64,000 nucleotides of DNA, taken from assembly GCA_038893495.1 (NCBI GenBank), contig JAWARJ010000001.1, positions 1,539,824 to 1,603,823 of the forward strand, given 5' to 3'. This document shows positions 1-64,000 of the stretch, piece after piece. Numbering within the stretch: position 1 is the stretch's first letter; each line of letters opens with the position of its first letter. Source of the stretch: Thermoproteus sp. GTDB taxonomy: Archaea; Thermoproteota; Thermoprotei; Thermoproteales; Thermoproteaceae. The notes under the pieces were generated by a model. The model saw only the letters and a program-made list of their open reading frames with translations, did no database searches and was not told the origin of the DNA. The translations under genes were made by a program, and so were the position numbers.

Positions 1-69
1 CTCGACAAGGAGATGTGTACCGACAGAAAAGAGGTGAGACTCGTGAGGTATTCCCACCTAAAGAACTAG
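1..69 (+). CDS. C-terminal end of an unidentified protein (partial)
   Basis: An open frame enters from the left edge and ends at TAG 67-69, giving 22 residues that are charged and basic (ends in HLKN). It stops four bases into the convergent DUF998 gene, the tail-to-tail packing seen elsewhere in the window. Too short to assign to a family; it could also be chance reading through non-coding DNA. Confidence 0.3.
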   Translation, partial: LDKEMCTDRKEVRLVRYSHLKN

Positions 70-632
70 CCCCATTTTACCGCTAGATATATCCCGTATA
101 TAGCCGCATATATCAATATGGGATAGGCCACAGGCCTTTCGACTATGGGGGGCTCGCCCAATGCTATATACGCCACGAGCGAGACGAGAGACAAGACCCC
201 CATAACCACTCCCAACAGCCTCAAGGGCTTTGGCGCGGCCGTGTATACCCCAAGGAAAGCCACGGCGAGTCCGCCGAATAGGAACGCGATGAGTGCGGAT
301 ATCGTGTGGAGGCCCATTGGCGAGCCCTCTGGGAACAAACCCACCCCCAGGGCGCCTATACCGGAAAGAGCCAGTAGGGCGGTGCACAGCGTCCTCCTAT
401 TTGTGATCTTGCCGATGCCGTACGATGACGCCAGGACCAATATGCCCAACACAACGGCCGAGGTGTTGAATATAGTCGACACTAGGGGGCCGGCGAGGGC
501 TCGATTGCCCAAATCGCTTATGTAGTTCCTCCATATGTTATAGCCGGGGTAGAGCCACTGCGCTATTTGGACGGCCGCGATGAACTGTAGAGCCGCTATG
601 GCCAGGATCAGGCCGTAAAGTCTTGCCGACAT
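66..632 (-). CDS. DUF998 family membrane protein
   Basis: 188 residues with about six hydrophobic segments. The N-terminal part carries the DUF998 pattern: a first helix, then a YNIWRNYISDLGN segment near residues 30-42, then a helix, and a FPEGSPMGLHTISA loop near 100-113 that matches the conserved loop with a His before a helix. The family is membrane-integral and its function is unknown. The start at 632 is followed upstream by a T-rich stretch (about 635-660) that can serve as promoter. It is separate from the next gene (permease ends at 658). Family assignment is fairly firm; no substrate can be given. Confidence 0.75.
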   Translation of the reverse strand: MSARLYGLILAIAALQFIAAVQIAQWLYPGYNIWRNYISDLGNRALAGPLVSTIFNTSAVVLGILVLASSYGIGKITNRRTLCTALLALSGIGALGVGLFPEGSPMGLHTISALIAFLFGGLAVAFLGVYTAAPKPLRLLGVVMGVLSLVSLVAYIALGEPPIVERPVAYPILIYAAIYGIYLAVKWG

Positions 633-657
633 AAAAATAGGGAGATGCGTTTTTTAT

Positions 658-2064
658 TTAACAGTAGCGACAAATAGTTTCTCTTATAGTGCTCAACTTA
701 TTCTTTAAGATAGTAAATTCTAATATCAATACGGCTATTATGGAGGCCGAGAAGAGGTAGAGCATAATTGGGGCCAAGATGGAGTAGTAGAATGTTGTGG
801 CGAGCAACGCGGCTCCCAACACCGCCACTATCTTGCCTCCTACAGGCGCTATCTTGAAGGCCGAGGCGGCTAAAATCACTAGGGAGGCTACATAATATAG
901 GGAGTCTAGGGCATAGGCGTACTCCATGGCGTTATATGTGAGGGATATGGGCTCCGTATAGCCGCTGAAATATGAGGCCAAATAGGCCCCGATGGCGGTG
1001 AGCGCGGCGAGAGCCGTGCTCAAATAGAGCGCCTTGGCCGGCGCCTTGAACCTATTGGTCTCGGCGTAGGCCCCCGGCATTAATCCGTCGCGGGCCATGC
1101 CGTAGATCATCCTGGCCGTGGCGTTGAGCGTCGCGAGGTAACAACTATACACGCTCACTATCACCGCCGCCGCGAAGAGCGCCTCGACGACGGGGCCTAG
1201 GTAGCTCCCGATCAGGCCGAATATGGGGTTGACGCCCGACTGGGCTTGATTCACGTAGTTGTTTATGGCAGACTGCGAGTAGCCCAAATCGGCAACTATG
1301 GAGTAGGTCACGGCGACATATAGAAGGCCCATGGCGAGCGTCGCCAAGAGCGTGCCTACAGGCACGTCGCGGCGGGGGCTCGACGTCTCCTCCGCTATTT
1401 GTGTGGACACCTCGAACCCCATGAAGTAAGTAATGGAGAAGAGCAGGCCGCCGGACAGCGCCGCGAGGACGGGCAGAAGGCCCTGCGCGAAGGTCCCTTG
1501 GGGCGTAAAGGGCAGAAGCGAAAGCCTCCCCCAATTGGTATATATGCTAAGTCCCACGAAGGCCACCAATATGGCTATCTCCGCGCTGGTCAGCACGACC
1601 TCTGTCTTTATGCTGGGCCTAATGCCCAATACGGCAGGCACTAAGGCCAGTACCATAGGTATGGGCACTAGGTATATGGGATTTATGGCAATTCCCGTGA
1701 GCGCCATTACGCTCTGGGCCGCGAGGTAGCCGAAGGCGATAGCCACAGAGCCGAGACCCAACGTGGCGCTGTAGAACAGCGTATATACCACCCCGTTGAG
1801 GAAGCCCACCTTAGAGCCCAGGGAGTTGGTCGCATAGGCGTAAAAACTAGCGGCGTGGGGGTACCTCTTGGCCAGGAGGAAAATAGAATAAACTATCGCC
1901 ATAACTCCAAGCGTAGTTAACAGCATGGCGAGAGGCGACGCGGCGGCGGCATACTGCATTATATACGCCGCGCCGCCGGCGATGCTGTAGGCCGGAGCTT
2001 GCCCCGCCAGGGAGTTGTATATGGCGCCCCTCAGGCTGGTGGCCCTCCTTTCGAGCTCGCCCAT
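658..2064 (-). CDS. APC-superfamily amino acid permease
   Basis: 468 residues, about 12 transmembrane segments, the usual size for amino acid-polyamine-organocation permeases. The first helix region contains unwound glycine-rich stretches (AYSIAGGAAYIMQYAAA, residues 25-41) and helix 6 contains FMGFEVSTQIAEET near 214-227, the conserved APC loop with an acidic cluster followed by a basic SPRRDVP segment. It should import amino acids or related amines across the cytoplasmic membrane by ion coupling. The gene lies 21 bases after the stop-proximal side of the unknown gene at 2086-2682 on the same strand and may be cotranscribed with it. Substrate cannot be read from the sequence. Confidence 0.85.
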   Translation of the reverse strand: MGELERRATSLRGAIYNSLAGQAPAYSIAGGAAYIMQYAAAASPLAMLLTTLGVMAIVYSIFLLAKRYPHAASFYAYATNSLGSKVGFLNGVVYTLFYSATLGLGSVAIAFGYLAAQSVMALTGIAINPIYLVPIPMVLALVPAVLGIRPSIKTEVVLTSAEIAILVAFVGLSIYTNWGRLSLLPFTPQGTFAQGLLPVLAALSGGLLFSITYFMGFEVSTQIAEETSSPRRDVPVGTLLATLAMGLLYVAVTYSIVADLGYSQSAINNYVNQAQSGVNPIFGLIGSYLGPVVEALFAAAVIVSVYSCYLATLNATARMIYGMARDGLMPGAYAETNRFKAPAKALYLSTALAALTAIGAYLASYFSGYTEPISLTYNAMEYAYALDSLYYVASLVILAASAFKIAPVGGKIVAVLGAALLATTFYYSILAPIMLYLFSASIIAVLILEFTILKNKLSTIRETICRYC

Positions 2065-2085
2065 GGCGCCTCGCGCAGACCTAAA

Positions 2086-2682
2086 TTAATCCCTTATTGA
2101 ACGTTCAATCTGTTTTATCCTCTCAACGAGAGACAAGACAGCCGGTACGTCCTCCCTCTTGGCGACTATATATATTTCGTTGTCACGCCTCAAGACGTGT
2201 TCTGGAAATATCCCGGCGGCCCTCATGAGCATAACCAGAGCCGTCACCGCGCCCACAGGGGCCCTCTTGGGGAAGACCACCTTTACGAGACCCATATCGG
2301 CCTCGCCGCGGCCTAGAAGCCTAGAGGGCGCCAGCACCTCTATCTTCGACCCATCGCTGACCGCTATAAACGGCTCCTTAGATGCCTTCAAGGCGTTGAG
2401 GTCGACAGAGGCGTCCTCGACGACCGCCATGCCGCTGTAGGTGGAGACTTCAACCTTGCCGAAGCCCTCCATGCCTTCAAGCAACCTCGCCTCAGCTCTA
2501 TCCCTAAGCCTCTCTAGCGCCTTCACTATAGTCGGAATTTTGACATCTCTGCCCACCATGGCGTCGACGAGCGGCTTCACGGCACGCGCCAACGCTGACA
2601 TATTGGCGAGGCCAGTAGAGAGGAGAAGAGAATAGATGGGGCTTTCCCTCACCACTGCTCTCACCGCCTCTTGTATTTTCAT
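2086..2682 (-). CDS. Conserved hypothetical protein, possibly a ligand-sensing regulator
   Basis: 198 residues, not recognised with confidence. The first 75 residues are helical with basic patches; residues 80-130 form alternating strands (VSTYSGMAVVEDASVDLNAL, then FIAVSDGSKIEVLAPS); the last 60 residues (VFPKRAPVGAVTALVMLMRAAGI, then EIYIVAKREDVPAVLSLVERI) look like an ACT-type alpha-beta fold. This layout resembles archaeal proteins with a helical N terminus and a C-terminal amino acid-binding ACT-like domain. It sits just upstream of the amino acid permease on the same strand, so a role in sensing the transported compound is a possible inference only. Promoter: the A/T-rich 2685-2760 region. 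Confidence 0.55.
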   Translation of the reverse strand: MKIQEAVRAVVRESPIYSLLLSTGLANMSALARAVKPLVDAMVGRDVKIPTIVKALERLRDRAEARLLEGMEGFGKVEVSTYSGMAVVEDASVDLNALKASKEPFIAVSDGSKIEVLAPSRLLGRGEADMGLVKVVFPKRAPVGAVTALVMLMRAAGIFPEHVLRRDNEIYIVAKREDVPAVLSLVERIKQIERSIRD

Positions 2683-2785
2683 AAATTCATGTTTATTTCT
2701 GTAATATTTATATTTTTATTTTAATTAGATATATTTAATTTTTTAAAATAAAATAGAAGCTAATAAGAGCTTTTGCGTTATTCAC

Positions 2786-2801
2786 TGTCATAAATATGAC
2801 A
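2786..2801. promoter_or_regulatory. 16-bp inverted repeat beside the TauE promoter
   Basis: TGTCATA-AA-TATGACA is a perfect inverted repeat with 7-bp arms. It sits directly upstream of a TATA element (AAATTTATATTT, 2803-2814), which itself is about 25 bases before the ATG at 2834. A dyad at this place relative to BRE/TATA is where archaeal activators or repressors bind. The regulator is unknown. Confidence 0.55.
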
Positions 2802-2833
2802 AAAAATTTATATTTTTGAAATATCTGAGGGCC

Positions 2834-3661
2834 ATGGACTTAGGGCTGGCCCAATACATCCTCGCCGCGGTTTCTGGCGTGTTGGTGGGATTCTCCTTGG
2901 GCCTAATCGGTGGGGGAGGCTCTATCTTGGCGGTCCCCCTCTTCCTATATTTCGTGGGGCTCTCGGCGCTTCCCAACTCGGCGCATCTCGCCATAGGCAC
3001 CACGGCGCTAGCCGTCGGCATAAACGCCTACATAAACTCCTATATGCACTTCAGGAGGAGGAACATCGCGCCGAGAGTCGGCGCTGTATTTGCGGCTGTG
3101 GGCCTCGTGGGGTCCCTCATTGGGGCGTACCTCGGCCACATAACTCCCGGCGCCTCCCTGCTGACCTATTTCGCCATAGCCATGATAGTATTGGGCGTAT
3201 ATGTGGCGGCGAGGCGGGAGCCCGCCAGGACTGGCTCCGCCGAGGAGTCGGGCAGGCTGGCCGAGGCTGTGCGTAAATGCCCCAGGCTCACGCCGTCTGT
3301 TCTGGCCAAAGTAGGCGCTACGGGCTTCGTGGTGGGCCTCCTCAGCGGCTATTTCGGCATTGGGGGCGGCTTCTTGATAGTGCCCGCCCTGATGTTCTCG
3401 ACGGGCCTCTGCATAACTAGGGCCATCGGGACGAGCCTCTTGAGTGTGGGCACCTTTGGCGTGGCGGCAGGGGCCGAGTATTGGTACTACGGCGACGTGT
3501 TGCCCCTCATATCGGTGCTCTACGTGTTGGGCGGCGTGGGTGGAGGCTACTTGGGGACCAGTCTCGCGGTTAAGGCCCCGAAAGACAAGTTGAGGGTCGC
3601 CTACGGGGCCATCATAGTGGCGGTGGGCATATACATGTTGTACAGGATAGCGGCGCGTTAG
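2834..3661 (+). CDS. TauE/SafE (sulfite exporter) family permease
   Basis: 275 residues, eight predicted helices arranged as two halves. Each half begins with the family signature: GFSLGLIGGGGSILAVPLF in the first half and GLLSGYFGIGGGFLIVPAL in the second, joined by a charged cytosolic loop (near residues 130-155). TauE/SafE proteins move sulfur oxyanions or organosulfonates across the membrane. An in-frame TTG at 2816 would add six residues, but the TATA box at 2803-2814 is too close to it and fits a leaderless mRNA starting at the ATG at 2834. The stop overlaps the convergent vapC stop by four bases. Substrate unproven; sulfur compounds are likely for this kind of organism. Confidence 0.85.
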   Translation: MDLGLAQYILAAVSGVLVGFSLGLIGGGGSILAVPLFLYFVGLSALPNSAHLAIGTTALAVGINAYINSYMHFRRRNIAPRVGAVFAAVGLVGSLIGAYLGHITPGASLLTYFAIAMIVLGVYVAARREPARTGSAEESGRLAEAVRKCPRLTPSVLAKVGATGFVVGLLSGYFGIGGGFLIVPALMFSTGLCITRAIGTSLLSVGTFGVAAGAEYWYYGDVLPLISVLYVLGGVGGGYLGTSLAVKAPKDKLRVAYGAIIVAVGIYMLYRIAAR

Positions 3662-4089
3662 GTCCCGCGCGGCTTTACTACGTCGGCGTATTTGAGGACG
3701 TTGACCCCATAGCTCCTAATTAGGTCTTTCGCCTTATGTATCTCGGAGTCCTCGGTTACTAGATCCTCGCCTCTGGCGGCGGCCGTGGCCGCAATGACGG
3801 CGTCGATGTAGTCGAGCCTACGGGAGAGCTCCGCGGCGATCTCCACAACTTCCTTCTCGTAGAAGGGCACCACGTCGAACGTCGAGAAGACCGCGCGTAT
3901 CGCCCTCACGACCCGTTGGGCGGGCACGCCGAGTTTAGCCGCCTTGGCCTGTAGCTCCAACACGGAGGCCAAACTGACGCCGAGGTCCCCCAGCCTCAAA
4001 TCGGTCTTGCCCTCCACGATGGCCTTCAGGAGGTCCCGCTTGACCTCTACGCCGGCCAGCGGCAGTATGTACGTTGTGTCGATAATCAC
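3658..4089 (-). CDS. vapC: VapC-type PIN-domain ribonuclease toxin
   Basis: 143 residues, the normal PIN length. The first PIN acid is in MIIDTTYILPL (Asp3), a central acid is in the ASVLELQAK helix, and the C-terminal pair is in DYIDAVIAATAAARGEDLVTED, with the typical D-x-x-I-A-A and TxD elements. PIN toxins cut RNA (often tRNA or rRNA) with Mg ions. It follows vapB with an ATGA overlap, the standard antitoxin-then-toxin order, so the two proteins are translationally coupled. All catalytic acids are present, so it should be active. The natural target is unknown. Confidence 0.87.
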   Translation of the reverse strand: MIIDTTYILPLAGVEVKRDLLKAIVEGKTDLRLGDLGVSLASVLELQAKAAKLGVPAQRVVRAIRAVFSTFDVVPFYEKEVVEIAAELSRRLDYIDAVIAATAAARGEDLVTEDSEIHKAKDLIRSYGVNVLKYADVVKPRGT

Positions 4090-4325
4090 CCTTCCAACGC
4101 CCGCGAAAGCGATCTGCGGTCCCTATAGAACTCCTCCTCGTCTATAGACGCGTACTTCTCGCCGTACAGCAAAGAGAGAAACTCCCCCTCGGCCAAGAGC
4201 CCCCTCCTCAACAGCTCGTTCACCACTCTGGACATCGCCTTAGTGGTCCCGAAGCGTTTGACGCTCTCCCTCACCACCGCGTCGTATACATCATCATCAA
4301 GGATTATGGTTGTACGCTTAGGCAT
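4086..4325 (-). CDS. vapB: VapB-type ribbon-helix-helix antitoxin
   Basis: 79 residues starting at the ATG at 4325 (MPKRTTIIL). The first strand KRTTIILDDDVYDAVVRES is the RHH DNA-binding ribbon and first helix, then a second helix (TKAMSRVVNELLRRGL), then an acidic C-terminal tail (YASIDEEEFYRDRRS) that would wrap the PIN toxin. A longer open frame reaching 4430 is rejected because its first 35 residues are basic and cysteine-containing without RHH character. The gene sits just downstream of the RNase P RNA. RHH antitoxins usually repress their own promoter; no clear operator was identified. Confidence 0.85.
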   Translation of the reverse strand: MPKRTTIILDDDVYDAVVRESVKRFGTTKAMSRVVNELLRRGLLAEGEFLSLLYGEKYASIDEEEFYRDRRSLSRALEG

Positions 4326-4456
4326 ATACCCATATACCCACATGAATTTAAATTTCAAACAGCGCCCTCCACGCGACCTCGGGCCGTCAGGTCTCGTGAG
4401 ACTACGCATATCCGGCCGGTAAGGCCTCACCCAGGTGGGCTTAAGAGGCGACGGCT

Positions 4457-4669
4457 AAAGGGGGCGCCGCATACCCCCGCTTCTGTTAGGGTATCGATCT
4501 GACCCCCTACCCGGGCCTCGCCGCGGCCTCATCGGCCCTGCTTGGGGGCCGCGCCCCCGGCTGGTTTTTACCCCCGCCTTTCGGCGGCCCGCCGGGAGCC
4601 TCCGCGGGCGGTGCGGGAGGTTCCAGAGGGCGGCCGTCTCCGAGCCGCCCCCGTCCCCTCGGCGCCCCC
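4457..4669 (-). ncRNA. rnpB: RNase P RNA, reduced (type T-like) form
   Basis: Read on the minus strand, the ends pair perfectly as P1: GGGGGCGCCG (4669-4660) with CGGCGCCCCC (4469-4460), followed by a short T run (4459-4457) as terminator. The universal core is present: CR-I as GGAACCUCCCGC (4624-4613) and CR-V as ACAGAAGCGGGGGUAU (about 4486-4471). They form helix P4 with the diagnostic bulged U (ACC-U-CCCGC with GCGGGGGU). A P3 hairpin (GGGGGCGGC to GCCGCCCUC) lies between P1 and P4. Total length is about 213 nt, and only about 125 nt lie between the P4 strands, so the specificity domain is strongly reduced. This is the minimal form described from Pyrobaculum, Caldivirga and Vulcanisaeta. 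Confidence 0.93.
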
Positions 4670-4683
4670 AATTACGTTATACG

Positions 4684-4697
4684 GATATTTATTTTTG
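4684..4697 (-). promoter_or_regulatory. TATA box of the RNase P RNA
   Basis: On the minus strand CAAAAATAAATATC lies about 22-25 bases upstream of the first paired base of P1 (4669). That is the normal crenarchaeal TATA to start distance, so the mature 5' end is probably the transcription start or very close to it. Confidence 0.65.
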
Positions 4698-4768
4698 CCA
4701 TGGGGAACTTTGAGCTAGGGCTGACGGTGTACTCGGCCAGGCGGCCTCTTGACGGCGTGTAGAAGCCC

Positions 4769-5257
4769 TTAGGAGCCCCGGCGGCCCATCTCGGCGGTCA
4801 GCTTCTCCTCAAGGCGTCCCACTAGGCGCTCGATGTGGGCTCGAGCGGCTTGGTCGTCAGGTATTTTGCTGAGCATGCCTGTGGGGTCGGGGCCGTTGTA
4901 CTGGTACTCGTATATTATCAACGCGAGCGCCGTCAGTTCGACGACTTCGGGCTCTTTTTCGCGGAGGGCCTCTGCGATTTTGGCCAACATAGAGGTGGGT
5001 ACGACGGCCAGTATCCACTCCCTACGCGGGACGCTCGCGCCGCCCCCCAGCGCCTTATAGCCTTCGATCCGGAACAGGTCGTGGTGTTTTATGGACAGAT
5101 ACGAGAGGTACGCCCTCCACGCTTGAAAGGCCTTTCCCGCGGCGTTCCTCAAGAGACCAGCTTGGAGGAACTTCTTGGCGAGCTCTGCCTCCACGGCGCT
5201 CTCCCTCAGCCTAGCCTCAGCGATCTCGCCCAACGGCAACTTCGCTATACGCCTCAC
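4769..5257 (-). CDS. PaREP1 family protein
   Basis: 162 residues. The segment AELAKKFLQAGLLRNAAGKAFQAWRAYLSYL (split near residues 28-58) with the following helices matches the PaREP1 family first defined in Pyrobaculum aerophilum, a HEPN-like helical domain family expanded in Thermoproteales. The C terminus is a basic-acidic helix (RAHIERLVGRLEEKL). PaREP1 members often occur in many diverged copies and as single genes; their molecular role is not established, though the HEPN-like fold suggests RNA or nucleotide contact. No RNase-type R-x4-6-H motif was seen. The gene stands between the RNase P promoter and a decayed region. Confidence 0.8.
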   Translation of the reverse strand: MRRIAKLPLGEIAEARLRESAVEAELAKKFLQAGLLRNAAGKAFQAWRAYLSYLSIKHHDLFRIEGYKALGGGASVPRREWILAVVPTSMLAKIAEALREKEPEVVELTALALIIYEYQYNGPDPTGMLSKIPDDQAARAHIERLVGRLEEKLTAEMGRRGS

Positions 5258-5453
5258 GGCCGTATCTGTAGTTCTTCTAAAAGACTTTCGGCTCTACGCC
5301 GATTTCGGCCTCTTAACCGCATACGTCGCGGCCGCCGCAACAGGCCGCGTCGCGACGAGGCAGTCCCCTCGCTGAGGTCTCAAGCTCGGCCTTGCCGGTC
5401 GGTACTCCCTGAGGGGACAACCCTCCGGCCAGACATACAGGGCGCCGCGCCGG
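5258..5453. other. Non-coding gap upstream of PaREP1 gene
   Basis: Roughly 200 bases with short scrambled frames only. No promoter, RNA or repeat could be supported. It borders the decayed nucleotidyltransferase remnant. Confidence 0.4.
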
Positions 5454-5863
5454 TTAGGCCCGGCCGCCTAACCTCTTCACCTTCTCCTTAAGCTCCTCAA
5501 GTTTTTCGCCCACCCCCTCGCGGAATGCCCTGTCGTATAGATAACTCCAGTCTAAGACGCCCATTGAGCCGCCAAAACGGCCGCCGCCCTCTCACAGTCG
5601 GCGGGGGAGCCCCGAAATACGCAAGCATTTAGGCTAGACACTATGGAGTCCTCCGGCGACTGGACGTAGACGCTACCGCCGCAGACAACTAGCTCCTTCA
5701 CCCGTCCCGCATATGTGTAGCCCACTAGGTCCAGAAACAGGGCGCCGGGCCCCTCATACGCTCTAGAGACGCGGCGCCACCCATGTAGCTCGGCCAGCTC
5801 CCGAAAGATGCGGTCCGCCTCTTCAGCTCTTCGTTGAGCGCCGCCAGGAAGCCCGGGGCGGGA
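5454..5863 (-). pseudogene. Decayed nucleotidyltransferase-like gene (C-terminal remnant)
   Basis: Minus-strand translation gives a coherent protein end in two frames. Upstream frame: EEADRIFRELAELHGW, then LFLDLVGYTYAGRVKELVVCGG, then VYVQSPEDSIVSSLNACVFRG and ADCERAAAVLAA; it hits a stop near 5565. One base out of register the reading continues as MGVLDWSYLYDRAFREGVGEKLEEL and ends at TAA 5456-5454. Segments such as V.SPED.I..L and LDW.YL...A match the C-terminal half of AbiEii/DUF6036-type nucleotidyltransferases. The catalytic N-terminal half with its GS and DxD motifs is missing. So at least one frameshift and a large deletion are present. Family call is inference from pattern. Confidence 0.55.
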
Positions 5864-6097
5864 CTACAGGAGCTCATCCACTACGTATACTCCGCCCGCC
5901 GCCCTGGCCCTATACCGCGCGTGCCTCCTCCAGTCCCTAATGGTGAAAACGTCTCTGGAGAGCCACACCACGTTGTCCCCCATCCGCATCGCCATTACGA
6001 TTATCTTTTCGAGCCTCTCCTCGGCGACCTCCTTGGGGAACCTCCTAATCACACAGGAGAGGGAGGGAATACCTATATGTCTAACGCCGGACGCCAC
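5864..6097 (-). CDS. Small hypothetical protein next to nucleotidyltransferase remnant
   Basis: 77 residues, mixed alpha-beta, with RRFPKEVAEERLEKIIVMAMRMGDNVVWLS in its centre and an Arg-rich segment (RDWRRHARYRARAA). Not recognised. It starts 33 bases from the divergent MFS gene and ends exactly at the edge of the nucleotidyltransferase remnant, so it may be an intact small partner gene or an N-terminal piece of the same decayed locus. Base composition is similar to the surroundings. Confidence 0.45.
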   Translation of the reverse strand: MASGVRHIGIPSLSCVIRRFPKEVAEERLEKIIVMAMRMGDNVVWLSRDVFTIRDWRRHARYRARAAGGVYVVDELL

Positions 6098-6129
6098 TAA
6101 GGCTTAAAAACGAGGCGCGGAGGGCGCCT

Positions 6130-7287
6130 ATGGCGGGCGGGACGTGGAGGCTTGTGGCCCTCATAGCGGCCTTGACTATAGCGGCCAGATCCGTCAACTA
6201 TATGGTGCAGAGCACCATGCCGCTTCTGGCTAGGGAGCTCGGCTTCGGGCCTGCCGCGATAGGCCTCCTGGCGGCGGCCATGGCGTCGGGCCAGCTTGTC
6301 GGGAGCTCCCTTCTGAATGTCGCGTTGGGCCCAGAGCATAGGCGGCTGGCGTTTCTAGGGGCGGCCGCGTCGATGCCCCTCCTCCTTTTGTCCCTCAGCC
6401 TGTCCGGAGCGGACGCCCTCTGGCCTCTGGCGTTCCTCTCCGGCCTGGCCTTCGGCGTGGTAATGCCCAACTTGATCAATCTGGCCTCGCTTAGGCGCGA
6501 AGACGCGGAGAGGCTGTTGGCGGTGTACTCGCTCTCCCTAAGCGTGAGCCTAGTGGTCGGTCCCGCATACGAGTCCGCCGTCTTGGCCCAATACGACTAT
6601 AGAGACGTCTTTCTGTTCTTCCTGCCCCTAGCGGTAATCCTCGCCGCACTTTCCGCCAGAACTGCGGTGCCGGGAGGCGGACCCGGCGGCGGCCTCGGCG
6701 CGGCCTATAAGGCCGCTTTGACCTCCCGCGGGCTCGCCGTCGCCGTCTCCGCGATCACAGCATACAACGTGCCCTTCATGGCGCTCGTCAACTACTTGCC
6801 CATATACGCCGGCGAGGAGCTCGGCTTGGTCAGATCGGCGGCCTACTCCCTATTCCTTCCGTTCTTTGCGGCTTCGATGGCCACCCGGCTCTATATGTCC
6901 ATAAGGCCGGTCCGCGACGTGGTGAGGGCGTTCTCGGCGTCGGTCGCGCTGACCCTAGTGGGACTCGCCCTGCTCGCGGCCTCTAGGACCTACTGGCTAT
7001 TGGCCCTTTCCGTCGTCCTGCTCGGCGTCCCCCACGGGAGCGTATATACCCTCTCCATCATATCGATAGCCAGGACCACACGGCTGGAGTTGAGGAACTC
7101 TGTCAACTCCCTATTTTCCTCGTATCTGGTCCTGTTGGGCGCTGCGGCGCCGCCGATGCTGGGCCTAGCGGCTGAGGCTTGGGGCTACGGCGCTATGTGG
7201 CTCGCCTCCCTCGTGCCCTCCGCCGCGTCAGCCGGGGCGTTCCTGGCCCTCTCCGCGAGGTCGAAGGAGTTGAGGGGACTTACTTAA
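6130..7287 (+). CDS. Major facilitator superfamily transporter
   Basis: 385 residues, 12 predicted helices in two halves. N-terminal helix LVALIAALTIAARSVNYMVQ is followed by MPLLARELGFGPAAIGLLAA, the common MFS helix 1-2 pattern, and the loop after helix 2 has GPEHRR in place of the canonical G-x3-D-x2-GRR. An alanine- and leucine-rich C-terminal half ends in a short basic tail. Size and layout fit drug or metabolite exporters of the MFS. The stop overlaps the convergent small membrane gene by eight bases. The transported compound cannot be inferred. Confidence 0.82.
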   Translation: MAGGTWRLVALIAALTIAARSVNYMVQSTMPLLARELGFGPAAIGLLAAAMASGQLVGSSLLNVALGPEHRRLAFLGAAASMPLLLLSLSLSGADALWPLAFLSGLAFGVVMPNLINLASLRREDAERLLAVYSLSLSVSLVVGPAYESAVLAQYDYRDVFLFFLPLAVILAALSARTAVPGGGPGGGLGAAYKAALTSRGLAVAVSAITAYNVPFMALVNYLPIYAGEELGLVRSAAYSLFLPFFAASMATRLYMSIRPVRDVVRAFSASVALTLVGLALLAASRTYWLLALSVVLLGVPHGSVYTLSIISIARTTRLELRNSVNSLFSSYLVLLGAAAPPMLGLAAEAWGYGAMWLASLVPSAASAGAFLALSARSKELRGLT

Positions 7288-7567
7288 TCAAGAGACCTAT
7301 TATGAGGCCTATTATGAAGGTCAACGACGAATAGGGCACCATCGACTTGAGGACGCCTAACTTCTCGGCGGCTTGATACGCCGTATACCCGAGGCTCTGT
7401 ATTATGCTCATCGCCGTGGAGGGCGAAATGTAGCCCACCGCCACGGCCAGCAACAATATGGCGAGAAGCACCAGTGCCACGCCTATAAGTCTCCTTATGA
7501 GTATGCCTATGAGTAGCCCAAAGATAAACGGCACGACCAACGCGAGTACTTCAGTTATCGAGATCAT
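7280..7567 (-). CDS. Small hydrophobic membrane protein
   Basis: 95 residues, almost all hydrophobic: one helix pair at residues 8-45 (LVVPFIFGLLIGILIRRLIGVALVLLAILL), a polar stretch with SPSTAMSIIQSLGYTAYQAA near 50-68, and a C-terminal helix containing FIIGLIIGLLIK. The G-L-L-I-G-I-L-I-R and IGLIIGLLIK ends resemble each other, a possible internal repeat. It looks like FUN14-type or other small archaeal inner-membrane proteins, but this is not secure. It starts 84 bases from the divergent YkgJ-like gene. Confidence 0.6.
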   Translation of the reverse strand: MISITEVLALVVPFIFGLLIGILIRRLIGVALVLLAILLLAVAVGYISPSTAMSIIQSLGYTAYQAAEKLGVLKSMVPYSSLTFIIGLIIGLLIK

Positions 7568-7650
7568 ATCTATGGCTCCGGGCCGCCTTTTAAAGGTTTT
7601 GCGGGAGCACGGCTGTAAAGCTTTTAAGGGCCTCTCGCTTTACATTCTTC

Positions 7651-8286
7651 GTGAGGCAGTTTCAATGCGCGCCGAACTGCGCGCTCTGCTGTAGGGCCAG
7701 CCCCGTGACGGTACTGCCACACGAGGTCTACGTACTGGAGTCCTTAGCGAGAGAACTCGGCGTTGAGGTCAAGTTCGCGCCGGCCTATACGCTTTTCGAT
7801 TCGGTAAGCGGCGTGAGGATAGCCCTAAGCTATTTAATGCTCCTAGACGAGGAGGGCAAATGCCCCTTCCTCAGGGGCACTAGGTGTCTAGTACACGACC
7901 TCTACAAGCCCCTCACCTGTAGGTCCTTCCCCTATCTGCCCAAAGTGGTCAAATACGAGCTGGACCCCCTGGCGAGGGAGGTCAGGATAGAGATAAACTT
8001 CGTTATGTCCACCTTATGTCCCGTCGTCAAGAACGACCTGAGGCCGAGCGACGTCCTCAAGATGGGTAATATAAAAATCGCAGTCCAATACGCGCCGAAG
8101 GAGGTCCAAGTGGCTAGGGAGACCGTCGAGAAGAGGCTGATCTATGCCAAAATCTTAAGCGACCTCTGGCAGAAGGGCTACGTGGAGCTGGAGGACGGCA
8201 GCAACCACGTCTTCTACCCGGTTGTCAACGGCTTCGCCTTTATTAGGCGCTTCAGGCCCGAACTGACCGTGAAGGACCTCCTATGA
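7651..8286 (+). CDS. YkgJ-family Cys-cluster (putative metal/Fe-S binding) protein
   Basis: 211 residues starting at GTG. The N terminus has the family cluster C-x3-C-x2-C-C (CAPNCALCCR, residues 6-15), and further cysteines follow at CPFLRGTRCLVHDLYKPLTCRSFPYLP (residues about 71-97) and VMSTLCPVV, giving the eight-cysteine pattern of UPF0153/YkgJ (zinc or iron chelatase-like, CxxCxxCC) proteins. The family is thought to bind metal or a cluster; its reaction is unknown. The stop overlaps the next gene (glucan synthase) by ATGA, so the two are translationally coupled. A TATA-like TTTTAAGG near 7621-7628 lies 25 bases before the GTG. Confidence 0.8.
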   Translation: MRQFQCAPNCALCCRASPVTVLPHEVYVLESLARELGVEVKFAPAYTLFDSVSGVRIALSYLMLLDEEGKCPFLRGTRCLVHDLYKPLTCRSFPYLPKVVKYELDPLAREVRIEINFVMSTLCPVVKNDLRPSDVLKMGNIKIAVQYAPKEVQVARETVEKRLIYAKILSDLWQKGYVELEDGSNHVFYPVVNGFAFIRRFRPELTVKDLL

Positions 8287-9842
8287 GGGCGCCCGAGTCC
8301 ATCTGGAAGGTCTACCTGCTCACTTTTGAATATGCCGGGGTCGTCAAGGTAGGCGGCTTGGGCGAGGCAGTTAGGCAGTACGCCGTCGCGCTGGCCAGAC
8401 GGGGACACGACGTGACGGTCCTCATGCCCTCACACGGCAGGCATTTAGATCCCAATAGGGGCTTCGCCCTGACCCCTCTGGACCTAAGGGCGTGTGGGGA
8501 ACGTAGGGGGCTGGACGGGAGGACCTACTCCTACTGCCTCGGCGCCGAGGTCGCCGTGATGGACGGAGTTAAGGTGGTCCTCTTCAAGGGCCTCGACACG
8601 CCGACGGGGCTAGTCTTCGATAGGTGGTACCCCTACGAGTACGTAGAGGAGAAGGCGGCCCTCTTCGCTAGAGCCGTGGTTGCCTACGCCGAGAGGTACG
8701 GACTGCCCGATTTGATACACGCCAACGATTGGCATTCCGGTCTGGCGGGCGTCGCTCTGAGAGACTACGCTGAGCGTAGAGGCCTAGCCTTGCCTCTAGT
8801 CTACACGATACACCTCTCGTCCGGATACGCCTTCCCTTGGCACTACGCCTCGGCCGAATGGGCGGGGCTTGAGGACAGGCCTCATTTGGTCTGGAGGGTA
8901 TGTTGCCACAGATGGGAGCGGTACTCGGACGTCTGGAACTCGCTTAACGGCTCCGCCGAGGGCTTCGCCGTGGTTGAAAGCGACGTCGTCTCGAGCGTCA
9001 GCTGGGGCTATTTGGGCGAGGCGCTCTCGAAATACGGCGAATGGCTGAAGGGCAAGAGCTGCGTGCTTTACAACTCCACCGACTGGAAGATAGAGGAGGC
9101 GGAGGCCTATTTCCGTAAGCTCTCGCCCGACGGATCACCTTGGGCCGTGGCGAGGAGGATAGAGGAGCTCGGCGGGGAGGGACGGCTGGACGAAAACGGC
9201 GCCCTCTTCCTCGCGGTGGGGAGGGCCACCAGCCAGAAGGGCCTCGATCTCGCCGTAAGGGCGCTGGACAACGCCCCGTCGGCCCGCCTCATGGTCCTCG
9301 CAGTGCCCGTCGGCGACTACGGATACGAGGAGTACTTAAGGCAACTGGTCCGCGAGAGGCCGGGGAAGGCATTCCTCTCTTTCGCCAAAATCCCAAAGGA
9401 GGCCTACATGGCAATAAACTACGCCGCCGTGGCCCTGGTCATGCCGTCCCGTTGGGAGCCCTTCGGCATTAGCGCCATAGAGGCCATGGCCGTGGGCACT
9501 CCCGTCATAGCCACTTGGGTGGGAGGACTGCCGGAGGTCGTGGCGGACTTCAGACGCGGCGAGGGGACTGGCCTTCTGGTGCCTCCCGAGGACCCTGCGG
9601 CGTTGGGCTCCGCCATGGAGTCTCTGGCCAATTGGCTCTGGCGTTTCGACCCCGGAAGGGTGCCGGATCCCCAAATTAGAGAGCTGGCCGTACGTAAAGG
9701 TGCCGGCTATGTAAAGGAGCTGAGGCGCTATATATCTAGCTACGTGGATCGAAAGTTCAGAGAGAAAAATCTCTACGATCAACTAAAATATTGTTACGAA
9801 AAGGCTAGACAAATGGCTTATTTCAAGGCCGTAACCGCCTAA
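8283..9842 (+). CDS. glgA: GT5 glycogen/starch synthase-type glycosyltransferase
   Basis: 519 residues. The ADP/UDP-glucose binding signature K-x-G-G-L is present (VVKVGGLGEAV, residues 21-30). A GT-B fold is shown by the C-terminal half with GRATSQKGLDLAVRAL, PSRWEPFGISAIEAMAVGTP and GGLPEVV, including the E-x7-E pair of retaining glycosyltransferases. It should extend alpha-1,4-glucan from a nucleotide sugar. It follows the YkgJ-like gene with a four-base overlap and is followed 43 bases later by a sugar nucleotidyltransferase, which suggests a glycogen-forming pair. The C-terminal 40 residues are basic and helical. Donor specificity is not visible. Confidence 0.88.
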   Translation: MRAPESIWKVYLLTFEYAGVVKVGGLGEAVRQYAVALARRGHDVTVLMPSHGRHLDPNRGFALTPLDLRACGERRGLDGRTYSYCLGAEVAVMDGVKVVLFKGLDTPTGLVFDRWYPYEYVEEKAALFARAVVAYAERYGLPDLIHANDWHSGLAGVALRDYAERRGLALPLVYTIHLSSGYAFPWHYASAEWAGLEDRPHLVWRVCCHRWERYSDVWNSLNGSAEGFAVVESDVVSSVSWGYLGEALSKYGEWLKGKSCVLYNSTDWKIEEAEAYFRKLSPDGSPWAVARRIEELGGEGRLDENGALFLAVGRATSQKGLDLAVRALDNAPSARLMVLAVPVGDYGYEEYLRQLVRERPGKAFLSFAKIPKEAYMAINYAAVALVMPSRWEPFGISAIEAMAVGTPVIATWVGGLPEVVADFRRGEGTGLLVPPEDPAALGSAMESLANWLWRFDPGRVPDPQIRELAVRKGAGYVKELRRYISSYVDRKFREKNLYDQLKYCYEKARQMAYFKAVTA

Positions 9843-9885
9843 GGCGCTGGCCGATAATATTTATTTTGCTGAGTCGTCATAATTC

Positions 9886-11109
9886 ATGGGCCTACGTGTG
9901 GCCGTAATCCCAATAGGCGGAGAGGCCGTCCGCCTGAGGCCTCTGACCGTCGAGACCTCCAAGGCCATGGTCCGCATCCTCAACAGACCCCTCGTGGAGT
10001 TCACCATAGTCAACCTGGCCAGGCAGGGAATTGAGGAGATCATTATGGGCGTGAGGGGCTACTACAACTATAAGGACATATATGACTATTTCGGCGAGGG
10101 GTACTGGCTAGAGCGGGAGTACGGAGCGAGGATACGGCTAAGGTATATGCCCAGGGCCGAGACTCGGGGCAATGCCGAAGCCGTCAAGATCTCCCTGGAG
10201 TACTACGGCATTAAGGAACCCGTGTTGGTGGTACAAGGCGACAACCTCTTCGAGATAGACCTCGACTCTTTCTATAAGGTCCACGAGGCCAAGAGGGCCT
10301 TCATGACTATAGCCCTCAAGGAGGAGGAGAGGGTGGAGGAGTTCGGCGTGGCCGCAGTCGACGAGAACTTGAGGATACTCAAGTTCGTGGAGAAGCCCAA
10401 ACGCCGCGAAGACGCCCCCAGCAACCTCGTGAACACGGGCCTCTATATACTCTCGGAGGACTTTTTGGGCTTCTTCGAGGGCGATGTGGGCTCTAAGCTC
10501 TATAGGGAGGGCTTGATGGACTTCGGCTCCAACGTGATTCCGGCCGCTATAGGGGCCGGCCTCCCCGTCTACGGCTATATAACCAAGGGCTTTTGGTTCG
10601 ACGTGGGGAGCCCTGACCGCTACCTCGCCGCAGCTCAATACCTACTGGAGAGGCTAGGACCCTCAGACCTAGCCTCAGAGGAGATTTTGCCTAGGGTCTT
10701 CGTCCAGGGCACCAGCCCGGAGTCGCTGATGTTCAAAAGGGAGCTCAAAGAGCGTATAAACTCCGGCGACTTGAAGGTTGAAGGCAACGTGCTCATTGGG
10801 AGGCACGTGAAGATTGGACGCGGCGTCCACCTCAAAAACGCCGTTGTGGACAACTATACGATTATAGAAGACGGCGCAGAGGTCGTCGACTCCGTGATCA
10901 TGGACCGCTCCATAGTGGAGGCCGGCGCCAAGGTGGAAAGGTCCATTGTGGGCAGACATGGAGCCATCGGCAGGGGGGCCGTCGTGATGGGGTCTGTCCT
11001 CGGCGACGACGTCTCTGTGGGCTCCCGCGCCGTGCTCATCAACGTGAAGGTCTGGCCGCATAAGGCCGTCAGCGATGGCGTCAAGCTCGAAAATTTCGTG
11101 TTGAGCTGA
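9886..11109 (+). CDS. Sugar-1-phosphate nucleotidyltransferase with left-handed beta-helix
   Basis: 407 residues. N-terminal pyrophosphorylase domain: PIGGEAVRLRPLTVETSKAMV (split across residues 7-27) replaces the canonical GG-x-G-T-R-L-x-P-L-T with A-V-R-L, then VVQGDNLFE, KFVEKPKRRED, NTGLYILSED and FWFDVGSPDRY, all expected of NDP-sugar pyrophosphorylases. The C-terminal 130 residues contain hexapeptide repeats (IGRHVKIGRGV, VDNYTIIEDGAEVVDSV, GRHGAIGRGAVVMGS) of a left-handed beta-helix. It likely makes the nucleotide sugar used by the GT5 enzyme just upstream. A TATA-like AATATTTATTTT (9857-9868) lies about 24 bases before the ATG, so it also has its own promoter. Confidence 0.85.
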   Translation: MGLRVAVIPIGGEAVRLRPLTVETSKAMVRILNRPLVEFTIVNLARQGIEEIIMGVRGYYNYKDIYDYFGEGYWLEREYGARIRLRYMPRAETRGNAEAVKISLEYYGIKEPVLVVQGDNLFEIDLDSFYKVHEAKRAFMTIALKEEERVEEFGVAAVDENLRILKFVEKPKRREDAPSNLVNTGLYILSEDFLGFFEGDVGSKLYREGLMDFGSNVIPAAIGAGLPVYGYITKGFWFDVGSPDRYLAAAQYLLERLGPSDLASEEILPRVFVQGTSPESLMFKRELKERINSGDLKVEGNVLIGRHVKIGRGVHLKNAVVDNYTIIEDGAEVVDSVIMDRSIVEAGAKVERSIVGRHGAIGRGAVVMGSVLGDDVSVGSRAVLINVKVWPHKAVSDGVKLENFVLS

Positions 11110-11145
11110 CCGCCGCAATTAATATTTACCTGGGATATATCGGCC

Positions 11146-11871
11146 ATGGCCTCGTTGCCTAAGCCGGGTCTCGGCGTCTATATAACCGCCAACTGGCCCA
11201 ATAGGGATGTCTTTATCCGTTTTCTAAACGCCATTAGGGGCATTGCCGACTTCGTCGAGATAGGCATACCCACGGACAACCCGAAATACGATGGTCCGTT
11301 TATACGGTCTAGCCACAAGGCCGTGCCGATCAAGGGGCTTGAGGCGCTCCGCGGCTTCGAGCTCCCGGAGAACGCCGTCTTGATGGGATACGCCGAGGAC
11401 TTCGCCGACAGGCTTGACGAGCTGGCGCGAGCCGCGGCGGACCTTGGCGCGGTCTCCGTGTTGTTGCCCGACTTGTTGATAGATTTCCCCCACCTCCTAG
11501 ATAGATATATAGAGGCAATTAGGGCGCACGGCCTTGAGCCTACGTTCTTCCTGCCGGGCAAGTTCCCCTACGCCTTGGCCGAAAGGCTGGCGGCGTATAG
11601 GCCTTTGTTTATATACTTAGGCCTATACGCCGCGACTGGGATACAACTGCCGGTATACGTCGAGAGGAACGTCAAACTGGCGAGGAGCCATATCGGCGAC
11701 GTATATCTGGTGGCGGGCTTCGCCATAGACAGCGGCGAGAAAGCTAGAGCTCTCGTGAGGGCTGGCGCCGACGGGCTCGTGGTGGGCACCGCCGCAATGA
11801 AGCGGCTTAAGGAGGGGGGCGTAGACGAGGCGGCTAAATTCCTCGCCGAAATAAGAAACGCGATTAGGTAG
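11146..11871 (+). CDS. trpA: Tryptophan synthase alpha subunit
   Basis: 241 residues, slightly shorter than the bacterial 260-270. The catalytic pair is visible: Glu39 in ADFVEIGIPT and Asp49 in NPKYDGPFIRSS. The phosphate-binding end has VAGFAIDSGEKARALVRAGADGLVVGTA. It cleaves indole-3-glycerol phosphate to indole and glyceraldehyde 3-phosphate and works with a TrpB subunit. A TATA box (AATTAATATTTAC, 11117-11129) stands about 22 bases before the start. It is separated from trpB2-trpD-trpF by two unrelated genes, so it is probably transcribed separately. Confidence 0.93.
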   Translation: MASLPKPGLGVYITANWPNRDVFIRFLNAIRGIADFVEIGIPTDNPKYDGPFIRSSHKAVPIKGLEALRGFELPENAVLMGYAEDFADRLDELARAAADLGAVSVLLPDLLIDFPHLLDRYIEAIRAHGLEPTFFLPGKFPYALAERLAAYRPLFIYLGLYAATGIQLPVYVERNVKLARSHIGDVYLVAGFAIDSGEKARALVRAGADGLVVGTAAMKRLKEGGVDEAAKFLAEIRNAIR

Positions 11872-11880
11872 ACAGACGCC

Positions 11881-12720
11881 GTGGCGGCGAGATCTCTGGC
11901 CACCTACCTATATCTGTTCCTACTCGCGATAATCTGGGGCTCCGCCTACCCCCTAACGAAGTACCTCATAGGCTACTTTTCGCCGGCCCTCATCGCCTTC
12001 TTTAGGGCGGCCTTGGGCTTTCTAGTATTGTCCCTATTCGCCAGGCCCGCCCCATTGGACGGAAAGACCGCGTTGATAGGAGTGCTCAACATGGGCGCAA
12101 CAGTACTCTTGATAAATCTATCTCTATTGTTATCAAAAAGTCCAGGCTTAGTGTCCGTCTTGATGTATACCCAGCCTATCTTCACGCTAGCCATATCGGC
12201 TACTATGTTAAGGATGCGTATTGGTGGTGGCGAGGCCCTCGGGATGGCCATAGGCGTATTCGGCGTTGTGTTTTCAGCTGTCGGAGGGGGCTTGAGCCCG
12301 GCTGATCTGTTGCCGGTATTAGGCGGGTTCCTCTGGGCGCTGGGCACAGTCCTATATAGGAAGTGGCTCGTGGACAGGCCCGTCGTCTCGGTCACAACCA
12401 CCATGAACGGAGCCACGGCGGCGTTCCTACTGCCCGCCGCACTTATATCCCATAGGGCCGTCTTAGCGCTACGGCCCCTTTTATTGTTGATAGCGCTTGC
12501 CGTATTGGCCCAAGGCCTTGCGTGGCTTTTGTGGTTTAAATCTGTCAGCCTCGTGGGGCCCGTGAGGGCTGGCGAGTTCTCCCTATTGGTTCCCGTCTTT
12601 TCCTATCTCTTCTCCTATTTATTCCTAGGCGTGATACCGTCCGCCTACCAAATCGCTGGGTCCGCACTCATACTGACGGGCATTCTGCTTGTTTACGCAT
12701 TCGGCGCGCGGCAAGGGTGA
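11881..12720 (+). CDS. EamA/DMT-family transporter
   Basis: 279 residues, ten predicted helices as two EamA repeats. First repeat begins LFLLAIIWGSAYPLTKYLIGYFSP, the typical W-G-x-x-(F/Y)-P start with a proline-ending loop; second repeat includes GGFLWALGTVLYRKWL and ends LFLGVIPSAYQIAGSALILTGIL. Members export amino acids or other small metabolites. It starts with GTG nine bases after trpA, so it is likely translated from the same mRNA, and export or uptake of tryptophan-related compounds is a guess based on position only. Confidence 0.83.
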   Translation: MAARSLATYLYLFLLAIIWGSAYPLTKYLIGYFSPALIAFFRAALGFLVLSLFARPAPLDGKTALIGVLNMGATVLLINLSLLLSKSPGLVSVLMYTQPIFTLAISATMLRMRIGGGEALGMAIGVFGVVFSAVGGGLSPADLLPVLGGFLWALGTVLYRKWLVDRPVVSVTTTMNGATAAFLLPAALISHRAVLALRPLLLLIALAVLAQGLAWLLWFKSVSLVGPVRAGEFSLLVPVFSYLFSYLFLGVIPSAYQIAGSALILTGILLVYAFGARQG

Positions 12721-12785
12721 CGACAGACATCGAGCAAGGCCGCCCCTAAAATGTAAAATATAGTCTCGATGGATCGGTCGTGCGA

Positions 12786-13535
12786 ATGAGAGAACAGCTG
12801 GAGCTCCTCAAGAGGTACTCGGACGAGCTACAGAGGAGGCTCGAGGCCCCTTCGGCCGACATATATGCACTGGAGAGGTTGGCGGAGCTGACGGCGCAGA
12901 GCATGATAGACCTAGCGGCGATGTACCTACTGGCCAAGAGGGGAGAAAAGCCGCCTACATATAGGGCGCTCTTGGAGGAATTCGGGAGGGCGATGGGGCT
13001 AGACCCTCAGAGGCTCGGCGCCGTGGCCGCCTTGAGGAATCTATTAGTTCATAGGTATTATTCGTTAAGCCCGGAGAAGGAGCTAGAGGCCTTTAGGGAG
13101 CTCGTCGGGATCGTCCCTGAGGTTATAGGGGCGGCCGAGACGCTCCTGAAGGATCCCTGTCTAGAAGACGCCAAGCGGCTGGGCCCCGTCTTCGAGAGGC
13201 ACGACGTCGAATATGCATATCTCTTCGGCTCGACTGCTAAGAGAGGTTGCGGCCGGGATCTGGACATCGCCGTTAAGTTCCGGAGGCCTAAGTCCCTATG
13301 GCAGTTGGCAGAGCTTGCCAGAGACGTGGAGGACTTCTTGGGCCTGCCCGACGGCGCCGCAGATCTAGTGGACCTAGACGACGCGCCTCCTACGTTCGTC
13401 CTGTCCCTGTTGGAGCGCTACGAGGTGATCTACGGCGACGTGGAGGGCGCGACGGCGTATTTGGCCAGGAGGTACACAGAGGCCTTGGACCTACTGATCA
13501 CCTACGGGAAGGCAGAACAGACCTCTGCGCGGTAA
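12786..13535 (+). CDS. Fused HEPN (HepT-like) and MNT nucleotidyltransferase protein
   Basis: 249 residues from the ATG at 12786 (a GTG six bases earlier is possible). Residues 1-122 are a HepT/DUF86-type HEPN domain with the R-x4-H-x-Y active-site pattern at RNLLVHRYY (Arg84, His89, Tyr91). Residues 135-230 are a minimal nucleotidyltransferase: FGSTAKRGCGRDLDIAVKF contains the GS and the D-x-D pair (Asp158, Asp160), and DLVDLDDAPP is the later strand. In most genomes these are two genes, the HepT RNase toxin and the MntA antitoxin that adds AMP to a HepT tyrosine. Here they form one chain, toxin part first. Both active sites look complete. Sits between a transporter and trpB2 with its own TATA-like AAAATATAG near 12756. 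Confidence 0.85.
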   Translation: MREQLELLKRYSDELQRRLEAPSADIYALERLAELTAQSMIDLAAMYLLAKRGEKPPTYRALLEEFGRAMGLDPQRLGAVAALRNLLVHRYYSLSPEKELEAFRELVGIVPEVIGAAETLLKDPCLEDAKRLGPVFERHDVEYAYLFGSTAKRGCGRDLDIAVKFRRPKSLWQLAELARDVEDFLGLPDGAADLVDLDDAPPTFVLSLLERYEVIYGDVEGATAYLARRYTEALDLLITYGKAEQTSAR

Positions 13536-13575
13536 GACTTAAATAGGCTTGTTTATTCGGCTATATGGCTTCGGG

Positions 13576-14808
13576 GTGGATAGGTGGTACAACATAAGCG
13601 CCGACCTCCCAATACCGCTACCTCCCCCTAAAGATCCAGACGACGGCGACAGCAGGATCGCGTTGCTCACGAAAATATTGCCGTCGGCCTTGATAGACCA
13701 GGAGTTCACGGCCGAGCGCTGGGTCCCCATACCCGACGAGGTGAGGGAGGCCTATGCGAGGATGGGCAGGCCGACTCCCTATAGGAGAGCCGAGGGCTTC
13801 GAGAGGAAGCTCGGCGTGAAGGTCCATATATACTACAAATATGAGGGCGCCTTGCCTGTCGGCAGCCATAAGCTGAACACGGCGCTGGCCCAGGCCTACT
13901 ACGCGAAGCTCGACGGCGCCGAGGAGGTGGCCACGGAGACGGGCGCGGGGCAGTGGGGCATGGCCGTATCCCTCGCGGCCGCGTTGTTTGGGCTGAAGGC
14001 CGTCGTGTTCATGACTAGATCTTCCTACAACAGCAAGAAACAGAGAGTAACCTTCATGAAGGCCTACGGCGCGACGGTCTACCCAAGCCCCAGCGAAATG
14101 ACCGAGACGGGCAAGAAGTTCTACAGGCCGGACCACCCCGGCTCTTTAGGCATAGCGATCTCGGAGGCCGTGGAGTACACGTTGAGGGGCGAGAAGAGGC
14201 GCTACCTCCCAGGGAGCGTGTTGGAGTTCGTGTTGATACACCAGTCCGTAATAGGGCTGGAGGCTATATCCCAAATGCCCGAAGAGCCCGACTACGCCGT
14301 GGCTTGCGTCGGCGGGGGCTCCAACTTCGGCGGATTCACCTACCCCATGATAGGGATGAAGTTGAGAGGCGAGGGCTTCGAGAAGACTAAGTTCCTCGCC
14401 GCGGAGTCCGCGGCTGCGCCTAAGCTCACTAGCGGCGAGTATAAATACGACTTTCCCGACGCGGTTGGGGTCCTCCCCATGATAAAGATGTACACGTTGG
14501 GCCACGACTACGTGCCTCCGGCCGTCCACGCGGCCGGTCTGCGCTACCACGGGGCCGCGCCCAGCCTGTCCGTATTGAAACGCCTAGGTCTCGTGGAGGC
14601 CGTGGCGTATAGACAAGAGGAGGTATTCGAGGCCGCCGTGATGTTCGCGAGGTCTGAAGGCATAATACCCGCCCCCGAGAGCTCACACGCCATAAAGGCA
14701 GTGGCCGACTTGGCGAAAAAACTGCCGCCTGGCTCTGTCATCGCGTTTAACCTCTCGGGGCACGGGCTCTTGGACCAAGACGCCTACGAGAAGGCCCATG
14801 TCGCTTAA
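13576..14808 (+). CDS. trpB2: Tryptophan synthase beta subunit, TrpB2 type
   Basis: 410 residues. SHKLNTA contains the PLP lysine, and CVGGGSNFGG is the phosphate-binding glycine loop. The N-terminal DLPIPLPPPKDPDDG and the insertions around residues 75-95 and 260-290 mark the TrpB2 subfamily rather than TrpB1. It condenses indole with serine to tryptophan. An in-frame TTG at 13549 would add nine residues, but the TATA element TTAAATAG (13539-13546) is only a few bases before it and fits a leaderless start at the GTG at 13576. It overlaps trpD by 11 bases. TrpB2 enzymes do not always bind TrpA stably and may also salvage indole. Confidence 0.9.
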   Translation: MDRWYNISADLPIPLPPPKDPDDGDSRIALLTKILPSALIDQEFTAERWVPIPDEVREAYARMGRPTPYRRAEGFERKLGVKVHIYYKYEGALPVGSHKLNTALAQAYYAKLDGAEEVATETGAGQWGMAVSLAAALFGLKAVVFMTRSSYNSKKQRVTFMKAYGATVYPSPSEMTETGKKFYRPDHPGSLGIAISEAVEYTLRGEKRRYLPGSVLEFVLIHQSVIGLEAISQMPEEPDYAVACVGGGSNFGGFTYPMIGMKLRGEGFEKTKFLAAESAAAPKLTSGEYKYDFPDAVGVLPMIKMYTLGHDYVPPAVHAAGLRYHGAAPSLSVLKRLGLVEAVAYRQEEVFEAAVMFARSEGIIPAPESSHAIKAVADLAKKLPPGSVIAFNLSGHGLLDQDAYEKAHVA

Positions 14809-15790
14809 GAAGCTAGGCGAGGGCCTGCCCCTGAGCCTAGAGGAGAGCTACCGCCTGGCGCTCTCCATGTTGAGGGGCGAGCTGGGCGAGGTGGAGATAG
14901 CCGCCGCGCTCACGGCCATGAGGGTGAGGGGAGAAGTCCCGGAGGAGGTCGCGGGGTTCGTCAAGGCGGCCCGCGAGACTTGTGTCAAGGTCGAGGTGGA
15001 CGTGCCCGCCATAGACACAGCCGGCACGGGCGGCGACGGGCAGAAGACAATAAACCTGTCCACCGCCGCGGCGTTGGTGGCGTCCGCCGTCGGCGCCTAC
15101 GTCTTGAAGCACGGCAATAGGTCCGTCACGAGCCCTACAGGCAGTGCGGACTTCCTGGAGGCCATAGGCTACAACATAAACTTGAAGCCGGAGGAGGCCG
15201 TCGCGGCGATAAAAAGGAGCCGCTTTGCCTTCCTCTTCGCGCCGGCCTACCACCCCACATTCGCCAGAGTCGCGCCAGTCCGCAAGAGGCTACCCTTTAG
15301 GACTATCTTCAACGTGGTGGGGCCCTTGGCGAATCCTGGAGGGGTCAAAAGGCAGGTGATGGGCGTAGCCGAAAGGAGGCTGATGTCCGTTGTGGCGAAC
15401 GCGGCGTCTATACTCGGCCTAGAGCACGTCTTGGTGGTACACGGCGAGCCCGGCGTGGATGAGGCGTCCATAGAGGGGCCTACCATAGTGATGGAAGTCA
15501 GAAACGGCAGGGTCGATGAGTATGTCGTAGAGCCGGAGGACTTCGGCGCTACTAGAGGCAAAATACCCAGGGCGGAAACTAGAGAGGAGTCGGTCGCGAA
15601 GACGCTAAACGGGCTGAGGGGGATCGACAAGGAGGCAGAACGCGCTATTGCCGTCAACGCGGCCTTGGCCCTCTACGTGGCGGGCGTGACCAAAGATTTG
15701 AGGGACGGTTACGAGCTGGCGGTCAAGGCCATAGAGTCGGGCGAAGTGGCGAGACATATAGACCTTGTGGTCAAAGCCAGCAGGCCGTGA
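14798..15790 (+). CDS. trpD: Anthranilate phosphoribosyltransferase
   Basis: 330 residues, typical length. The PRPP-binding glycine motif DTAGTGGDGQKTINLST is at residues 69-85, followed by KHGNRSVTSPTGSADFLEAIG, where Arg and Ser contact phosphate and the anthranilate tunnel, and FAPAYHPTFARVAPVRKRLPFRTIFN, the second anthranilate and PRPP region with DE metal ligands further on (GEPGVDEAS). It transfers phosphoribose to anthranilate, the second step after TrpEG. It overlaps trpB2 by 11 bases and trpF by 4, so the three form one transcript. Catalytic residues look complete. Confidence 0.94.
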   Translation: MSLKKLGEGLPLSLEESYRLALSMLRGELGEVEIAAALTAMRVRGEVPEEVAGFVKAARETCVKVEVDVPAIDTAGTGGDGQKTINLSTAAALVASAVGAYVLKHGNRSVTSPTGSADFLEAIGYNINLKPEEAVAAIKRSRFAFLFAPAYHPTFARVAPVRKRLPFRTIFNVVGPLANPGGVKRQVMGVAERRLMSVVANAASILGLEHVLVVHGEPGVDEASIEGPTIVMEVRNGRVDEYVVEPEDFGATRGKIPRAETREESVAKTLNGLRGIDKEAERAIAVNAALALYVAGVTKDLRDGYELAVKAIESGEVARHIDLVVKASRP

Positions 15791-16413
15791 CGCTCTTAAA
15801 GATATGCGGACTCACTAGGCTGGAAGACGTGGAGTTAGTCGACAAGCTGGCCGACTACGCCGGATTTATTGTAGACCCCTCGACGGGCTCTCCCAGGAGG
15901 ATCTCCGCCGAGGCCGCTAGGGAGCTCGCATCGACCCTCTCTAGGGCCAAGGCCGTGGCGGTGTTTGACGCCTATAGCCCTGCCGATGCTGTAGGCCTGG
16001 CGGCTCGTTACGACTTCCCGGTGGCTCAGATCCCCGAGAAGTTCGGCGAGGACATCAAAGAGCTCGCAAAGAGCTTCGGGATATCCTTAGCGCCAGTGGT
16101 GTTGTTCGGCAGAGACGACGTGGCGGCCGAGGCGCGGCGGTTGGCGCAAGGCAGTTACGAGTACGTGTTGATCGACGCAGTGAAGGGGTCCGGCGTCAAG
16201 TACGACTTCGGCCTCAGGCTACCCCTAAGCCTAATAGAGCAAGTGGCCAAATTGGAGAGGACGGCGGTCGCCGGCGGGATTACGCCGGATAATGTGGACC
16301 ACGTCTTGAAGTACAGACCCTATATGGTGGACGTCGCGAGTGGAGTCGAGTCTGCGCCCGGCGTCAAGGACCCCGCCAAAGTCGTCGCGTTGGCCCGTAA
16401 AGTCAAGGGTTAA
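15787..16413 (+). CDS. trpF: Phosphoribosylanthranilate isomerase
   Basis: 208 residues beginning with GTG inside the last codons of trpD. The catalytic cysteine is in LLKICGLTRLEDVE (Cys7) and the general acid Asp is in YVLIDAVKGSG. The C-terminal phosphate-binding loops are AVAGGITPDNV and VDVASGVESAPGVKDP. It performs the Amadori rearrangement of phosphoribosylanthranilate. It is the last gene of the trpB2-trpD-trpF run. No trpC, trpE or trpG is found in the window, so the pathway is split between loci. Confidence 0.93.
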   Translation: MTLLKICGLTRLEDVELVDKLADYAGFIVDPSTGSPRRISAEAARELASTLSRAKAVAVFDAYSPADAVGLAARYDFPVAQIPEKFGEDIKELAKSFGISLAPVVLFGRDDVAAEARRLAQGSYEYVLIDAVKGSGVKYDFGLRLPLSLIEQVAKLERTAVAGGITPDNVDHVLKYRPYMVDVASGVESAPGVKDPAKVVALARKVKG

Positions 16414-16435
16414 TAGGCCGTCTTTCTTTCCTCTT

Positions 16436-16921
16436 GTGATATTGATATTGTTGTACTCAAACGACGAGCAAGTCGTGGGGCGGGCACTTAGAGGGATCTC
16501 ACATGTGGCTATAGCTCAAGGGGTCGCCGTCACTTGGGAGCCGGAGGAGAAGGTAACAAGAGCCTTAGAGAGAGTCAAAGAGGAGCTCCTCGAACGTTGG
16601 GAGGCAGAAGGATCCGGACCTGTCTTCGAGTACGCAGTAATAAAACTAACAGAAGAGCAATACAACGCGTTGAGACATATGGCCAGGAGGGCTCTGGACG
16701 ACTCGGCGACTAGGCTCACGGCGGAGCTCAAAAAGCTCGCCGCCGACATGAGGAGGGGGCGGGGGCGGGCTTCAGAGCTCAAGGCGCGGTTTAGAAGACT
16801 TGCGGCTGAGACGACTAGGCTCAACGAGACAGCCAGCAAGCTGGGGCTCTACACCTCGGCGTTGAGCGAGCTACAGGAGGCCTTCAAGGAAGCCAGCGCG
16901 GAATATTTAAAACTTAAATAA
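16436..16921 (+). CDS. Coiled-coil protein of unknown function
   Basis: About 161 residues if the GTG at 16436 is used; TTG codons at 16448 and 16451 are alternatives. An upstream extension overlapping trpF is rejected because its composition (many Pro, Arg and Ser) is that of an antiframe. After an initial [13 protein letters not shown] strand, the protein has a long charged helix-rich region (residues 50-160) with heptad-like patterns ([20 protein letters not shown], then [20 protein letters not shown]) that predicts coiled coils. It could be a structural or chromosome-associated protein, but nothing in the sequence fixes this. It is close behind trpF (23 bases). Confidence 0.65.
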
Positions 16922-16935
16922 ATCGATATATCTCT

Positions 16936-17496
16936 ATGCTAAGCCCCAACGAGTTGAAGAAATTCATCAGGAGGAGCAACTCCGTGCTTGTGGTTTGGGA
17001 CGTACAGGAGGCCCTAGTAAATATGATCTTCAACAGAGACGAGTTCCTCGCGAAGTTGAAGGAGCTTATAGACGGCGCCAGGAGGTACAACGTGCCTATA
17101 GTCTACACCAAAATCACGCCGTTCCCTCCGAGGTTCGCCTCGCCCTTTAGGAGAAGTGGCTGGGACCCCGGAGATATCCACAAGGAGGTATACCCCAAAG
17201 AGGGGGATGTCGTATTGAATAAAAACACCACATCTATATTCGTCGGGACGAACTTCGAGTTGTTGTTGAGGAACGCCGGCCTCACGACGATAGTATTTAC
17301 GGGCATAGCTACCGACATAGGCGTGGAGACCTCGGCCCGCCACGCCCAGGCGCTGGGCTTCCTGCCGGTAATCGCCAAAGAGGCGGTGTCCTCTGGAGAT
17401 AAGGATGCCCACGAGAGGTCTCTGGCCAATATGGCTAGGCTCTTCCCCGTCTTGACAAACGCGGAGATCTTAGAGCTCTGGGAGAAAAACCCCTAG
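16936..17496 (+). CDS. Isochorismatase-fold protein lacking the catalytic Cys
   Basis: 186 residues with the isochorismatase/cysteine hydrolase fold. Asp22 (VVWDVQEA) and Lys96 (VLNKNTTS) of the usual Asp-Lys-Cys triad are present. The residue at the nucleophile position is Gly129 ([13 protein letters not shown]) instead of Cys, within an otherwise perfect motif. So amide hydrolysis through a thioester is not possible by the standard route. Isochorismatases proper also work without the Cys, so a vinyl-ether hydrolase or a binding role is possible. A TATA-like element (AATATTTAAAAC, 16901-16913) lies about 25 bases before the ATG. It is followed by the KaiC-like gene. Confidence 0.85.
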
Positions 17497-17610
17497 CTTC
17501 TGGCCGACGCTAAATTCCGTCAATTTTTGTATTTGGCGGGATCGGCCCCTGACGGAATTAGAGGGAGCCCGCCGGGCGGTAAGGTTTTATTTATAGAGAG
17601 TGAATCTGTC

Positions 17611-18426
17611 GTGTCGGACGTAGTAAGGATCTCAACGGGCGTCGAGGAGCTGGACAAAGCCCTTGAGGGCGGGATTCCAAAGGGCTCTTGGGTGGCGGTT
17701 ACGGGGGAGCCCGGCGTGGGCAAGTCCATATTGGCTATGCATTTCGCATATGCCGGCTTGAAGGCTGGCGACCCCGTGGTCTACGTCACTACGGAGCAGG
17801 AGTTTAAGGACGTGATGGAGCAGGCTTCGCAGTTGGGGATGGACTTCTCCAAGTTCTCGGCATACAACATAGCCTGGAGGAGGGAGCCCGAGGAGATGCC
17901 CCAGATAGTGGTGGTGGACATATTCGGCCTGCTGAAGGTGGCGCGGCAGATGACCGAAAAGGCGAAAGAGGAAAACCCCGAAAAAGTGAGGCGTTACGCC
18001 GCCCTCTCGGTGGACACCCTTATAGAGGCCATAAACGAGGCCTACGACGTGTTGGGGGTGTTAGAGGAAGGCGGCCGTACTCCGGTCAAACACGTGAGGC
18101 TTGTGATAGACTCCATGTCGGCCTTTTGGGTCGACAAGCCGGTCATGGCCCGCAAATATTCCTACCAGCTAAAGATTGCCACACATAGGGACAACGTGAC
18201 TGCCCTGCTCACAAGCCAATATGCGCCTACTACCGGCCAGGCCTACGGCTTCGGGCTGGAGCACATCGCCGACGGGGTGATACACATGTGGATGGACGAC
18301 GTCGAGTCGGCGAAGGAGGTGAGGCGCCACCTCATAATCAAGAAGATGCGGATGACCAACCACTACAGGCGGGCCTTCGACGTGGAGATAACGCCGGGGA
18401 GGGGGCTAGTGCTGAAGCCCGTCTAA
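17611..18426 (+). CDS. KaiC/RadA-like RecA-fold ATPase
   Basis: 271 residues. Walker A is GEPGVGKSI (near residue 33), the preceding [21 protein letters not shown] is the standard KaiC/RadA lead-in, and Walker B is [11 protein letters not shown] longer frame begins upstream at 17527, but a TATA element (GGTTTTATTTATA, 17583-17595) is about 22 bases before the GTG at 17611, which fits a leaderless start, and family members begin here. Single-domain KaiC-like proteins are numerous in archaea and linked to signalling and motility; no partner gene points to a specific role. It ends four bases into the convergent uL30 gene. Confidence 0.85.
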
Positions 18427-18974
18427 ACCATCCTACGAATCAACTCGTTTATCGCCGGGCCCCTATAGCCCAGATCGCCCCCCTCGGCGAAACTCTTCTT
18501 GGTGTTCTTAAAGCCGCCTATAGGCGGATGGAGCCTAAAGAACGGCTTCAGATAGGGTATGCAGAGGACCTTCCCCTCCCTCTTGGGCCACTGGCCCCTC
18601 TTGGGGCAGTCCAACCTCTCTATTTCGCCCGAGACGTAGGCGAGCGCCACCTCCTCGAAGCTCTGCCAGCCGTATTTCTTCAAGTGGTCTAGCGTTAACG
18701 GCTTATCGCCGACGATCTTCCCCCTTTTCGCCAACACCTCGGCGAGAGTGTCAGCGTCTATCTCGCCCCAAGTTATCCAGTTCTGGGCCTTCTCCAACAT
18801 GCCCTCTATATGTGGTCTCGCCACTACTAGCGACATGACGAACTTCCTCCTGAGCCTCAGATAGAACAGAGTCTCCTCTACGGCCCTAGGCGTGTTCACT
18901 ACGCCTCTTATCCTAATTACAGCGAGCCTCGGATACAACACCTCCTCTCTTCGAGCTTCAGCCGTAGCCGTCAT
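18423..18974 (-). CDS. rpl30p: Ribosomal protein uL30 (L30/L7e)
   Basis: 183 residues. The N-terminal [27 protein letters not shown] is the conserved uL30 strand-helix, and the later [13 protein letters not shown]-type region appears as [18 protein letters not shown], followed by the archaeal/eukaryal extension with [17 protein letters not shown]. It sits in the large ribosomal subunit. It follows uS5 with a four-base overlap, preserving the S5-L30 piece of the archaeal spc operon. The next spc gene, uL15, is about 3 kb away on the other strand. Confidence 0.93.
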
Positions 18975-19579
18975 AACTTAAACCTATACGTATTCCTCAA
19001 GGCGTTATATGTAGCAAGTGCGAAATTCAACGTAGTTCTGGTGTCGCCAAAGGTCTTAGTCCATACGTCCTTTATGCCGGCAAGCCTCAATATGGTCTTC
19101 GCGACCTCTCCCGCCACAAGCCCCACGCCCTTAGGCGCGGGGATCAGGCGTATCGCGACGCTACCCGACTTGCCCTCGACGACGAAGGGCACCGAATGGG
19201 GCTCGTCGCAAGAACACCTCCAGGAGCCGCATCCCCTCCTCACCGGCGTTATGTTGAGCTTGGCCTCTCTGACGGCCTTCTCTATGGCCTGTCTCACCTG
19301 CCTCGCCTTACCTATGCCTATGCCCACATAGCCGTCCTCATTGCCCAACGCCACCACCGCCTGGAACTGGCTCACCTCCCCCGCGTCGGTCTGCCTCTGG
19401 ACTATATTTATGCTGAGAAGCTCCTGCTTCAAGTTGGGCAGTAGCGCGTCGACGATCTCTGGCTCCTTTATCAGCATATTGGCCGCAAACACCTCGTCTA
19501 TAGTCCGGATCTTGCCCTCCTTCACCAACTGGCCCAGACGTGTCCTGGGCTCCCACATCGAAAGATCAATAGCGCTCAT
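18971..19579 (-). CDS. rps5p: Ribosomal protein uS5
   Basis: 202 residues from the ATG at 19579. The N-terminal RNA-binding part has [25 protein letters not shown] and the C-terminal part [28 protein letters not shown], both signature uS5 sequences. An in-frame GTG at 19600 would add seven residues, but a TATA-like TTAAATAG (about 19606-19613 on the minus strand) fits a start near 19579. It has a cysteine cluster, [14 protein letters not shown], typical of archaeal uS5. It acts in the small subunit and decoding accuracy. It overlaps uL30 by four bases. Confidence 0.93.
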
Positions 19580-19612
19580 CGCCGTACCGTGAACCGCCAC
19601 TATTTAAGCATT

Positions 19613-20194
19613 TCATGCCGTTTTCAACTTCCAGCTGTGTCTTATACACTCGGGCGCTATTCTCCCCGACCTCAATGCGGATATCGTCTTGGTGTCCGAC
19701 GGATATCCCGACCCGAAGTCGCCCATCTCGGCCCTGAGTAGATCTATCAATCTGTCCCTCACGACCTTGGCGATTATGCTGGCGGCGGCCACCGAGGGCA
19801 TACGCTCGGCCTTATTCATGGCTACTACGTTCCGCCCCGACGCGGCCCTTAGGGCGGCGCCAAAACGCTCCGGCCTGGGGTCGGGGCTGTCTACGTAATA
19901 CAGCTCGGCGTCGCAGAGGCCTATCAACTGCGCGGCTACCTCCAGCTCCAGCTGGTTGAGTTCCCGACGGCGCACCCTCTGGTCGATTATATATGGCTCT
20001 ATTACTACATAGTTTATACATTCAGCAACGGCTAGTATATCTACATACAGCCTCTCGCGCCTACTACGAGATAGGGCCTTTGAGTCCCTCACTCCAATCC
20101 TCTTGAGCTTCTCCTCGTCGCCCGCCACTATGGCTACGACCATTGGGCCCACCACAGGGCCCCGCCCCGCCTCATCCACGCCGGCGATAATCAC
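19613..20194 (-). CDS. rnhB: Ribonuclease HII
   Basis: 193 residues starting with GTG. The motif IAGVDEAGRGPVVGPMVVA (residues 3-21) contains Asp7 and Glu8 of the catalytic set; Asp in YYVDSPDPRPERF and Asp in AKVVRDRLI complete it. It cleaves the RNA strand in RNA-DNA hybrids and at single ribonucleotides. The start is only 25 bases from the divergent zinc-finger gene, with interlocked TATA boxes. It lies upstream of uS5 on the same strand with a 33-base gap. Confidence 0.93.
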   Translation of the reverse strand: MIIAGVDEAGRGPVVGPMVVAIVAGDEEKLKRIGVRDSKALSRSRRERLYVDILAVAECINYVVIEPYIIDQRVRRRELNQLELEVAAQLIGLCDAELYYVDSPDPRPERFGAALRAASGRNVVAMNKAERMPSVAAASIIAKVVRDRLIDLLRAEMGDFGSGYPSDTKTISALRSGRIAPECIRHSWKLKTA

Positions 20195-20221
20195 ATAAAG
20201 CCGTCAGTCCAGAGATATATG
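20192..20221. promoter_or_regulatory. Interlocked divergent promoters of rnhB and a zinc-finger gene
   Basis: The plus-strand TATA-like CACATAAAG (20192-20200) overlaps the minus-strand rnhB start codon (20194-20192) and is about 22 bases before the ATG at 20219. The minus-strand TATA, read as ATATATCTC (about 20220-20212), overlaps that ATG and is about 22 bases from the rnhB start. One TBP binding event should exclude the other. Confidence 0.6.
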
Positions 20222-20392
20222 GAAATCCCCAAGGACCTCTCGGCGTATTTACAAGTGGTAACAGACGGCGGCGTGGAGTACATAGCCTGTAGGAGATGTA
20301 ATAAGCTATTCTTTTCGGTGAAGGACGCGGCTAGACACCTCGCAGAGGTGCACGGAATCAAAATCGCGGCGCAGTTCTACGAGAGGCCTTAA
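20219..20392 (+). CDS. Single C2H2 zinc-finger protein
   Basis: 57 residues. It has C-x2-C-x12-H-x4-H (Cys24, Cys27, His40, His45) in IACRRCNKLFFSVKDAARHLAEVH, with the conserved Phe/Leu positions of a classical C2H2 finger. Single-finger proteins of this size are known in crenarchaea and their viruses and are thought to bind nucleic acid or protein. The leaderless start fits the TATA at 20192-20200. The downstream gene also carries a cysteine cluster, which is suggestive of a shared theme but no more. Confidence 0.75.
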   Translation: MEIPKDLSAYLQVVTDGGVEYIACRRCNKLFFSVKDAARHLAEVHGIKIAAQFYERP

Positions 20393-20447
20393 GGTACGCC
20401 GCGCTTAAGCCCGTTAAAATTTTTATTGCGACAAACGTAAAGCCGAT

Positions 20448-20819
20448 ATGTCAATACACCCGAAGTGGTACGAAAGGCACGTGAGGCACCTAAACGAGGC
20501 CATGTTCGCCCTTGAGGAGGGAGACCACAGATCCGCCTGTTACAACGCCTATGTCTCCGTCGAGGCTCTGGCCAAAGGCCTTCTGGGCTACGACCCCTAC
20601 GGCGGCTTTAACGACATAAAGAGGCTACCCGCCCTAATTAAAGAGGCGGCGGGCGCAGACCCGCCGGAGGACGTGAGCAGATGTGCCTCCTGTCTCGAAA
20701 ACAAGGCATTTGGAGAAGACGGCGAGAGGTGCGTCAAATGTGCCGAGGTCATCAGCAACTACCTTTACGTCTTCCTCAAGGCTAGGGAGAAGATGAGGCA
20801 GATCTGGAGGCCCTACTAG
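20448..20819 (+). CDS. HEPN-domain protein with inserted four-Cys zinc cluster
   Basis: 123 residues. Helices at residues 5-25 (WYERHVRHLNEAMFALEEGDH) and 28-46 (SACYNAYVSVEALAKGLLG) match the PaREP1/HEPN fold. Between the second and last helix pair a knuckle is inserted: CASCLENKAFGEDGERCVKC (residues about 79-98), that is C-x2-C-x13-C-x2-C. The final helix is YLYVFLKAREKMRQIW. A TATA element AAATTTTTATT (20417-20427) stands about 25 bases before the ATG. No R-x4-6-H motif was seen, so RNase activity is not supported. The zinc insertion in a HEPN domain is unusual. Confidence 0.65.
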   Translation: MSIHPKWYERHVRHLNEAMFALEEGDHRSACYNAYVSVEALAKGLLGYDPYGGFNDIKRLPALIKEAAGADPPEDVSRCASCLENKAFGEDGERCVKCAEVISNYLYVFLKAREKMRQIWRPY

Positions 20820-20825
20820 TCCGCT

Positions 20826-21521
20826 CTAACCGCATCCAGCATACGCCTTGGCGGCCTCGAACACCTCTATGAGGGACTGGAGGTCCAGCCTCCCCGTATT
20901 GGTGTTGCGGGGCGAGGGGTGGTACGAGGCGAACACCCTCATGGGGCCCACGTCGACGAAAGCCCCATGCGCGAACTCCGGAGCCCTAACGTCCATGGCC
21001 TTAAACACGGCCTCCCAGGCGATCCTCCCCAAGGCCACTACGGCTCTGGGCTTCACTATTTCGAGCTCGGCCTTGAGCCAGTAGGAGCAGTTGTCTACCT
21101 CTTCCGCCGTCGGCTTGTTTTTAGGCGGGGCGCACTTCACCGCCGAGGTTATGTATACGCACCTCACCTTAGTGCCGTCGTCTCTAGATATGCTGTAGGG
21201 GTTGTTGGAGAGCCCCACGGCGTGTAGGGCCTTGAATAGGAACTGGGCCGAAGAGTCTCCGGTGAACATACGGCCCGTCCTATTCCCCCCGTGGGCGGCC
21301 GGCGCGAGCCCCACCACCATTATGCGGGCCTGCGGGTCGCCCCACGGAGGCACGGGGCGCCTCCAATATATCTGCCCCTTAAATCTGGGCAGAGGCGGCA
21401 CTGACTCCCTGTATTCCACCAACCTCGGACACCTCCTGCATTGAATCAACTCGGCGACGAGTCTCTCCACTGAGGAGCCTACGAGGGACTTAATTATTTC
21501 GCGGGCCTCAGCCCGGCGCAT
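20826..21521 (-). CDS. Uracil-DNA glycosylase family 5 (UDGb)
   Basis: 231 residues from the ATG at 21521 (an in-frame TTG at 21533 is less likely). The family 5 active-site segment GLAPAAHGGNRTGRMFTGD is present, with Ala where families 1 and 4 have Asp or Glu, and the C-terminal motif is HPSPRNTNTGR. Four cysteines, CRRCPRL near the N terminus and CAPPKNKPTAEEVDNC in the middle, bind a 4Fe-4S cluster. Family 5 enzymes, first described from Pyrobaculum aerophilum, remove uracil, hypoxanthine and other deaminated bases, an important repair task at high temperature. Stands alone. Confidence 0.92.
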   Translation of the reverse strand: MRRAEAREIIKSLVGSSVERLVAELIQCRRCPRLVEYRESVPPLPRFKGQIYWRRPVPPWGDPQARIMVVGLAPAAHGGNRTGRMFTGDSSAQFLFKALHAVGLSNNPYSISRDDGTKVRCVYITSAVKCAPPKNKPTAEEVDNCSYWLKAELEIVKPRAVVALGRIAWEAVFKAMDVRAPEFAHGAFVDVGPMRVFASYHPSPRNTNTGRLDLQSLIEVFEAAKAYAGCG

Positions 21522-21533
21522 CGAAGACGCCAA

Positions 21534-21760
21534 GGGCTCGACGCTAAGGCGCGAAGAAGGGCGCCGATCGCCGTACGACGCGGACGGCTAGTCGAGTATA
21601 AACGCCGAAGGCGTAGAAACCCGCATACCTCACGTCGATTTAGTCCACCGTAGAGCTGCCGTGCGGAATACGTGCTCGACGCCTCCTGCTGGTAGTGGCG
21701 CCTCGCGTCGTGCCGTCTCGCGCGAGGAATAATTTATAAAGAGGTCTTTGGATTCCAGCG
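21534..21760. other. Intergenic region before uL15 with its TATA box
   Basis: About 230 bases without a supportable gene. A TATA element (AATAATTTATAAAG, about 21728-21741) is about 27 bases before the uL15 ATG at 21761. A second TATA-like GAGTATAAAC at 21594-21603 points to the right with no frame behind it, so a small RNA starting near 21625 is possible, but no C/D boxes were found there. Confidence 0.45.
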
Positions 21761-22234
21761 ATGGTCCGCCGTTTTAAGCCAGCAATTAAGTACAGACGGG
21801 GTACGAGGACGCACGGCTGGGGGAGAGTGGGGCAACATAGGAAGAGCGGGTCTTCTGGGGGCAAGGGCATGGTGGGCTTCCATAAACACAAGTGGTCCTT
21901 TGTGATGGTACACGCCGAGGAGACTTCGGGCTGGCCTTTCTACGGCAAACACGGCTTTAAACAGCCCAAGGCCATATCTATAGAGTGGAGGCCCATAAAT
22001 GTGGGGAGGCTCGAAGACTTGATAACAGATATGGAGAGGCGGGGCGAGGCGGTGAAGGAGGGCGATAGGTATGTGGTGGACCTCGTGAAGCTGGGCTACA
22101 ACAAGCTGTTGGGCGGCGGGAAGATAACTAGAGCTGTCGTGGTCTATACGCCCGTAGCCACTAGGGAGGCCGTCGAGAAAATAGTCAAGGCGGGCGGCGA
22201 GGTCCGCATAGTCCATTCGGTGGTCCATAGGTAA
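21761..22234 (+). CDS. rpl15p: Ribosomal protein uL15
   Basis: 157 residues. The glycine- and basic-rich start ([20 protein letters not shown]) and the end [35 protein letters not shown] pattern (the G-Y-x-K-L-L-G-G-G core at residues about 113-123) are typical of archaeal uL15/L27a. It belongs to the large subunit. Its stop shares one base with the secY start (TAATG), the conserved L15-SecY end of the spc operon. Confidence 0.93.
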
Positions 22235-23643
22235 TGGAATCGCTAGATCCAATTCTCGAACGCCTTTTAACCGTCCAGCGGCCCAAAAAGGCGCTTCCCC
22301 TATCTACCCGCCTGATGTGGACCGCGTTGGCGGCTCTAGTCTACATAGTGATGACCATAACTCCGCTCTGGGGCATACACAGGACCGCGCCGACCGGCGT
22401 CACATCTATATTCTTCAATCCCCTCGTCTCGACGATATTCGGCACCACCTTCGGCACCTGGGCCCAGCTCGGCATAGGCCCCATAGTCGTGGCGGGCATC
22501 ATAATGGAGATATTGCAGTTCTCAGACCTACTGCCCTTCAACCTAGAGGACAAAAAGGACAGACTTAGGTTCTCGGCCTTCCAGAAGCTACTCGCCTTGA
22601 TAATGGCCGCCGGCGAGGCGACGGCCAGTATAGCCATGGGCGCCTTCGGCCCGCTGACCCCCGTGGAGGCGGTAGCCGTGGTCGTACAGCTACTGGTGGC
22701 CACGCAAATAGTGATCCTTCTGGACGACATGATAGCCAAGGGGTGGGGCTTCGGCGGCAGCGCCATAAACCTGATAATATTACTGTCGGTCACCAGGACC
22801 TTCTTCGTCGACTTGTTCTCTTGGAGCATGCCCACGCTTCCCAACGTCAATCCGGCCGACTACCCCGCCATGCAGTTGCCTCTCGGCTTCATACCGGCGC
22901 TCGCCGTCGCCATATACAACACCATATATGGGGCCGGCCCGGGCATATTGGCGCTCCTCTACAGGCAGGTGGGCACTACGGCCCTCCCCGACGTGATAAG
23001 CCTGGCCGCCACTTTGATATTGGCGTATGTAATCGTCTATATAGAACAAATGCACGTGAACATACCGGCGGCATACACCCAATATTGGGGGTTTAGGATA
23101 AACATACCGTTGAGGTTCATGTACGTCTCGGTCATCCCCATCATATTCACCGCCTACTCTTTGATATTGGCAGAACAGATCATAGCGGGGCTCGCCGCGC
23201 TGACCGGCGGCATATCGCCAGCGCTCGCCGTGTTGTTGACTGCCATGATGCCAGCGAGAATCTTGACGCCCGACTATATAGTGCTCCATCTAATCCTCTA
23301 CGCCGCACTCGCCGCGATCTTCGCTTGGCTCTGGGGGCAAATAGGCGGCATAGGGCCTGAGGACTACGCCAAGAGCCTAGTGGAGTCCGGCCTCCATGTA
23401 CCCGGCTTCAGGCAGAGCGAGCGGATAGTAGCCCGCATCTTGAAGAGGCCCATAAACACCTTGATACTACTAAGCGGCATGATTGCAGGCACGCTGGCCG
23501 CCATCGGCGATATCTTCGGCGTATGGGGCTCGGGCGTCGGCTTGATATTGCTGATAGAGATAGGGCTGGGCTACTACACGCAGATACTACAAGAAGGACT
23601 AATGGAGGTATATCCAGGCCTCAAGCGCGTATTAAGTAGGTGA
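22234..23643 (+). CDS. secY: Protein translocase subunit SecY
   Basis: 469 residues with ten predicted helices. The plug and first periplasmic region (TAPTG to GTTFGTWAQLGIGPIVVAGIIMEI, split near residues 50-95) and the conserved cytosolic loops containing PINT (KRPINTLILLSG) near the C terminus identify archaeal Sec61-alpha/SecY. It forms the protein-conducting channel with SecE and Sec61-beta, neither of which is in the window. Translationally coupled to uL15. Its stop overlaps the convergent SPOUT gene by 12 bases. Confidence 0.95.
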   Translation: MESLDPILERLLTVQRPKKALPLSTRLMWTALAALVYIVMTITPLWGIHRTAPTGVTSIFFNPLVSTIFGTTFGTWAQLGIGPIVVAGIIMEILQFSDLLPFNLEDKKDRLRFSAFQKLLALIMAAGEATASIAMGAFGPLTPVEAVAVVVQLLVATQIVILLDDMIAKGWGFGGSAINLIILLSVTRTFFVDLFSWSMPTLPNVNPADYPAMQLPLGFIPALAVAIYNTIYGAGPGILALLYRQVGTTALPDVISLAATLILAYVIVYIEQMHVNIPAAYTQYWGFRINIPLRFMYVSVIPIIFTAYSLILAEQIIAGLAALTGGISPALAVLLTAMMPARILTPDYIVLHLILYAALAAIFAWLWGQIGGIGPEDYAKSLVESGLHVPGFRQSERIVARILKRPINTLILLSGMIAGTLAAIGDIFGVWGSGVGLILLIEIGLGYYTQILQEGLMEVYPGLKRVLSR

Positions 23644-24447
23644 CCTAACGGGCCTCCCTACGCTACACACCTCGGCGTAGTTAAGCAACGCCAAGACTAT
23701 AAACACGGCCTCCTCGGTCCTTATGGTCTCCACGCCCTGCCTAGGGGCGAAGTTCAGGAAATAGCCCTTAAGCTCGACGCCCTCCGCCTTGGCTATCTCG
23801 TCAACGCCAGCTCTAGGCCCCCCGAAGACCACCAAGACTTTCCCCATAGGCCTCGGAAGGCCTTCACATATGGATCTCCCTTCCCTACCTGTATAGATGA
23901 CGACGTCGTAGCCCTCCGCTAGTTGCCTAAAGGGCCTGACCGCCACCTTATAGCCCCAATAGTCCGGCGGGTTCTTCAGGACTACGGCCCTAAATATGTC
24001 GGGCCTATCGGTCTCCGCTTCTATCTTCACTATGAGGCGGGAGCCTATGGGATACGGCTTGGGGACCTTCGCATATTTCCTTCCGCCTATATACACCATC
24101 GAGTAGTAGCCGTCCCAACGCTCCACGACCCCCTCAATCACATCGCCGACTGAGGGCTCTCTGGAGACCAAATGACTGGGTATTTTGAGCGGCGGCAAGA
24201 GACCTGCGAGTCTCAGCCTCCTATCGAGCTTAAAGACCTTTTTCCTCAAATGTGGCGGAGTGGCCGCATATTCCAACAACAGCCTCATCCGCTCCACCTC
24301 GTCCCAATCGACCCGCCCATAGGTATATATGATTATGTTCTCGACCCTAAACGCGGCGGCACCTCTAGCGATATACCCCAACTTCCTCACCTTGCTCTCC
24401 TCGTCGGGGGCCTCAGCCAATACGTCGTGAGGTATTGCGATATCCAC
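23632..24447 (-). CDS. SPOUT RNA methyltransferase (SPOUT1/C9orf114, DUF171 type)
   Basis: 271 residues. An OB-fold insert, GDVIEGVVERWDGYYSMVYIGGRKYAKVP (split near 120-150), interrupts a SPOUT Rossmann-like core; the C-terminal knot shows VVFGGPRAGVDEIAKAEG and FLNFAPRQGVETIRTEEAV, the AdoMet-binding region with R-Q-G-x-x-T-I-R-T-E-E-A, a hallmark of this family. It probably methylates rRNA. A TATA-like run precedes the start. Tail-to-tail overlap with secY. Confidence 0.87.
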   Translation of the reverse strand: MDIAIPHDVLAEAPDEESKVRKLGYIARGAAAFRVENIIIYTYGRVDWDEVERMRLLLEYAATPPHLRKKVFKLDRRLRLAGLLPPLKIPSHLVSREPSVGDVIEGVVERWDGYYSMVYIGGRKYAKVPKPYPIGSRLIVKIEAETDRPDIFRAVVLKNPPDYWGYKVAVRPFRQLAEGYDVVIYTGREGRSICEGLPRPMGKVLVVFGGPRAGVDEIAKAEGVELKGYFLNFAPRQGVETIRTEEAVFIVLALLNYAEVCSVGRPVRSPT

Positions 24448-24509
24448 GCTGGAAGTAAGACACCTATTAAAGAAAATTGGGAAAAGGGGGGTTTGTTTTT
24501 GGGTCTTGC

Positions 24510-24677
24510 TTATTTCTTCTTGCCTATTAGTCTCCAGACTTTTATGCCTGTGTAGGGTGAGGTGGCTACTGCAAATATCATGGGGCCTCTGGCAGTATTC
24601 TTCTCCACAGTCTCATACTTATCCGTCTCGAACGCCTGCTTAGCCTTAATGTCGTAGAACTTGAGCTTTTGGGGCAT
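24510..24677 (-). CDS. CC1-like crenarchaeal chromatin protein
   Basis: 55 residues from the ATG at 24677: a short, basic, beta-rich protein (MPQKLKFYDIKAKQAFETD to VWRLIGKKK). Size, lysine content and the SPYTGIKVWRL ending match the approximately 6-kDa DNA-binding protein CC1 reported from Thermoproteus tenax. It would coat DNA, perhaps single- and double-stranded, alongside Alba. An upstream extension to 24740 is rejected because it is hydrophobic, unlike the family, and the TTTAAATTC TATA (about 24693-24701) fits the shorter start. The match is from memory of the family, not a search. Confidence 0.7.
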   Translation of the reverse strand: MPQKLKFYDIKAKQAFETDKYETVEKNTARGPMIFAVATSPYTGIKVWRLIGKKK

Positions 24678-24751
24678 GTCTGTGGAATTCCCTGAATTTA
24701 AACTCCTAATGGTTAAGAAAAAGTTATTTAGCGTATACATCTAGGAGCCCA

Positions 24752-24877
24752 ATGGGCGGACGGCAGAGGACCAGCTTGTTCATGACCTCCGAGGAGGAGG
24801 CAAAGAAGCTGGGGATAGAGTCGACCGGCGAGGAGGGCGAGAAGAGCAAAAAGAAGGAGAAGAAGAAGCAACAATAA
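24752..24877 (+). CDS. Small Lys/Glu-rich protein, unknown
   Basis: 41 residues: MGGRQRTSLFMTSEEEAKKL followed by a charged tail ending KKKEKKKQQ. It has its own upstream A/T element (AAAAAGTTATTTAG, 24717-24730) about 25 bases before the ATG. It lies between the CC1 gene and the VKOR gene, divergent from CC1 (75 bases between starts). The lysine tail suggests contact with nucleic acid or ribosome. Not recognised as a family; it may be a lineage-specific small gene. Confidence 0.5.
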   Translation: MGGRQRTSLFMTSEEEAKKLGIESTGEEGEKSKKKEKKKQQ

Positions 24878-24886
24878 CTAGATTTT

Positions 24887-25339
24887 TTAACTTTTTATTC
24901 TTTTTATAAATATTGATATTAATATAAAATCGATTATTATAAATATATGCATAATAGTACAATATAGACATAAAGCTTGGAGCACGACGAATTCTATATA
25001 CAACAGATAGGGCAATATGGCGAGCCCCAATAGGCGCCAGTAAAATAAAGTCCTCAATATGTACTGCCTCTCGGAGTAGAAGTACGTCGCAACTAGCGCT
25101 ATGTTGAGGGAGAACCATATTGCTGCCAGCCCATCTAGGGGGATCGGGCCTATGTGGGCGTACTGGCTGGAGAGGACCTTGACACAGTCTATAGTGACGC
25201 CAGGGAGAACCGTTTGGGGCAGATAGCAACCTGGCGGCATGTGGCCTAAGACATACCACATATAGAGCACGAGGGCCGACGAGGCCAATCCCCCCGCAGA
25301 AAAGACCACCAACAACGCGAACCAAGCCCTACGTCCCAT
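24887..25339 (-). CDS. VKOR-family thiol-disulfide membrane protein
   Basis: 150 residues with four to five helices. The first pair of cysteines (CYLPQTVLPGVTIDC, near residues 38-52, followed by a conserved Ser in VLSSQYAHIGPIPLDG) and the active-site CLYC (near residues 123-126) in the fourth helix match the vitamin K epoxide reductase family used in place of DsbB. It would reoxidise a disulfide carrier and pass electrons to quinone. No fused thioredoxin domain. Consistent with the other redox proteins in the next 12 kb. The C-terminal tail is Ile- and Lys-rich. Confidence 0.85.
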   Translation of the reverse strand: MGRRAWFALLVVFSAGGLASSALVLYMWYVLGHMPPGCYLPQTVLPGVTIDCVKVLSSQYAHIGPIPLDGLAAIWFSLNIALVATYFYSERQYILRTLFYWRLLGLAILPYLLYIEFVVLQALCLYCTIMHIFIIIDFILISIFIKRIKS

Positions 25340-25375
25340 ATCGGCGAGAACGCGTTGGTATATTTCTGTTTTGAT

Positions 25376-26398
25376 CTATGCCAGTAATGCCTCTATGTGC
25401 GCTAAATATGTTTCCAACTTATCTCTAAGTCCGAACCTAGCGAGATCTCGCTCTACCAACTGCGGGATTTTGGATCTATCCATGGGCGCCGTCTCGCCGT
25501 TTCTATATATAGTGAGCGGTGGGACGTCCTTATCCACAAGGCCGTAGATATGGGAAAGCGGGCCTATATACTTGCCGCCGTAAATCAACGACCCTATCGC
25601 CGTCTTGACGAACTCGCCTATTATGGGACCCAGCTTGGCGTAAGAGGCCGAGCTGTAGCTGGGCCTTATGGGGCCCAAGGTGTTCTTCAAGTTGGAGACA
25701 GTGGTCCCCGCGCCGAAGTTCACAAAGGCCGCGACGTAGCTGTCCCCGAGGTAGCCGTGATGTTCCTTATAGCTGAAGGCGTCCATCACCGAGTTCTTAA
25801 CCTCGTCTCTCGCCTTGACGCCGTAGTACAGAACGGCGCCAGGCCTGACGTAGGAGAAGGGCAGGACTTCCGACTGGGGGCCTATCACGGCGGGGCCCGC
25901 CACATATGTATATTCGTAGGTCTTGCCCCATATCAAAACGTCCCCCTTCACGATGCCGCCGACCTCGCCTCTGATCAAGTCGACGCCGAGCTCCTTCAAT
26001 TTCGCCAAGGCCCACTTCATGACCTCCACGTTGTTGGCCACTATATCGGCGTAGGTCTCCAGGGGCCTGCAGTCCCTTAGGGGCTCTCCGCCCACCTCCA
26101 AATCGACCTTATGGCCGCCGCAGTCCAGTCTAGGCGACTTCAAGAGGTAGGGCGCCACAGAGACGTCTACTTTAGGGATGTCGTCCGGGATGGGGCCGAA
26201 CCTCACGTCGACTTTACAGTATCTGTCCAACGATAGGGGGAGGCCGAGGTCCCGGCCCTCTATGTAGATAGTGGCGCCGTCGTGCTTTCCACAAAGCGAG
26301 AGGGCGACAAGCTCGACGATCCTAAAGCCGCCGACTATGGCGTAGGCCGCCGGCACCAACAGCCTGGGCTTAAGGCTCCCAACTAGAGCCAGCTCCAT
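25376..26398 (-). CDS. Left-handed beta-helix (GlmU-like C-terminal) protein
   Basis: 340 residues. The N-terminal 155 residues look like a reduced nucleotidyltransferase-type alpha-beta domain with no clear GG-x-G-x-R-L motif. Residues 160-300 are a hexapeptide-repeat helix: AGPAVIGPQSEVLPFSYVRPGAVL, then GYLGDSYVAAFVNFGAGTTVSNL (N-F-G-A-G-T is characteristic) and IGSLIYGGKYIGPLSHI. The N-F-G-A-G-T stretch matches the C-terminal acetyltransferase part of GlmU-like and DUF4954-like proteins. The reaction is uncertain: sugar-phosphate acetylation or a binding role. Neighbours give no help. Confidence 0.65.
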   Translation of the reverse strand: MELALVGSLKPRLLVPAAYAIVGGFRIVELVALSLCGKHDGATIYIEGRDLGLPLSLDRYCKVDVRFGPIPDDIPKVDVSVAPYLLKSPRLDCGGHKVDLEVGGEPLRDCRPLETYADIVANNVEVMKWALAKLKELGVDLIRGEVGGIVKGDVLIWGKTYEYTYVAGPAVIGPQSEVLPFSYVRPGAVLYYGVKARDEVKNSVMDAFSYKEHHGYLGDSYVAAFVNFGAGTTVSNLKNTLGPIRPSYSSASYAKLGPIIGEFVKTAIGSLIYGGKYIGPLSHIYGLVDKDVPPLTIYRNGETAPMDRSKIPQLVERDLARFGLRDKLETYLAHIEALLA

Positions 26399-26440
26399 AG
26401 AGGACAGGACTTACTTAATTAATTTCGTCTTGGGGCCTTT

Positions 26441-29236
26441 CTACTGCTCTAGGAGTCTCGCCTTTAGGTGCTCCTTCTCCGCCTCGATTAAAATCTCGGT
26501 CAGCTTGTTCAAATCGGCGCCGTTGGTCTTCGCAAGGAGCGCCTCGAGGTCCTCAGTGGGCACCCTACTGGCCAGCGCGTATAGGCCCTTCCAGCCGTAT
26601 TTCTCCAAGAGGGCTCTGGTCCTGGCGGCCTCCTCGGCTCTACGCTTCACTTCGCGCTCGATGTTGTCCGTAGAGAAGTATCTGATCACGCCTAGAGGCC
26701 CTCCGCACTTGGGGCACTTCAACTCGTAGACCTCGCCGACTTTCATCAGTCCCGTCCAGCCGCAATCGGCGCAGACGAAGACCATAGAGGTATTCAACAG
26801 TCTTGCCTTAGTGCTCTCCAACACCAGCCGCCTCAGCCTCTCTGGCGGAATTACTTCCAGTCTGTGGGCGAGCTTGTCGTAAGCGACCTTGCCCAGATAG
26901 GTCTGGCCCCTCACGACCTTTAGGGCCGCGCGCCCCTCCTTTAGGTCCTGGAGGACCCGCCATAAAGACTCCAGGTCTATGTCTTGCTCTAAGGCCTCCC
27001 TCAACACCTCGTCAAAGACAGGCGTGCCGCTGAAGGCCTCCACTAGCTTCCCGATGCTCACGCTATATATGTCGGCCTCTTTGTCTATGGCGCCGAACCT
27101 CTTAGCCACATGTAAAAACCTCCTCTTGAAGGATCCCGATTTCACCAAGGCGGCTTTGACTAACTCCGCCAGCTCTGTGGGCTGGAGGCCGGCCAGCTTG
27201 TATATGGTCTTGGCGACCAGCTCCGCGTCTAGGGGCCTCGAGGCTTGTATGATTACAGAATATGGGTCTTGGTGGAAGCCCACGGGGATCTCCAATTCTT
27301 TTATCAAGAGCTCGCCCAACAATTTAGACAAAGTCCTGTTGGCCAACGTGCCGAGGTGGGCGTGGACTATTACGATATTCTCGGCGAATTGCTCCACCAC
27401 TATGGTCTTGTCGTCTGGCAGGAATTCCGCCGGCTGTTTGAACAGCTCCTCCACTACATATCTAGCGACCTCTTCGGCCATCCCCATATCCCTCAAGACC
27501 CTCACAGCATCGGCCCTGTCCAGACCTCTAAGTCTTCTCTTCAGCGCGCCGACGCCTTGAGCCACTTCGAACGGCACCGGTATCTCCTCGCCGACCCAGC
27601 TGGGTATGGCGCCAGTCGGGTCGTTTATCTCGGCGACCTTTATGGCCCTCCCATCGACCTCCGTGATGATCCAAGGCCTCCCCCTAAATACAAACTTCAC
27701 GCCCGGAGTACCGTATTCAGCCACAAAGGCCTCGTCTAGAGTCCCAATGAGCTCGCCCGTCTTGACGTTTATCACGGCGTATTGCCTCTCGTCCGGTATC
27801 ATCGAGAGCGTCTCGTAGAAGTACCTATAGAACCCCCTATTGCGCGGCCTGACCACCACGTCGTCCTCCTCGAAGTATAGGGCCAGCCGCGGCCTCAACT
27901 GGCTCATGAACTTCGCCACCCTCCTCAACTCGTCCGGCGTCAAGTCCCTATAGGGATACGCCCGCCTAATCACCTCGTAGAGCTCCTGTATCCTCCATCG
28001 CGGCTTCAACATCAGAAAGGCAGCGATCTGGTTGGCCAAGACGTCGTAGGGCTTGTAGGGGACCTTAGTGGCCTCGAGGAGGCCCGCCTTGGCCCTCCTT
28101 ATGATCTCGAAGGCCTCTAGGACGTCGTTTATGTCCTCCCCAATTATTACCCCCTTCGGCATTAAGGTCAACTTATGTCCGCTCCTGCCGACCCTCTGCA
28201 CAAGCCTCACCACCTGGTGGGGCGAGATGTATTGTATCACCAAATCCACATGGCCTATATCTATGCCTAGCTCTAAGCTCGACGTGGCGACCACCGCCTT
28301 GAGCTCGCCGTTCTTCAAGCCGCTCTCCACGGAGAGCCTCACCATCTTGGAGAGCGAGGAGTGGTGGACCGAGATGGGCAGGTCGGGGTAGGCTTGGGCC
28401 AGCCTGAAGCCTAGGAGCTCTGCCATGCTCCTGGTGTTCACGAAGATCAACGTGGTCTTGTGGCTCTCCACTAGCTCCTTGATGGCCCTCAGCCTGGCTA
28501 CCACCTCCTCATGCATGGAAAGTCTCTGGGCGTCTTCCCGATCCTTCTCGGTCGGCATAGGCCTAATAACGTCGAGCTTCATGCGCCTAACTATGTTCAC
28601 TTGGACTATCTTGTAGGGCCTATCTACCCCGAAGAGGAACTTCGCCACCTCGTCGACAGAGCCAACCGTCGCAGAGAGACCCACTATTTGTAGGTCCCTC
28701 CCGGCGTGATATCTCAGCCGCTCCAACGTGACGCTCAACTGGACGCCCCTTTTGTCTTCCGCCAGCTCGTGGACTTCGTCCACGACGACCCACCTCAACT
28801 GCTTCAAGTGCTCTAAGAGTCTCTTCCCCGTCAATATAGCCTGTAGCATCTCAGGCGTCGTTATGAGCATATGCGGCGGGTTGCGGCTCTGCCTCTGCCT
28901 ATCGGCCTCGTCCGTATCGCCGTGCCTAACGTCGACCGATATGCCCAACTTAGAGCCCCACCACTTGAGCCTGTCCAGAAGGTCCCGATTGAGGGCCCTA
29001 AGCGGCGTTATGTAGAGCACATAGATGCCGGGGTCTTTAGGGCTCAGCTCGAGCAACTTGGAGAATATGGGCAGTATGGCCGCCTCGGTCTTGCCGGACC
29101 CCGTGGGCGCTATAATCAACACGTTGTGGCCCTCGAGTATTAGGGGTATGGCGAGCCTCTGGGGCTCTGTCGGCTCGTCGAAGCCCCTCTCGGCGAGGGC
29201 CCTCCTAATCGCTTCATGCAACGCGGCGAAGGTCAC
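26441..29236 (-). CDS. lhr: Lhr-type DNA/RNA helicase
   Basis: 931 residues, the Lhr-core size. Motif I APTGSGKTEAAILP (near residue 40), motif II VVVDEVHEL, motif III GLSATVG, motif VI QRVGRSGH are present, followed by the Lhr winged-helix and Lhr-specific domains (EEIPVPFEVA, then IIVHAHLGTLANRTLSKLLGE-type region, here VIVHAHLGTLAN). A C-terminal zinc knuckle is visible: FVCADCGWTG, then KCPKCGG. Lhr enzymes translocate 3'-5' and act in archaeal DNA repair and fork rescue. Start ATG at 29236. All motor motifs are intact. Confidence 0.93.
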   Translation of the reverse strand: MTFAALHEAIRRALAERGFDEPTEPQRLAIPLILEGHNVLIIAPTGSGKTEAAILPIFSKLLELSPKDPGIYVLYITPLRALNRDLLDRLKWWGSKLGISVDVRHGDTDEADRQRQSRNPPHMLITTPEMLQAILTGKRLLEHLKQLRWVVVDEVHELAEDKRGVQLSVTLERLRYHAGRDLQIVGLSATVGSVDEVAKFLFGVDRPYKIVQVNIVRRMKLDVIRPMPTEKDREDAQRLSMHEEVVARLRAIKELVESHKTTLIFVNTRSMAELLGFRLAQAYPDLPISVHHSSLSKMVRLSVESGLKNGELKAVVATSSLELGIDIGHVDLVIQYISPHQVVRLVQRVGRSGHKLTLMPKGVIIGEDINDVLEAFEIIRRAKAGLLEATKVPYKPYDVLANQIAAFLMLKPRWRIQELYEVIRRAYPYRDLTPDELRRVAKFMSQLRPRLALYFEEDDVVVRPRNRGFYRYFYETLSMIPDERQYAVINVKTGELIGTLDEAFVAEYGTPGVKFVFRGRPWIITEVDGRAIKVAEINDPTGAIPSWVGEEIPVPFEVAQGVGALKRRLRGLDRADAVRVLRDMGMAEEVARYVVEELFKQPAEFLPDDKTIVVEQFAENIVIVHAHLGTLANRTLSKLLGELLIKELEIPVGFHQDPYSVIIQASRPLDAELVAKTIYKLAGLQPTELAELVKAALVKSGSFKRRFLHVAKRFGAIDKEADIYSVSIGKLVEAFSGTPVFDEVLREALEQDIDLESLWRVLQDLKEGRAALKVVRGQTYLGKVAYDKLAHRLEVIPPERLRRLVLESTKARLLNTSMVFVCADCGWTGLMKVGEVYELKCPKCGGPLGVIRYFSTDNIEREVKRRAEEAARTRALLEKYGWKGLYALASRVPTEDLEALLAKTNGADLNKLTEILIEAEKEHLKARLLEQ

Positions 29237-29325
29237 GACGGGAGGCTTATAGAGGAATTAAAAACGTTTTTGACCTCGCGGATCTTGTTAGAATAATACA
29301 TATTAATAGGGGTCTTGTGGCCTCT

Positions 29326-29889
29326 ATGCGTTGGGCTGTCTTACTGCCGCTGTTGGCCGTCTTGGCCCTCTCGGCACAGACCTACCAAATACTGATCGGG
29401 CCCAATAGGACCGTCCCGGTGGTCTACAACGGTAGCCTCATAGTCAACGGGACTGTCTACAATATGCCGCAGGGTAGCTATACCTGGCTCCCACTGCCCT
29501 CGACGGCCAAGACGCCTCTGGCGATAATAGGGCTAAGCTACCCCTTTTCGGCATGTACCCTACAACAAAGCCCTTACGGCTTCTATATATCTTGCCCCCA
29601 AAACGCGCCTATGACTGTCGTCTATGTCGCCTCGCCTGGCTACAGCCTCTATTGCGACCAACAGCCCATATCACAACAGGCGCAAGACCTCGTGAAGATC
29701 TTGCAGTACAACGCCTTGAGGCTCAACTGCAAGCTCGTCAGCGGCGCTATAAGCCCCAGCTTAAACCCCTCGGCGACGGTCCTGGCGGCGGCTCTAGGCG
29801 CCGTCACGTTGGCCCTAGGCGTGATTGTGGCGGGGCTTATGTTGGTAGTCGCTCTTAGGCGAAGAGAAGGAGTAGAGTCTTCTCGGTGA
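29326..29889 (+). CDS. Secreted/membrane-anchored hypothetical protein
   Basis: About 187 residues from the ATG at 29326 (an in-frame GTG lies at 29317). A signal peptide is clear: AVLLPLLAVLALSAQTYQ (residues 3-20, cleavable after ALSA). The outside region has several N-x-T/S sites and three cysteines. A C-terminal helix (ATVLAAALGAVTLALGVIVAGLMLVVALRR, split near 145-175) anchors it, with a short basic cytoplasmic tail. A TATA element (AATACATATTAATAGG, 29294-29309) supports a start near 29326. The gene overlaps the convergent CBS gene by 35 bases. Function unknown. Confidence 0.65.
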   Translation: MRWAVLLPLLAVLALSAQTYQILIGPNRTVPVVYNGSLIVNGTVYNMPQGSYTWLPLPSTAKTPLAIIGLSYPFSACTLQQSPYGFYISCPQNAPMTVVYVASPGYSLYCDQQPISQQAQDLVKILQYNALRLNCKLVSGAISPSLNPSATVLAAALGAVTLALGVIVAGLMLVVALRRREGVESSR

Positions 29890-30685
29890 CCATCCCGATC
29901 ACGTTGCCCGTCTCTCTGTCCACCACCGGCACGCCGCCTACGTCGTACTCCAACATCTTCTTAACGACGTCGGTCACATAGTCGTCGGGCGTGGCCAGAA
30001 AGATGGGCGACTTAGCTATGTTTATGGCATATTCATTTACTATCTCGTCGACCTCGCCCTCCCTGGCCCTATTTAGCGTATTTTCGTCGGAGAAATACCT
30101 CAAGACGTCCTTCACGTGCAACATAGAGATGACCTTGCCCCTCTCGTCCACAATGGGATAGCGCCTAAACCTATAGACCGTTATGCCCTCCAGGGCGTCC
30201 ATCACGGTGGAGTATCTAGTAAGCACGTAGACTATGCGAGTCATCACGTCCCTCACCTGATGGGGGAAGCCGGCTTGAGCCACTATCTTCATGGCGTCCC
30301 ACTCTGTGAATATGCCAACCAGCCTCCCCTCGTCGTCGACTATAGGCATCGAGCCGAAGTTGTGCTTCAGGAACAGTGAGATCGCCTCGCCGACCGTCAT
30401 GTCCGGCCTGGCGGTGATCACATTGCGGGTTGCGAACTCCAGGGCGGGGCGCATATATACGTCGCCGTAGAGAGACTTCTCGCCGGACTCCAAAAAGGAA
30501 TATATCGCGTCGAGGACGTCCAGCGCGGTAATTATGCCGAGGAGAGTCTTGTCCTTCACTATGGGCAACCTCCTTATGTCTAGCTCCACCATTTTGCGGA
30601 GGGCGTCGACGACTCTATCCTTCTCGCCTATAGTCACTACGTTTTTAGTGGCCACTTGAGACAGGGGCGTACTCAAGACATCCAC
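29855..30685 (-). CDS. Protein with four CBS domains
   Basis: 276 residues built of four CBS modules: ATKNVVTIGEKDRVVDALRKM (1), FATRNVITARPDMTVGEAISLFL (2), VRDVMTRIVYVLTRYSTVMDAL (3) and IAKSPIFLATPDDYVTDVVKKML (4). No catalytic domain is attached. Tandem CBS proteins bind adenine nucleotides and regulate partner enzymes or channels; the partner is not evident. It follows nothing closely on its strand; the next gene upstream is the ITPase, 16 bases away, so they may be cotranscribed. Confidence 0.9.
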   Translation of the reverse strand: MDVLSTPLSQVATKNVVTIGEKDRVVDALRKMVELDIRRLPIVKDKTLLGIITALDVLDAIYSFLESGEKSLYGDVYMRPALEFATRNVITARPDMTVGEAISLFLKHNFGSMPIVDDEGRLVGIFTEWDAMKIVAQAGFPHQVRDVMTRIVYVLTRYSTVMDALEGITVYRFRRYPIVDERGKVISMLHVKDVLRYFSDENTLNRAREGEVDEIVNEYAINIAKSPIFLATPDDYVTDVVKKMLEYDVGGVPVVDRETGNVIGMVTEKTLLLLFA

Positions 30686-30701
30686 GAAATTAGTTTGCCT
30701 A

Positions 30702-31256
30702 TTATTTATATGTCTTCAACCACTCCGCCAAGGCGGTAAAAGCCTTGGCCCTATGGGAAATCGAAGACTTTTCGTCTACGCCAAGCTCTGCAAACGTCTT
30801 GACGTAGCCCTTAGGTATGAATATCGGGTCGAAGCCAAAGCCGCCGAGTCCCCTAGGTCTGTCCGAAATATACCCCTCCACCAGCCCCGTAAAGACCTTG
30901 ACAGAGCCGCCTATACATATAGCCACCGCCGACTTGAAGACGGCGCCCCTATCCACAACGCCCTCCAGCAGTTTGAGCACGCCCGAAAGGCCTAAAGTGC
31001 GATAGACGTATTCCGAATAGGGGCCCGGAAAGCCGTTGAGAGCCTTTATGTAAAGCCCGTCGTCTTCCACCACTATCAAGTCCTCGCCCTCCTGGCAGAG
31101 CCTCGACGCGGCCGCCTCAGCTATGGCCTCTACGTCGTCCGCCTGTATTTCTAACTTCTTGACTTTTTTCTGCTCCACATCGATTGAATACCTACGAAGG
31201 ACCGACCGCGCCTCAACTACCTTATTGGGGTTAGAAGTCGCGAAGAATATCTTCAT
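30702..31256 (-). CDS. XTP/dITP pyrophosphatase (RdgB/HAM1 family)
   Basis: 184 residues, normal length. The N-terminal FFATSNPNKVVEARSVL carries the nucleotide-binding SN-x-x-K motif, VVEDDGLYIKALNGFPGPYSEYV carries the catalytic acids, and GFGFDPIFIPKGY and SISHRAKAFTAL complete the substrate pocket. It hydrolyses non-canonical purine nucleoside triphosphates to monophosphates and so keeps deaminated bases out of DNA and RNA. Start ATG at 31256 overlaps the PDO stop by one base, so expression is coupled. Confidence 0.92.
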   Translation of the reverse strand: MKIFFATSNPNKVVEARSVLRRYSIDVEQKKVKKLEIQADDVEAIAEAAASRLCQEGEDLIVVEDDGLYIKALNGFPGPYSEYVYRTLGLSGVLKLLEGVVDRGAVFKSAVAICIGGSVKVFTGLVEGYISDRPRGLGGFGFDPIFIPKGYVKTFAELGVDEKSSISHRAKAFTALAEWLKTYK

Positions 31257-31993
31257 TAAACGCCTGCGTACTCCTTGACGCGAGCCAACAGCTCGTGTTC
31301 AGGCGGCACCCCCACGAATTCCATATTGCCCATCGGGTCTCCCTCCCTCAACAATATGACGGCGGGGACCCCGGTGACGCCGTACTGGTCGGCTATATCG
31401 GGGTTCTCGTAGGCCTCCACCATGACGGAGACCACCTTGCCTTTGCTCTCATAGGCGAACATATTGGCCAGAAGGACTGCGTAGGGGCAGTAGGGACAAG
31501 ACGGCGTGACGACAGTCATCACGTATACTCTCTTCTGGGCCTTTTCGACAAGAGTAGCCAGCTCGTTTTTAGTCCTGGCTCTAAGGCCGGTACGGCCTGT
31601 GGAGAGCCTCACGATAGTCTCTATGAAGGCCCTCACTTCTTCGCCCAGCGGGGCGCCCCAATACCTAATAAACCCATCGCCGAAATATATCGCAGGGACT
31701 CGAGAGGCGTCTACTCCAAATTTAGCCGCCGCGTCTGCATCTCTATCTACGTCGTACTTCTTTACGACCAACTTATCGGGGGGAGCCAGCTGGCTCAACA
31801 GGTCTAGGAGCTCCTCCGTGGGGACACACCAATTGGTCTCCCTCCCCCCACAACTGTTGTTCTTGAAAAAGTTAATTTCAACTGGAGATTCCATTTGGGA
31901 TAAAGTCTCCTTGATGATCTCTTTAGTCTCCTCGTCGACCTCTATATGAGGCACCTCGACAGGCGCAGGGCCTATAGGCGTTGCTTCTCCCAT
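31256..31993 (-). CDS. Protein disulfide oxidoreductase (double thioredoxin fold)
   Basis: 245 residues with two glutaredoxin/thioredoxin-like units, the archaeal PDO layout. The C-terminal unit has the active site CPYC (Cys166, Cys169) in VVTPSCPYCPYAVLL. In the N-terminal unit the expected CxxC is replaced by Cys48 and Cys56 (SCGGRETNWC), a spacing of seven residues. The remainder of each fold, including cis-Pro segments (RVPAIYFG and GVPAVILL), is intact. PDO forms cytosolic disulfides and partners with thioredoxin reductase. The changed N-terminal site may limit it to a binding or structural role. Confidence 0.88.
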   Translation of the reverse strand: MGEATPIGPAPVEVPHIEVDEETKEIIKETLSQMESPVEINFFKNNSCGGRETNWCVPTEELLDLLSQLAPPDKLVVKKYDVDRDADAAAKFGVDASRVPAIYFGDGFIRYWGAPLGEEVRAFIETIVRLSTGRTGLRARTKNELATLVEKAQKRVYVMTVVTPSCPYCPYAVLLANMFAYESKGKVVSVMVEAYENPDIADQYGVTGVPAVILLREGDPMGNMEFVGVPPEHELLARVKEYAGV

Positions 31994-32012
31994 GAAATCC
32001 TCAACCCGTATG

Positions 32013-32426
32013 TCATTTTTTACTTTTTCTCTTCTTCTTTCTACTCCTCTTGGACTTTTTAGCCTTCTTTTTCTTCTTCTTGGCCTTCCTCTTCTTCTTT
32101 TTCTTCGTCTTCCGTTTCGCCTCGCCGGCCTCCTCCACTATCTTCGCTATGGAGTCCAGAATCTCCTTATATTTGGCCTCAAGGGCTTTACTCAACGCCT
32201 GGACGTCGACATCGCCCTCGTGGGTCCACGCCGATATGTCTAGAACTAGGCCCATCCCGTCCACATAACGCCAGGGGTCGTGCGTGGCCGTTACTATCTC
32301 CCTAACTGCCTCTCTAGTCAACCTCTTGCCCACCGGTATGTTGGCATAGAGGTAGCCGAGAGCTCTGTCATGCACTACTCTAAACGTCAAAGGGCCTTGC
32401 ACCTCTACGAGTACCTCCTCGGACAC
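32013..32426 (-). CDS. Hypothetical protein with long lysine/arginine tail
   Basis: 137 residues. Residues 1-95 form a compact alpha-beta domain (VQGPLTFRVVHDRALGYLYANI, then a helix and DGMGLVLDISAWT), ending in a helix (KYKEILDSIAKIVEEAGEA). From residue about 103 to the end nearly every residue is Lys or Arg, a strongly basic tail of about 34 residues, like those of archaeal ribosome- or DNA-contacting proteins. Not recognised. The DNA encoding the tail is A/G-rich and repetitive (AAG and AAA codons), so length variation between strains is likely. Confidence 0.65.
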   Translation of the reverse strand: MSEEVLVEVQGPLTFRVVHDRALGYLYANIPVGKRLTREAVREIVTATHDPWRYVDGMGLVLDISAWTHEGDVDVQALSKALEAKYKEILDSIAKIVEEAGEAKRKTKKKKKRKAKKKKKKAKKSKRSRKKKRKSKK

Positions 32427-32475
32427 TTGCGCGTTATCCCACTACTTTATATATTTATATAGGGCGAAAAAGAGC

Positions 32476-33402
32476 CTACTTATATTTAGGCGGCAGGGAG
32501 GACAGGAGCTTACGTATGGCCTCTACGCTTTGGGCGAACTTTACCTTCTCCTCAGAGTTTAGCTCCACCTCGAGGACCTTCAACGCCCCACCTCTGCCCA
32601 ATACTATAGGGACTTCGACAGGCACGTCCGTCACGCCGTACTCGCCCTTGAGGACCACAGAGGCTATGAGGGCCCTCCGTTCGTCCCTCTTGACGGCCTT
32701 AGCCATAATGGCGACGCCAGCGCCAGGGCCCCAGTTGGAAGAGAAGCCTCTGAGCTCCGTAATACGCGCGCCGGCCTTGACCGTCTCGTCCACGACTTCT
32801 TTCAACTCTTCAGGCCTTAACAATTTGTCCAGCGGGACTCCATGGACGAAGCTCTTGCTGGGCACCGGGAACATGCTCTCTCCATGTTGGCCGAGGACTA
32901 TGGGTATTATAGACGCCGGCGAGACTCCGAGCTTCTGCCCCGCGTAGAAGGCCAGCCTCCCTCCGTCCAACACGCCGCTGAAGCCTATCACCCTCTCCCT
33001 CGGGAAGCCAGTCGCCCTCCACATGACGTAGGTCATTGCGTCTAGAGGGTTCGTGGTAAGGATGACGACCGAGTCGGGGGCGTATTTAACTATCTCCTTA
33101 CCTATATTGTACACTATCTCGGCGTTTTGTTCCAACAGCTGTTCCCTGGTCATGCCGGGCTTCCTGGGGAGTCCGGCGGTCACTATCACCAGATCGCTAC
33201 CCTTCATGTCGGCATAGTCGTTAGACCCCGTATAATAGACATCGAGGCCCAATATCGAAGACATGTGGTTTAGATCCAACGCCTCGCCTTGCGGGAGGCC
33301 CTTCACTATGTCTATAAGTACTATCTTGTTGTCGACGCCCAAAACGCCGAGCATCGCGGCCGTGGTGGCGCCCACCCTTCCGCTTCCGACTACCGTTATC
33401 AT
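32476..33402 (-). CDS. mdh: Malate dehydrogenase (LDH/MDH superfamily)
   Basis: 308 residues from the ATG at 33402. NAD-binding GSGRVGATTAAML is at the start, the Asp that sets NAD preference follows in VLIDIVKG, GLPRKPGMTREQLLEQN has the Arg pair of malate (not lactate) enzymes, and IVLGQHGESMFP contains the catalytic His. It interconverts malate and oxaloacetate. A longer frame to 33432 is rejected because a TATA element read as TTATATATGG (about 33429-33421) lies 23 bases before the shorter start. Together with the fumarase in this window it fits the citric acid cycle. Confidence 0.92.
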   Translation of the reverse strand: MITVVGSGRVGATTAAMLGVLGVDNKIVLIDIVKGLPQGEALDLNHMSSILGLDVYYTGSNDYADMKGSDLVIVTAGLPRKPGMTREQLLEQNAEIVYNIGKEIVKYAPDSVVILTTNPLDAMTYVMWRATGFPRERVIGFSGVLDGGRLAFYAGQKLGVSPASIIPIVLGQHGESMFPVPSKSFVHGVPLDKLLRPEELKEVVDETVKAGARITELRGFSSNWGPGAGVAIMAKAVKRDERRALIASVVLKGEYGVTDVPVEVPIVLGRGGALKVLEVELNSEEKVKFAQSVEAIRKLLSSLPPKYK

Positions 33403-33524
33403 AGAAATGAGGAGGGGAGCCATATATAACAATCCACTACGACTACTACGCCTCTTTAGATTCGCCTCTTGATAAAGCTTCGACGATTTGCCGAAGGCCT
33501 ACGGCGAGAAAACGCTATAAGAAA
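33403..33524. other. Intergenic region between the mdh and CoA-reductase-like genes
   Basis: Contains the mdh promoter (TATA 33421-33432, minus strand). The rest shows no gene or RNA features. Confidence 0.5.
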
Positions 33525-34874
33525 TTACAGCTTTCCTCTAGACAGAACTCTCGCGGCGACTATCAGCGGGTGCCAGACGGGCGCCGTGGAGGGGGTATAG
33601 CCTATATCCGCGAAGAAGAGGTCCTCAATGGTGGCGCCGCGCTCGATAGCCACAGCCGCTATGTCGGCGTATGCGGCCACTATGTGGTCCCAACCCAATA
33701 CCTGTACGCCTAGGATCCTCCCCGAGGACTGCTCTGCAATCATCTTGACGTGGACCTGCGCGTAGCCGGGGTAGTATTGGGCCTTGGTCCTGGCCTTGAT
33801 CACCGCCTTGTCGTATTTGAAGCCGTACCTCTGGGCCTCCTCCTCGCTCAGACCAGTCCTAGCTATATAGAGGTCGAAAAACTTAGTGACGGCAGTCCCC
33901 ACGACACCGGGGAACTTCAGGACCCTCCCCTTGACCGCGTTGCCGCCCGCCACCTGCCCTTCCTTGTTGGCCGAAGGGGCCAGCGGGATCCAGACCTTAC
34001 GGCCCGTCACCCTATGGACCTTCTCCACCACGTCGCCAGCCGCGTAGACGTCCGGCGCTGCGGTCTCCATATATTCGTTCACCGCAACGGCCCCCGTCTC
34101 GCCTAACTTAGCCCCGGCCTTCACCGCTAGGTCCAAGTCCGGCCTGACCCCCACAGCCAAAATGACTCTATCCACCTTGTATTCGCCCTTTTCGGTCACC
34201 ACCGCCGATACCCTCCCCCCAGAGCCCTTGAACTCGACCACCTTCTCGCCGAGGTGGAGCTCCACACCGCGTTTCTTCATCTCCTCCGCCACTATGGCGG
34301 CCATATCGCCGTCAAGCGCCGTAGGGAGAAGGCGGTCCATCATCTCGAATAAGACCACCCTTTTGCCCAAATGGAGCAACGCCTCGGCCATCTCCACGCC
34401 TATATAGCCCCCGCCGACTATTCCGACAGTGGACGCCGAAGCCAATTCGGACTTCAATAGGGGCACGTCGTCGGGGAGCCTCACAGTCAATATCCCTCCG
34501 AGCTCCACGCCCGGTATCTTCGGGACGAGAGGCTTAGCGCCCGTCGCTATAATGAGCTTGTCCCACTGGAGCGTCTCGGTCCTATCGCCCCTAGAGATCG
34601 TGACCGTCTTCTTGTCGGGATCCACGTCGACCGCCTTGGTGCGTATAAGCACCTTTATGTTCCTCTCCTTCTCAAACTCCTCGGGGGTGTAGGTCATGAG
34701 GTCCTCATGGCTCTTCACGACTCCGGCCACCGCATAGGGTATCCCACAGGGCGCGTGGGTTATCATGGACCCAGCCTCTATCATAGTTATTTCGGCGTTG
34801 GGGTCGAGGCGCCTCGCCCTAGCCGCCGCCGAGGCGCCAGCCGCCCCTCCGCCGATAATTACCACTTTGACCAT
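33525..34874 (-). CDS. CoA-disulfide reductase-like / NAD(P)H oxidase flavoprotein
   Basis: 449 residues. FAD-binding VVIIGGGAAGASAAAR is at residues 4-19; the redox-active single cysteine is in HAPCGIPYAVAG (about residue 43), typical of CoA-disulfide reductases and Nox; the NAD(P) motif VGIVGGGYIGVEMAEAL is near 150; the second FAD segment is VYAAGDVVEK; and a dimerisation domain follows. It reduces CoA disulfide, or oxygen or sulfur compounds, with NAD(P)H. It probably regenerates low-molecular thiols for the disulfide system around it. The exact substrate is not decided by sequence. Confidence 0.88.
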   Translation of the reverse strand: MVKVVIIGGGAAGASAAARARRLDPNAEITMIEAGSMITHAPCGIPYAVAGVVKSHEDLMTYTPEEFEKERNIKVLIRTKAVDVDPDKKTVTISRGDRTETLQWDKLIIATGAKPLVPKIPGVELGGILTVRLPDDVPLLKSELASASTVGIVGGGYIGVEMAEALLHLGKRVVLFEMMDRLLPTALDGDMAAIVAEEMKKRGVELHLGEKVVEFKGSGGRVSAVVTEKGEYKVDRVILAVGVRPDLDLAVKAGAKLGETGAVAVNEYMETAAPDVYAAGDVVEKVHRVTGRKVWIPLAPSANKEGQVAGGNAVKGRVLKFPGVVGTAVTKFFDLYIARTGLSEEEAQRYGFKYDKAVIKARTKAQYYPGYAQVHVKMIAEQSSGRILGVQVLGWDHIVAAYADIAAVAIERGATIEDLFFADIGYTPSTAPVWHPLIVAARVLSRGKL

Positions 34875-34903
34875 AACTCCGGCGTGATGCGGATTTAAAA
34901 CAG

Positions 34904-35344
34904 TTAACTACAACGGGCCCCCCTTAAATTTCTGACAACAAAGGACTCGAAGACAGGGGCAATTGCGAACCCCGGCAACGCCTCGATGGGCTCCCCATCC
35001 ACGAAGGCGAATGTGGTGGGCGTGCCCATGACGCCGAGGGCCGACGCCGTGAAGGCAAACCGCTCCACCTCAGCCTTGACGAAATTGGCGAGAGAGGAGT
35101 ACTTGGCGCCGACGCTACGGAATATTGGGTCGAAGGCCTTGCAGTAGGGGCAGACCCTGCCGAAAAACATGACGAATGCGACCCTACAGCTCCTCACGGC
35201 CTCGTTCAGCTCCTCCAGACTGGACAGCTCGTAGCCCACCGGGTACTTCACCTGGCAACAACGCCGCCCGCCGGACAGGAGCTGGAGGGCCTTCCTCTTG
35301 AGGATCGCCTCCAGCTCACTTGACGTGTTCGACTCCGTAGACAT
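34904..35344 (-). CDS. Thioredoxin-like protein
   Basis: 146 residues. A thioredoxin domain spans about residues 40-140: VAFVMFFGRVCPYCKAFDPIF has the CPYC site, and MGTPTTFAFVDGEPIEALPGF has the cis-Pro. The first 40 residues are an added helix with a CC pair (GGRRCCQVKYP). Its start lies within the last 29 bases of uL6, so it is probably cotranscribed and translated by reinitiation. CPYC rather than CGPC suggests a glutaredoxin or PDO-like redox potential. It may serve the same pathway as CcdA upstream on the same strand. Confidence 0.85.
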   Translation of the reverse strand: MSTESNTSSELEAILKRKALQLLSGGRRCCQVKYPVGYELSSLEELNEAVRSCRVAFVMFFGRVCPYCKAFDPIFRSVGAKYSSLANFVKAEVERFAFTASALGVMGTPTTFAFVDGEPIEALPGFAIAPVFESFVVRNLRGARCS

Positions 35345-35903
35345 ATATCCCGTCCACCACGCCCAAGCCGCCCTCGCGGCCGTGGGGAGCCGGCTTCTCG
35401 TCGCCGTGGAGCTCTACGGACCTCTCTATATTCGCCGCGAATTGGCTGACCAAATCGCGGTCTATCCCCTCCACCACAATGTCCTCCTTGCCCTGCAACT
35501 GCACCTTGACGCCCTTGGGCACCTCCAACACGATTTTGGACTTCCTGCCCAAGAAGTTCTCTATGGATAGCTGGTTCCCCTGGACCTTGACCAACATGGG
35601 GAAGTGGGTATATATTATCTTCAATTTGTACCTCCAGCCCCTCGTCACGCCGAGAAACGCGTTCTGTAGTGCGCCCTTTATGGCGCCCAATATGGCATAT
35701 TCCTTCTTCCTAGCCTCGAAGACCTCGAGGACGACCTTCCCCTCCGAGACGGAGATCGAGACCGGGACGTTCCTGAAGGCCTTCTCCACAGAGCCCAAAG
35801 GCCCCTTTACGGTCACCTTATAGTCGAAAAGCCCCGTCTTCTCGACGTTGACAGTAACTCCCTGCGGTATTTCCAGCTCCTCTCTAGCATAGGGGACGCG
35901 CAC
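35316..35903 (-). CDS. rpl6p: Ribosomal protein uL6
   Basis: 195 residues with the two uL6 repeats: VTVNVEKTGLFDYKVTVKGPLGSVEKAF in the first and IENFLGRKSKIVLEVPKGVKVQLQG in the second, followed by the signature DRDLVSQFAANIE. GTG start. Large-subunit protein near the GTPase centre. It is cut off from the other spc operon genes by about 12 kb. The reading frame runs 29 bases into the next gene. Promoter: A/T-rich AAATTTATAATTT (about 35918-35930). Confidence 0.93.
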   Translation of the reverse strand: MRVPYAREELEIPQGVTVNVEKTGLFDYKVTVKGPLGSVEKAFRNVPVSISVSEGKVVLEVFEARKKEYAILGAIKGALQNAFLGVTRGWRYKLKIIYTHFPMLVKVQGNQLSIENFLGRKSKIVLEVPKGVKVQLQGKEDIVVEGIDRDLVSQFAANIERSVELHGDEKPAPHGREGGLGVVDGIYVYGVEHVK

Positions 35904-35936
35904 GGCCTTGTGACAAGTCCAAATTATAAATTTTCC

Positions 35937-37175
35937 CTAGAGGAGGCTCTGCAACTTGCCGAATACTAGGCTCCAGGTGCCGAGGCCCAAGGCCTCGCCT
36001 ACAAGCAGGACGCCTAGGACTATGGAGACCGCCCCCACGATCAGCTCCAGCCGCCTGCCCCACTTGCTGAGACCCATAGACCTAACCGCGGCCTTTTTGC
36101 CCCATTTGGCCACGACCTTCAAGATGGCGTAGATCGCCGCGGCGAGACCTGCGGCGTAGGCGAGCATTATGGCGAAGCCCTCCAGGAAGTTGCCCGATAT
36201 GAGCGCCGAGACCGCCGCGAGGCCCATAAAGGGCGCTATACAGGGCGTCCACACCGCCCCGAGCGAAAGGCCCAACGCGAAGTCACCAGCGCCTCTGGCG
36301 GCCTTAGACGCCTTGGTCTGAAGGCCGGACATAGAGAGCACGAAGCGGCGCTCTAGGGAGGGCACCACCAATATCAGGCCGAGCGCCAACAGAACGAGAC
36401 CGCCGACGCCCGTCAAGGCGGCCTTGAAGCCCGACGCGGCCTGCCCCAAGGCCGATATGGCCGCGCCAAGGACGCTGAAGGATAGGGCCATGCCGCCCAA
36501 GACTCTAGCCGGACTCCGCCTAGCCGCCGTCGCGACCGCCCCCACGGTCAGTAGGGGGAGGACGCAAGGGGAGAAGACGCTGGCGGCGCCCACGGCGAAG
36601 GCCATCGGCAACGCAAATAGGGGATCGCCCCCCGCGCTGTTTGAGCCCTGCTGGGCACGTTGCGGGGCAACGGGAGGCGTGCCGGACATAGAAAGGCTCA
36701 GGAACTCCAAGAGGCCCTGCGGGGGCAGTCCGCCCAACAGGAGGCCCTTGAGGTAGAACTTGCCCCCAACGTCGTATCCCACTAATGTGGTGGGGGTCCC
36801 CACTATGGGGACCGAATAGGGGCCGTAGTACGGCTGGGAGTAGCCCGCCTGGCCGTTCTCCACCAGGAAGACCGACCCGTTGAGGTAGACCGGCACGGAG
36901 CTCACGCTGACATATGTAATGTCTATAGCCACCAAATTGTATCGAGACAGGACGGAGGCCACCGTGGAGTTAGTGAAGACTTGAGATATCATGTATTCGC
37001 AGGCCGGACAGCCCTCTTCGTGTATGAAGAGGAACACGGGGCCTTGGTGTGAAGCCAAATAGGCGTTGAGGTCCTGTAGGCTCGACGCCTCGTAGAAGTT
37101 CAGCCCTCCCAACTGCGTCATCGAGCCGGCCAGCGCCAAGGCTGAGAACAACAACGCGAACACTATTGACCGCAT
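35937..37175 (-). CDS. CcdA/DsbD-type thiol transporter with N-terminal thioredoxin domain
   Basis: 412 residues. A signal peptide (SIVFALLFSALALAG, residues 3-17) is followed by an extracytoplasmic thioredoxin-like domain with CPAC (EEGCPACEYMISQVF, about residue 55). Then six helices of the CcdA family start near residue 190, with the conserved FSPCVLPLLTVGA and LGAVWTPCIAPFMGLAA elements whose cysteines relay electrons. Such proteins carry reducing equivalents from the cytosol to the outside, here to their own thioredoxin domain. Starts 33 bases from the divergent HEPN gene. The domain order is the reverse of bacterial DsbD, which has its thioredoxin last. Confidence 0.9.
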   Translation of the reverse strand: MRSIVFALLFSALALAGSMTQLGGLNFYEASSLQDLNAYLASHQGPVFLFIHEEGCPACEYMISQVFTNSTVASVLSRYNLVAIDITYVSVSSVPVYLNGSVFLVENGQAGYSQPYYGPYSVPIVGTPTTLVGYDVGGKFYLKGLLLGGLPPQGLLEFLSLSMSGTPPVAPQRAQQGSNSAGGDPLFALPMAFAVGAASVFSPCVLPLLTVGAVATAARRSPARVLGGMALSFSVLGAAISALGQAASGFKAALTGVGGLVLLALGLILVVPSLERRFVLSMSGLQTKASKAARGAGDFALGLSLGAVWTPCIAPFMGLAAVSALISGNFLEGFAIMLAYAAGLAAAIYAILKVVAKWGKKAAVRSMGLSKWGRRLELIVGAVSIVLGVLLVGEALGLGTWSLVFGKLQSLL

Positions 37176-37207
37176 TTCCCAATTTGTTTATAACCAATTT
37201 AATCTTT

Positions 37208-37837
37208 ATGGAGCCCTTGAGGAGGATAGCCAAGGCGGCCGAATGGGGCAAGATGTGGCAGGCCTACGTCGCCGCCAGAACCGCCGTCGAGCTGGCCGCA
37301 AGGGCCGTAGTGGAGATGAGCCTCCCGAGGCCCGACAGATGCGAAGACCTCCCTAAGGCGCTCGCGGGGAGTCTGCTCGGCGTGGAGGACGCCGACAAGC
37401 TGGCGCGAGTCGTGAAGGCCGCCAAAGAGCTACATAAGACACAGGACGTCAAGGCGGCCGAGAGGGTCGCCGTAGATGCGCTAGAGCTCGCCGAAAAGCT
37501 CCTAAAATCCATAAGGAGGAGGTACCCCGCCGTAGAGGCCAAAGAGGGCTTGAGGTATGCCCTTAAGGCCGCGGGGGCCAAAGCCGCGTACTCCATAGGG
37601 ACGGGGGCGGTGGCCGTAAGGGCCGAGAGGGCCTTGAGCCTAGAGGAGAAAATAAGGCTGGCCGCCGACCTCTCGGCGGAGATGGGAGTCCCGCCCGAGA
37701 GGCTCGTGGTGTCTGACGTCTCGGAGCCGGGCGTCCTGGAGAGGGTAGTAAAAGAGGGGAGGATAATATATGCGGAGGACCTAGACGAAGAAATTGAGTG
37801 GCTCGCCGAGAAATATATCGACTATATATGCTGTTAG
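37208..37837 (+). CDS. HEPN protein fused to a decayed nucleotidyltransferase domain
   Basis: 209 residues from the ATG at 37208; an upstream frame is non-coding. Residues 1-105 are a helical HEPN-like domain (WGKMWQAYVAARTAVELAARAVV). Residues 112-205 follow the course of an MNT nucleotidyltransferase: LRYALKAAGAKAAYSIGTGAVAV aligns with the strand carrying the GS motif, SLEEKIRLAADLSAEMGV with the following helix, LVVSDVSEPGVLERVVKEGRIIYAED with the last strands. The GS motif has become GTG (131-133) and no D-x-D is present, so nucleotide transfer should be lost. HEPN R-x4-H is not seen either. Likely a regulatory or structural remnant that is still intact as a gene. Confidence 0.55.
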   Translation: MEPLRRIAKAAEWGKMWQAYVAARTAVELAARAVVEMSLPRPDRCEDLPKALAGSLLGVEDADKLARVVKAAKELHKTQDVKAAERVAVDALELAEKLLKSIRRRYPAVEAKEGLRYALKAAGAKAAYSIGTGAVAVRAERALSLEEKIRLAADLSAEMGVPPERLVVSDVSEPGVLERVVKEGRIIYAEDLDEEIEWLAEKYIDYICC

Positions 37838-38040
37838 GCGAGCCGACACCGCGTTAAAGACAAGCCTTTACGACGGGAGCTCGGCGCCGTCACGTGAGGC
37901 TCCACAGAGACAAAAGATGAAGACACGACTTGATTCGTATGTCGCTCGGCCTCTCGTGCGATCGTCGAGATGGCCTACAGAGCGTCGATTCGCCGAGAAC
38001 TATGAAAAATTTAAAAATCCAGAAAAGAAAAGAAGTCGAC
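37838..38040. other. Intergenic region with the tRNA-Tyr promoter
   Basis: About 200 bases without a supportable gene. A TATA element (AAAAATTTAAAAATC, 38005-38019) stands about 28 bases before the tRNA and is its promoter. Confidence 0.5.
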
Positions 38041-38158
38041 CGGCCCGTAGCTCAGCGGTGAGAGCGCCCGGCTGTAGACAGCCCCTGGGGGGACAGCAAC
38101 GGCCCATACCCCCAGGACCTATAACGGGCGGTCCCGGGTTCGAATCCCGGCGGGCCGA
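38041..38158 (+). tRNA. tRNA-Tyr (GTA) with intron
   Basis: Acceptor CGGCCCG (38041-38047) pairs with CGGGCCG (38151-38157); A73 follows. The C1-G72 pair is characteristic of archaeal tRNA-Tyr. D-stem GCTC/GAGC, anticodon loop CTGTAGA with GTA at 38074-38076, T-arm CCGGG-TTCGAAT-CCCGG. About 45 extra bases interrupt the anticodon arm. The best fit for a complete anticodon stem (CCCGG with CCGGG) needs C39 from the left exon and C40 from the right, so the intron would be about 38080-38124 at position 39/40. With a canonical 37/38 cut a G-A mismatch would remain. The intron has a strong hairpin (CCTGGGGG with CCCCCAGG). Confidence 0.9.
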
Positions 38159-38510
38159 CTGTCTCCCGTATTCTCATAATCACAACTACTCTGGCGTTTG
38201 AGTAATAGCTTCGGCGTAGATCGCCGTAGAGAGACACATGAAGCAACTCGGCCTATCAAGAGGGCGTAGACGCCAATTTATAGTCGCTGGCGCCGAGACG
38301 TATAACTGGCTAAGCGTCCTCTCATGTGTAGTCGCTGTAGTCGAAGGCCGGATTGAGGGGGCTGTCGTCGAGACCGCTAGAGCTTCTCGGCGACTGCTTT
38401 GACTTAAAGGACTTCGGCTACGCGCTTGGCGACAGGACGGCCGCGGCGTTTATATGCGGCTCCTACCGCCCGGGGGAGGAATGCCGGCCGTTAGCCGCTG
38501 TCGGCAGTCC
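38159..38510. other. Gap between tRNA-Tyr and fumarase gene, possible gene relic
   Basis: About 350 bases with no supportable gene. One short frame, 38238-38402 (54 residues, containing ETYNWLSVLSCVVAVVEGRIEG), and a following frame with LKDFGYALGDRTAAAFICGSYRPGEE look protein-like but lie in different registers, which could be the broken remains of a gene. No C/D boxes, tRNA or repeats were seen. Confidence 0.35.
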
Positions 38511-39809
38511 CTATCCGCCGCTCCGTAGGCCCGCTAGCCTTTCTACTAGCTCCTCTGGGTTGAGCCCGAGTTCTTCAAGTGCCTTTTTGATCGAGGTGCC
38601 TTTGGAGATCTTTTTGGCGAGCTCTGTCGCCTTTTCGTATCCCACCACTGGCGCCAATGCTGTAATTAAGGCCGGCGAGTTCTCGGCGTAGTTCCTCATT
38701 TTCTCCACGTGCGGCTTGAGGCCTCTCACAGCATATTCTGTAAACTTCTTGAGGGCTTCTGAGAGCAGTTGGGCCTGGCCGACTATATTGAAGCCCATCA
38801 GCGGTATCCCCATCGACAACTCGAATTCGCCTAGGGCGGAGGCTACGGCGTTGGCTTGGTCTAATCCCGCTATTTGGACTGCCGCCAGCATCACGGCTTC
38901 TACCGTGACCGGGTTAGTCTTGCCGGGCATTATGGAGCTGCCGGGCACTTCCTCTTGTGTCGGCAGTTCGATCTCGCCGATGCCCGTAAAGGGCCCTGAG
39001 AACATCAGGCGGAGGTCTTGGCCCAGCCTGTAGAGCTCTATCGCTATATTGCGGAATATCGACGACAATAGGAGGAGGTCTGTCAGAAGCCTCATGGCCC
39101 TAAAGGGGTTGGCCCTCTTGAAGTCGGCGCCTGTCTCCGCGTTTATCTCCTCTATTACCTTTAGGCCCAGCTCCTTTGGGGCATTTGCTCCGGTCCCCAC
39201 CGCGGTGCCGCCTAGAGGCAACTCCTTGACGTACTCCAATACGTCGAGTAGGTATTTGCGGTCGTGCTCAAAGGCGTCTGCATAGGCGCCGAGCTCCTGG
39301 CCTAACGTGACGGGGAGCGCGTCTCTCAAATGGGTCCTCCCGGCCTTGACGACGTCCCTATGCTCTACCTCTTTTTCTCTAAGGGCCTCTATAATCCCAT
39401 CTAGGCCCTTGAGGACGCCCTCTTTGGCCTCGAAGTACGCGGCGATCCTTATGGCCGAGGGGACCACGTCGTTTGAGGACTGGCCCATATTGACGTGGTC
39501 GTTTGGGTGTACCTGGACTCCGGCCAGTCGGGACGCCTCTGCTGCGATCACCTCATTGAGGTTCATATTGAGCCCTGTGCCGGACCCGGTTTGGAACACG
39601 TCGACAGAGATCTCCCTATCTAAAGTCCCCTCGGCGACTTTACGCGCCGCCTCCATAATCGCCGCGGCCCTCTTGGCGTCGATCAGGCCCAATCCGTAAT
39701 TGGCTTTGGCGTATGCGTATTTCAACAGCCCCATGGCCCATATGACCCTCCTGGGGAATTTGGTGCCTGTCTCTAAAAACAGCCGCCTCGCCCTATCTGT
39801 GTAGTCCAT
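38511..39809 (-). CDS. fumC: Class II fumarase
   Basis: 432 residues. The superfamily signature is GSSIMPGKTNPVTVEA (about residue 290), with the flexible loop serine; earlier conserved regions are VFQTGSGTGLNMNLNEVIA (residues 72-90), HPNDHVNMGQSSNDVVPSAIRI (100-121) and AGRTHLRDALPVTLGQE. The N- and H-containing segments mark fumarase rather than aspartase or argininosuccinate lyase. It hydrates fumarate to malate. The start is 52 bases from the divergent membrane gene. It complements the malate dehydrogenase gene upstream. Confidence 0.93.
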   Translation of the reverse strand: MDYTDRARRLFLETGTKFPRRVIWAMGLLKYAYAKANYGLGLIDAKRAAAIMEAARKVAEGTLDREISVDVFQTGSGTGLNMNLNEVIAAEASRLAGVQVHPNDHVNMGQSSNDVVPSAIRIAAYFEAKEGVLKGLDGIIEALREKEVEHRDVVKAGRTHLRDALPVTLGQELGAYADAFEHDRKYLLDVLEYVKELPLGGTAVGTGANAPKELGLKVIEEINAETGADFKRANPFRAMRLLTDLLLLSSIFRNIAIELYRLGQDLRLMFSGPFTGIGEIELPTQEEVPGSSIMPGKTNPVTVEAVMLAAVQIAGLDQANAVASALGEFELSMGIPLMGFNIVGQAQLLSEALKKFTEYAVRGLKPHVEKMRNYAENSPALITALAPVVGYEKATELAKKISKGTSIKKALEELGLNPEELVERLAGLRSGG

Positions 39810-39860
39810 GAGACTCTACGTTTTGTATACTAATTTTTAAGGGGGAGCTAGACATATTGT

Positions 39861-40892
39861 GTGAAGAGAATTGCGGCGTGGGCGTTATTGGCGCTTTTCG
39901 CCTACTCCATATATTCGTTGTTGACCGCCCCGCCGTTTACCGTAGGCGGCTCGGCTACGTTGCCTATCAGCTCGGGGTTGCCCTCGGTGTATCTCCCTAA
40001 CGCCGCGTTGAATATGTACATATCGAGTCCCCTCGTCGACTTCATCTTGTGGTTGATATATTCGGCTATGGCCCTCCTGGCTTGGATAGTTTACCAATTG
40101 ATGTCGTTAATTGCGAGACTTCTAGGTCTGGCCGCCCTGCCCGTCCCGATCAACGCCACCCTACATACGGGCGTGCCCCCCACCTCGACGTCTCCACAAA
40201 TCGGCGGGGGCGGGCCGGCCTCAAGTCCTCACGCTGGTCCTGCCCCCGAGGCCGTCGTGCCGATCCCTGTGGTCTTGGCGCTCGTAGCTGTTTTGGCTGT
40301 GGCACTTTTGGTCGCCGCCCGGCGTGAGGCCGGCAGACCTTCTGGCGGCGAGGCGGCCCGGGGGGCGGCCCCGGTGGAGGCCGCCGCATCTATAAATAGA
40401 GCCGTGAGGCCTCCCGGCCCCTCTACGCCTGAGGTGGAGGTCTCCATGCCCCCTCCAGTTAGGCCGAGGCTCTTCAAATGGCCTCTAGTTGACGACGTGC
40501 CTCCGTTGTGGCCGATGGGCGAGCCTCTAGAGGTCGAGGCGGCCCCCGATGTGGAGATTTCGGCTTCTGGATGCGGCGAGTCGTCAGGCCGCGGCAGGTT
40601 GGTGCTTGTCTCCAATAGGCCTTGTCTGGCCGAGATAAGGGCGAGGAGGGGGCAGGAGGAGGAGAGGGTTTTAGTGAAGTTCGCCGATCTGCACAGAGAG
40701 GTTGCGAACTCCTTCTATTTGGCATTTAAGTCCGCCCCGCCTTGGGCCACCGTTAGGGAGATCATGTCGTCCCGCGGCGCCGACCCGGAGGCGATTGAGG
40801 TCGTGGAGAGGGCGGCCTACAGCGAATTGCCTATGACGTATCTAGACTTCGTGAAGTTCTACAGGTGGCTTAAGGGCCATGGGGGCGTATAG
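39861..40892 (+). CDS. Membrane protein with C-terminal DUF4129-like domain
   Basis: 343 residues from a GTG start. Signal-like helix (AWALLALFAYSIYSLL, residues 6-21), then an outside part, a helix pair around 60-95 (VDFILWLIYSAMALLAWIVYQLMSLIARLLGLAALP, split), a proline-rich linker, another helix (VVLALVAVLAVALLVAARR, about 140-160) and a cytosolic domain. The end (REVANSFYLAFKSAPPWATVREIMSSRG) resembles DUF4129, found at the C terminus of transglutaminase-like proteins. First gene of the cluster with MoxR and DUF58, which often includes such proteins. It overlaps the next gene by 14 bases. Confidence 0.65.
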   Translation: MKRIAAWALLALFAYSIYSLLTAPPFTVGGSATLPISSGLPSVYLPNAALNMYISSPLVDFILWLIYSAMALLAWIVYQLMSLIARLLGLAALPVPINATLHTGVPPTSTSPQIGGGGPASSPHAGPAPEAVVPIPVVLALVAVLAVALLVAARREAGRPSGGEAARGAAPVEAAASINRAVRPPGPSTPEVEVSMPPPVRPRLFKWPLVDDVPPLWPMGEPLEVEAAPDVEISASGCGESSGRGRLVLVSNRPCLAEIRARRGQEEERVLVKFADLHREVANSFYLAFKSAPPWATVREIMSSRGADPEAIEVVERAAYSELPMTYLDFVKFYRWLKGHGGV

Positions 40893-41712
40893 GTATGTAG
40901 CGCCCGCGCTCATTGCGGCGCTCTCTCTATTTTTGCCTCTACCTCTAGCCGAGCTGGGCCTCTCGCTTTCTTTGTTCCTAACTGCGAGGTCTCTTGGGGG
41001 CACTAGGGGAATAGCGCTGACGGCCGCCGCCGTATATCTCTCGGTTAGAGGCCTCCTCAATTTCTTCGTGGCGGGAGCTATCTGGGCCGTCGAACCCCTC
41101 CCGCTGGCGGCCGCCGGCTACTATTTGGCCCGGGTCGCCGATGAGCGCGAAGACGCGCGCCTCTTCGCTGTCTCCAGAGCCCTCTATTTCGGGGCCGCCC
41201 TTGCGGCGCTTACGGCGCCCTTTCTGCCCCAGCCCCTGAAGGGCCTTTGGGTCCCTGCGTTGTTGATGGCTGCTGGGAGCGCGCTTAGGAGGCTTAAAGG
41301 CGATGTGAGGCTGGTCGGCTCGGCGATGATGGCGGTGGGCATTCTGTCGGCACTTTCATTTCTAGTAGAGCCGGCGTCTAGAGAGATCTCAAATGATATA
41401 TTATACATCTCTTTGATCTCCGTGCCTGCTATAACCATAGCGGCGCGGAGGAGGGGAGGCGACGAGTACATACCGACTCTCAGCAACATATGGACGGCCT
41501 CCGAGGACTCCCGCCTTAAAGAGGCGGCTGAAGCCTACATAAAGAAGGGCGACGTTGCGGCTATTGCGGCGGTCCTCTCATATGCCTACGCGCTCGCCGG
41601 TATCCCTCTAGAGAGGGCTCTAGCCGAGATCTCGGCCTTGAAGAACGCAAGGGGAAGAGAGGGCCGGAGGCGGGCCCTAGAGGCGGCTCTGGCTAGGCTC
41701 CATGAGCCTTAA
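40879..41712 (+). CDS. Membrane protein of the MoxR-DUF58 cluster
   Basis: 277 residues with about seven predicted helices in the first 190 residues (APALIAALSLFLPLPLAELGLSLSLFL opens the protein) and a soluble helical C-terminal region of about 85 residues (TASEDSRLKEAAEAYIKKGDVAAIAAV). Not assigned to a named family. It overlaps the previous gene by 14 bases and the moxR start by 11 bases, so it is part of the operon. It probably works with MoxR and DUF58 in maturation or assembly of an envelope or enzyme complex, as these clusters are proposed to do. Confidence 0.6.
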   Translation: MGAYRYVAPALIAALSLFLPLPLAELGLSLSLFLTARSLGGTRGIALTAAAVYLSVRGLLNFFVAGAIWAVEPLPLAAAGYYLARVADEREDARLFAVSRALYFGAALAALTAPFLPQPLKGLWVPALLMAAGSALRRLKGDVRLVGSAMMAVGILSALSFLVEPASREISNDILYISLISVPAITIAARRRGGDEYIPTLSNIWTASEDSRLKEAAEAYIKKGDVAAIAAVLSYAYALAGIPLERALAEISALKNARGREGRRRALEAALARLHEP

Positions 41713-42628
41713 GGAGGCCGTAGACGAAATAGCGAGGTATTATATAGGCGATAGGGCCGTCGTGGAGAGGGTCATGGCGGCCCTTATAGCGGGCGGCCAC
41801 GTCCTCATCGAGGACGTGCCGGGCGTGGGCAAGACGCTTTTGGCTAAACTGTTCAGTAGGGTCCTCGGCCTCTCGTTTAGGCGTATACAATTCACGCCGG
41901 ACCTCCTGCCCAGCGACATAATAGGGACTAAGGTGTGGCGTAGGGAGAGGGAAGAGTTCGAGACGGTCAAAGGCCCCATATTCGCCAACGTCATCCTTGC
42001 GGACGAGATAAATAGGGCTCCCCCCAAGACGCAGGCGGCGCTCCTGGAGGCCATGCAAGAGATGCAAGTGACGATAGAGGGGGAGACCTATAAGTTGGAC
42101 AGGCCCTTCCTCGTGTTGGCCACACAGAACCCCATAGAGCTCGAGGGGACTTATCCCCTCCCGGAGGCCCAGCTGGATAGATTCATGTTGAGGGTGTCTT
42201 TGGGCTATCCCGACGACAAGAGGTTGCTCAAAGAGAGGATGGCTTGGCGCCTTGACGACCCCAGCGAGCTGGCCCGCCCCGTCCTCAATAAGGAGGGCGT
42301 GCTGGCCGCCATGTCTGCAGTAGAGGAGGTAGAAGTCGTAGACGAGGTGCTTGACTATATCTCCCAATTTGCGTCCATAAGGGCAGACAGAAGGGTCATG
42401 GCGGGGCCTTCGCCGAGGGCCCTCTTGTCTCTGCTTAAGGCCGCGCGCGCATATGCGTTGATACAGGGGAGGAAATATGTAATTCCCGACGACGTCAAGA
42501 CGTTGGCTGTCGACGTATTGGCCCATAGGGTCTACTTAAAGCCGGAGTATAGGCTGGAGGGCGTCGATCCGCGGGACGTAGTGAGGGAATACCTAACTAA
42601 GATACCCGTGCCCAAATGGAGGAGATAG
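41702..42628 (+). CDS. moxR: MoxR-family AAA+ ATPase
   Basis: 308 residues. Walker A EDVPGVGKTLLAKLF (near residue 40), Walker B ADEINRAPPKTQAALLEAM (near 103), sensor 1 FLVLATQNPIELEGTYPLPEAQLDRF and the sensor 2 region GPSPRALLSLLKAARA are all present. MoxR ATPases are chaperone-like motors that help assemble or activate partner complexes, commonly together with DUF58 (vWA-type) proteins. It is the third gene of the operon, overlapping the genes on both sides by 11-13 bases. Confidence 0.94.
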   Translation: MSLKEAVDEIARYYIGDRAVVERVMAALIAGGHVLIEDVPGVGKTLLAKLFSRVLGLSFRRIQFTPDLLPSDIIGTKVWRREREEFETVKGPIFANVILADEINRAPPKTQAALLEAMQEMQVTIEGETYKLDRPFLVLATQNPIELEGTYPLPEAQLDRFMLRVSLGYPDDKRLLKERMAWRLDDPSELARPVLNKEGVLAAMSAVEEVEVVDEVLDYISQFASIRADRRVMAGPSPRALLSLLKAARAYALIQGRKYVIPDDVKTLAVDVLAHRVYLKPEYRLEGVDPRDVVREYLTKIPVPKWRR

Positions 42629-43752
42629 CTCGTTTCTCTCTCGCAGTCGGGATACCCATATTGGTGGTCGCCATACTCACGAGGAATGTCGAGCTGGTGC
42701 CGGCCGTGGTGTTCCCTGTGGCTGTCCTCGCCGTCTTTTATGCGATATACGGCAAGGAGTTGAAGGTAGAGGTACACGCCGAGCTTAAAAACACAAAATT
42801 GAAGGTAGAAGACGAGGCGGTTGTAGACATAAGGGCTACCTCCAACTCGCCCGGGCTCTTTCTGTATAAGGCGCTCGACGACAAGAGACTCGTCGCAAAC
42901 GGGACCCCCACTGGAATTTTATATCTGTCGGGTTCTGCCGGAGCCAGCACGACCGCAAAGGCAGGACTTCCGGGGCGGTACGCGCCGTCGGGCGTGGAGT
43001 GGGCTTTTTACCCCCTATCGTTGTCGAGACCGATTAGGGGCTATGTAGATGTCGGTGAGGTGGAAGTTAGGCCCTACCTATTGCCCGCGAAAATCAAGGC
43101 GGTGGCGACCTCTCTAGGCGCCCCGAGGGCTCCGGGCATGTTAGCAGGTCCGCATTCCATCGAGTTCTTGGAGGTTAGAGAGTATAGACCTGGCGATCCC
43201 TATAAGTTGATAAATTGGAAGGCCTATGCGAGAAACCCAGCTGTGCTTTACATCAATGAGAAGTTGAGGGAGGGCCACAGCACGATATATATAGTCCTCG
43301 ACGCCAGTTCTAACTGTAGGCCCGACGCGATAGGCCACGGCGCATCTCTCGCGTTGAGCATAGCGCAAGCCGCAACAGCCGCCAAGTTTCCAGTAGGCTT
43401 GTTCATAACGCCAAGCGGCGCCTTCTTGCCGCCTACCGACTCGCCCGCTGGGCTTAAGCTCTTTTCGGAGCTCCTAATGAAGGTCGACCTAAAGCCGCCT
43501 TGGTTCAGCCCGACTCCCCCAAAGGCCGATGTATATGTATACGTCTCCTGTAGGCCTGATCCGCTGTATATAGAGAGGCTTTGCGTCAAGTCCAGAAGGG
43601 TTGTGGTGGTCGAAGTGGCGCCCGCCAGAGGGGCTTTTGCCGACATCGAGAGACTACTGGCCGGCAGAGACGCGAAGAAAATTCTCTGTGCGGATAGGAT
43701 AGTCTGGTCCCCGCCTCTTGAGAGGCCCGCCAAGCTCTTTAGATATCTATGA
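42616..43752 (+). CDS. DUF58 family protein
   Basis: 378 residues. Two N-terminal helices (FSLAVGIPILVVAILTRNVELVPAVVF) are followed by a beta-rich part. The DUF58 core is clear: EFLEVREYRPGDPYKLINWKAYARNPAVLYINEKLREG (split near 188-224), the conserved R-x-Y-x-x-G-D-x-x-x-x-I-x-W motif. The following vWA-like fold has IVLDASSNC. It is the usual partner of MoxR. It overlaps moxR by 13 bases and the next gene by 4. Confidence 0.9.
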   Translation: MEEIARFSLAVGIPILVVAILTRNVELVPAVVFPVAVLAVFYAIYGKELKVEVHAELKNTKLKVEDEAVVDIRATSNSPGLFLYKALDDKRLVANGTPTGILYLSGSAGASTTAKAGLPGRYAPSGVEWAFYPLSLSRPIRGYVDVGEVEVRPYLLPAKIKAVATSLGAPRAPGMLAGPHSIEFLEVREYRPGDPYKLINWKAYARNPAVLYINEKLREGHSTIYIVLDASSNCRPDAIGHGASLALSIAQAATAAKFPVGLFITPSGAFLPPTDSPAGLKLFSELLMKVDLKPPWFSPTPPKADVYVYVSCRPDPLYIERLCVKSRRVVVVEVAPARGAFADIERLLAGRDAKKILCADRIVWSPPLERPAKLFRYL

Positions 43753-44252
43753 GGCCCGTCTTGCTCATAGCGGCGGCACTCACGGCACTGGCTACGTCGA
43801 GCCTCTTGAGGCCGACGCCTCTGGCTTTAGCCTCTATATCTCTCGCCGCCGTCGCGTCGGCCCTCTTGCCGGCAAGTGGGGCCGCGGCCGCGGGGCTGTA
43901 CATAATCGCGTCGGCGCTTTTGGCCTTATCTCCCGCCGCCATATATACGCCCCTCCTCGAAGCCGCCGCATTCCTCGCGCTTTACGATCGCCGTATCAAC
44001 GAGCTCGCCGAGAGGCTATATATGAGAGGCTACGAGTTGCCTCAAGTAGCCAGGGCGATAGCCAAGGCCGAGCTGACGGTGTCGTTGTGGGTCGGCGGGG
44101 CGCTCTCTATTTCGTACGCCGTCTATTTTGTCCTGGCCGCCCTCCCGCGCCTGCCGCCAGGCGCGGCGTTGGCCTTTGCGACGGTATCCCTCATATTAAT
44201 CCTAATAATGTTGTTAGAACGTAGAAGGGGTGATGATGGTCGGAGATCTTGA
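43749..44252 (+). CDS. Membrane protein, last gene of the MoxR cluster
   Basis: 167 residues with four to five predicted helices and a highly hydrophobic first half (LLIAAALTALATSSLLRPTPLALASISLAAVASALLP). A polar middle loop (FLALYDRRINELAERLYMRGYELP) separates it from the last two helices, and the C terminus is basic (ERRRGDDGRRS). Not recognised as a family. Its end lies inside a C/D box guide RNA (44226-44281), whose D' box coincides with the stop codon. Translationally coupled to DUF58. Confidence 0.6.
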   Translation: MRPVLLIAAALTALATSSLLRPTPLALASISLAAVASALLPASGAAAAGLYIIASALLALSPAAIYTPLLEAAAFLALYDRRINELAERLYMRGYELPQVARAIAKAELTVSLWVGGALSISYAVYFVLAALPRLPPGAALAFATVSLILILIMLLERRRGDDGRRS

Positions 44253-44281
44253 CAAGTGATAGGAGCGGCATGTCTGATCAA
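44226..44281 (+). ncRNA. C/D box sRNA overlapping a gene end
   Basis: Ordered boxes with regular spacing: C GTGATGA (44230-44236), 12-nt guide, D' TTGA (44249-44252), 3-nt spacer, C' GTGATAG (44256-44262), 11-nt guide, D CTGA (44274-44277). C and D are canonical, D' and C' are near canonical. The D' box is the stop-codon region of the preceding membrane gene, so the RNA is probably cut from its mRNA. Predicted targets are complementary to TGGTCGGAGATC and GAGCGGCATGT. Target identity not determined. Confidence 0.75.
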
Positions 44282-44487
44282 ACTATTCTAATCCCTATTT
44301 TCCTCAAATCATCGGCAATACACGATGCGCAGTAGGCCACTACTTTGTCGCCAGAAATCCGTATATATCCGGCTTCTTCTGGCGACATCTCGACTCCGCA
44401 CTTAGCGCATTTCAGCCTAGACGGGAGTCGACGGGGTGCGCCTCTATATATCTCCCTACCTTTAAGCCTCAAGAGCCAAAAGTCCAC
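44278..44487 (-). CDS. Small zinc-ribbon protein
   Basis: 69 residues. CAKC (27-30) and CASC (53-56) with 22 residues between them form a four-Cys ribbon, in RLKCAKCGVEMSPEEAGYIRI and VVAYCASCIADDL. Flanking positions suggest a rubredoxin-like zinc ribbon. Its stop touches the C/D guide RNA end at 44277. An A/T-rich promoter (TATAATAATAGG on the plus strand, 44501-44512) precedes the start. A role in nucleic acid or protein binding is likely; nothing more can be said. Confidence 0.6.
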   Translation of the reverse strand: MDFWLLRLKGREIYRGAPRRLPSRLKCAKCGVEMSPEEAGYIRISGDKVVAYCASCIADDLRKIGIRIV

Positions 44488-44546
44488 GTAGGTTTTATTT
44501 TGTCTATAATAATAGGAGAATGAATATTTTGTAGATATGTCACTTG

Positions 44547-44606
44547 ATATTCAGCACTTCGCCGTAATCCTCACGGAGGCGGAAGCGCCCTTGATTCATC
44601 ACACTA
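44547..44606 (-). ncRNA. C/D box sRNA, divergent from the next guide RNA
   Basis: Minus strand: C GTGATGA (44602-44596), 12-nt guide ATCAAGGGCGCT, D' TCCG (weak), 5-nt spacer, C' GTGAGGA (44574-44568), 13-nt guide TTACGGCGAAGTG, D CTGA (44554-44551). A TATA (CATATATTTG, about 44633-44624) is 26 bases upstream of the C box. D guide target would be CACUUCGCCGUAA with methylation predicted at the fifth position from D. The D' box is degenerate, so only the D guide may be active. Confidence 0.68.
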
Positions 44607-44635
44607 TTTAACTACTCGCCTCAAATATATGAAGG
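44602..44635. promoter_or_regulatory. Interlocked promoters of two head-to-head C/D sRNA genes
   Basis: The plus-strand TATA ACTATTTAAC (44604-44613) is about 26 bases before the plus C box (44635) and begins at the minus-strand RNA start. The minus-strand TATA (CATATATTTG, 44633-44624) is about 26 bases before the minus C box (44602) and covers the plus-strand RNA start. The starts are about 25 bp apart. Confidence 0.6.
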
Positions 44636-44688
44636 TGATGACTGCGGGATGTGCGGAGCGGTGATGTGCTACTACCGGCTCTGAGTTG
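44631..44688 (+). ncRNA. C/D box sRNA
   Basis: Full canonical layout: C GTGATGA (44635-44641), 12-nt guide CTGCGGGATGTG, D' CGGA (44654-44657), 3-nt spacer, C' GTGATGT (44661-44667), 13-nt guide GCTACTACCGGCT, D CTGA (44681-44684). A TATA box at 44604-44613 supports independent transcription. The D guide would pair with AGCCGGUAGUAGC; the GUAGC part resembles the conserved 23S rRNA segment that reads GUAGCGGCGAGCG. That assignment is a hypothesis. This is the best guide RNA of the window. Confidence 0.85.
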
Positions 44689-44711
44689 TTAATATACAGA
44701 TAGGTACATCA

Positions 44712-45296
44712 GTGGACTGGGCCGTGAGGGCGCGCGACGCCTATAGGGCCATATATAGGGCCTATGAGGAGTCTAGGAGGAGGCCCCTCCCCACTGCCGA
44801 CCTCGCTGATTTGGGCAGAAGGGCTTTGGATCTAGGCTCGGGCAGAGGCGCCCAACCGGCCTATTTCGACTGGGAGTACCCATACACCGTACATTGCGAC
44901 TTGGCGCCAGAGCTGGTGCCGCAGGGCTCCGAGGCTGTTTTGTGTGAGGCGACTGCCCTGCCCTTTAGGGACGGCGCCTTCGACGTAGTTCACGCAGTGG
45001 CAGTATATCACCATATCCCTCCTGAGGGGTTGAGGAAGGCCCTCGACGAGGGGCTAAGAGTGGGGCGTAGGCTAGTTGCGACGGTCTGGATATTGCCGCG
45101 GGGGCGGGGGTCGGGCGCCCCCATGCAGATCCCGTGGAGGTGGAAGGCCGAGGCGGTCCGGATATATTACGACTATTCCCTCCAAGACCTCATAGGCGCG
45201 GTGATTTCGGCCAGCGGCGAGGTGTTGAGCGCCGGCTATATGAGGAGGGGGAGACATCTCAATGCCTACGTGCTGGCTAAGAGGATTAATAAATAG
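44712..45296 (+). CDS. Class I SAM-dependent methyltransferase (Trm9/ALKBH8-like)
   Basis: 194 residues from a GTG start. SAM motif I is ALDLGSGRGAQ (residues 38-48), motif II CDLAPELV, motif III region AVLCEATALPFRDGAFDVVHAVAVYHH, the LPF-x-D-G-x-F-D pattern seen in Trm9-type tRNA wobble-uridine methyltransferases. It is followed 12 bases later by Elp3, which makes the carboxymethyl-uridine that Trm9 methylates in eukaryotes. This proximity makes a joint tRNA modification role plausible. The end basic tail and RGRHLNAYVLAKR fit the family. Confidence 0.83.
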   Translation: MDWAVRARDAYRAIYRAYEESRRRPLPTADLADLGRRALDLGSGRGAQPAYFDWEYPYTVHCDLAPELVPQGSEAVLCEATALPFRDGAFDVVHAVAVYHHIPPEGLRKALDEGLRVGRRLVATVWILPRGRGSGAPMQIPWRWKAEAVRIYYDYSLQDLIGAVISASGEVLSAGYMRRGRHLNAYVLAKRINK

Positions 45297-45308
45297 ATAT
45301 GGAGCAAC

Positions 45309-46715
45309 GTGGAGCTTCCTGCAGTAAAGAAGCCCGTTAGGGCCGCCAGCGGGGTCCACGTAGTTGCGGTCATGACCGGCCCCATGCCGTGCCCTGGGCA
45401 GTGTGTGTTCTGCCCCTCCGCGCGGGGGGTCCCCAAGTCCTACATGCCGGACTCCCCAGCCGTCTTGAGGGCTACGAGGGCGCGATATGACCCCTACAGG
45501 CAGGTGGTTGTTAGGATCTCCAACTACCTGTCGGGCGGCCATACGCCTAGCAAAATAGAGGTGATAGTAATGGGCGGGACCTTTACGGCGTTGCCGAGAC
45601 AGTACCAGTATTGGTTTGTCGGCAATATCTTCAAGGCTCTGAACGACTACCCCCATTGGACTTCGGCGTCACCTCTAGTCGATATAGAGACTGAACACAA
45701 GAGGAACGAGAGCGCGCAGTTAAGGCTAGTGGCTCTGACTGTAGAGACCAGGCCGGACTACTTGGAGGAGCGCCACATAGACGATCTGTTGGCCATGGGG
45801 GTCACTAGAGTAGAAATGGGGGTCCAGTCCATATACGACGACGTCTTGTCTTTAGTCAAGAGGGGACACGGCGTTAAGGAGGTCGTGGAGGCCACGGCGA
45901 GGCTAAAGGACGCCGCATATAAGGTCTGTTACCACCTCATGCCGGGCCTCCCCGGAAGCGACCCGGATAGGGATTTGGAGATGTTCGAGAGGGTCTTCAG
46001 CGATCCGGCCTTCATGCCCGACTGCGTCAAGATATATCCTACGTTCGTGGTGCCGGGGACAGAGCTCTACGAGTGGTGGAAGGCGGGCAGATATAGGACA
46101 TACGACGAGGATACTTGGCGTTGGCTCCTCGCTAAGATATACTCCCTAGTCCCCCGCTGGGTTAGAGTCATGAGGCTGGGGAGGGACATACCGCTCCACC
46201 ACGTCGTGGAGGGCCCCCGTTGGGGCAACATGAGGGAGATTGTGCTGGATGAGATGAAGAGGCTGGGGCTTAAATGCGACGAGATTAGATGTCGGGAGGT
46301 AGGCATCAAGATGGTGCACGGAGAGCCTGTAGACGAGGCGTTGGGCTACAAGAAACACGTATATGAGGCGAGCGGGGGCCTTGAGTACTTCATCGAGGCG
46401 GTAGGCAACGACGATACGCTTTACGGCATATTAAGGCTCAGAATGCCCGCAAGGCCTTGGAGGCCTGAGATAGATAGCAAAACCGCCCTAATTAGAGAGA
46501 TACATGTATACGGCCCCGAGGTGCCCGTAGGCGCCAGGGGGCCTTGGCCCCAACATAGAGGAATAGGGAAGAGGCTTATGGAGATCGCAGAGGAGGTCGC
46601 ATTGGAAAATTCGGCTAGGCGTATCGTGGTTATAGCGGGTGTAGGGGCCAGGCCCTACTTCGCCAAGTTGGGCTACGGGAGGTGCGGTCCCTATATGTGT
46701 AAAAATTTGGGTTAG
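45309..46715 (+). CDS. elp3: Elp3: tRNA uridine-34 carboxymethyl-forming radical SAM enzyme
   Basis: 468 residues from a GTG start. The radical SAM cluster is CPGQCVFC (C-x3-C-x2-C, near residues 28-35), followed by PKSYMPDSPAVLRATRARYDPY and the Elp3 substrate regions GVTRVEMGVQSIYDDVLSLVKRGH. The C-terminal GNAT domain has the acetyl-CoA loop QHRGIGKRLMEIAEEVA. Archaeal Elp3 acts without other Elongator subunits to make cm5U34 in tRNA. Likely cotranscribed with the methyltransferase upstream. Its stop overlaps the convergent surface protein gene by four bases. Confidence 0.95.
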   Translation: MELPAVKKPVRAASGVHVVAVMTGPMPCPGQCVFCPSARGVPKSYMPDSPAVLRATRARYDPYRQVVVRISNYLSGGHTPSKIEVIVMGGTFTALPRQYQYWFVGNIFKALNDYPHWTSASPLVDIETEHKRNESAQLRLVALTVETRPDYLEERHIDDLLAMGVTRVEMGVQSIYDDVLSLVKRGHGVKEVVEATARLKDAAYKVCYHLMPGLPGSDPDRDLEMFERVFSDPAFMPDCVKIYPTFVVPGTELYEWWKAGRYRTYDEDTWRWLLAKIYSLVPRWVRVMRLGRDIPLHHVVEGPRWGNMREIVLDEMKRLGLKCDEIRCREVGIKMVHGEPVDEALGYKKHVYEASGGLEYFIEAVGNDDTLYGILRLRMPARPWRPEIDSKTALIREIHVYGPEVPVGARGPWPQHRGIGKRLMEIAEEVALENSARRIVVIAGVGARPYFAKLGYGRCGPYMCKNLG

Positions 46716-49240
46716 GTGGCTCCGACTTCCACTTCGGCCGCCGCGCGGCGGCGCCTAATGATGAAATACGCGGCGACGCCGCCAGCTCCAGCCGCTATGG
46801 CGACTAGTGGTATTACATTTAGGCTCCATACAGCCGTGTAGACTCCAGGCGCCGTCACCACCACCGTCGGCGAGTTAAATACCTGTCCGTCCGGCGCTTG
46901 CCAGCCCTTAAAGTCGTAGAGGAGGGGCGGCGGGGCCCAGACTTGAGTAGGCGTGACTGTAACCGTGAGGGCCGAGCCGGCGTCGGCCCACGTCTGTTGT
47001 ATAGCAGGTGTCCCGTATCTGCTCTGGAACGAAACTAAATATTGCGTCTTTACGGAGTAGGTTATATTCATGGGCGAGTTGACGGTTATCCGCGCATCTG
47101 GCGACGAGGGGCCGGGGCCTCCGTTTATTACCCAGGCGGCGAAGGCCGTTCTGACGCTCCCAGATGAGTTCAACACCGGCTGTATGTTGAGAGCGGCGGT
47201 AGAGCCTCTAGTGAGCCAGACGGAGCTCTGGCCGTTGACGGCGCCGGGCGGCTTCACGGTCACTAGGTACTGGACGGCGTATATGGGGTCTACCTCCATG
47301 GGGCCTTCTACTTGCGCCGTGAAGTTGCCGCTCTCGCCGTTGCTCCAGCCCTCGAAGTATAGCCTAGTGGCATTTTTGAAGTAGTACAGCGATGGCGCCG
47401 TGAATACCACGTAGGAGCCCTGATCGGCCCATAGCGACTGCGAGCCGTTGACCGCGGCGGGCCACTTCGTGGCGACTAAATACTGCATGACATAATACGC
47501 GGTAGTAGTGATGGGGTATGTGGTCACATACGGCGAGGGCCCCGACGCCACAGGGTTCCCGAATTGGTCGTATGCGGTTAGATATTTAAGGGCCCACCTC
47601 GCTGTGGAGTTTATTTGGACCACCGCGGGGGCGCTCAACTTGTACACGGCCACTATGGAGGTGGGGCCGTTTATGTTGACGGCTATAGACGGCGCGGGTA
47701 TATTGATGGTAGTGCCGTTTACCATCCAGTGATCTAGCGTCATGTCTGCCGTATTGCCCGCGCCGGCGGGCCCTCCGAACATTAAGACCTTGACGTTGGG
47801 CTGGGCCGCATAGACCGTAGTGCCGGAGGCCCAGTTGGGGCCGCTGACGAGGCCAGGGGGACTTATGGTGACTCTATATTGTAGCTGATAGTATAACACT
47901 ATCGGCTGTTGTAGGTTGCCAGTTATCGTCAACGAGACGTTGTTGAGCGGAGCGCATCTAGAATAGTCGGTCAGATATCTATACTCCGGAATTATCGAGA
48001 CCGTCCCCACTGGGAGCAATACCTGCGAGGTGTTGGCCACGTTGTACGTAAACCTCGTGCCTCCCGACAGCACGTCTATAGTCTCGTTGATGCAGGGCTC
48101 GGGGCCCGATATCTCGATAGTGGCGACTGGATCCACTATTTTGACTACGCCTATGGCCAGCCTTTGGAATTTAACGGCGGTCCATGTCTCTACGGCCACC
48201 GTCAGGCCGTCCCAAGAGGTAGCGATGCTGGTCACCGGCGCCCCTGCGTCCCATTCGGCCGCCCTCTTCCCGTTCCAGTAGACGACCACCTGGCCTCCCA
48301 GAGTGCCCACGGCCACTATAGAGCCGTTGCCAGAGACCGCAATGGCTGTAGGCGCCGAGGGCAACAAGGCGGTGTACCAGAGGGAGCCCCCTCTAAATAC
48401 ATATAGCACGTCGTAGATGCCGACGGCTAGAGTAGAGCCGTCTTGACTCACCGCGGCGGCGAGCGCCGGCGTGTTAGTTCCATATTCGGTTATGGCGCTT
48501 GGAGTCAAATCAACGCCTAGGGGCCAGATGTAGATGTGAGGCAAGGTGTCCTTGTAGAACGAGACCACGTAGGGCTGGGCGCCAGGATTTACGCCGATAT
48601 ACAACACCGCGCCCTTCGTGGTGGTCAACGAGCTCAGAGACCCGCCCGAGATCTGATAGACAGATCCGCTGGAGGTCCCCACGTAGATTGTCCCTCCATC
48701 TCTGCTATATGCCAGATAGGTTACAGGAGACCCGACGTAATACGTCGCTTCTATGCCCTTCTCGCCTAGAACTAACACTCTGCCTCCGACAGTGCCCACT
48801 GCTATATTGACACAGTTTGTGGCTATCGCCGTTATGTTGGTGTTATTCAGCCCGTAGGACCACTCCATATATCCATAAGGCGTGAATAACGAGACTATGG
48901 AGTATTTTGCTAGCGCCACAGCTATATACGACCTACCCGTAGTGGGAGGGGCGGTGCCTGCTATTATGGACTGGAGAAGTGCCGAAACTAGAGTGGAGTT
49001 GACATACACTTGATATATGTAGGGCCTGTCGGCCACGGCGAGGCAACCTCCATATGCGTTGGTCGCTATGAGCGGGTAGTAGGCCGGATTGCTCCAAACG
49101 GTGGCGCCGTTTTCTGCAAGTATGTTGACGCTCCCCTGCGTTGCTTGATAGACTACGTCGAGGCTCTCCGTGCCCAATATATATGCGTGGACCGCCACAA
49201 TTCCGAATATCAACAGCAATAACAGTATCGATTTTTTCAT
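46712..49240 (-). CDS. Large surface-anchored protein with beta-propeller and repeat domains
   Basis: 842 residues. N-terminal signal peptide (KSILLLLLIFGIVAVHAYI). Residues about 25-370 are propeller-like WD/YVTN repeats (ITAIATNCVNIAVGTVGGRVLVLG, TAIAVSGNGSIVAVGTLGGQVVVYW, and TSIATSWDGLTVAVETW). Residues about 400-800 repeat a domain of about 75 residues with the pattern Y-x-V-x-(V/I)-x-P-x-x-x-V-x-G-x-x-x-W-x-x-x-G-(S/T), an immunoglobulin-like or divergent InlB-type repeat (RVTISPPGLVSGPNWASG, LVTVKPPGAVNGQSSVWLTRG). A C-terminal helix (PLVAIAAGAGGVAAYFI) and RRRRAAA stop-transfer tail anchor it. Many N-x-S/T sites. Probable S-layer-associated or adhesion protein. Confidence 0.75.
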   Translation of the reverse strand: MKKSILLLLLIFGIVAVHAYILGTESLDVVYQATQGSVNILAENGATVWSNPAYYPLIATNAYGGCLAVADRPYIYQVYVNSTLVSALLQSIIAGTAPPTTGRSYIAVALAKYSIVSLFTPYGYMEWSYGLNNTNITAIATNCVNIAVGTVGGRVLVLGEKGIEATYYVGSPVTYLAYSRDGGTIYVGTSSGSVYQISGGSLSSLTTTKGAVLYIGVNPGAQPYVVSFYKDTLPHIYIWPLGVDLTPSAITEYGTNTPALAAAVSQDGSTLAVGIYDVLYVFRGGSLWYTALLPSAPTAIAVSGNGSIVAVGTLGGQVVVYWNGKRAAEWDAGAPVTSIATSWDGLTVAVETWTAVKFQRLAIGVVKIVDPVATIEISGPEPCINETIDVLSGGTRFTYNVANTSQVLLPVGTVSIIPEYRYLTDYSRCAPLNNVSLTITGNLQQPIVLYYQLQYRVTISPPGLVSGPNWASGTTVYAAQPNVKVLMFGGPAGAGNTADMTLDHWMVNGTTINIPAPSIAVNINGPTSIVAVYKLSAPAVVQINSTARWALKYLTAYDQFGNPVASGPSPYVTTYPITTTAYYVMQYLVATKWPAAVNGSQSLWADQGSYVVFTAPSLYYFKNATRLYFEGWSNGESGNFTAQVEGPMEVDPIYAVQYLVTVKPPGAVNGQSSVWLTRGSTAALNIQPVLNSSGSVRTAFAAWVINGGPGPSSPDARITVNSPMNITYSVKTQYLVSFQSRYGTPAIQQTWADAGSALTVTVTPTQVWAPPPLLYDFKGWQAPDGQVFNSPTVVVTAPGVYTAVWSLNVIPLVAIAAGAGGVAAYFIIRRRRAAAEVEVGAT

Positions 49241-49278
49241 AACTGTTAGGGAGTCGACTATAATTTATATCTTACGTT

Positions 49279-50406
49279 CTACCCCCTAAGCCGTTCTATA
49301 TATGGCGATAGCGGCTTTGCCAAACCCTCTGGAAGTTGGGAGGCGTATTGGTCTATTAGGCTTAGATATATGAGTTCTGTCAGTTCGGCGTCGGAGAACC
49401 CCCTGGCCTTTAGGTAAAAAGCCTTGTCTTCGTCTAGCGACGCGTCGGCGGCCGAATGCCTGGCCCCCTCCACGTCGCCAGTATCGACGTAGAGGATGGG
49501 CTGAGTTATCGCGGCGGCCGTCTTCGACGCTATGTACGTCACGCCTTCGGCGACGCTTTCGCTCCACCTACCCCTTTTGGTTATCCTCCCGAGCGCCCTC
49601 TGGACCACCAGCGCCTCGTCTTTCGCTACGGCCAACAGCTTGACTCTGCCCCTGCCGTACTCGCCGTCGTTTACAGCCGAGACGTAGTGGTGTATTTTAG
49701 ATCTGCCGACGCCTACGTCGAGGCCTATAACCTCCACTGAGGACTTCACGCCCTCGACGACGTACTCCTCTATGACGCTGTTCATGACGCCGAAGGCCGC
49801 GAGGGGACGCGCCGACACGTTAGACCTACTACCCACTAGAAACCTCGCCAACACATACTGGGGGCCTCCGCCCGATATCGAGGCAATAGAGGCGTTGAGG
49901 CTCACGTCGTCGCCGATATATCCCTCCATCAACGCCGAATTCAACACGTCGCCGAAGCCCTCCACGATGAACGCCACATCGCCAACAAAACCGTCGGCAA
50001 CCTCTAGAACTAAATACGCCGCCGAGAAGGCCCTCTCGCCTCTAGCGATCATCCTCACAACCACAGGCGCCTCAGGCGTGCCGCTAAGCCTTATGTGGAC
50101 GGCCTCCGGCACTCTGGTCGCCACAAGCGCGTTCATCTTCCTATCTAGCTCGATTAATCTCAACGACGCCTCGTCGGACCTATACGCCTCGACGCCCCTA
50201 CAGGGGCCTACGCCGACCAGACGTCCGTTGGCCACCAACACCTCACAGGGGCCCGCCTCGCCTGAGAGCACAGGCGCCTCGGCCTCATAGCCCTCATACC
50301 TAGACCAGTCTACATAGTGCTTGACGCCCGGCGAATCCGCTATCTCTTGGTAGGGTAACTTCGACGCGAGCTCCTTCGCACGTATCTTCAATTCTGCGAG
50401 CTTCAC
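49279..50406 (-). CDS. SufB/SufD-family Fe-S assembly scaffold protein
   Basis: 375 residues. The right-handed beta-helix core fits residues about 130-310, and the conserved end of the family is seen as GDVEGARHSAADASLDEDKAFYLKARGFSDAEL (split near 319-352), that is, the A-R-H-...-F-Y-L-x-(S/A)-R-G motif. It lacks the N-terminal part typical of SufB, so it is nearer SufD. SufBCD assembles Fe-S clusters. No SufB or SufC gene is adjacent, which is unusual. The start is 39 bases from the divergent Nudix gene. Confidence 0.8.
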   Translation of the reverse strand: MKLAELKIRAKELASKLPYQEIADSPGVKHYVDWSRYEGYEAEAPVLSGEAGPCEVLVANGRLVGVGPCRGVEAYRSDEASLRLIELDRKMNALVATRVPEAVHIRLSGTPEAPVVVRMIARGERAFSAAYLVLEVADGFVGDVAFIVEGFGDVLNSALMEGYIGDDVSLNASIASISGGGPQYVLARFLVGSRSNVSARPLAAFGVMNSVIEEYVVEGVKSSVEVIGLDVGVGRSKIHHYVSAVNDGEYGRGRVKLLAVAKDEALVVQRALGRITKRGRWSESVAEGVTYIASKTAAAITQPILYVDTGDVEGARHSAADASLDEDKAFYLKARGFSDAELTELIYLSLIDQYASQLPEGLAKPLSPYIERLRG

Positions 50407-50444
50407 GGCATAAACGATTTCTATATTAATAAAAACAAGGGGGT

Positions 50445-50858
50445 GTGGAGGAGGTGTCCGCAGGGGCCGTGGTGTTTTACAAGGCAGAGAGGAGCGTGGA
50501 GTACCTCCTGTTGTTATATCCCGGCGGCCATTGGGACTTCCCCAAAGGTAATATAGAGCCGGGCGAGACGCCCGAACAGACCGCGTTGAGGGAAGTCAAA
50601 GAGGAGACAGGGCTCGACGTGTCGTTAGTGCCCGGCTTTAAGGAGGAAATAGAGTACTTCTACTTCAGGGAGGGCAGGAAGGTCAGGAAGAGGGTGATCT
50701 TCTTCTTGGCCGAGGCGCCCAGCAAGGACGTAAAGATCTCTTGGGAGCATAAGGGCTACGTCTGGCTACCCTTCAGCCAGGCTCTAGCCAGAATAACCTA
50801 CGAAAATTCGAGACGGGTGTTGGCGCGGGCGCACGCATTTTTAAAGGGGAAGCTGTAG
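50445..50858 (+). CDS. Nudix hydrolase (Ap4A-hydrolase type)
   Basis: 137 residues from a GTG start. The Nudix box is intact: GNIEPGETPEQTALREVKEETGLDV (split; G-x5-E-x7-REUxEExGU) near residues 38-62. The preceding GGHWDFPKG and the following YFYFREGRKVRKRVIFFL match Ap4A hydrolases and archaeal diadenosine pyrophosphatases. It hydrolyses dinucleoside polyphosphates or other X-linked nucleotide diphosphates. It precedes the HHE gene by five bases, so they probably share a transcript. Confidence 0.88.
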   Translation: MEEVSAGAVVFYKAERSVEYLLLLYPGGHWDFPKGNIEPGETPEQTALREVKEETGLDVSLVPGFKEEIEYFYFREGRKVRKRVIFFLAEAPSKDVKISWEHKGYVWLPFSQALARITYENSRRVLARAHAFLKGKL

Positions 50859-50863
50859 CTATT

Positions 50864-51283
50864 ATGGATTTGGTATCCCTCTTGAAGATAGAGCACGCTG
50901 TGTTTAAAGTGAGGACCTCCCTGATGTATAGACTCCCCGACGACGCCTTTTGGGACGAATTCGCCCAGCTACACGACTTCGTCGTGAACGTACACGCAAA
51001 GGCCGAAGACCTCTACATATTCCCTCTATTCCCCGAGAAGGAGATACATCCCTTCGCGGCCGACCACAAGTTAATAGAATCTCTCGGCAACTACCTCCTC
51101 AGGGAGAGGGACAGGCGGCGCTTCGAGCGCTATGTAGCCGTGTTGACCTACCACAACGACCACGAGGAGCTGGATGTGTTCCCCAAGGTGAGACAAGAGG
51201 TGCCAGTGGCCCTCGACGTGATAAAGAGCTACGGCCTCAATAAGTACGTCAAGTTCGTCGGGCTTGACCCCCAGAGGTTTTAG
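50864..51283 (+). CDS. Hemerythrin/HHE-type metal-binding four-helix protein
   Basis: 139 residues. Spaced histidines and acids fit an HHE di-iron bundle: KIEHAVFK (His11), AQLHDFVVNVHAKAEDLYIFPLF (about residues 35-55), FAADHKLIESLG (about 68-77) and LTYHNDHEELDVFPKV (His near 109 and 112). The helical pattern matches hemerythrin-like proteins that bind oxygen, nitric oxide or store iron. Close behind the Nudix gene. The stop overlaps the convergent gene by four bases. Identification is from the motif pattern. Confidence 0.78.
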   Translation: MDLVSLLKIEHAVFKVRTSLMYRLPDDAFWDEFAQLHDFVVNVHAKAEDLYIFPLFPEKEIHPFAADHKLIESLGNYLLRERDRRRFERYVAVLTYHNDHEELDVFPKVRQEVPVALDVIKSYGLNKYVKFVGLDPQRF

Positions 51284-51774
51284 AACTCCTCGACATTATA
51301 CGTCTGTTTCGCCAAAGCCGCCAACACGGTGCATTGTTGCGTGGCCAGCTCCCAGAGCTTTTCCTCTAGGATTGCGAGTCTCTGCCCCTCTTCGGGTACA
51401 TATTTGAGGAGGGCCTTCGCGAGGGCGCTGGCCTTGGCTAGGGCCTCGGGACAGCCCAAGCCTTTATTGGCCTGGAAGGTCCCCCCTCCGCCGAGCCTCT
51501 CTACTATTTCGTCCGGCACCTCGCCGGCAAGAGCTATAAACTGCGCCGGATCGTCTAGAGCTTGGACGAGCCTCTTGACGGCGCCGTCCATAGACTCCAC
51601 AATCTTCAACAACATCTCGAAGTTGTGGCGCCCCAAAGCCTTCTCCACCGCTTTGAAGAACGCGGCGCTATCTGACATCAATCTCTCCGGCTTGAGGCCC
51701 ATGGCCTTAAGCTTCGTGATTATCATGGTCTTAGTGGGCTCGTCCAGATAGGCCAAAAATATCGCGGGGTTCAC
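51280..51774 (-). CDS. Conserved helical hypothetical protein
   Basis: 164 residues, nearly all helical by composition. Notable pieces are FLAYLDEPTKTMIITKLKAMGLKPERL at the start, GGGGTFQANKGLGCPEALAKASALAKALLKYVP in the middle (one Gly-rich turn and a cysteine) and a C-terminal helix (AILEEKLWELATQQCTVLAALAKQTY). Not recognised. It starts about 70 bases upstream of the GH57 stop. Its role is unknown; the phase of charged and hydrophobic residues suggests a soluble helical bundle. Confidence 0.6.
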   Translation of the reverse strand: MNPAIFLAYLDEPTKTMIITKLKAMGLKPERLMSDSAAFFKAVEKALGRHNFEMLLKIVESMDGAVKRLVQALDDPAQFIALAGEVPDEIVERLGGGGTFQANKGLGCPEALAKASALAKALLKYVPEEGQRLAILEEKLWELATQQCTVLAALAKQTYNVEEF

Positions 51775-51844
51775 AGAGGTAGACGACGACCCAGTTATAT
51801 ATTTGGCGCTTGTCTAGCCAAACCTGTAGCTTCCTGTCTGTGAC

Positions 51845-53215
51845 TCACAGCCACCGTGCGGCGTCCTCTTTCGATAAGAGGAATACATCCCTCAGCCACC
51901 TCTCGAGGTCTTCCCTATGCCGCTCCCTAAACGCCTTGTCTGTCAACCTCAAGTCCTCTAGGGAGCAGAGCCTCAGCCCCTCCGCATAAAAGCATCTCTC
52001 GTCGTTGAACTTCAACCTGGCGGCCGCGTCGGGGCTCCAGTTCTCCCTTATGTACATCAAGAGCGAGGACAACGCGTTCATATATATATCATGGGCCTTG
52101 TAGGCGGAGCCGTAGGGGCTGAAGTACGAGTGGACCTCGCCCGCGGGGCCCGTCTTGGTCGCCTGGTAGTAGAGGTGGTCGCTTGTCGATAATAGCCGCC
52201 AGAGCCTAAGCGCCCCGCCGCCGAGGGCCCTGGCATAGGGGTACAGCCATTTGAGCAACGCAAATGCCTCCCTCTGAAGCTCGTTGCCGAGCCACGCCGA
52301 TAGGTCGCGCTCGTCGGCCCAGCTGATAGTGGCCCAAGGCGGCACGTCGTAGATATCGCGCGGGGGATGGCGCGAGGCGGCCTCCGAGACCGTGGCGAAC
52401 TGGAGCCTCGGCCTCTTGGCGACTTCGCGCGGCAACCATTCAAGGAACTCGTGTATGCCCGACTCGGGCCAGTGGTGCTCGCCGAAGGTCTCGTAGTCCA
52501 CCGCTATTAGGACCAAATCGCCGGGCGTGGCGTCAAGCCACGCGGCGTACTTATCGGCGGTCAGAGGCCACTGATCCCACCATCTGGCGCCGAAGCGGAA
52601 CCCCACATCATCACTCAGCCTATAGTTCCTAGTCAGAACCCTCGCGTCGCACCCCCACGCTTTGTAGACGTAATTGGGGGACCGCCAGCCCAAGACCCAG
52701 TCAACTCCTTCGGTCACCACTGTGGAGAAGCCCATAGAGTGTAGGAAACAAGCCACATCGTTGTTGTATATAAATTCGGTGTTCTCGGCGGCGCGGGGCT
52801 TGTAGCCTATCAGCTCCTCCACTGCCTTAGTCTGCAACTCAACTTGCTCTCTGAACTCCCCCCTATCGACAAACCAGGCAAGGCTGTGGTAGTACGTCTG
52901 CGCTACAAACTCGGCAGCCTCCCTAGAGGCGAGTTCTCGAAACATCTCGATTACGTCCGGAGCGCGCTCCCTGAGTTGCTCTAACGCCAAGCCGCTGACG
53001 CTGAACGTGACCTTGAACCCGGGCACCTCCCTGCTTGAGTCTAATATGATCTTAGTGGCCTTGCGGTATACCCTCTCGGCGACTCTCCTGAAGACCGCCG
53101 CGTCCAACTCCGCGTAGAAGATCTCGTGCTCTCCGGGGAGTCGGGGAAATACGCGGCGTAGGTCCGGCCTCAGCCTCCTGGGCTGATGTACCTCGAAGAA
53201 TAGCACTATGTCCAC
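51845..53215 (-). CDS. GH57 alpha-amylase/glucanotransferase-type glycoside hydrolase
   Basis: 456 residues. The GH57 regions are present: HQPRRLRPD at the start (region 1, His9), YYHSLAWF (region 2), RAAENTEFIYNND (region 3, catalytic Glu), LIAVDYETFGEHHWPESGIHEFL (region 4, catalytic Asp), and the downstream DYxxxG-type segment. It hydrolyses or rearranges alpha-1,4-glucans. The next gene upstream on the same strand is the GT35-like glucan enzyme, 36 bases away, so the two probably form an operon. No signal peptide, so the substrate is intracellular glycogen or maltodextrin. Confidence 0.9.
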   Translation of the reverse strand: MDIVLFFEVHQPRRLRPDLRRVFPRLPGEHEIFYAELDAAVFRRVAERVYRKATKIILDSSREVPGFKVTFSVSGLALEQLRERAPDVIEMFRELASREAAEFVAQTYYHSLAWFVDRGEFREQVELQTKAVEELIGYKPRAAENTEFIYNNDVACFLHSMGFSTVVTEGVDWVLGWRSPNYVYKAWGCDARVLTRNYRLSDDVGFRFGARWWDQWPLTADKYAAWLDATPGDLVLIAVDYETFGEHHWPESGIHEFLEWLPREVAKRPRLQFATVSEAASRHPPRDIYDVPPWATISWADERDLSAWLGNELQREAFALLKWLYPYARALGGGALRLWRLLSTSDHLYYQATKTGPAGEVHSYFSPYGSAYKAHDIYMNALSSLLMYIRENWSPDAAARLKFNDERCFYAEGLRLCSLEDLRLTDKAFRERHREDLERWLRDVFLLSKEDAARWL

Positions 53216-53251
53216 GTCTAGACTGTGGCCTAGATATATAACAATCGGCCG

Positions 53252-54709
53252 CTAGAAGTAGCCGTAGTCTCTAAACAGTCTCTCCATGGAGTAATACTCG
53301 CTGAAGGTCCTATAGGCGTTATACGCCACGGTCCAATAGCTCCCATCCGACAGCGCGTCTAGCGCCTCTTCCACCTTGCGTTTAAACTCCTCGTATTCCT
53401 TGGAGTCTATATCGGGAGAGTCCAGCGGCAGGAGTTGCCTCCTGTCCTCGCCGAACAGCCACCCGTTGTAGCGGTCCCTTACGACCTCCTCCACAGCTCC
53501 GTCTTTAGAGGCAACTGGCGGAATTCCGTTTATGCCGGCCTTCATGAAGGAGGTGCCCGAGGCCTCCCAGCCCGAGAACGGCGTGAAGGTGAAGATGTCG
53601 GCGGCCCATATTATGTATCTAGCCTTGTCCACATAGAGGTCTGGAATGTAGATCACGTTAGGCCTAGTGGCCGCCAGCCTCTTGAATTCCGCCATCATCT
53701 TGACGCCGAAGTCGTCGTTGGGGTGGGCCCTCCCGCCCAAGATATAGAAAAGGTCTGTGTTCAGATCCTCTATGAGTTGCGCTATGAAGTGCGGCCGCTT
53801 ATAGCGCGTAAGCCTCCTAGCCCAAACCACCACCGGCTTTTCTGTCTTAACGCCGAGGGCCTTAAGGCCGTCGGCCTTGGCCTTAGCTCTAGCCGCCTTT
53901 AACTCCTCGGGGCTCTTGACCTCCGAGAGGGCGGGATGCCTCCAACGGGGTATCTCCACCGCGTTGGTGACGGCTCTTATCTTCGAGGCGTGGTGCGGGA
54001 ACGTCATAAGCGCGAAGTTCAACATCTTTTTAGATACGACGACCCCCTCTCTCGCCATGGCCAGGCCTATTTCAGTAAGCACCACGGGGTTCATAGCGAA
54101 ATCGTAGCCGAATTCCTGTTTGAAGAAGCGGTTCGGGAAGCTCGGATGGCCCCAAGGCGCCGGCGTGTGGATAATCAGCCTATAGTTCGCACCGGGCCTC
54201 ACCAGAGGGACCAAGGCCGTATAGGCCTCCTGCAGGTCGAAATATTTGACTTTGTCCCAGCCCACGTACTTCTCGACGTAGCAGACGGCGGCCTTCGCCA
54301 GTATTAGATATTTAACGAACCTCTCGAAGTCAGTCGACTCTATGTAGAGCCTCTCGACGGCCTTCAAGGCCCAGTCGGGCCGTAGAGGCTTGACGAAAAC
54401 CGCCGTAGCTGTGTTGAGGCGGTAGGCGTAAAGTCCTATCTCGACGTCCTCTCCCCTCGCCTCTATCCAGCAGGTCCCAAGGGGCGTGAGAGACTTCAAG
54501 AAGTCGGTCTGAACCTCGCCGGTGGGGACCAGCTGGCCGTTCTCCTCCCTATATGAGACGTAGCCCTTGTCGTAAAATAAAGTAATTACGGTATAGGGCA
54601 CTCCGAGCCTCGCCGCTGCGTAGAACTTATCGCCCTCTAAGACGCCAAGGCCCCCCGCGTAGTTCCTCCCCACGTCCAACGCCAACTCTGGCGTCACCGA
54701 TACGATCAC
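53252..54709 (-). CDS. GT35-type glucan phosphorylase-like glycosyltransferase
   Basis: 485 residues from the GTG at 54709. N-terminal AGGLGVLEGDKFYAAARLGVP (GVLxGD and G-L-G-x-L pattern), HTPAPWGHPSFPNRFF, ALMTFPHHASKIRAVTNAVE, WARRLTRYKRPHFI, and SGWEASGTSFMKAGINGIPPVASKDGAVEE match alpha-glucan phosphorylases, where the lysine for PLP lies in the GTSFMKAGINGIP segment. A longer frame reaching 54817 is rejected: a TATA element read as CTTTATATGG (about 54740-54731 on the minus strand) is 26 bases before the GTG at 54709. Shortened relative to bacterial GlgP. It likely releases glucose 1-phosphate, together with the GH57 enzyme. Confidence 0.87.
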   Translation of the reverse strand: MIVSVTPELALDVGRNYAGGLGVLEGDKFYAAARLGVPYTVITLFYDKGYVSYREENGQLVPTGEVQTDFLKSLTPLGTCWIEARGEDVEIGLYAYRLNTATAVFVKPLRPDWALKAVERLYIESTDFERFVKYLILAKAAVCYVEKYVGWDKVKYFDLQEAYTALVPLVRPGANYRLIIHTPAPWGHPSFPNRFFKQEFGYDFAMNPVVLTEIGLAMAREGVVVSKKMLNFALMTFPHHASKIRAVTNAVEIPRWRHPALSEVKSPEELKAARAKAKADGLKALGVKTEKPVVVWARRLTRYKRPHFIAQLIEDLNTDLFYILGGRAHPNDDFGVKMMAEFKRLAATRPNVIYIPDLYVDKARYIIWAADIFTFTPFSGWEASGTSFMKAGINGIPPVASKDGAVEEVVRDRYNGWLFGEDRRQLLPLDSPDIDSKEYEEFKRKVEEALDALSDGSYWTVAYNAYRTFSEYYSMERLFRDYGYF

Positions 54710-54825
54710 GCCGACTTGAAGACAGACCCATATAAAGTTCTCGCAATAACGAGTGTAATCGCCACTAATGCCCAGTCGGGGCCGCCCACTGGCGCATCTT
54801 TTAATAAGCGTAACCACTAAGACTT

Positions 54826-56652
54826 ATGCCAGGCTGGCAAGGCAGGATCTTACGCGTAGATCTGACGAGGAAGAAGTATGTGGTGCAGGAACTGGACGCA
54901 AATGTGGCTAGGGACTTCATAGGGGGCAGAGGCCTCGCGATTAAAATACTTTGGGACGAACTGCCGCCAGGCGTCGATCCCCTCTCGCCCCACAATAAGT
55001 TGATCTTCGCCGCGGGTCCTCTGACGGGCCTCACCAACGTCAATATGGGTAAGCTGGTGGTCGCAGCCAAGTCGCCGATAACGGGAGGATACGGCGATGG
55101 CAACATCGGGGCTTGGGCCGGCGTCTACATGAGGCGGGCGGGCTACGACGCCATCGTGGTGGAGGGGAGGGCCGAGAGACCTACATATCTCTATATAGAT
55201 GAGAAGGGGGTACAATTCCTAGACGCGTCGGACCTATGGGGCCTGAACACCTGGGCCACTGAGGACAAACTGCAGAAGATACATGGGAGGGACGCGGGCG
55301 TGTTGGCCATAGGGCCGGCGGGCGAGCGGCTGGTCAGATACGCCGTGGTGGTGGCGCAGAGGGGTAGGGCCGGCGGGAGGCCGGGCATGGGCGCCGTCAT
55401 GGGGTCTAAGAACTTAAAGGCTGTGGTGGTGAAGGGCAGGGGCGAAATACCGGTGGCCGACAAGGCCATAAACAAATTGGGGCTGGAGGCGGTGACGCAA
55501 GGGAAGAGCCTGCCCGGCTATAACTTCTGGATGAGGCAAGGCACGACCTCCACGGTCGAGTGGGCCCAAGAGGCCTCCGTGTTGCCCACCTACAACTTCT
55601 CGGAGGGCCAGTTCGACGAGTTCGAAAAGATCGGCGGCTCCATGGTGGAGAAGATGGAAGTGGACCTCAAGTCGTGTCCCCTCTGCTTCATGCCTTGCGG
55701 CCACTGGGTGCCCGCCGAAGGCGGCACGGCCGAGGTAGACTACGAGAACTTGGCGCTCTTGGGGTCCAATTTGGGCATAGGCGATCTGGCCAAAGTGGCC
55801 GAGCTGAACCGCATCGCCGACCTCATGGGCGTGGACACCATATCGCTCGGCAACACACTGGGCTTCGCCATGGAGGCCAGCGAGAAGGGGCTCACCAAGG
55901 AGCACGGCTACAAGATAGAGTGGGGCGACTACAAGGCCGCCCGCGACTTGGCCCTAGATATAGCGTATAGGAGGGGCTTCGGCGACTTGCTGGCCGAGGG
56001 GACCATGAGGGCTTCCCAAAGGCTCAAGGCCGAGGAGCTGGCTGTACAGGTAAAGGGCCTCGAAGTGTCGGCATACGACTGCCACGCCGCGCCCGCCATG
56101 GCCCTCGCCTACGCCACCTCGCCCATAGGGCCCCACCACAAAGACGCTTGGGTCATAAGCTGGGAGGTCAAGACGGACCGCTTCGGCTACACCAAAGAGA
56201 AGGCCGCCAAGGTGGTGGAGCTACAGAGGATCAGAGGCGGCTGGTTCGAGGCCTTCGTGGGCTGCCGCCTCCCCTGGGTCGAGATATCCCTCCCGTTGGA
56301 CTGGTACCCCAAGCTCTTCAAGGCCGCCACAGGCGTGGACGCCACCCCAGAGTACTTCAACGAGGTGGGAGACCGCATCTACGCCTTGATCAGGGCCTTT
56401 TGGATTAGGGAGTACGGCTATTGGAGCAGAGAGCTCGACGTGCCGCCGCCCAAGTGGTTCAAAAGGCCTCTGACGAAGGGACCGCTCAAAGGCGCCCATC
56501 TCGACTACGACAAGTACAACCAGCTGTTGAGCTACTACTACGAGATTAGGGGGTGGGACGAAAACGGCGTGCCGAGGAGGAGCACCCTCAGGAGGCTGGG
56601 CCTCGACTACGTGGTGCCCACTTTGGAGAAGTACGTCGAGGTCAAGGAGTGA
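54826..56652 (+). CDS. Tungsten-containing aldehyde ferredoxin oxidoreductase (AOR family)
   Basis: 608 residues, the AOR family length. The 4Fe-4S cluster ligands are Cys284, Cys287 and Cys291 (CPLCFMPC, C-x2-C-x3-C) and Cys480 (VGCRLPW). The N-terminal GWQGRILRVDLTRKK and GGRGLAIKILWDELPPGVDPLSP and the ITGGYGDGNIGAW segment hold the tungstopterin. It oxidises aldehydes to acids with ferredoxin as acceptor. GAPOR enzymes belong to a distinct subfamily, and this sequence fits the broad AOR group. TATA TTTTAATAAG is near 54798-54807. Stop overlaps the MBL gene by 11 bases. Confidence 0.92.
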   Translation: MPGWQGRILRVDLTRKKYVVQELDANVARDFIGGRGLAIKILWDELPPGVDPLSPHNKLIFAAGPLTGLTNVNMGKLVVAAKSPITGGYGDGNIGAWAGVYMRRAGYDAIVVEGRAERPTYLYIDEKGVQFLDASDLWGLNTWATEDKLQKIHGRDAGVLAIGPAGERLVRYAVVVAQRGRAGGRPGMGAVMGSKNLKAVVVKGRGEIPVADKAINKLGLEAVTQGKSLPGYNFWMRQGTTSTVEWAQEASVLPTYNFSEGQFDEFEKIGGSMVEKMEVDLKSCPLCFMPCGHWVPAEGGTAEVDYENLALLGSNLGIGDLAKVAELNRIADLMGVDTISLGNTLGFAMEASEKGLTKEHGYKIEWGDYKAARDLALDIAYRRGFGDLLAEGTMRASQRLKAEELAVQVKGLEVSAYDCHAAPAMALAYATSPIGPHHKDAWVISWEVKTDRFGYTKEKAAKVVELQRIRGGWFEAFVGCRLPWVEISLPLDWYPKLFKAATGVDATPEYFNEVGDRIYALIRAFWIREYGYWSRELDVPPPKWFKRPLTKGPLKGAHLDYDKYNQLLSYYYEIRGWDENGVPRRSTLRRLGLDYVVPTLEKYVEVKE

Positions 56653-57604
56653 GCCACTGGGTCAGTTCGGTCTGTCCTCTCGGCGGTATTTTCGACGCGT
56701 TCAACCCCAACCTTCTGAGCCATTTGGCCAGCTCCTCCGCGCGGCCGTAAACTGTGTATATTCTTTTGGCGCGGCTTCTGAGCGCGGCCTCCAGGAGGCC
56801 CGGAAAGTCCGAGTGGTTGCTGAGGGGGAGGCCCAAATGGCCTTGGGGGCGGCTCACGGCGTAATGGCCGCTGAGCTCGACCAAGAGGAAGCCAGACGGG
56901 GGGCGCGTCGTGAGGCTGAGGACTAACGCCTCGCCGGGGCCCAACGCGGCGTTGCGGACGTACTCCCTGCCCTCTGCATATCCCAAAGCCCTATTGAGCC
57001 GCGCCACTTTGGGGTCCAGCCAGAGCCGCTTGTGGGGCAGAAGCCTCGCCAGCTCCTGCCCCTTGCCCAGAGGGCCGACTCGTATGGCTACAGGCGCCTT
57101 ATTGGAGTCCACTAGGGAAAGGATCTCGCCGTAGATCTTATCCCTAGGCGGAAAGACGTACTGGCGGGAGCCGTATGTGGCCTCCATGACTAACACATCG
57201 GCCTCTATCCAGTCGGCCCCCTCCACCACGTTGCTTCCGGCCGTGTTGAAGTCGCCCGTAAGGCCTAGAGTCCCCTCAGGCGACTCCACTACATACATGA
57301 CACTCCCGGGCACGTGCCCCGCGTTGAGGACATGGACGTAGAACTTCCCGAAGTCGAGCCTCTCGCCGGGCCTCGCCAAGAAGTAGCGCCGAGGCCTCAC
57401 TCCCTCCCTCACCGAGAGGACTTGGAGCGTTTCTCTAGTCAATACGGCCGCGGCCCTCTTCACATGTCTAGTGACGTGGTCGCTGTGGCCGTGGGTGATG
57501 AGCACCAGGTCGTATTTGGTCTCGTCGAAGGACTTGAAGGGATCTACTAAAATCTTGAAGTTCCTCCCGACGACCACAATGCCATTATCGAAAAATACCC
57601 GCAC
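56642..57604 (-). CDS. Metallo-beta-lactamase-fold (beta-CASP-related) nuclease-like protein
   Basis: 320 residues from a GTG start. THGHSDHVTRH (H-x-H-x-D-H, near residues 37-47) and LTGDFNTAG provide the two-metal site, followed by VLVMEATYGSR, the beta-CASP-like motif, and a C-terminal HSDFPGLLEA segment with a His. It resembles archaeal exonuclease/mRNA-processing factors of the COG1236 type, but shorter. It would cut RNA or DNA. It shares a TATA region (57618-57634) with a candidate guide RNA on the other strand. Tail-to-tail overlap with AOR. Confidence 0.82.
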   Translation of the reverse strand: MRVFFDNGIVVVGRNFKILVDPFKSFDETKYDLVLITHGHSDHVTRHVKRAAAVLTRETLQVLSVREGVRPRRYFLARPGERLDFGKFYVHVLNAGHVPGSVMYVVESPEGTLGLTGDFNTAGSNVVEGADWIEADVLVMEATYGSRQYVFPPRDKIYGEILSLVDSNKAPVAIRVGPLGKGQELARLLPHKRLWLDPKVARLNRALGYAEGREYVRNAALGPGEALVLSLTTRPPSGFLLVELSGHYAVSRPQGHLGLPLSNHSDFPGLLEAALRSRAKRIYTVYGRAEELAKWLRRLGLNASKIPPRGQTELTQWLTP

Positions 57605-57643
57605 GATGTGATCGAAAGAGATTTTTTATATAGAATGTAGGGG

Positions 57644-57701
57644 CGACGTGATGAGATGTCCCTTTGGGCTACGCTGGCCGGTTACGCCACAGTCTGACTA
57701 C
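57644..57701 (+). ncRNA. Candidate C/D box sRNA (weak D'/C')
   Basis: C GTGATGA (57648-57654) and D CTGA (57694-57697) are canonical and 39 nt apart, the usual spacing for a two-guide RNA. The internal boxes are degenerate, so only the D guide (GGTTACGCCACAGT upstream of D) is likely. A TATA-like TTTTTTATATAG (57622-57633) lies about 24 bases upstream, but it may instead serve the MBL gene on the minus strand. Confidence 0.42.
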
Positions 57702-58303
57702 TCGAAGGCCACGCCGTCCGTAGTGGTCAGAGTGGCCTTGTATAGGAAGTCCATCTGTCTCAACGCCGCGGCGTAGTCGAACTCGTTCAACGCCGCTATG
57801 GCGTCCACAGGCACCACCACGTCGTATAGCCTCAGGCGGGCTCCGGCAACTGCGTGGAGGACACAGATATTAGCCACCGTGCCGACGACCACTAAATGTT
57901 GAATGCCGTACATACGGAGGATATGGTCCAGAGGCGTGCCGAAGAACGGATCGTAGCGCATCTTCTCCACGACCAAGTCGCCCTCCTTCGGCTTCAACTC
58001 ATCCACGATCTGCCAGCCCCACGTGCCCTTGACCACATGGGGGCCCCATATGGGGAACTCCACGGGGTCGTCGGGGTAGTGGGTATCTTGCGTATAGACG
58101 ACCTTGACGCCGCTCCGCCTGGCCCTTTCGAGGAGCCCCGTTATCTTGGGGATTATCTCACGCGCCGCGGGGCCGAAGAGCTTGCCGTTGGGATGCGCGA
58201 AGTCGTTCTGCATGTCAATAACCAACACCGCTGTCTTCTTGGCGGGGAGGGAGACCTTGTCGACTACGGGTATCCTGGGGACGGACACGGTTGTCGGCAA
58301 CAT
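57698..58303 (-). CDS. Isochorismatase-fold nicotinamidase-like hydrolase
   Basis: 201 residues from the ATG at 58303. The full catalytic triad is present: Asp30 (VLVIDMQND), Lys114 (VVEKMRYDPFFG) and Cys147 (GTVANICVLHA), and the metal ligands D-x-H (TQDTHYPDD, Asp73, His75) of nicotinamidases. An extension to 58387 would add a membrane helix but is rejected, because the TATA read as TTTATATAC (about 58331-58323) is about 24 bases before 58303. Nicotinamidases make nicotinate for NAD salvage. Contrast with the Cys-less homologue at 16936-17496. Confidence 0.87.
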   Translation of the reverse strand: MLPTTVSVPRIPVVDKVSLPAKKTAVLVIDMQNDFAHPNGKLFGPAAREIIPKITGLLERARRSGVKVVYTQDTHYPDDPVEFPIWGPHVVKGTWGWQIVDELKPKEGDLVVEKMRYDPFFGTPLDHILRMYGIQHLVVVGTVANICVLHAVAGARLRLYDVVVPVDAIAALNEFDYAAALRQMDFLYKATLTTTDGVAFE

Positions 58304-58439
58304 GTGCTTTAGACCGACGGAAGTATATAAAAGAGGCGCGCAAACAACCAGCCCTGCCCATAAGAGGGCCCGCGTCGCTACGCGCAAGGACTACGGCTAG
58401 ACACCACAAAGGCCGAATGAAGGCAGCCGGACGAAAAGG

Positions 58440-58530
58440 CGCCGCCGCCGGGATTTGAACCCGGGACCTACGGGTTAACAGCCACAGCCCCTCTCGGGAC
58501 CGCCGCTATACCGGGCTTAGCTACGGCGGC
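58440..58530 (-). tRNA. tRNA-Asn (GTT) with 17-nt noncanonical intron
   Basis: Minus strand: acceptor GCCGCCG (58530-58524) pairs with CGGCGGC (58447-58441); G73 at 58440. D-stem GCTA/TAGC, T-arm CCGGG-TTCAAAT-CCCGG. A complete anticodon arm (GCGGG-CTGTTAA-CCCGT, anticodon GTT) forms only if 17 bases (58499-58483, TCCCGAGAGGGGCTGTG) are removed between position 30 and 31 (equivalently 29/30). The intron contains a small hairpin CCC-GAGA-GGGG. TATA AAAAATAAATAAAG is at 58566-58553, about 28 bases upstream. Confidence 0.92.
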
Positions 58531-58682
58531 ACTGGGCCCACAGTACGAAGCTCTTTATTTATTTTTCGCCGCGATCCTCCAGCGGTCTGCTGGGACGAAA
58601 ACTCGAACGCGCTTGTGGCGAAATTCGCGCTGGCGATGCGGACGACGTGGACGCCCTCTCGCCGCGGCGCGAAGCCGCCTTG

Positions 58683-59798
58683 TTATATGTACTTCTCCAC
58701 GGCGGCCCTCACCACAGGGTCGGGGATTCTGTAGGCCCCCTCCTGTTTCTCCAAGAGGCCTAGCCTCACGAGGTTTTGAAGCAATTTGGTGAAGTTGTGG
58801 TCGTCTACTTCCGCCCCCTCCTCGACCTCTACGGCCCTCTTCAACTCCGACCACCTCATGGGCCTCAAGGCCGCCGCCTTCAAGATGGCCCTGTATCTCC
58901 TCTCGGCCCTCGATTTTGCGAACAGGCGCTGGAGCTCAGCGGCCTCCTGTCTTGCCGCCGTATCCACAATTTCCTCTAGGGACTTGGCCCCCGTCGCCTT
59001 AGACCAGCCGTAATAGGCAAGCCAGCCTATTATTCCGTCTAGGGCGTCTACGGCCCTTTCCAGCTCCTCTTCGGCCACCTGCATGCCGGCTTGCTGAAAG
59101 CCCAGCCTCAAGAACTCCAAAGCCTCTTCTCTCGACAGCCTCCTCGGCCTCACCTCGTAGAGGGCCCTCCCGTAGAGGGGGGAGTCCGGGTCCTCTAGGC
59201 GCAATACGTCGTAGACAAGGCCGACCTGCGAGCCGGTGACCGCCGCAACGATGTGGGGCAGGTTGTCGTAAATGTAGGCCAAAAGGGAGGCCACGTCCAC
59301 CGCCCCCCTCAGCTCTTGCACCTCGTCTATAGCCAAGACGACCTTGACGCCCTCCTCCTCGGCCGCCTCGTCCACCGCATCTAGCAACGACGTGACGCTT
59401 GGAGGCTCCCTCCCCCAGCTCAGAGAGACGGAGACCGGCGATACTGAGACCGAAACCCCCGTTATCCCCCTGAGGCGGCGTAGGAGTCTGTCCCTCAAGC
59501 CGCCGCTCCTCGCCAGAAATGCGGAGAGCGCCGCCGATAGCTCCTTCAGAAATCCCCTCCTGGTGGCGTATCCGCGTTCGATCGCGGCCCTACGCGCGTC
59601 TATGTATATATGAGGCACCCCCCAGCCGTTGAGGAAAGTCCTCAAGAGGCTGGACTTGCCCGTCCGCCTAGGCCCCAACACGGCCACTAGCCTAGCCGAC
59701 TTGTAGCCCTCCTCAAGTCTCTTCAGCTCCTCCTCAAAGTCGTAAAGCTCGTCTGGCGACTCCTTCGGCTCCAATTTGAAGAGGACTGGCACTACCAC
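58683..59798 (-). CDS. Archaeal AAA ATPase with winged-helix C terminus
   Basis: 371 residues from a GTG at 59798 (a GTG two codons later is possible). Walker A is LGPRRTGKSSLLRTFL (about residue 41), Walker B is VVLAIDEVQEL, sensor-type GSQVGLVYDVLRLED follows, and a C-terminal winged-helix part covers about 290-371 (IPDPVVRAAVEKYI). This matches the archaeal ATPase family PF01637, with unknown cellular substrates. The region between its TATA and start holds an operator-like palindrome, so it may be self-regulated. No partner gene is adjacent. Confidence 0.83.
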   Translation of the reverse strand: MVVPVLFKLEPKESPDELYDFEEELKRLEEGYKSARLVAVLGPRRTGKSSLLRTFLNGWGVPHIYIDARRAAIERGYATRRGFLKELSAALSAFLARSGGLRDRLLRRLRGITGVSVSVSPVSVSLSWGREPPSVTSLLDAVDEAAEEEGVKVVLAIDEVQELRGAVDVASLLAYIYDNLPHIVAAVTGSQVGLVYDVLRLEDPDSPLYGRALYEVRPRRLSREEALEFLRLGFQQAGMQVAEEELERAVDALDGIIGWLAYYGWSKATGAKSLEEIVDTAARQEAAELQRLFAKSRAERRYRAILKAAALRPMRWSELKRAVEVEEGAEVDDHNFTKLLQNLVRLGLLEKQEGAYRIPDPVVRAAVEKYI

Positions 59799-59821
59799 CA
59801 GTAACTGGTAGTACTACCAGT
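59797..59821. promoter_or_regulatory. Palindromic operator at the ATPase start
   Basis: Perfect 18-bp palindrome ACTGGTAGTACTACCAGT (59804-59821), plus an adjoining third half-site giving ACCAGT-A-ACTGGT (59797-59809). It lies between the TATA (read as GATTTAAATA, about 59831-59822) and the leaderless start, i.e. over the transcription start. A protein bound there would block initiation. Confidence 0.7.
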
Positions 59822-60044
59822 ATTTAAATCCGCCTAAGGCACAACGGCGCTAGTCCAGACTTGCGCAGTTTCCCACGAGGGAACCCCTAGGCCGTATGTC
59901 GGACGGAGAAATATACGCCGAGACGGCAAGACGCAACGCCCTCACTGAGAGCAGGTCTGCGTTCAGTTCATCAGACATCGTATAACTAAGTATAGACGGC
60001 TCCCTGCCGTAAAAACTTATAAATTTCCGGCTGTTTCGGGCTTG
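59799..60044. other. Intergenic region before tRNA-Gln
   Basis: About 245 bases. Apart from the ATPase promoter/operator at the left and the tRNA-Gln TATA (AAACTTATAAATTTC, 60013-60027) at the right, nothing else could be supported. Confidence 0.5.
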
Positions 60045-60145
60045 AGCCCGGTCGTCTAGCGGCCAATGGGGCCACGGTTGGGCGACCCGGCTAGGGATGC
60101 GGGGCTCTGGACCCCGTGGCCCGGGTTCGAATCCCGGCCGGGCTA
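60045..60145 (+). tRNA. tRNA-Gln (CTG) with D-loop intron
   Basis: Acceptor AGCCCGG (60045-60051) pairs with CCGGGCT (60138-60144), A73 at 60145. Anticodon arm CGGGG-CTCTGGA-CCCCG gives anticodon CTG. T-arm CCGGG-TTCGAAT-CCCGG. The D-stem GTCT (60054-60057) pairs with GGAT (60095-60098) only if about 28 bases (60067-60094) are removed, leaving a normal D-loop. So the intron is near tRNA position 21/22. Within it GGTTGGG and CCCGGCT form a 7-bp hairpin. TATA AAACTTATAAATTTC is about 25 bases upstream. Confidence 0.9.
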
Positions 60146-60439
60146 CTTATCTCCCGCTTTACTTTAGTTTTGTAAAGCGAGCCATTTAACCACCTCGGCG
60201 GGCTTAGGTAAAACAAGGCTAAATTAAACAAGCTAATAGAAAAACCATTTAAATATCACAATTGAGCAACTCTAGGGTTAACTTAATTCAGCAATCCCGT
60301 TTGGTTTCGTGCATCACTATGGCGATCTTGAAGTTATTGCCTAGTCACGTTAACGCATACCTTATTGCCCTGCTGGATCGTTAAGCCGGTTATAGGCCGC
60401 GTTGGGCTAGCATGCCGAGAGGCCTTTAGAGCTATAGAA
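60146..60439. other. A/T-rich gap between tRNA-Gln and 5S rRNA
   Basis: About 295 bases, first half A/T-rich with several TATA-like stretches (e.g. CATTTAAATATC, 60245-60256) but no frame behind them. No RNA gene could be supported. Confidence 0.4.
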
Positions 60440-60572
60440 GGCCCTCCTGCCAGCACGCCGGTTTCCCGGGCCCTCGCGGAGCCCAGTACTCCCGTGCGCG
60501 GCGCCGGCCTTAACTTCCGGGATCTGGCGAGTCCGGGTGTAGCACCGGCGCCTATGGCCGGCTCAGAGGGCC
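60440..60572 (-). rRNA. 5S rRNA (unlinked) within an extended processing stem
   Basis: Minus strand core 60562-60449 contains the archaeal 5S landmarks: GCCGGCCAUAGGCGCCGG, then CACCCGGACUC, GAUCCCGGAAGUUAAG, and GUACUGGGCUCCGCGAGGGCCC. Helix I is GCCGGC (60562-60557) with GCUGGC (60454-60449); helix II is GGCGCCGG with CCGGCGCC. Beyond helix I, GGCCCUC (60572-60566) pairs with GAGGGCC (60446-60440), an outer stem that is either an extended helix I or a precursor stem. A TATA AAATTTAAATAG (about 60603-60592) is about 25 bases before 60572. No 16S or 23S gene is near. Confidence 0.92.
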
Positions 60573-60611
60573 GACTCAGATAAGGCCTCTCTATTTAAAT
60601 TTTACGGCCGG

Positions 60612-61010
60612 CTACAACGCCGCGAGGGCCCTCCTCAAGGTCTCTTCTAGCCTTTTGACAGCCTCGGCGAGCTCTAGAGTCCTCTCTTCGAGTCTTCTCG
60701 TCGCTTCGAGCTGTTCTCTCCTGGCGGCTTCGGCCTCTTCGATTATGGCCTGCCTTATGGCTTGTAGCGCCTCTAGCCCCCTCTCCGATGACGACTTTAA
60801 CGCGGCGATGTCTGCGGCGCTCTTCGTACAGGCTTCGGCCAGAGCCCTTACGGACGCGTTTTGTTCCTTCACCTCTAGTGCCAGGGCCTCAAGCGCCTGG
60901 GCCAACCTCTGTAAGGTCTGCGTCAACTCGCCTATCCCCAATTTGGCCCTCGCGATCTCTCTAAACTCCGCGTCTTCCTCCAAGAGCCTTATGAGCTCCC
61001 TCTTCAACAT
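60612..61010 (-). CDS. Coiled-coil protein
   Basis: 132 residues, from MLKRELIRLLEEDAEFREIA on almost wholly helical with heptad pattern (LTQTLQRLAQALEALALEVKEQN, then EEAEAARREQLEATRRLEERTLEL). A short N-terminal piece of this kind resembles the start of DUF3782-type archaeal proteins that carry a C-terminal nuclease-like domain, but that domain is missing here. Probably a stand-alone coiled-coil. The start is 28 bases from the divergent aldose epimerase gene, with interlocked TATA boxes. Confidence 0.6.
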   Translation of the reverse strand: MLKRELIRLLEEDAEFREIARAKLGIGELTQTLQRLAQALEALALEVKEQNASVRALAEACTKSAADIAALKSSSERGLEALQAIRQAIIEEAEAARREQLEATRRLEERTLELAEAVKRLEETLRRALAAL

Positions 61011-61038
61011 ATAAAATACGTACGCTCCACCTATTTAG
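61008..61038. promoter_or_regulatory. Interlocked divergent promoters of the coiled-coil and epimerase genes
   Basis: Plus-strand TATA-like CATATAAAAT (61008-61017) overlaps the minus-strand ATG (61010-61008) and is about 26 bases before the epimerase GTG at 61038. The minus-strand TATA (read as CTAAATAGG, about 61037-61029) overlaps that GTG and is about 24 bases before the coiled-coil start. The starts are 28 bp apart. Confidence 0.6.
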
Positions 61039-61856
61039 TGATAACGCTGAGAGCGGGCTCCAGCGAGGCGGTCCTACACGCGCGGGGCGCCTACCTTTCG
61101 GCGCTCAGGCGCGATGGCGTCGACGTAATCCTGCCGGGATCGCCAGATAGGCAGACCCGCGGCGGCATGGCCATATTGATGCCTTTCGCCAATAGGGTAA
61201 GGGGAGGCGTCTACGAGATAGACGGCGTGACCTACAGCCTGCCCAGAAACACAGAGGGCCACGCCATACACGGCCTCGTCATGGATAAGGAGTGGGCCCT
61301 CGAGCGTCTAGACGAGAGGTCGGCCACCTTCACGTTGGAGCTGTCTCACCCCGGCTACCCATCCCGGCTCCTATGTAGGGCTTCCTACCGGCTCTCAGAC
61401 GGCCTCCTCGAGGTGGTCCTCGAGGCCACCAACTTAGGGCCCAGGAGGGCGCCCCTAGTGGCCGGCGCCCATCCCTACTTCGTGGTGGAGGAGCCTTGGA
61501 CCATAAAGGCCAAGAGACCCATGAGGTGCGTCGCGGTCGGCAAAATACCTACCGGGGAGCTCGTGCTGCATGAGTTCGGAGTGGGGGGAGATTACGACGA
61601 CTGCTTCCTTGTCGTCGAGGACCCAATATTCTTAGAGTCGCCTCATTCTACAATAAAACTCGAGAGGCGCGACATGCCGTATATACAGGTCTATACTGGA
61701 GTGGCCGGCGCTGTCGCGTTAGAGCCCATGTCGGGCGCGCCCGACGCCTATCACAATGGGCTGGGGCTCAAGATACTGGCCCCCGGCGAGACGGCTAGGT
61801 TTTGGTTCTCAATATCTTTTCAGTTGGGTAGGGGTCCGCTCAAGAGGTCGCCTTAG
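61038..61856 (+). CDS. galM: Aldose 1-epimerase
   Basis: 272 residues from a GTG. The aldose epimerase regions are clear: NRVRGGVYEIDG, HAIHGLVMDKEWALE (His base region), GAHPYFVVEEPW with the second His, and ALEPMSGAPDAYHNGLG with the catalytic Glu. It interconverts alpha and beta anomers of glucose or galactose. It fits with the glucan-degrading genes elsewhere in the window. Shares an interlocked promoter with the coiled-coil gene on the other strand. Confidence 0.88.
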   Translation: MITLRAGSSEAVLHARGAYLSALRRDGVDVILPGSPDRQTRGGMAILMPFANRVRGGVYEIDGVTYSLPRNTEGHAIHGLVMDKEWALERLDERSATFTLELSHPGYPSRLLCRASYRLSDGLLEVVLEATNLGPRRAPLVAGAHPYFVVEEPWTIKAKRPMRCVAVGKIPTGELVLHEFGVGGDYDDCFLVVEDPIFLESPHSTIKLERRDMPYIQVYTGVAGAVALEPMSGAPDAYHNGLGLKILAPGETARFWFSISFQLGRGPLKRSP

Positions 61857-61893
61857 GACCACGTCATCACCTATATAACTAAGGCCTTCGATA

Positions 61894-61951
61894 TTAATGT
61901 GATGAGGATCACCGCTTCCTACTCGTGACGACGGTATGCAGCGCTGATCAC
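61894..61951 (+). ncRNA. C/D box sRNA
   Basis: Regular layout: C GTGATGA (61899-61905), 12-nt guide GGATCACCGCTT, D' CCTA (61918-61921), 3-nt spacer, C' GTGACGA (61925-61931), 12-nt guide CGGTATGCAGCG, D CTGA (61944-61947). The TATA CTATATAAC (61871-61879) is about 25 bases upstream. The D guide pairs with CGCUGCAUACCG. Its end lies at the stop of the convergent UPF0148 gene. Targets were not identified. Confidence 0.85.
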
Positions 61952-62307
61952 TTCCCCTCGCCCAATTTGCTCAACTTCTCGTAGATGTCCAAGAGCATAG
62001 AGAGCGCTCTAAGCCTTTCATATAGCTCCTCTCCGTCGAGGCCCCCCAGCTCTCTCCCCAAGGCTAATATCTTGTTGAAGACCGCCTGCCTCACCTCCTT
62101 GAGGGTATAGAGCTCCGACACCCTCTGGGCCTCCTCTTCAGACTTGACGACGACGACCGTCTTCTCGCAGTTGGCGCAATAATATTCGCCCGTCTTTAAC
62201 CTAACTAGGACCGTGCCGCATACGGGGCAGGTGTATGAGGTAAGCGCGGCGCCAGCTCTCACCAGCTCTGCTATCTTCTTGACCACTAAGTCCCTTTTTG
62301 TGCTCAT
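61948..62307 (-). CDS. UPF0148 / autoantigen p27-type zinc-finger protein
   Basis: 119 residues from the ATG at 62307; an upstream frame is unlike coding sequence. Zinc site C-x2-C...C-x2-C in YTCPVCGTVLVRLKTGEYYCANCEKTVVV (about residues 25-50), the hallmark of the Sjogren/scleroderma autoantigen 1 (UPF0148) family, with a helical C terminus. The function is unknown. It starts 26 bases from the divergent kinase gene with interlocked TATA boxes. Confidence 0.8.
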   Translation of the reverse strand: MSTKRDLVVKKIAELVRAGAALTSYTCPVCGTVLVRLKTGEYYCANCEKTVVVVKSEEEAQRVSELYTLKEVRQAVFNKILALGRELGGLDGEELYERLRALSMLLDIYEKLSKLGEGK

Positions 62308-62335
62308 ATAGGGGCTGTGGTCCTGTATATATATG
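62304..62335. promoter_or_regulatory. Interlocked divergent promoters of UPF0148 and kinase genes
   Basis: Plus-strand TATA-like TCATATAG (62304-62311) overlaps the UPF0148 ATG (62307-62305) and is about 26 bases before the kinase ATG at 62333. The minus-strand TATA (read as ATATATATAC, about 62334-62325) overlaps the kinase ATG and is about 22 bases before the UPF0148 start. The start codons are 26 bp apart. Confidence 0.6.
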
Positions 62336-63010
62336 CACTTAAGGGTCGCGTCGGTTCTCGCCATAGGCGGGGACCTAGCGCACTTGTCGAAAATCTCGGC
62401 GCAACTGGCCCTGTTGGGCCTCGACGTAGAGCTCGGCGGCGGGACCATATGGGGCGACATGCGCATTTTGGGCAAGGGCACTAACGGCATCGTGGTGTTC
62501 TGTCGGTCTAAATACGGCGATTTATATGCCTGTAAGATAAGGCGGGGGGACTCCCAAAGGCCCCATCTGCTGGACGAAGCCAGATATCTACTTGCGGCCA
62601 ATAGCGTCGGGGTGGGGCCGAGGCTTTACGCCTACACGAGAGACATATTGGTGATGGAATACGTCGAGGGGGCACCTCTAGAGCGGTGGTGGAGGGGGGC
62701 GGCTCCCCCGGAGAGGAGGAGCCTTGCAGCGGACCTATTGAGGCAGGCGCGCGCCCTCGACAAAATAGGCCTTTCCCACGGGGAGCTCTCCAGGCTCGGC
62801 GAACACGTGTTGGTGTCTAGAGGGGGCAAGGCCGTCATTTTGGACTTCGAGTCGGCCCGTTTCGGGAAGGCACGCAACGTGACGCAGGTGGCCAACATGT
62901 TGAGGCAGTTGGGCCTCTCGCCACCTCTAGAGCCCCTTAGGAGGTACTCCGAGAGACAGGACGACGAGTCCTTCAACGAGGTGTTGTCGTCACTTTTGGG
63001 CCAGTTCTAG
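62333..63010 (+). CDS. COG2112-type atypical protein kinase
   Basis: 225 residues. Kinase features: GKGTNGIV (48-55), Lys68 in ACKIRRG, Glu82 in LLDEARYL, hinge VMEYVEG, and the DFG-like metal site ILDFESA (Asp171). The catalytic loop reads SHGELSRLGEHVLV, so the canonical HxD or HGD Asp is Glu151. This HGELSR-x-G-x-H pattern is characteristic of the archaeal COG2112 family, so the change is family-wide. It should phosphorylate proteins or be a pseudokinase-like regulator. It overlaps the convergent PUA gene by 21 bases. Confidence 0.83.
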   Translation: MHLRVASVLAIGGDLAHLSKISAQLALLGLDVELGGGTIWGDMRILGKGTNGIVVFCRSKYGDLYACKIRRGDSQRPHLLDEARYLLAANSVGVGPRLYAYTRDILVMEYVEGAPLERWWRGAAPPERRSLAADLLRQARALDKIGLSHGELSRLGEHVLVSRGGKAVILDFESARFGKARNVTQVANMLRQLGLSPPLEPLRRYSERQDDESFNEVLSSLLGQF

Positions 63011-63505
63011 CGACATCTTCCATATCTTGTCTCCGAGGTAGTGAGCGTTGTATATCACCTTACCGCGCTCCATGGCCTCCAACTCGTTGCGGGCGTATAG
63101 CGCTATCCCCACAGCTATCACCCTCCCCTTCTCGTCCTGTATGAGCACGGGATCCCCCCTGTTGAAATCGCCCCCTATGTTCTTTATGCCGGGCCTCATG
63201 ACGTCCGCGCCGTTGAGTATATGCTTCACCGCGCCTGCGTCCACCACTACGGCCGGATATAACGACAAGACCTTCTGGCCCAGCTGAGTCTTATGGATTA
63301 AATACAACGAAGGCACGACGGCCTCGCCGACCCCTGCGGCTTGCGTCTTTATTAGAGCGGGCTGGGAGTCCACTATGTACAGCGCCTTGCCTCCCTCTAT
63401 CTCTGCCACCTCCACCACATCGGCATCTCTTAGGATCTCGCCGGCCTTGCCTAAGCTCCTAGCAAGCTCCTTCACCTCCTTGTTGCTCAATGTAGTCCTC
63501 CTCAC
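62990..63505 (-). CDS. PUA-domain protein (MCT-1/Tma20-like)
   Basis: 171 residues. The C-terminal PUA domain is KVLSLYPAVVVDAGAVKHILNGADVMRPGIKNIGGDFNRGDPVLIQDEKGRVIAVGIALY (split across residues about 78-140), with the standard G-A-D-V-M-x-P-G-I pattern. The N-terminal 70 residues resemble the MCT-1/pre-PUA region. Archaeal members of this type bind RNA or ribosomes, as in translation initiation/recycling factors. Overlaps the kinase end by 21 bases. Confidence 0.85.
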   Translation of the reverse strand: MRRTTLSNKEVKELARSLGKAGEILRDADVVEVAEIEGGKALYIVDSQPALIKTQAAGVGEAVVPSLYLIHKTQLGQKVLSLYPAVVVDAGAVKHILNGADVMRPGIKNIGGDFNRGDPVLIQDEKGRVIAVGIALYARNELEAMERGKVIYNAHYLGDKIWKMSLELAQK

Positions 63506-63535
63506 GTCATGGAGAAAAAACTGTCGATATATAGC

Positions 63536-63593
63536 TTTCTCGGCTCATGAATGGGTCATCAAGGGTCAGGCTTGCCGGGTACTCCGCATTATT
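63536..63593 (-). ncRNA. Candidate C/D box sRNA
   Basis: Minus strand: C variant ATGCGGA (63589-63583), 13-nt guide GTACCCGGCAAGC, D' CTGA (63569-63566), 3-nt spacer, C' TTGATGA (63562-63556), 12-nt guide CCCATTCATGAG, D variant CCGA (63543-63540). Internal boxes are strong, external ones are altered. A TATA (AAAATATATAAAG, about 63622-63610) is 27 bases before the C box. Its twin reading, on the plus strand, promotes the COG1395 gene. Confidence 0.55.
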
Positions 63594-63608
63594 TTCTACC
63601 GCCTTTAA

Positions 63609-63622
63609 GCTTTATATATTTT
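63609..63622. promoter_or_regulatory. TATA region shared by a guide RNA and the COG1395 gene
   Basis: The A/T block CTTTATATATTTTT reads as a TATA box in both directions. It is about 25 bases before the GTG at 63640 on the plus strand and about 27 before the candidate C box on the minus strand. Confidence 0.5.
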
Positions 63623-63639
63623 TGAGTATAAGTTTTTCG

Positions 63640-64000
63640 GTGGAGGAGAAACTGCTGAGCGCCACACTGAATATAGTAAGACAACACGGAGTGGACTTGT
63701 TCTTAGACGTCTCTAGGCCCTATGCCTACACCATGGTCGTAGAACATGAAGACAAGAAGATCTTGCTCAAAGTGGCCGTAGACGCAGAGGACGTGCCGAC
63801 CAGAGCCCTTAGGGACGTCAAACTCCTCTCCGAGTTTCTAGACGTACCAGTCGTAGGCGTCGCCTCATCTATTAGGGGCGAGGTTTTGAGGGAGGGCGTG
63901 GTCTATAAGCGCGATGAAGTCAACTTCGTGTCTCTAGCCACTCTGGCCAAGGCCTTTAAGGACGACATGCCCACATTCGTCCAAATTAGAGGCAGGCGCT
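63640..64000 (+). CDS. COG1395-type archaeal transcriptional regulator (partial)
   Basis: The window ends after 120 residues. The N-terminal domain LLSATLNIVRQHGVDLFLDVS, followed by ILLKVAVDAEDVPTRALRDVKLLSEFL, VVGVASSIRGEVLREGVVYKRDEV and NFVSLATLAKAF, fits COG1395 proteins, a putative HTH regulator family with a nuclease-like N-terminal domain and an HTH domain further on. Start GTG at 63640, with a TATA 25 bases upstream. The DNA-binding HTH lies beyond the window. Confidence 0.75.
   Translation, partial: MEEKLLSATLNIVRQHGVDLFLDVSRPYAYTMVVEHEDKKILLKVAVDAEDVPTRALRDVKLLSEFLDVPVVGVASSIRGEVLREGVVYKRDEVNFVSLATLAKAFKDDMPTFVQIRGRR

What the first reader, a model, noticed from the sequence alone, without database searches (positions are those of the whole stretch)
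20192..20221. Interlocked divergent promoters of RNase HII and a zinc-finger gene
Start codons lie 25 bp apart, with each TATA box on the other gene's start. One TBP bound should exclude the other gene, a switch made of two promoters without any regulator. The same layout recurs at 61010/61038, 62307/62333 and the C/D sRNA pair near 44606/44631, and more loosely at 37175/37208. Recurrence in one 64-kb window suggests a general architecture of compact leaderless genomes.
Basis: partly seen in the sequence, partly recalled or inferred. Interest (0 to 1): 0.7.

Follow-up and report, generated by a model that had tools for sequence, protein, structure and literature searches.

The report
Two promoters packed into 25 bases
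In this heat-loving archaeon a few back-to-back gene pairs are packed so tightly that each gene's TATA box lies on the other gene's first codon; the layout is real and conserved between species, but it looks like the limit of genome compaction and there is no evidence that it is a genetic switch.

Summary
The layout is real. RNase HII (GTG 20194, -) and a conserved 57-aa C2H2-like zinc-finger protein (ATG 20219, +) start 25 bp apart. Each has a TATA box in the register used genome-wide (centre about -23.5 from the start codon), lying on the other's start codon. The pairs at 61010/61038 and 62307/62333 do the same. Across up to six genus members their spacings stay 24-30 bp. Both TATA boxes are present in 13 of 15 orthologous junctions, against a mean of 1.3 with shuffled spacers.

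The interpretation mostly fails. In 2.86 Mb sampled from five related genomes, 24-34 bp spacing is not enriched (22 against about 20 expected). It is the lower edge of the distribution: spacing below 24 bp is nearly absent. The preferred register is 40-49 bp, where one TATA can serve both genes (54 against 24-31), a kind already shown in Pyrococcus. Interlocked TATA boxes are weaker than others. Steric exclusion would apply equally at wider spacings, and nothing here shows a switch.

Best reading: tightest workable packing of two independent leaderless core promoters. An indel between the boxes shifts both TATA-to-start distances at once, which would hold the spacing fixed without any regulatory function.

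The parts
19613..20194 (-). RNase HII gene, start GTG 20194
   Evidence: Pfam PF01351 E 4e-38; orthologs in 19 of 19 family genomes; in-frame stop four codons upstream of the GTG
20219..20392 (+). 57-aa small protein with a C2H2-type zinc-finger pattern (CxxC..HxxxxH), start ATG 20219
   Evidence: divergent neighbour of RNase HII in all 6 genus genomes, 66-81% identical; no Pfam family above cut-off
20214..20226 (-). BRE+TATA 13-mer of RNase HII (ATTTCCATATATC), covering the ATG of the ZF gene
   Evidence: motif score 4.3; similar box at this place in 5 of 6 genus genomes
20187..20199 (+). BRE+TATA 13-mer of the ZF gene (ATAATCACATAAA), covering the GTG of RNase HII
   Evidence: motif score 3.1; present in 6 of 6 genus genomes
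60612..61010 (-). coiled-coil-like protein gene, start ATG 61010; second interlocked pair
   Evidence: orthologs adjacent to the epimerase in G002, G005 and G001
61038..61856 (+). aldose 1-epimerase gene, start GTG 61038
   Evidence: PF01263 E 2e-38; spacing 28, 26, 27, 27 in four genomes
61005..61017 (+). BRE+TATA 13-mer of the epimerase (CAACATATAAAAT), over the other gene's ATG
   Evidence: score 7.7
61031..61043 (-). BRE+TATA 13-mer of the coiled-coil gene (TATCACTAAATAG), over the epimerase GTG
   Evidence: score 2.2
61948..62307 (-). autoantigen-p27-type zinc-ribbon protein gene, start ATG 62307; third interlocked pair
   Evidence: PF06677 E 9e-14
62333..63010 (+). RIO-like kinase gene, start ATG 62333
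   Evidence: PF01163 E 5e-6; spacing 26, 24, 24, 29, 26 in five genomes
62298..62310 (+). BRE+TATA 13-mer of the kinase gene (TTGTGCTCATATA), over the p27-type gene's ATG
   Evidence: weak in this genome (score 0.0), but the CATATA/CATAC box recurs in the orthologs
62328..62340 (-). BRE+TATA 13-mer of the p27-type gene (AAGTGCATATATA), over the kinase ATG
   Evidence: score 6.5
44549..44606 (-). C/D box sRNA (box C 44602->44596, box D 44554->44551); ends approximate
   Evidence: boxes read from the sequence; conserved in the genus
44631..44686 (+). C/D box sRNA (box C 44635-44641, box D 44681-44684); ends approximate
   Evidence: boxes read from the sequence; conserved in the genus, but promoter layout varies

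Best explanation
These are two independent, complete but weakened core promoters of leaderless genes, packed at the smallest spacing that still leaves both usable. In this family TATA sits at -27 to -20 from the start codon. When two starts are 24-30 bp apart, each TATA falls just outside, or on the edge of, the other ORF: the start codon ATG supplies the edge of a CATATA box on the opposite strand, and only the BRE falls in the neighbour's first codons. Any closer and TATA would have to be written in the neighbour's codons. Both TATA-to-start distances run through the same roughly 17 bp, so an indel there spoils both promoters at once, which would keep the spacing fixed over evolution without any regulatory role. 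Only one preinitiation complex can plausibly sit there at a time, but at ordinary low occupancy this should cost little. Shown: positions, motif register, conservation, lower edge at 24 bp, weaker motifs. Inferred: leaderless initiation at these genes, indel locking, weak competition.
For: TATA/BRE register learned from hundreds of starts, including starts called without using TATA. Sharp lower edge: 3 pairs at 0-23 bp against 13-28 expected, P<=0.0008. 24-34 bp not enriched. Interlocked TATAs (24-30 bp) weaker: median score 3.1 against 7.2 at 65-99 bp, Mann-Whitney p 3e-9, with the A+T rise at the BRE lost. AT peaks at both -26..-21 and -8..-1 in the 24-30 bp class. Spacing near-constant in orthologs: 25,25,25,30,28,27; 26,24,24,29,26; 28,26,27,27; median ortholog difference 2 bp against 9.5-20 bp for wider classes. 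Caller does not itself create spacing peaks.
Against: The gene finder is home-made and start calls are noisy. The ortholog-spacing comparison mixes curated short pairs with automatic wider ones. The PWM includes BRE positions, so part of the lower score is coding sequence replacing the BRE. No TSS data for this organism were available, so leaderless initiation at these particular genes is inferred from motif position. A distinct small mode near 28 bp is visible in the smoothed density and could reflect a mild preference rather than an edge.
Confidence: 0.75

Rival explanations
1. A regulator-free switch: the two preinitiation complexes exclude each other, so RNase HII and the ZF gene are expressed alternately and the layout is selected for that.
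For: Geometry makes simultaneous occupancy implausible. Both TATAs are conserved in most genus members although the spacers have diverged (13 of 15 junctions).
Against: No enrichment of the spacing class. Exclusion would hold for every divergent pair closer than two promoter footprints, including the commoner 40-49 bp class, so 25 bp is not special. The TATA boxes are weak, which works against competition. At E. coli bidirectional promoters basal activity was too low for competition unless one direction was strongly activated (PMC12825309). Gene pairs show no obvious functional antagonism. The sRNA pair changed layout between species.
Confidence: 0.08
2. Coupling rather than switching: mild steric competition keeps both genes low and balanced or reduces expression noise, and that is why the layout persists.
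For: In E. coli, transcription constrained by polymerase interference at bidirectional promoters lowers cell-to-cell variation (PMC12825309). Spacing conserved over the genus.
Against: Spacing conservation is equally expected from indel locking. No expression data. The same RNase HII/ZF junction drifts to 26-33 bp in the sister genus, with a less clear RNase HII TATA in several species (read).
Confidence: 0.12
3. One of the two TATA boxes is a by-product: only one gene has its promoter here, the other is transcribed from elsewhere, and AT-rich start codons mimic the second box.
For: Some interlocked junctions have one box scoring near or below zero (for example G003 RNase HII -6.0, kinase side of 62333 0.0).
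Against: Both boxes present in 13/15 orthologous junctions against a mean of 1.3 for shuffled spacers. The upstream side of each gene is the neighbour's coding sequence, so no other obvious promoter place.
Confidence: 0.05

Closest known systems
Bidirectional archaeal promoters sharing one TATA (Pyrococcus furiosus dRNA-seq, PMC6640164)
   Same: Two opposite transcripts from overlapping TBP/TFB-dependent core promoters; TATA near-symmetry; only one complex at a time.
   Different: There one TATA serves both directions and the TSSs are about 49-50 bp apart, with mostly noncoding antisense products. Here there are two separate TATAs, starts about 25 bp apart, and both products are genes. The 40-49 bp class in these genomes is the true counterpart.
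Bacterial bidirectional sigma70 promoters (PMC10268837, PMC12825309; Warman et al. 2021 known only through their citations)
   Same: Reciprocal overlap of core elements with the opposite start site and steric exclusion of polymerase.
   Different: TSS spacing usually 18 bp with one shared, near-symmetric -10 element; different factors and geometry.
gvpA/gvpD divergent promoters of Halobacterium (PMC4390858)
   Same: Two divergent archaeal promoters with overlapping control elements.
   Different: TSSs 108 bp apart and TATA-BRE elements 35 bp apart; what overlaps is the activator GvpE's binding sequences, and regulation needs GvpE and GvpD.

Membership tests
Shared-TATA bidirectional archaeal promoter | a single TATA midway between start sites about 50 bp apart | tested here: not met
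   start spacing is 25 bp and there are two distinct TATAs, one at each end
Shared-TATA bidirectional archaeal promoter | BRE on both flanks of the TATA | tested here: not met
   each TATA has coding sequence where the outer BRE should be; A+T rise at -32..-30 lost in the 24-30 bp class
Leaderless archaeal core promoter | TATA centred about 23-27 bp before the start codon, in genome-wide register | tested here: met
   both genes match the motif learned from the genome
Leaderless archaeal core promoter | primary 5' end at or next to the start codon | not testable with these tools
   no TSS data for this organism
Mutually exclusive (competitive) promoter switch | overlapping binding sites that cannot both be occupied | tested here: inconclusive
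   sequence geometry implies it; occupancy not measured
Mutually exclusive (competitive) promoter switch | activity of one direction lowers the other at native strength | not testable with these tools
   needs in vitro transcription or reporters
Mutually exclusive (competitive) promoter switch | layout favoured over comparable spacings | tested here: not met
   24-34 bp spacing 22 observed against about 20 expected
Bacterial sigma70 bidirectional promoter | start sites about 18 bp apart on a shared -10 element | tested here: not met
   25 bp, TATA/BRE-type elements

The most novel reading that the evidence does not exclude
Divergent leaderless promoters in Thermoproteaceae use a small set of discrete registers: interlocked (about 27 bp), shared TATA (about 45 bp) and back to back (about 70 bp). 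The interlocked register is a distinct conserved promoter class in which the two directions measurably compete.
Probability: 0.15. Interest if true: 0.6.

Novelty: new variant of a known kind. Interest (0 to 1): 0.4.

Why it matters
It gives a rule for how closely two archaeal core promoters can be packed: about 24 bp between start codons, with a preferred shared-TATA register at 40-49 bp. It shows that start codons and TATA boxes can be written in the same bases. The rule can help correct start-codon annotation in leaderless genomes, and the conserved pairs are clean natural substrates for testing TBP/TFB competition in vitro.

Tried and rejected
The genome-contig scan with RNase HII returned only distant organisms and did not name the genus. 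I first took the recurrence in the window (3 pairs of 13) as typical; wider sampling showed otherwise. A strict trimodal reading was considered: Silverman's test rejects at most two modes only weakly (P 0.033 with TATA-aware starts, 0.08 with TATA-blind starts) and does not reject one mode (0.31, 0.15), so it is not claimed. The possibility that the gene caller makes the peaks was tested by simulation and rejected. 37175/37208 was rejected as an interlocked pair. A two-sequence sRNA alignment used the wrong stretch and was discarded; one search replaces it, and two of its rows (G001, G003) are in the other orientation.

Full report
What is there. The window lies in a 1.995-Mb, single-contig archaeal genome. 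Genome sizes of its closest relatives (1,936,063 and 1,841,542 bp in the genus; 2,009,313 and 2,222,430 bp in the sister genus) match, from memory, Thermoproteus uzoniensis, T. tenax, Pyrobaculum calidifontis and P. aerophilum, so the organism is probably a Thermoproteus; this naming is a recollection, not a test. RNase HII (Pfam PF01351) starts with GTG at 20194 on the minus strand; an in-frame stop lies four codons upstream. A 57-aa protein with a C2H2 zinc-finger pattern starts with ATG at 20219 on the plus strand. It is the divergent neighbour of RNase HII in all six genus genomes and in most of the sister genus.

Promoter register. I wrote a gene finder (frame-specific Markov model, starts called with and without an upstream motif) and ran it on the window and on sampled stretches. 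Even with starts called from coding signal alone, sequences before the start show a TATA-like block at -27 to -20 and an A-rich block at -32 to -30, strongest in divergent genes and genes with a gap upstream. The learned 13-mer is AAAAATTTATATA at -32 to -20. Motifs at that distance from the start codon are what leaderless transcription predicts. Both genes of the focal pair match in register: 20226->20214 for RNase HII (score 4.3) and 20187-20199 for the ZF gene (3.1); about 3% of random positions in the window score above 2.

Conservation. Spacing of the RNase HII/ZF starts in six genus genomes is 25, 25, 25, 30, 28 and 27 bp (in G001 the RNase HII start is the in-frame ATG nine bases upstream of the first aligned residue). 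The p27-type zinc ribbon/RIO-like kinase pair has 26, 24, 24, 29, 26; the coiled-coil/aldose epimerase pair 28, 26, 27, 27. The middles of the spacers have diverged but the ends have not: 28 of 30 promoters score above zero and both do in 13 of 15 junctions. With shuffled spacers the means are 8.5 of 30 and 1.3 of 15, and the maxima in 300 trials 14 and 5. Some of these genomes are close relatives, so the 15 junctions are not fully independent. In the sister genus the spacing is about 26-33 bp and the RNase HII box is less clear in several species (read).

Is the spacing favoured? From five genomes (864, 800, 400, 400 and 400 kb) I obtained 499 divergent pairs in 425 groups after merging orthologs. 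Against smoothed nulls, 24-34 bp holds 22 pairs with 19.7-20.4 expected (P about 0.33-0.38); with TATA-blind starts 21 against 16.5-17.6 (P 0.15-0.23). So there is no enrichment. Spacings of 0-23 bp are depleted: 3 against 13-28 (P<=0.0008). The one strongly enriched class is 40-49 bp: 54 against 24-31 (none of 4000 draws as high), and with TATA-blind starts 32 against 19-22 (P 0.0025-0.03). 65-74 bp is moderately enriched (40 against 25-28; weaker with TATA-blind starts). A simulation with uniform true spacing gives a nearly flat called distribution, so the caller does not make these peaks. In this genome 6 of 154 pairs fall in 24-34 bp, three of them in the window (hypergeometric P 0.008, but the window was picked because of them).

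Reading the geometry. With TATA centred at about -23.5, a spacing of about 47 bp puts both genes' TATA in the same place, which explains the 40-49 bp peak and parallels the 49-50 bp TSS spacing of shared-TATA promoters in Pyrococcus furiosus (PMC6640164). At about 66 bp two BRE+TATA units fit without overlap. At 24-25 bp each TATA just clears the neighbour's second codon. This accounts for the edge at 24 bp. It also predicts a cost: interlocked boxes (24-30 bp) have median motif score 3.1 against 7.2 at 65-99 bp (p 3e-9) and lose the A+T rise at the BRE. Ortholog spacing differs by a median of 2 bp in the short class and 9.5-20 bp in wider classes, as expected if an indel between the boxes breaks both promoters; the short-class values include hand-checked pairs and the others are automatic, so the contrast is only suggestive.

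The switch claim. Two preinitiation complexes cannot plausibly occupy a 25-bp interval, but the same is true of the far commoner 40-49 bp pairs, so exclusion is not a special property of this layout. Exclusion becomes regulation only if occupancy is high. At five E. coli bidirectional promoters basal transcription was too low for competition, which appeared only when one direction was strongly activated (PMC12825309). The interlocked boxes here are weak. The genes have no evident antagonistic roles, and the sRNA pair has a different layout in two sister species (box C to box C 40-41 bp with a central TATA-like block, instead of 30-33 bp). I therefore keep the observation, reject 'general architecture', and leave 'switch' as an unsupported, testable possibility.

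Limits. No transcript data, home-made gene calls, samples rather than complete genomes, one archaeal family. Literature was limited to an open library; no paper found there describes the interlocked 25-bp layout, but subscription papers (including Warman et al. 2021) could not be read, so novelty is provisional.

Noticed in passing
window 4461-4668 (-): RNase P RNA of the truncated type (Rfam RNaseP-T, 204 bits).
   Followed up: no
window 38041-38158 (+): Rfam tRNA match spanning 118 bases that ARAGORN in bacterial mode missed; the length suggests an intron-containing tRNA gene.
   Followed up: no
sampled stretches of G000, G004, G005, G006, G007: Divergent start codons 40-49 bp apart are strongly over-represented, as expected if one near-palindromic TATA serves two leaderless protein genes; 65-74 bp is a weaker second preference.
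   Followed up: partly
window 44549-44686 and L238, L239, L240: A conserved pair of divergent C/D box sRNAs whose promoter layout differs between species: near-interlocked in two genomes, central TATA-like block in two others.
   Followed up: partly
window 20219-20392 (+): Conserved 57-aa C2H2-like zinc-finger protein without a Pfam family above cut-off, kept next to RNase HII in most of the family.
   Followed up: partly
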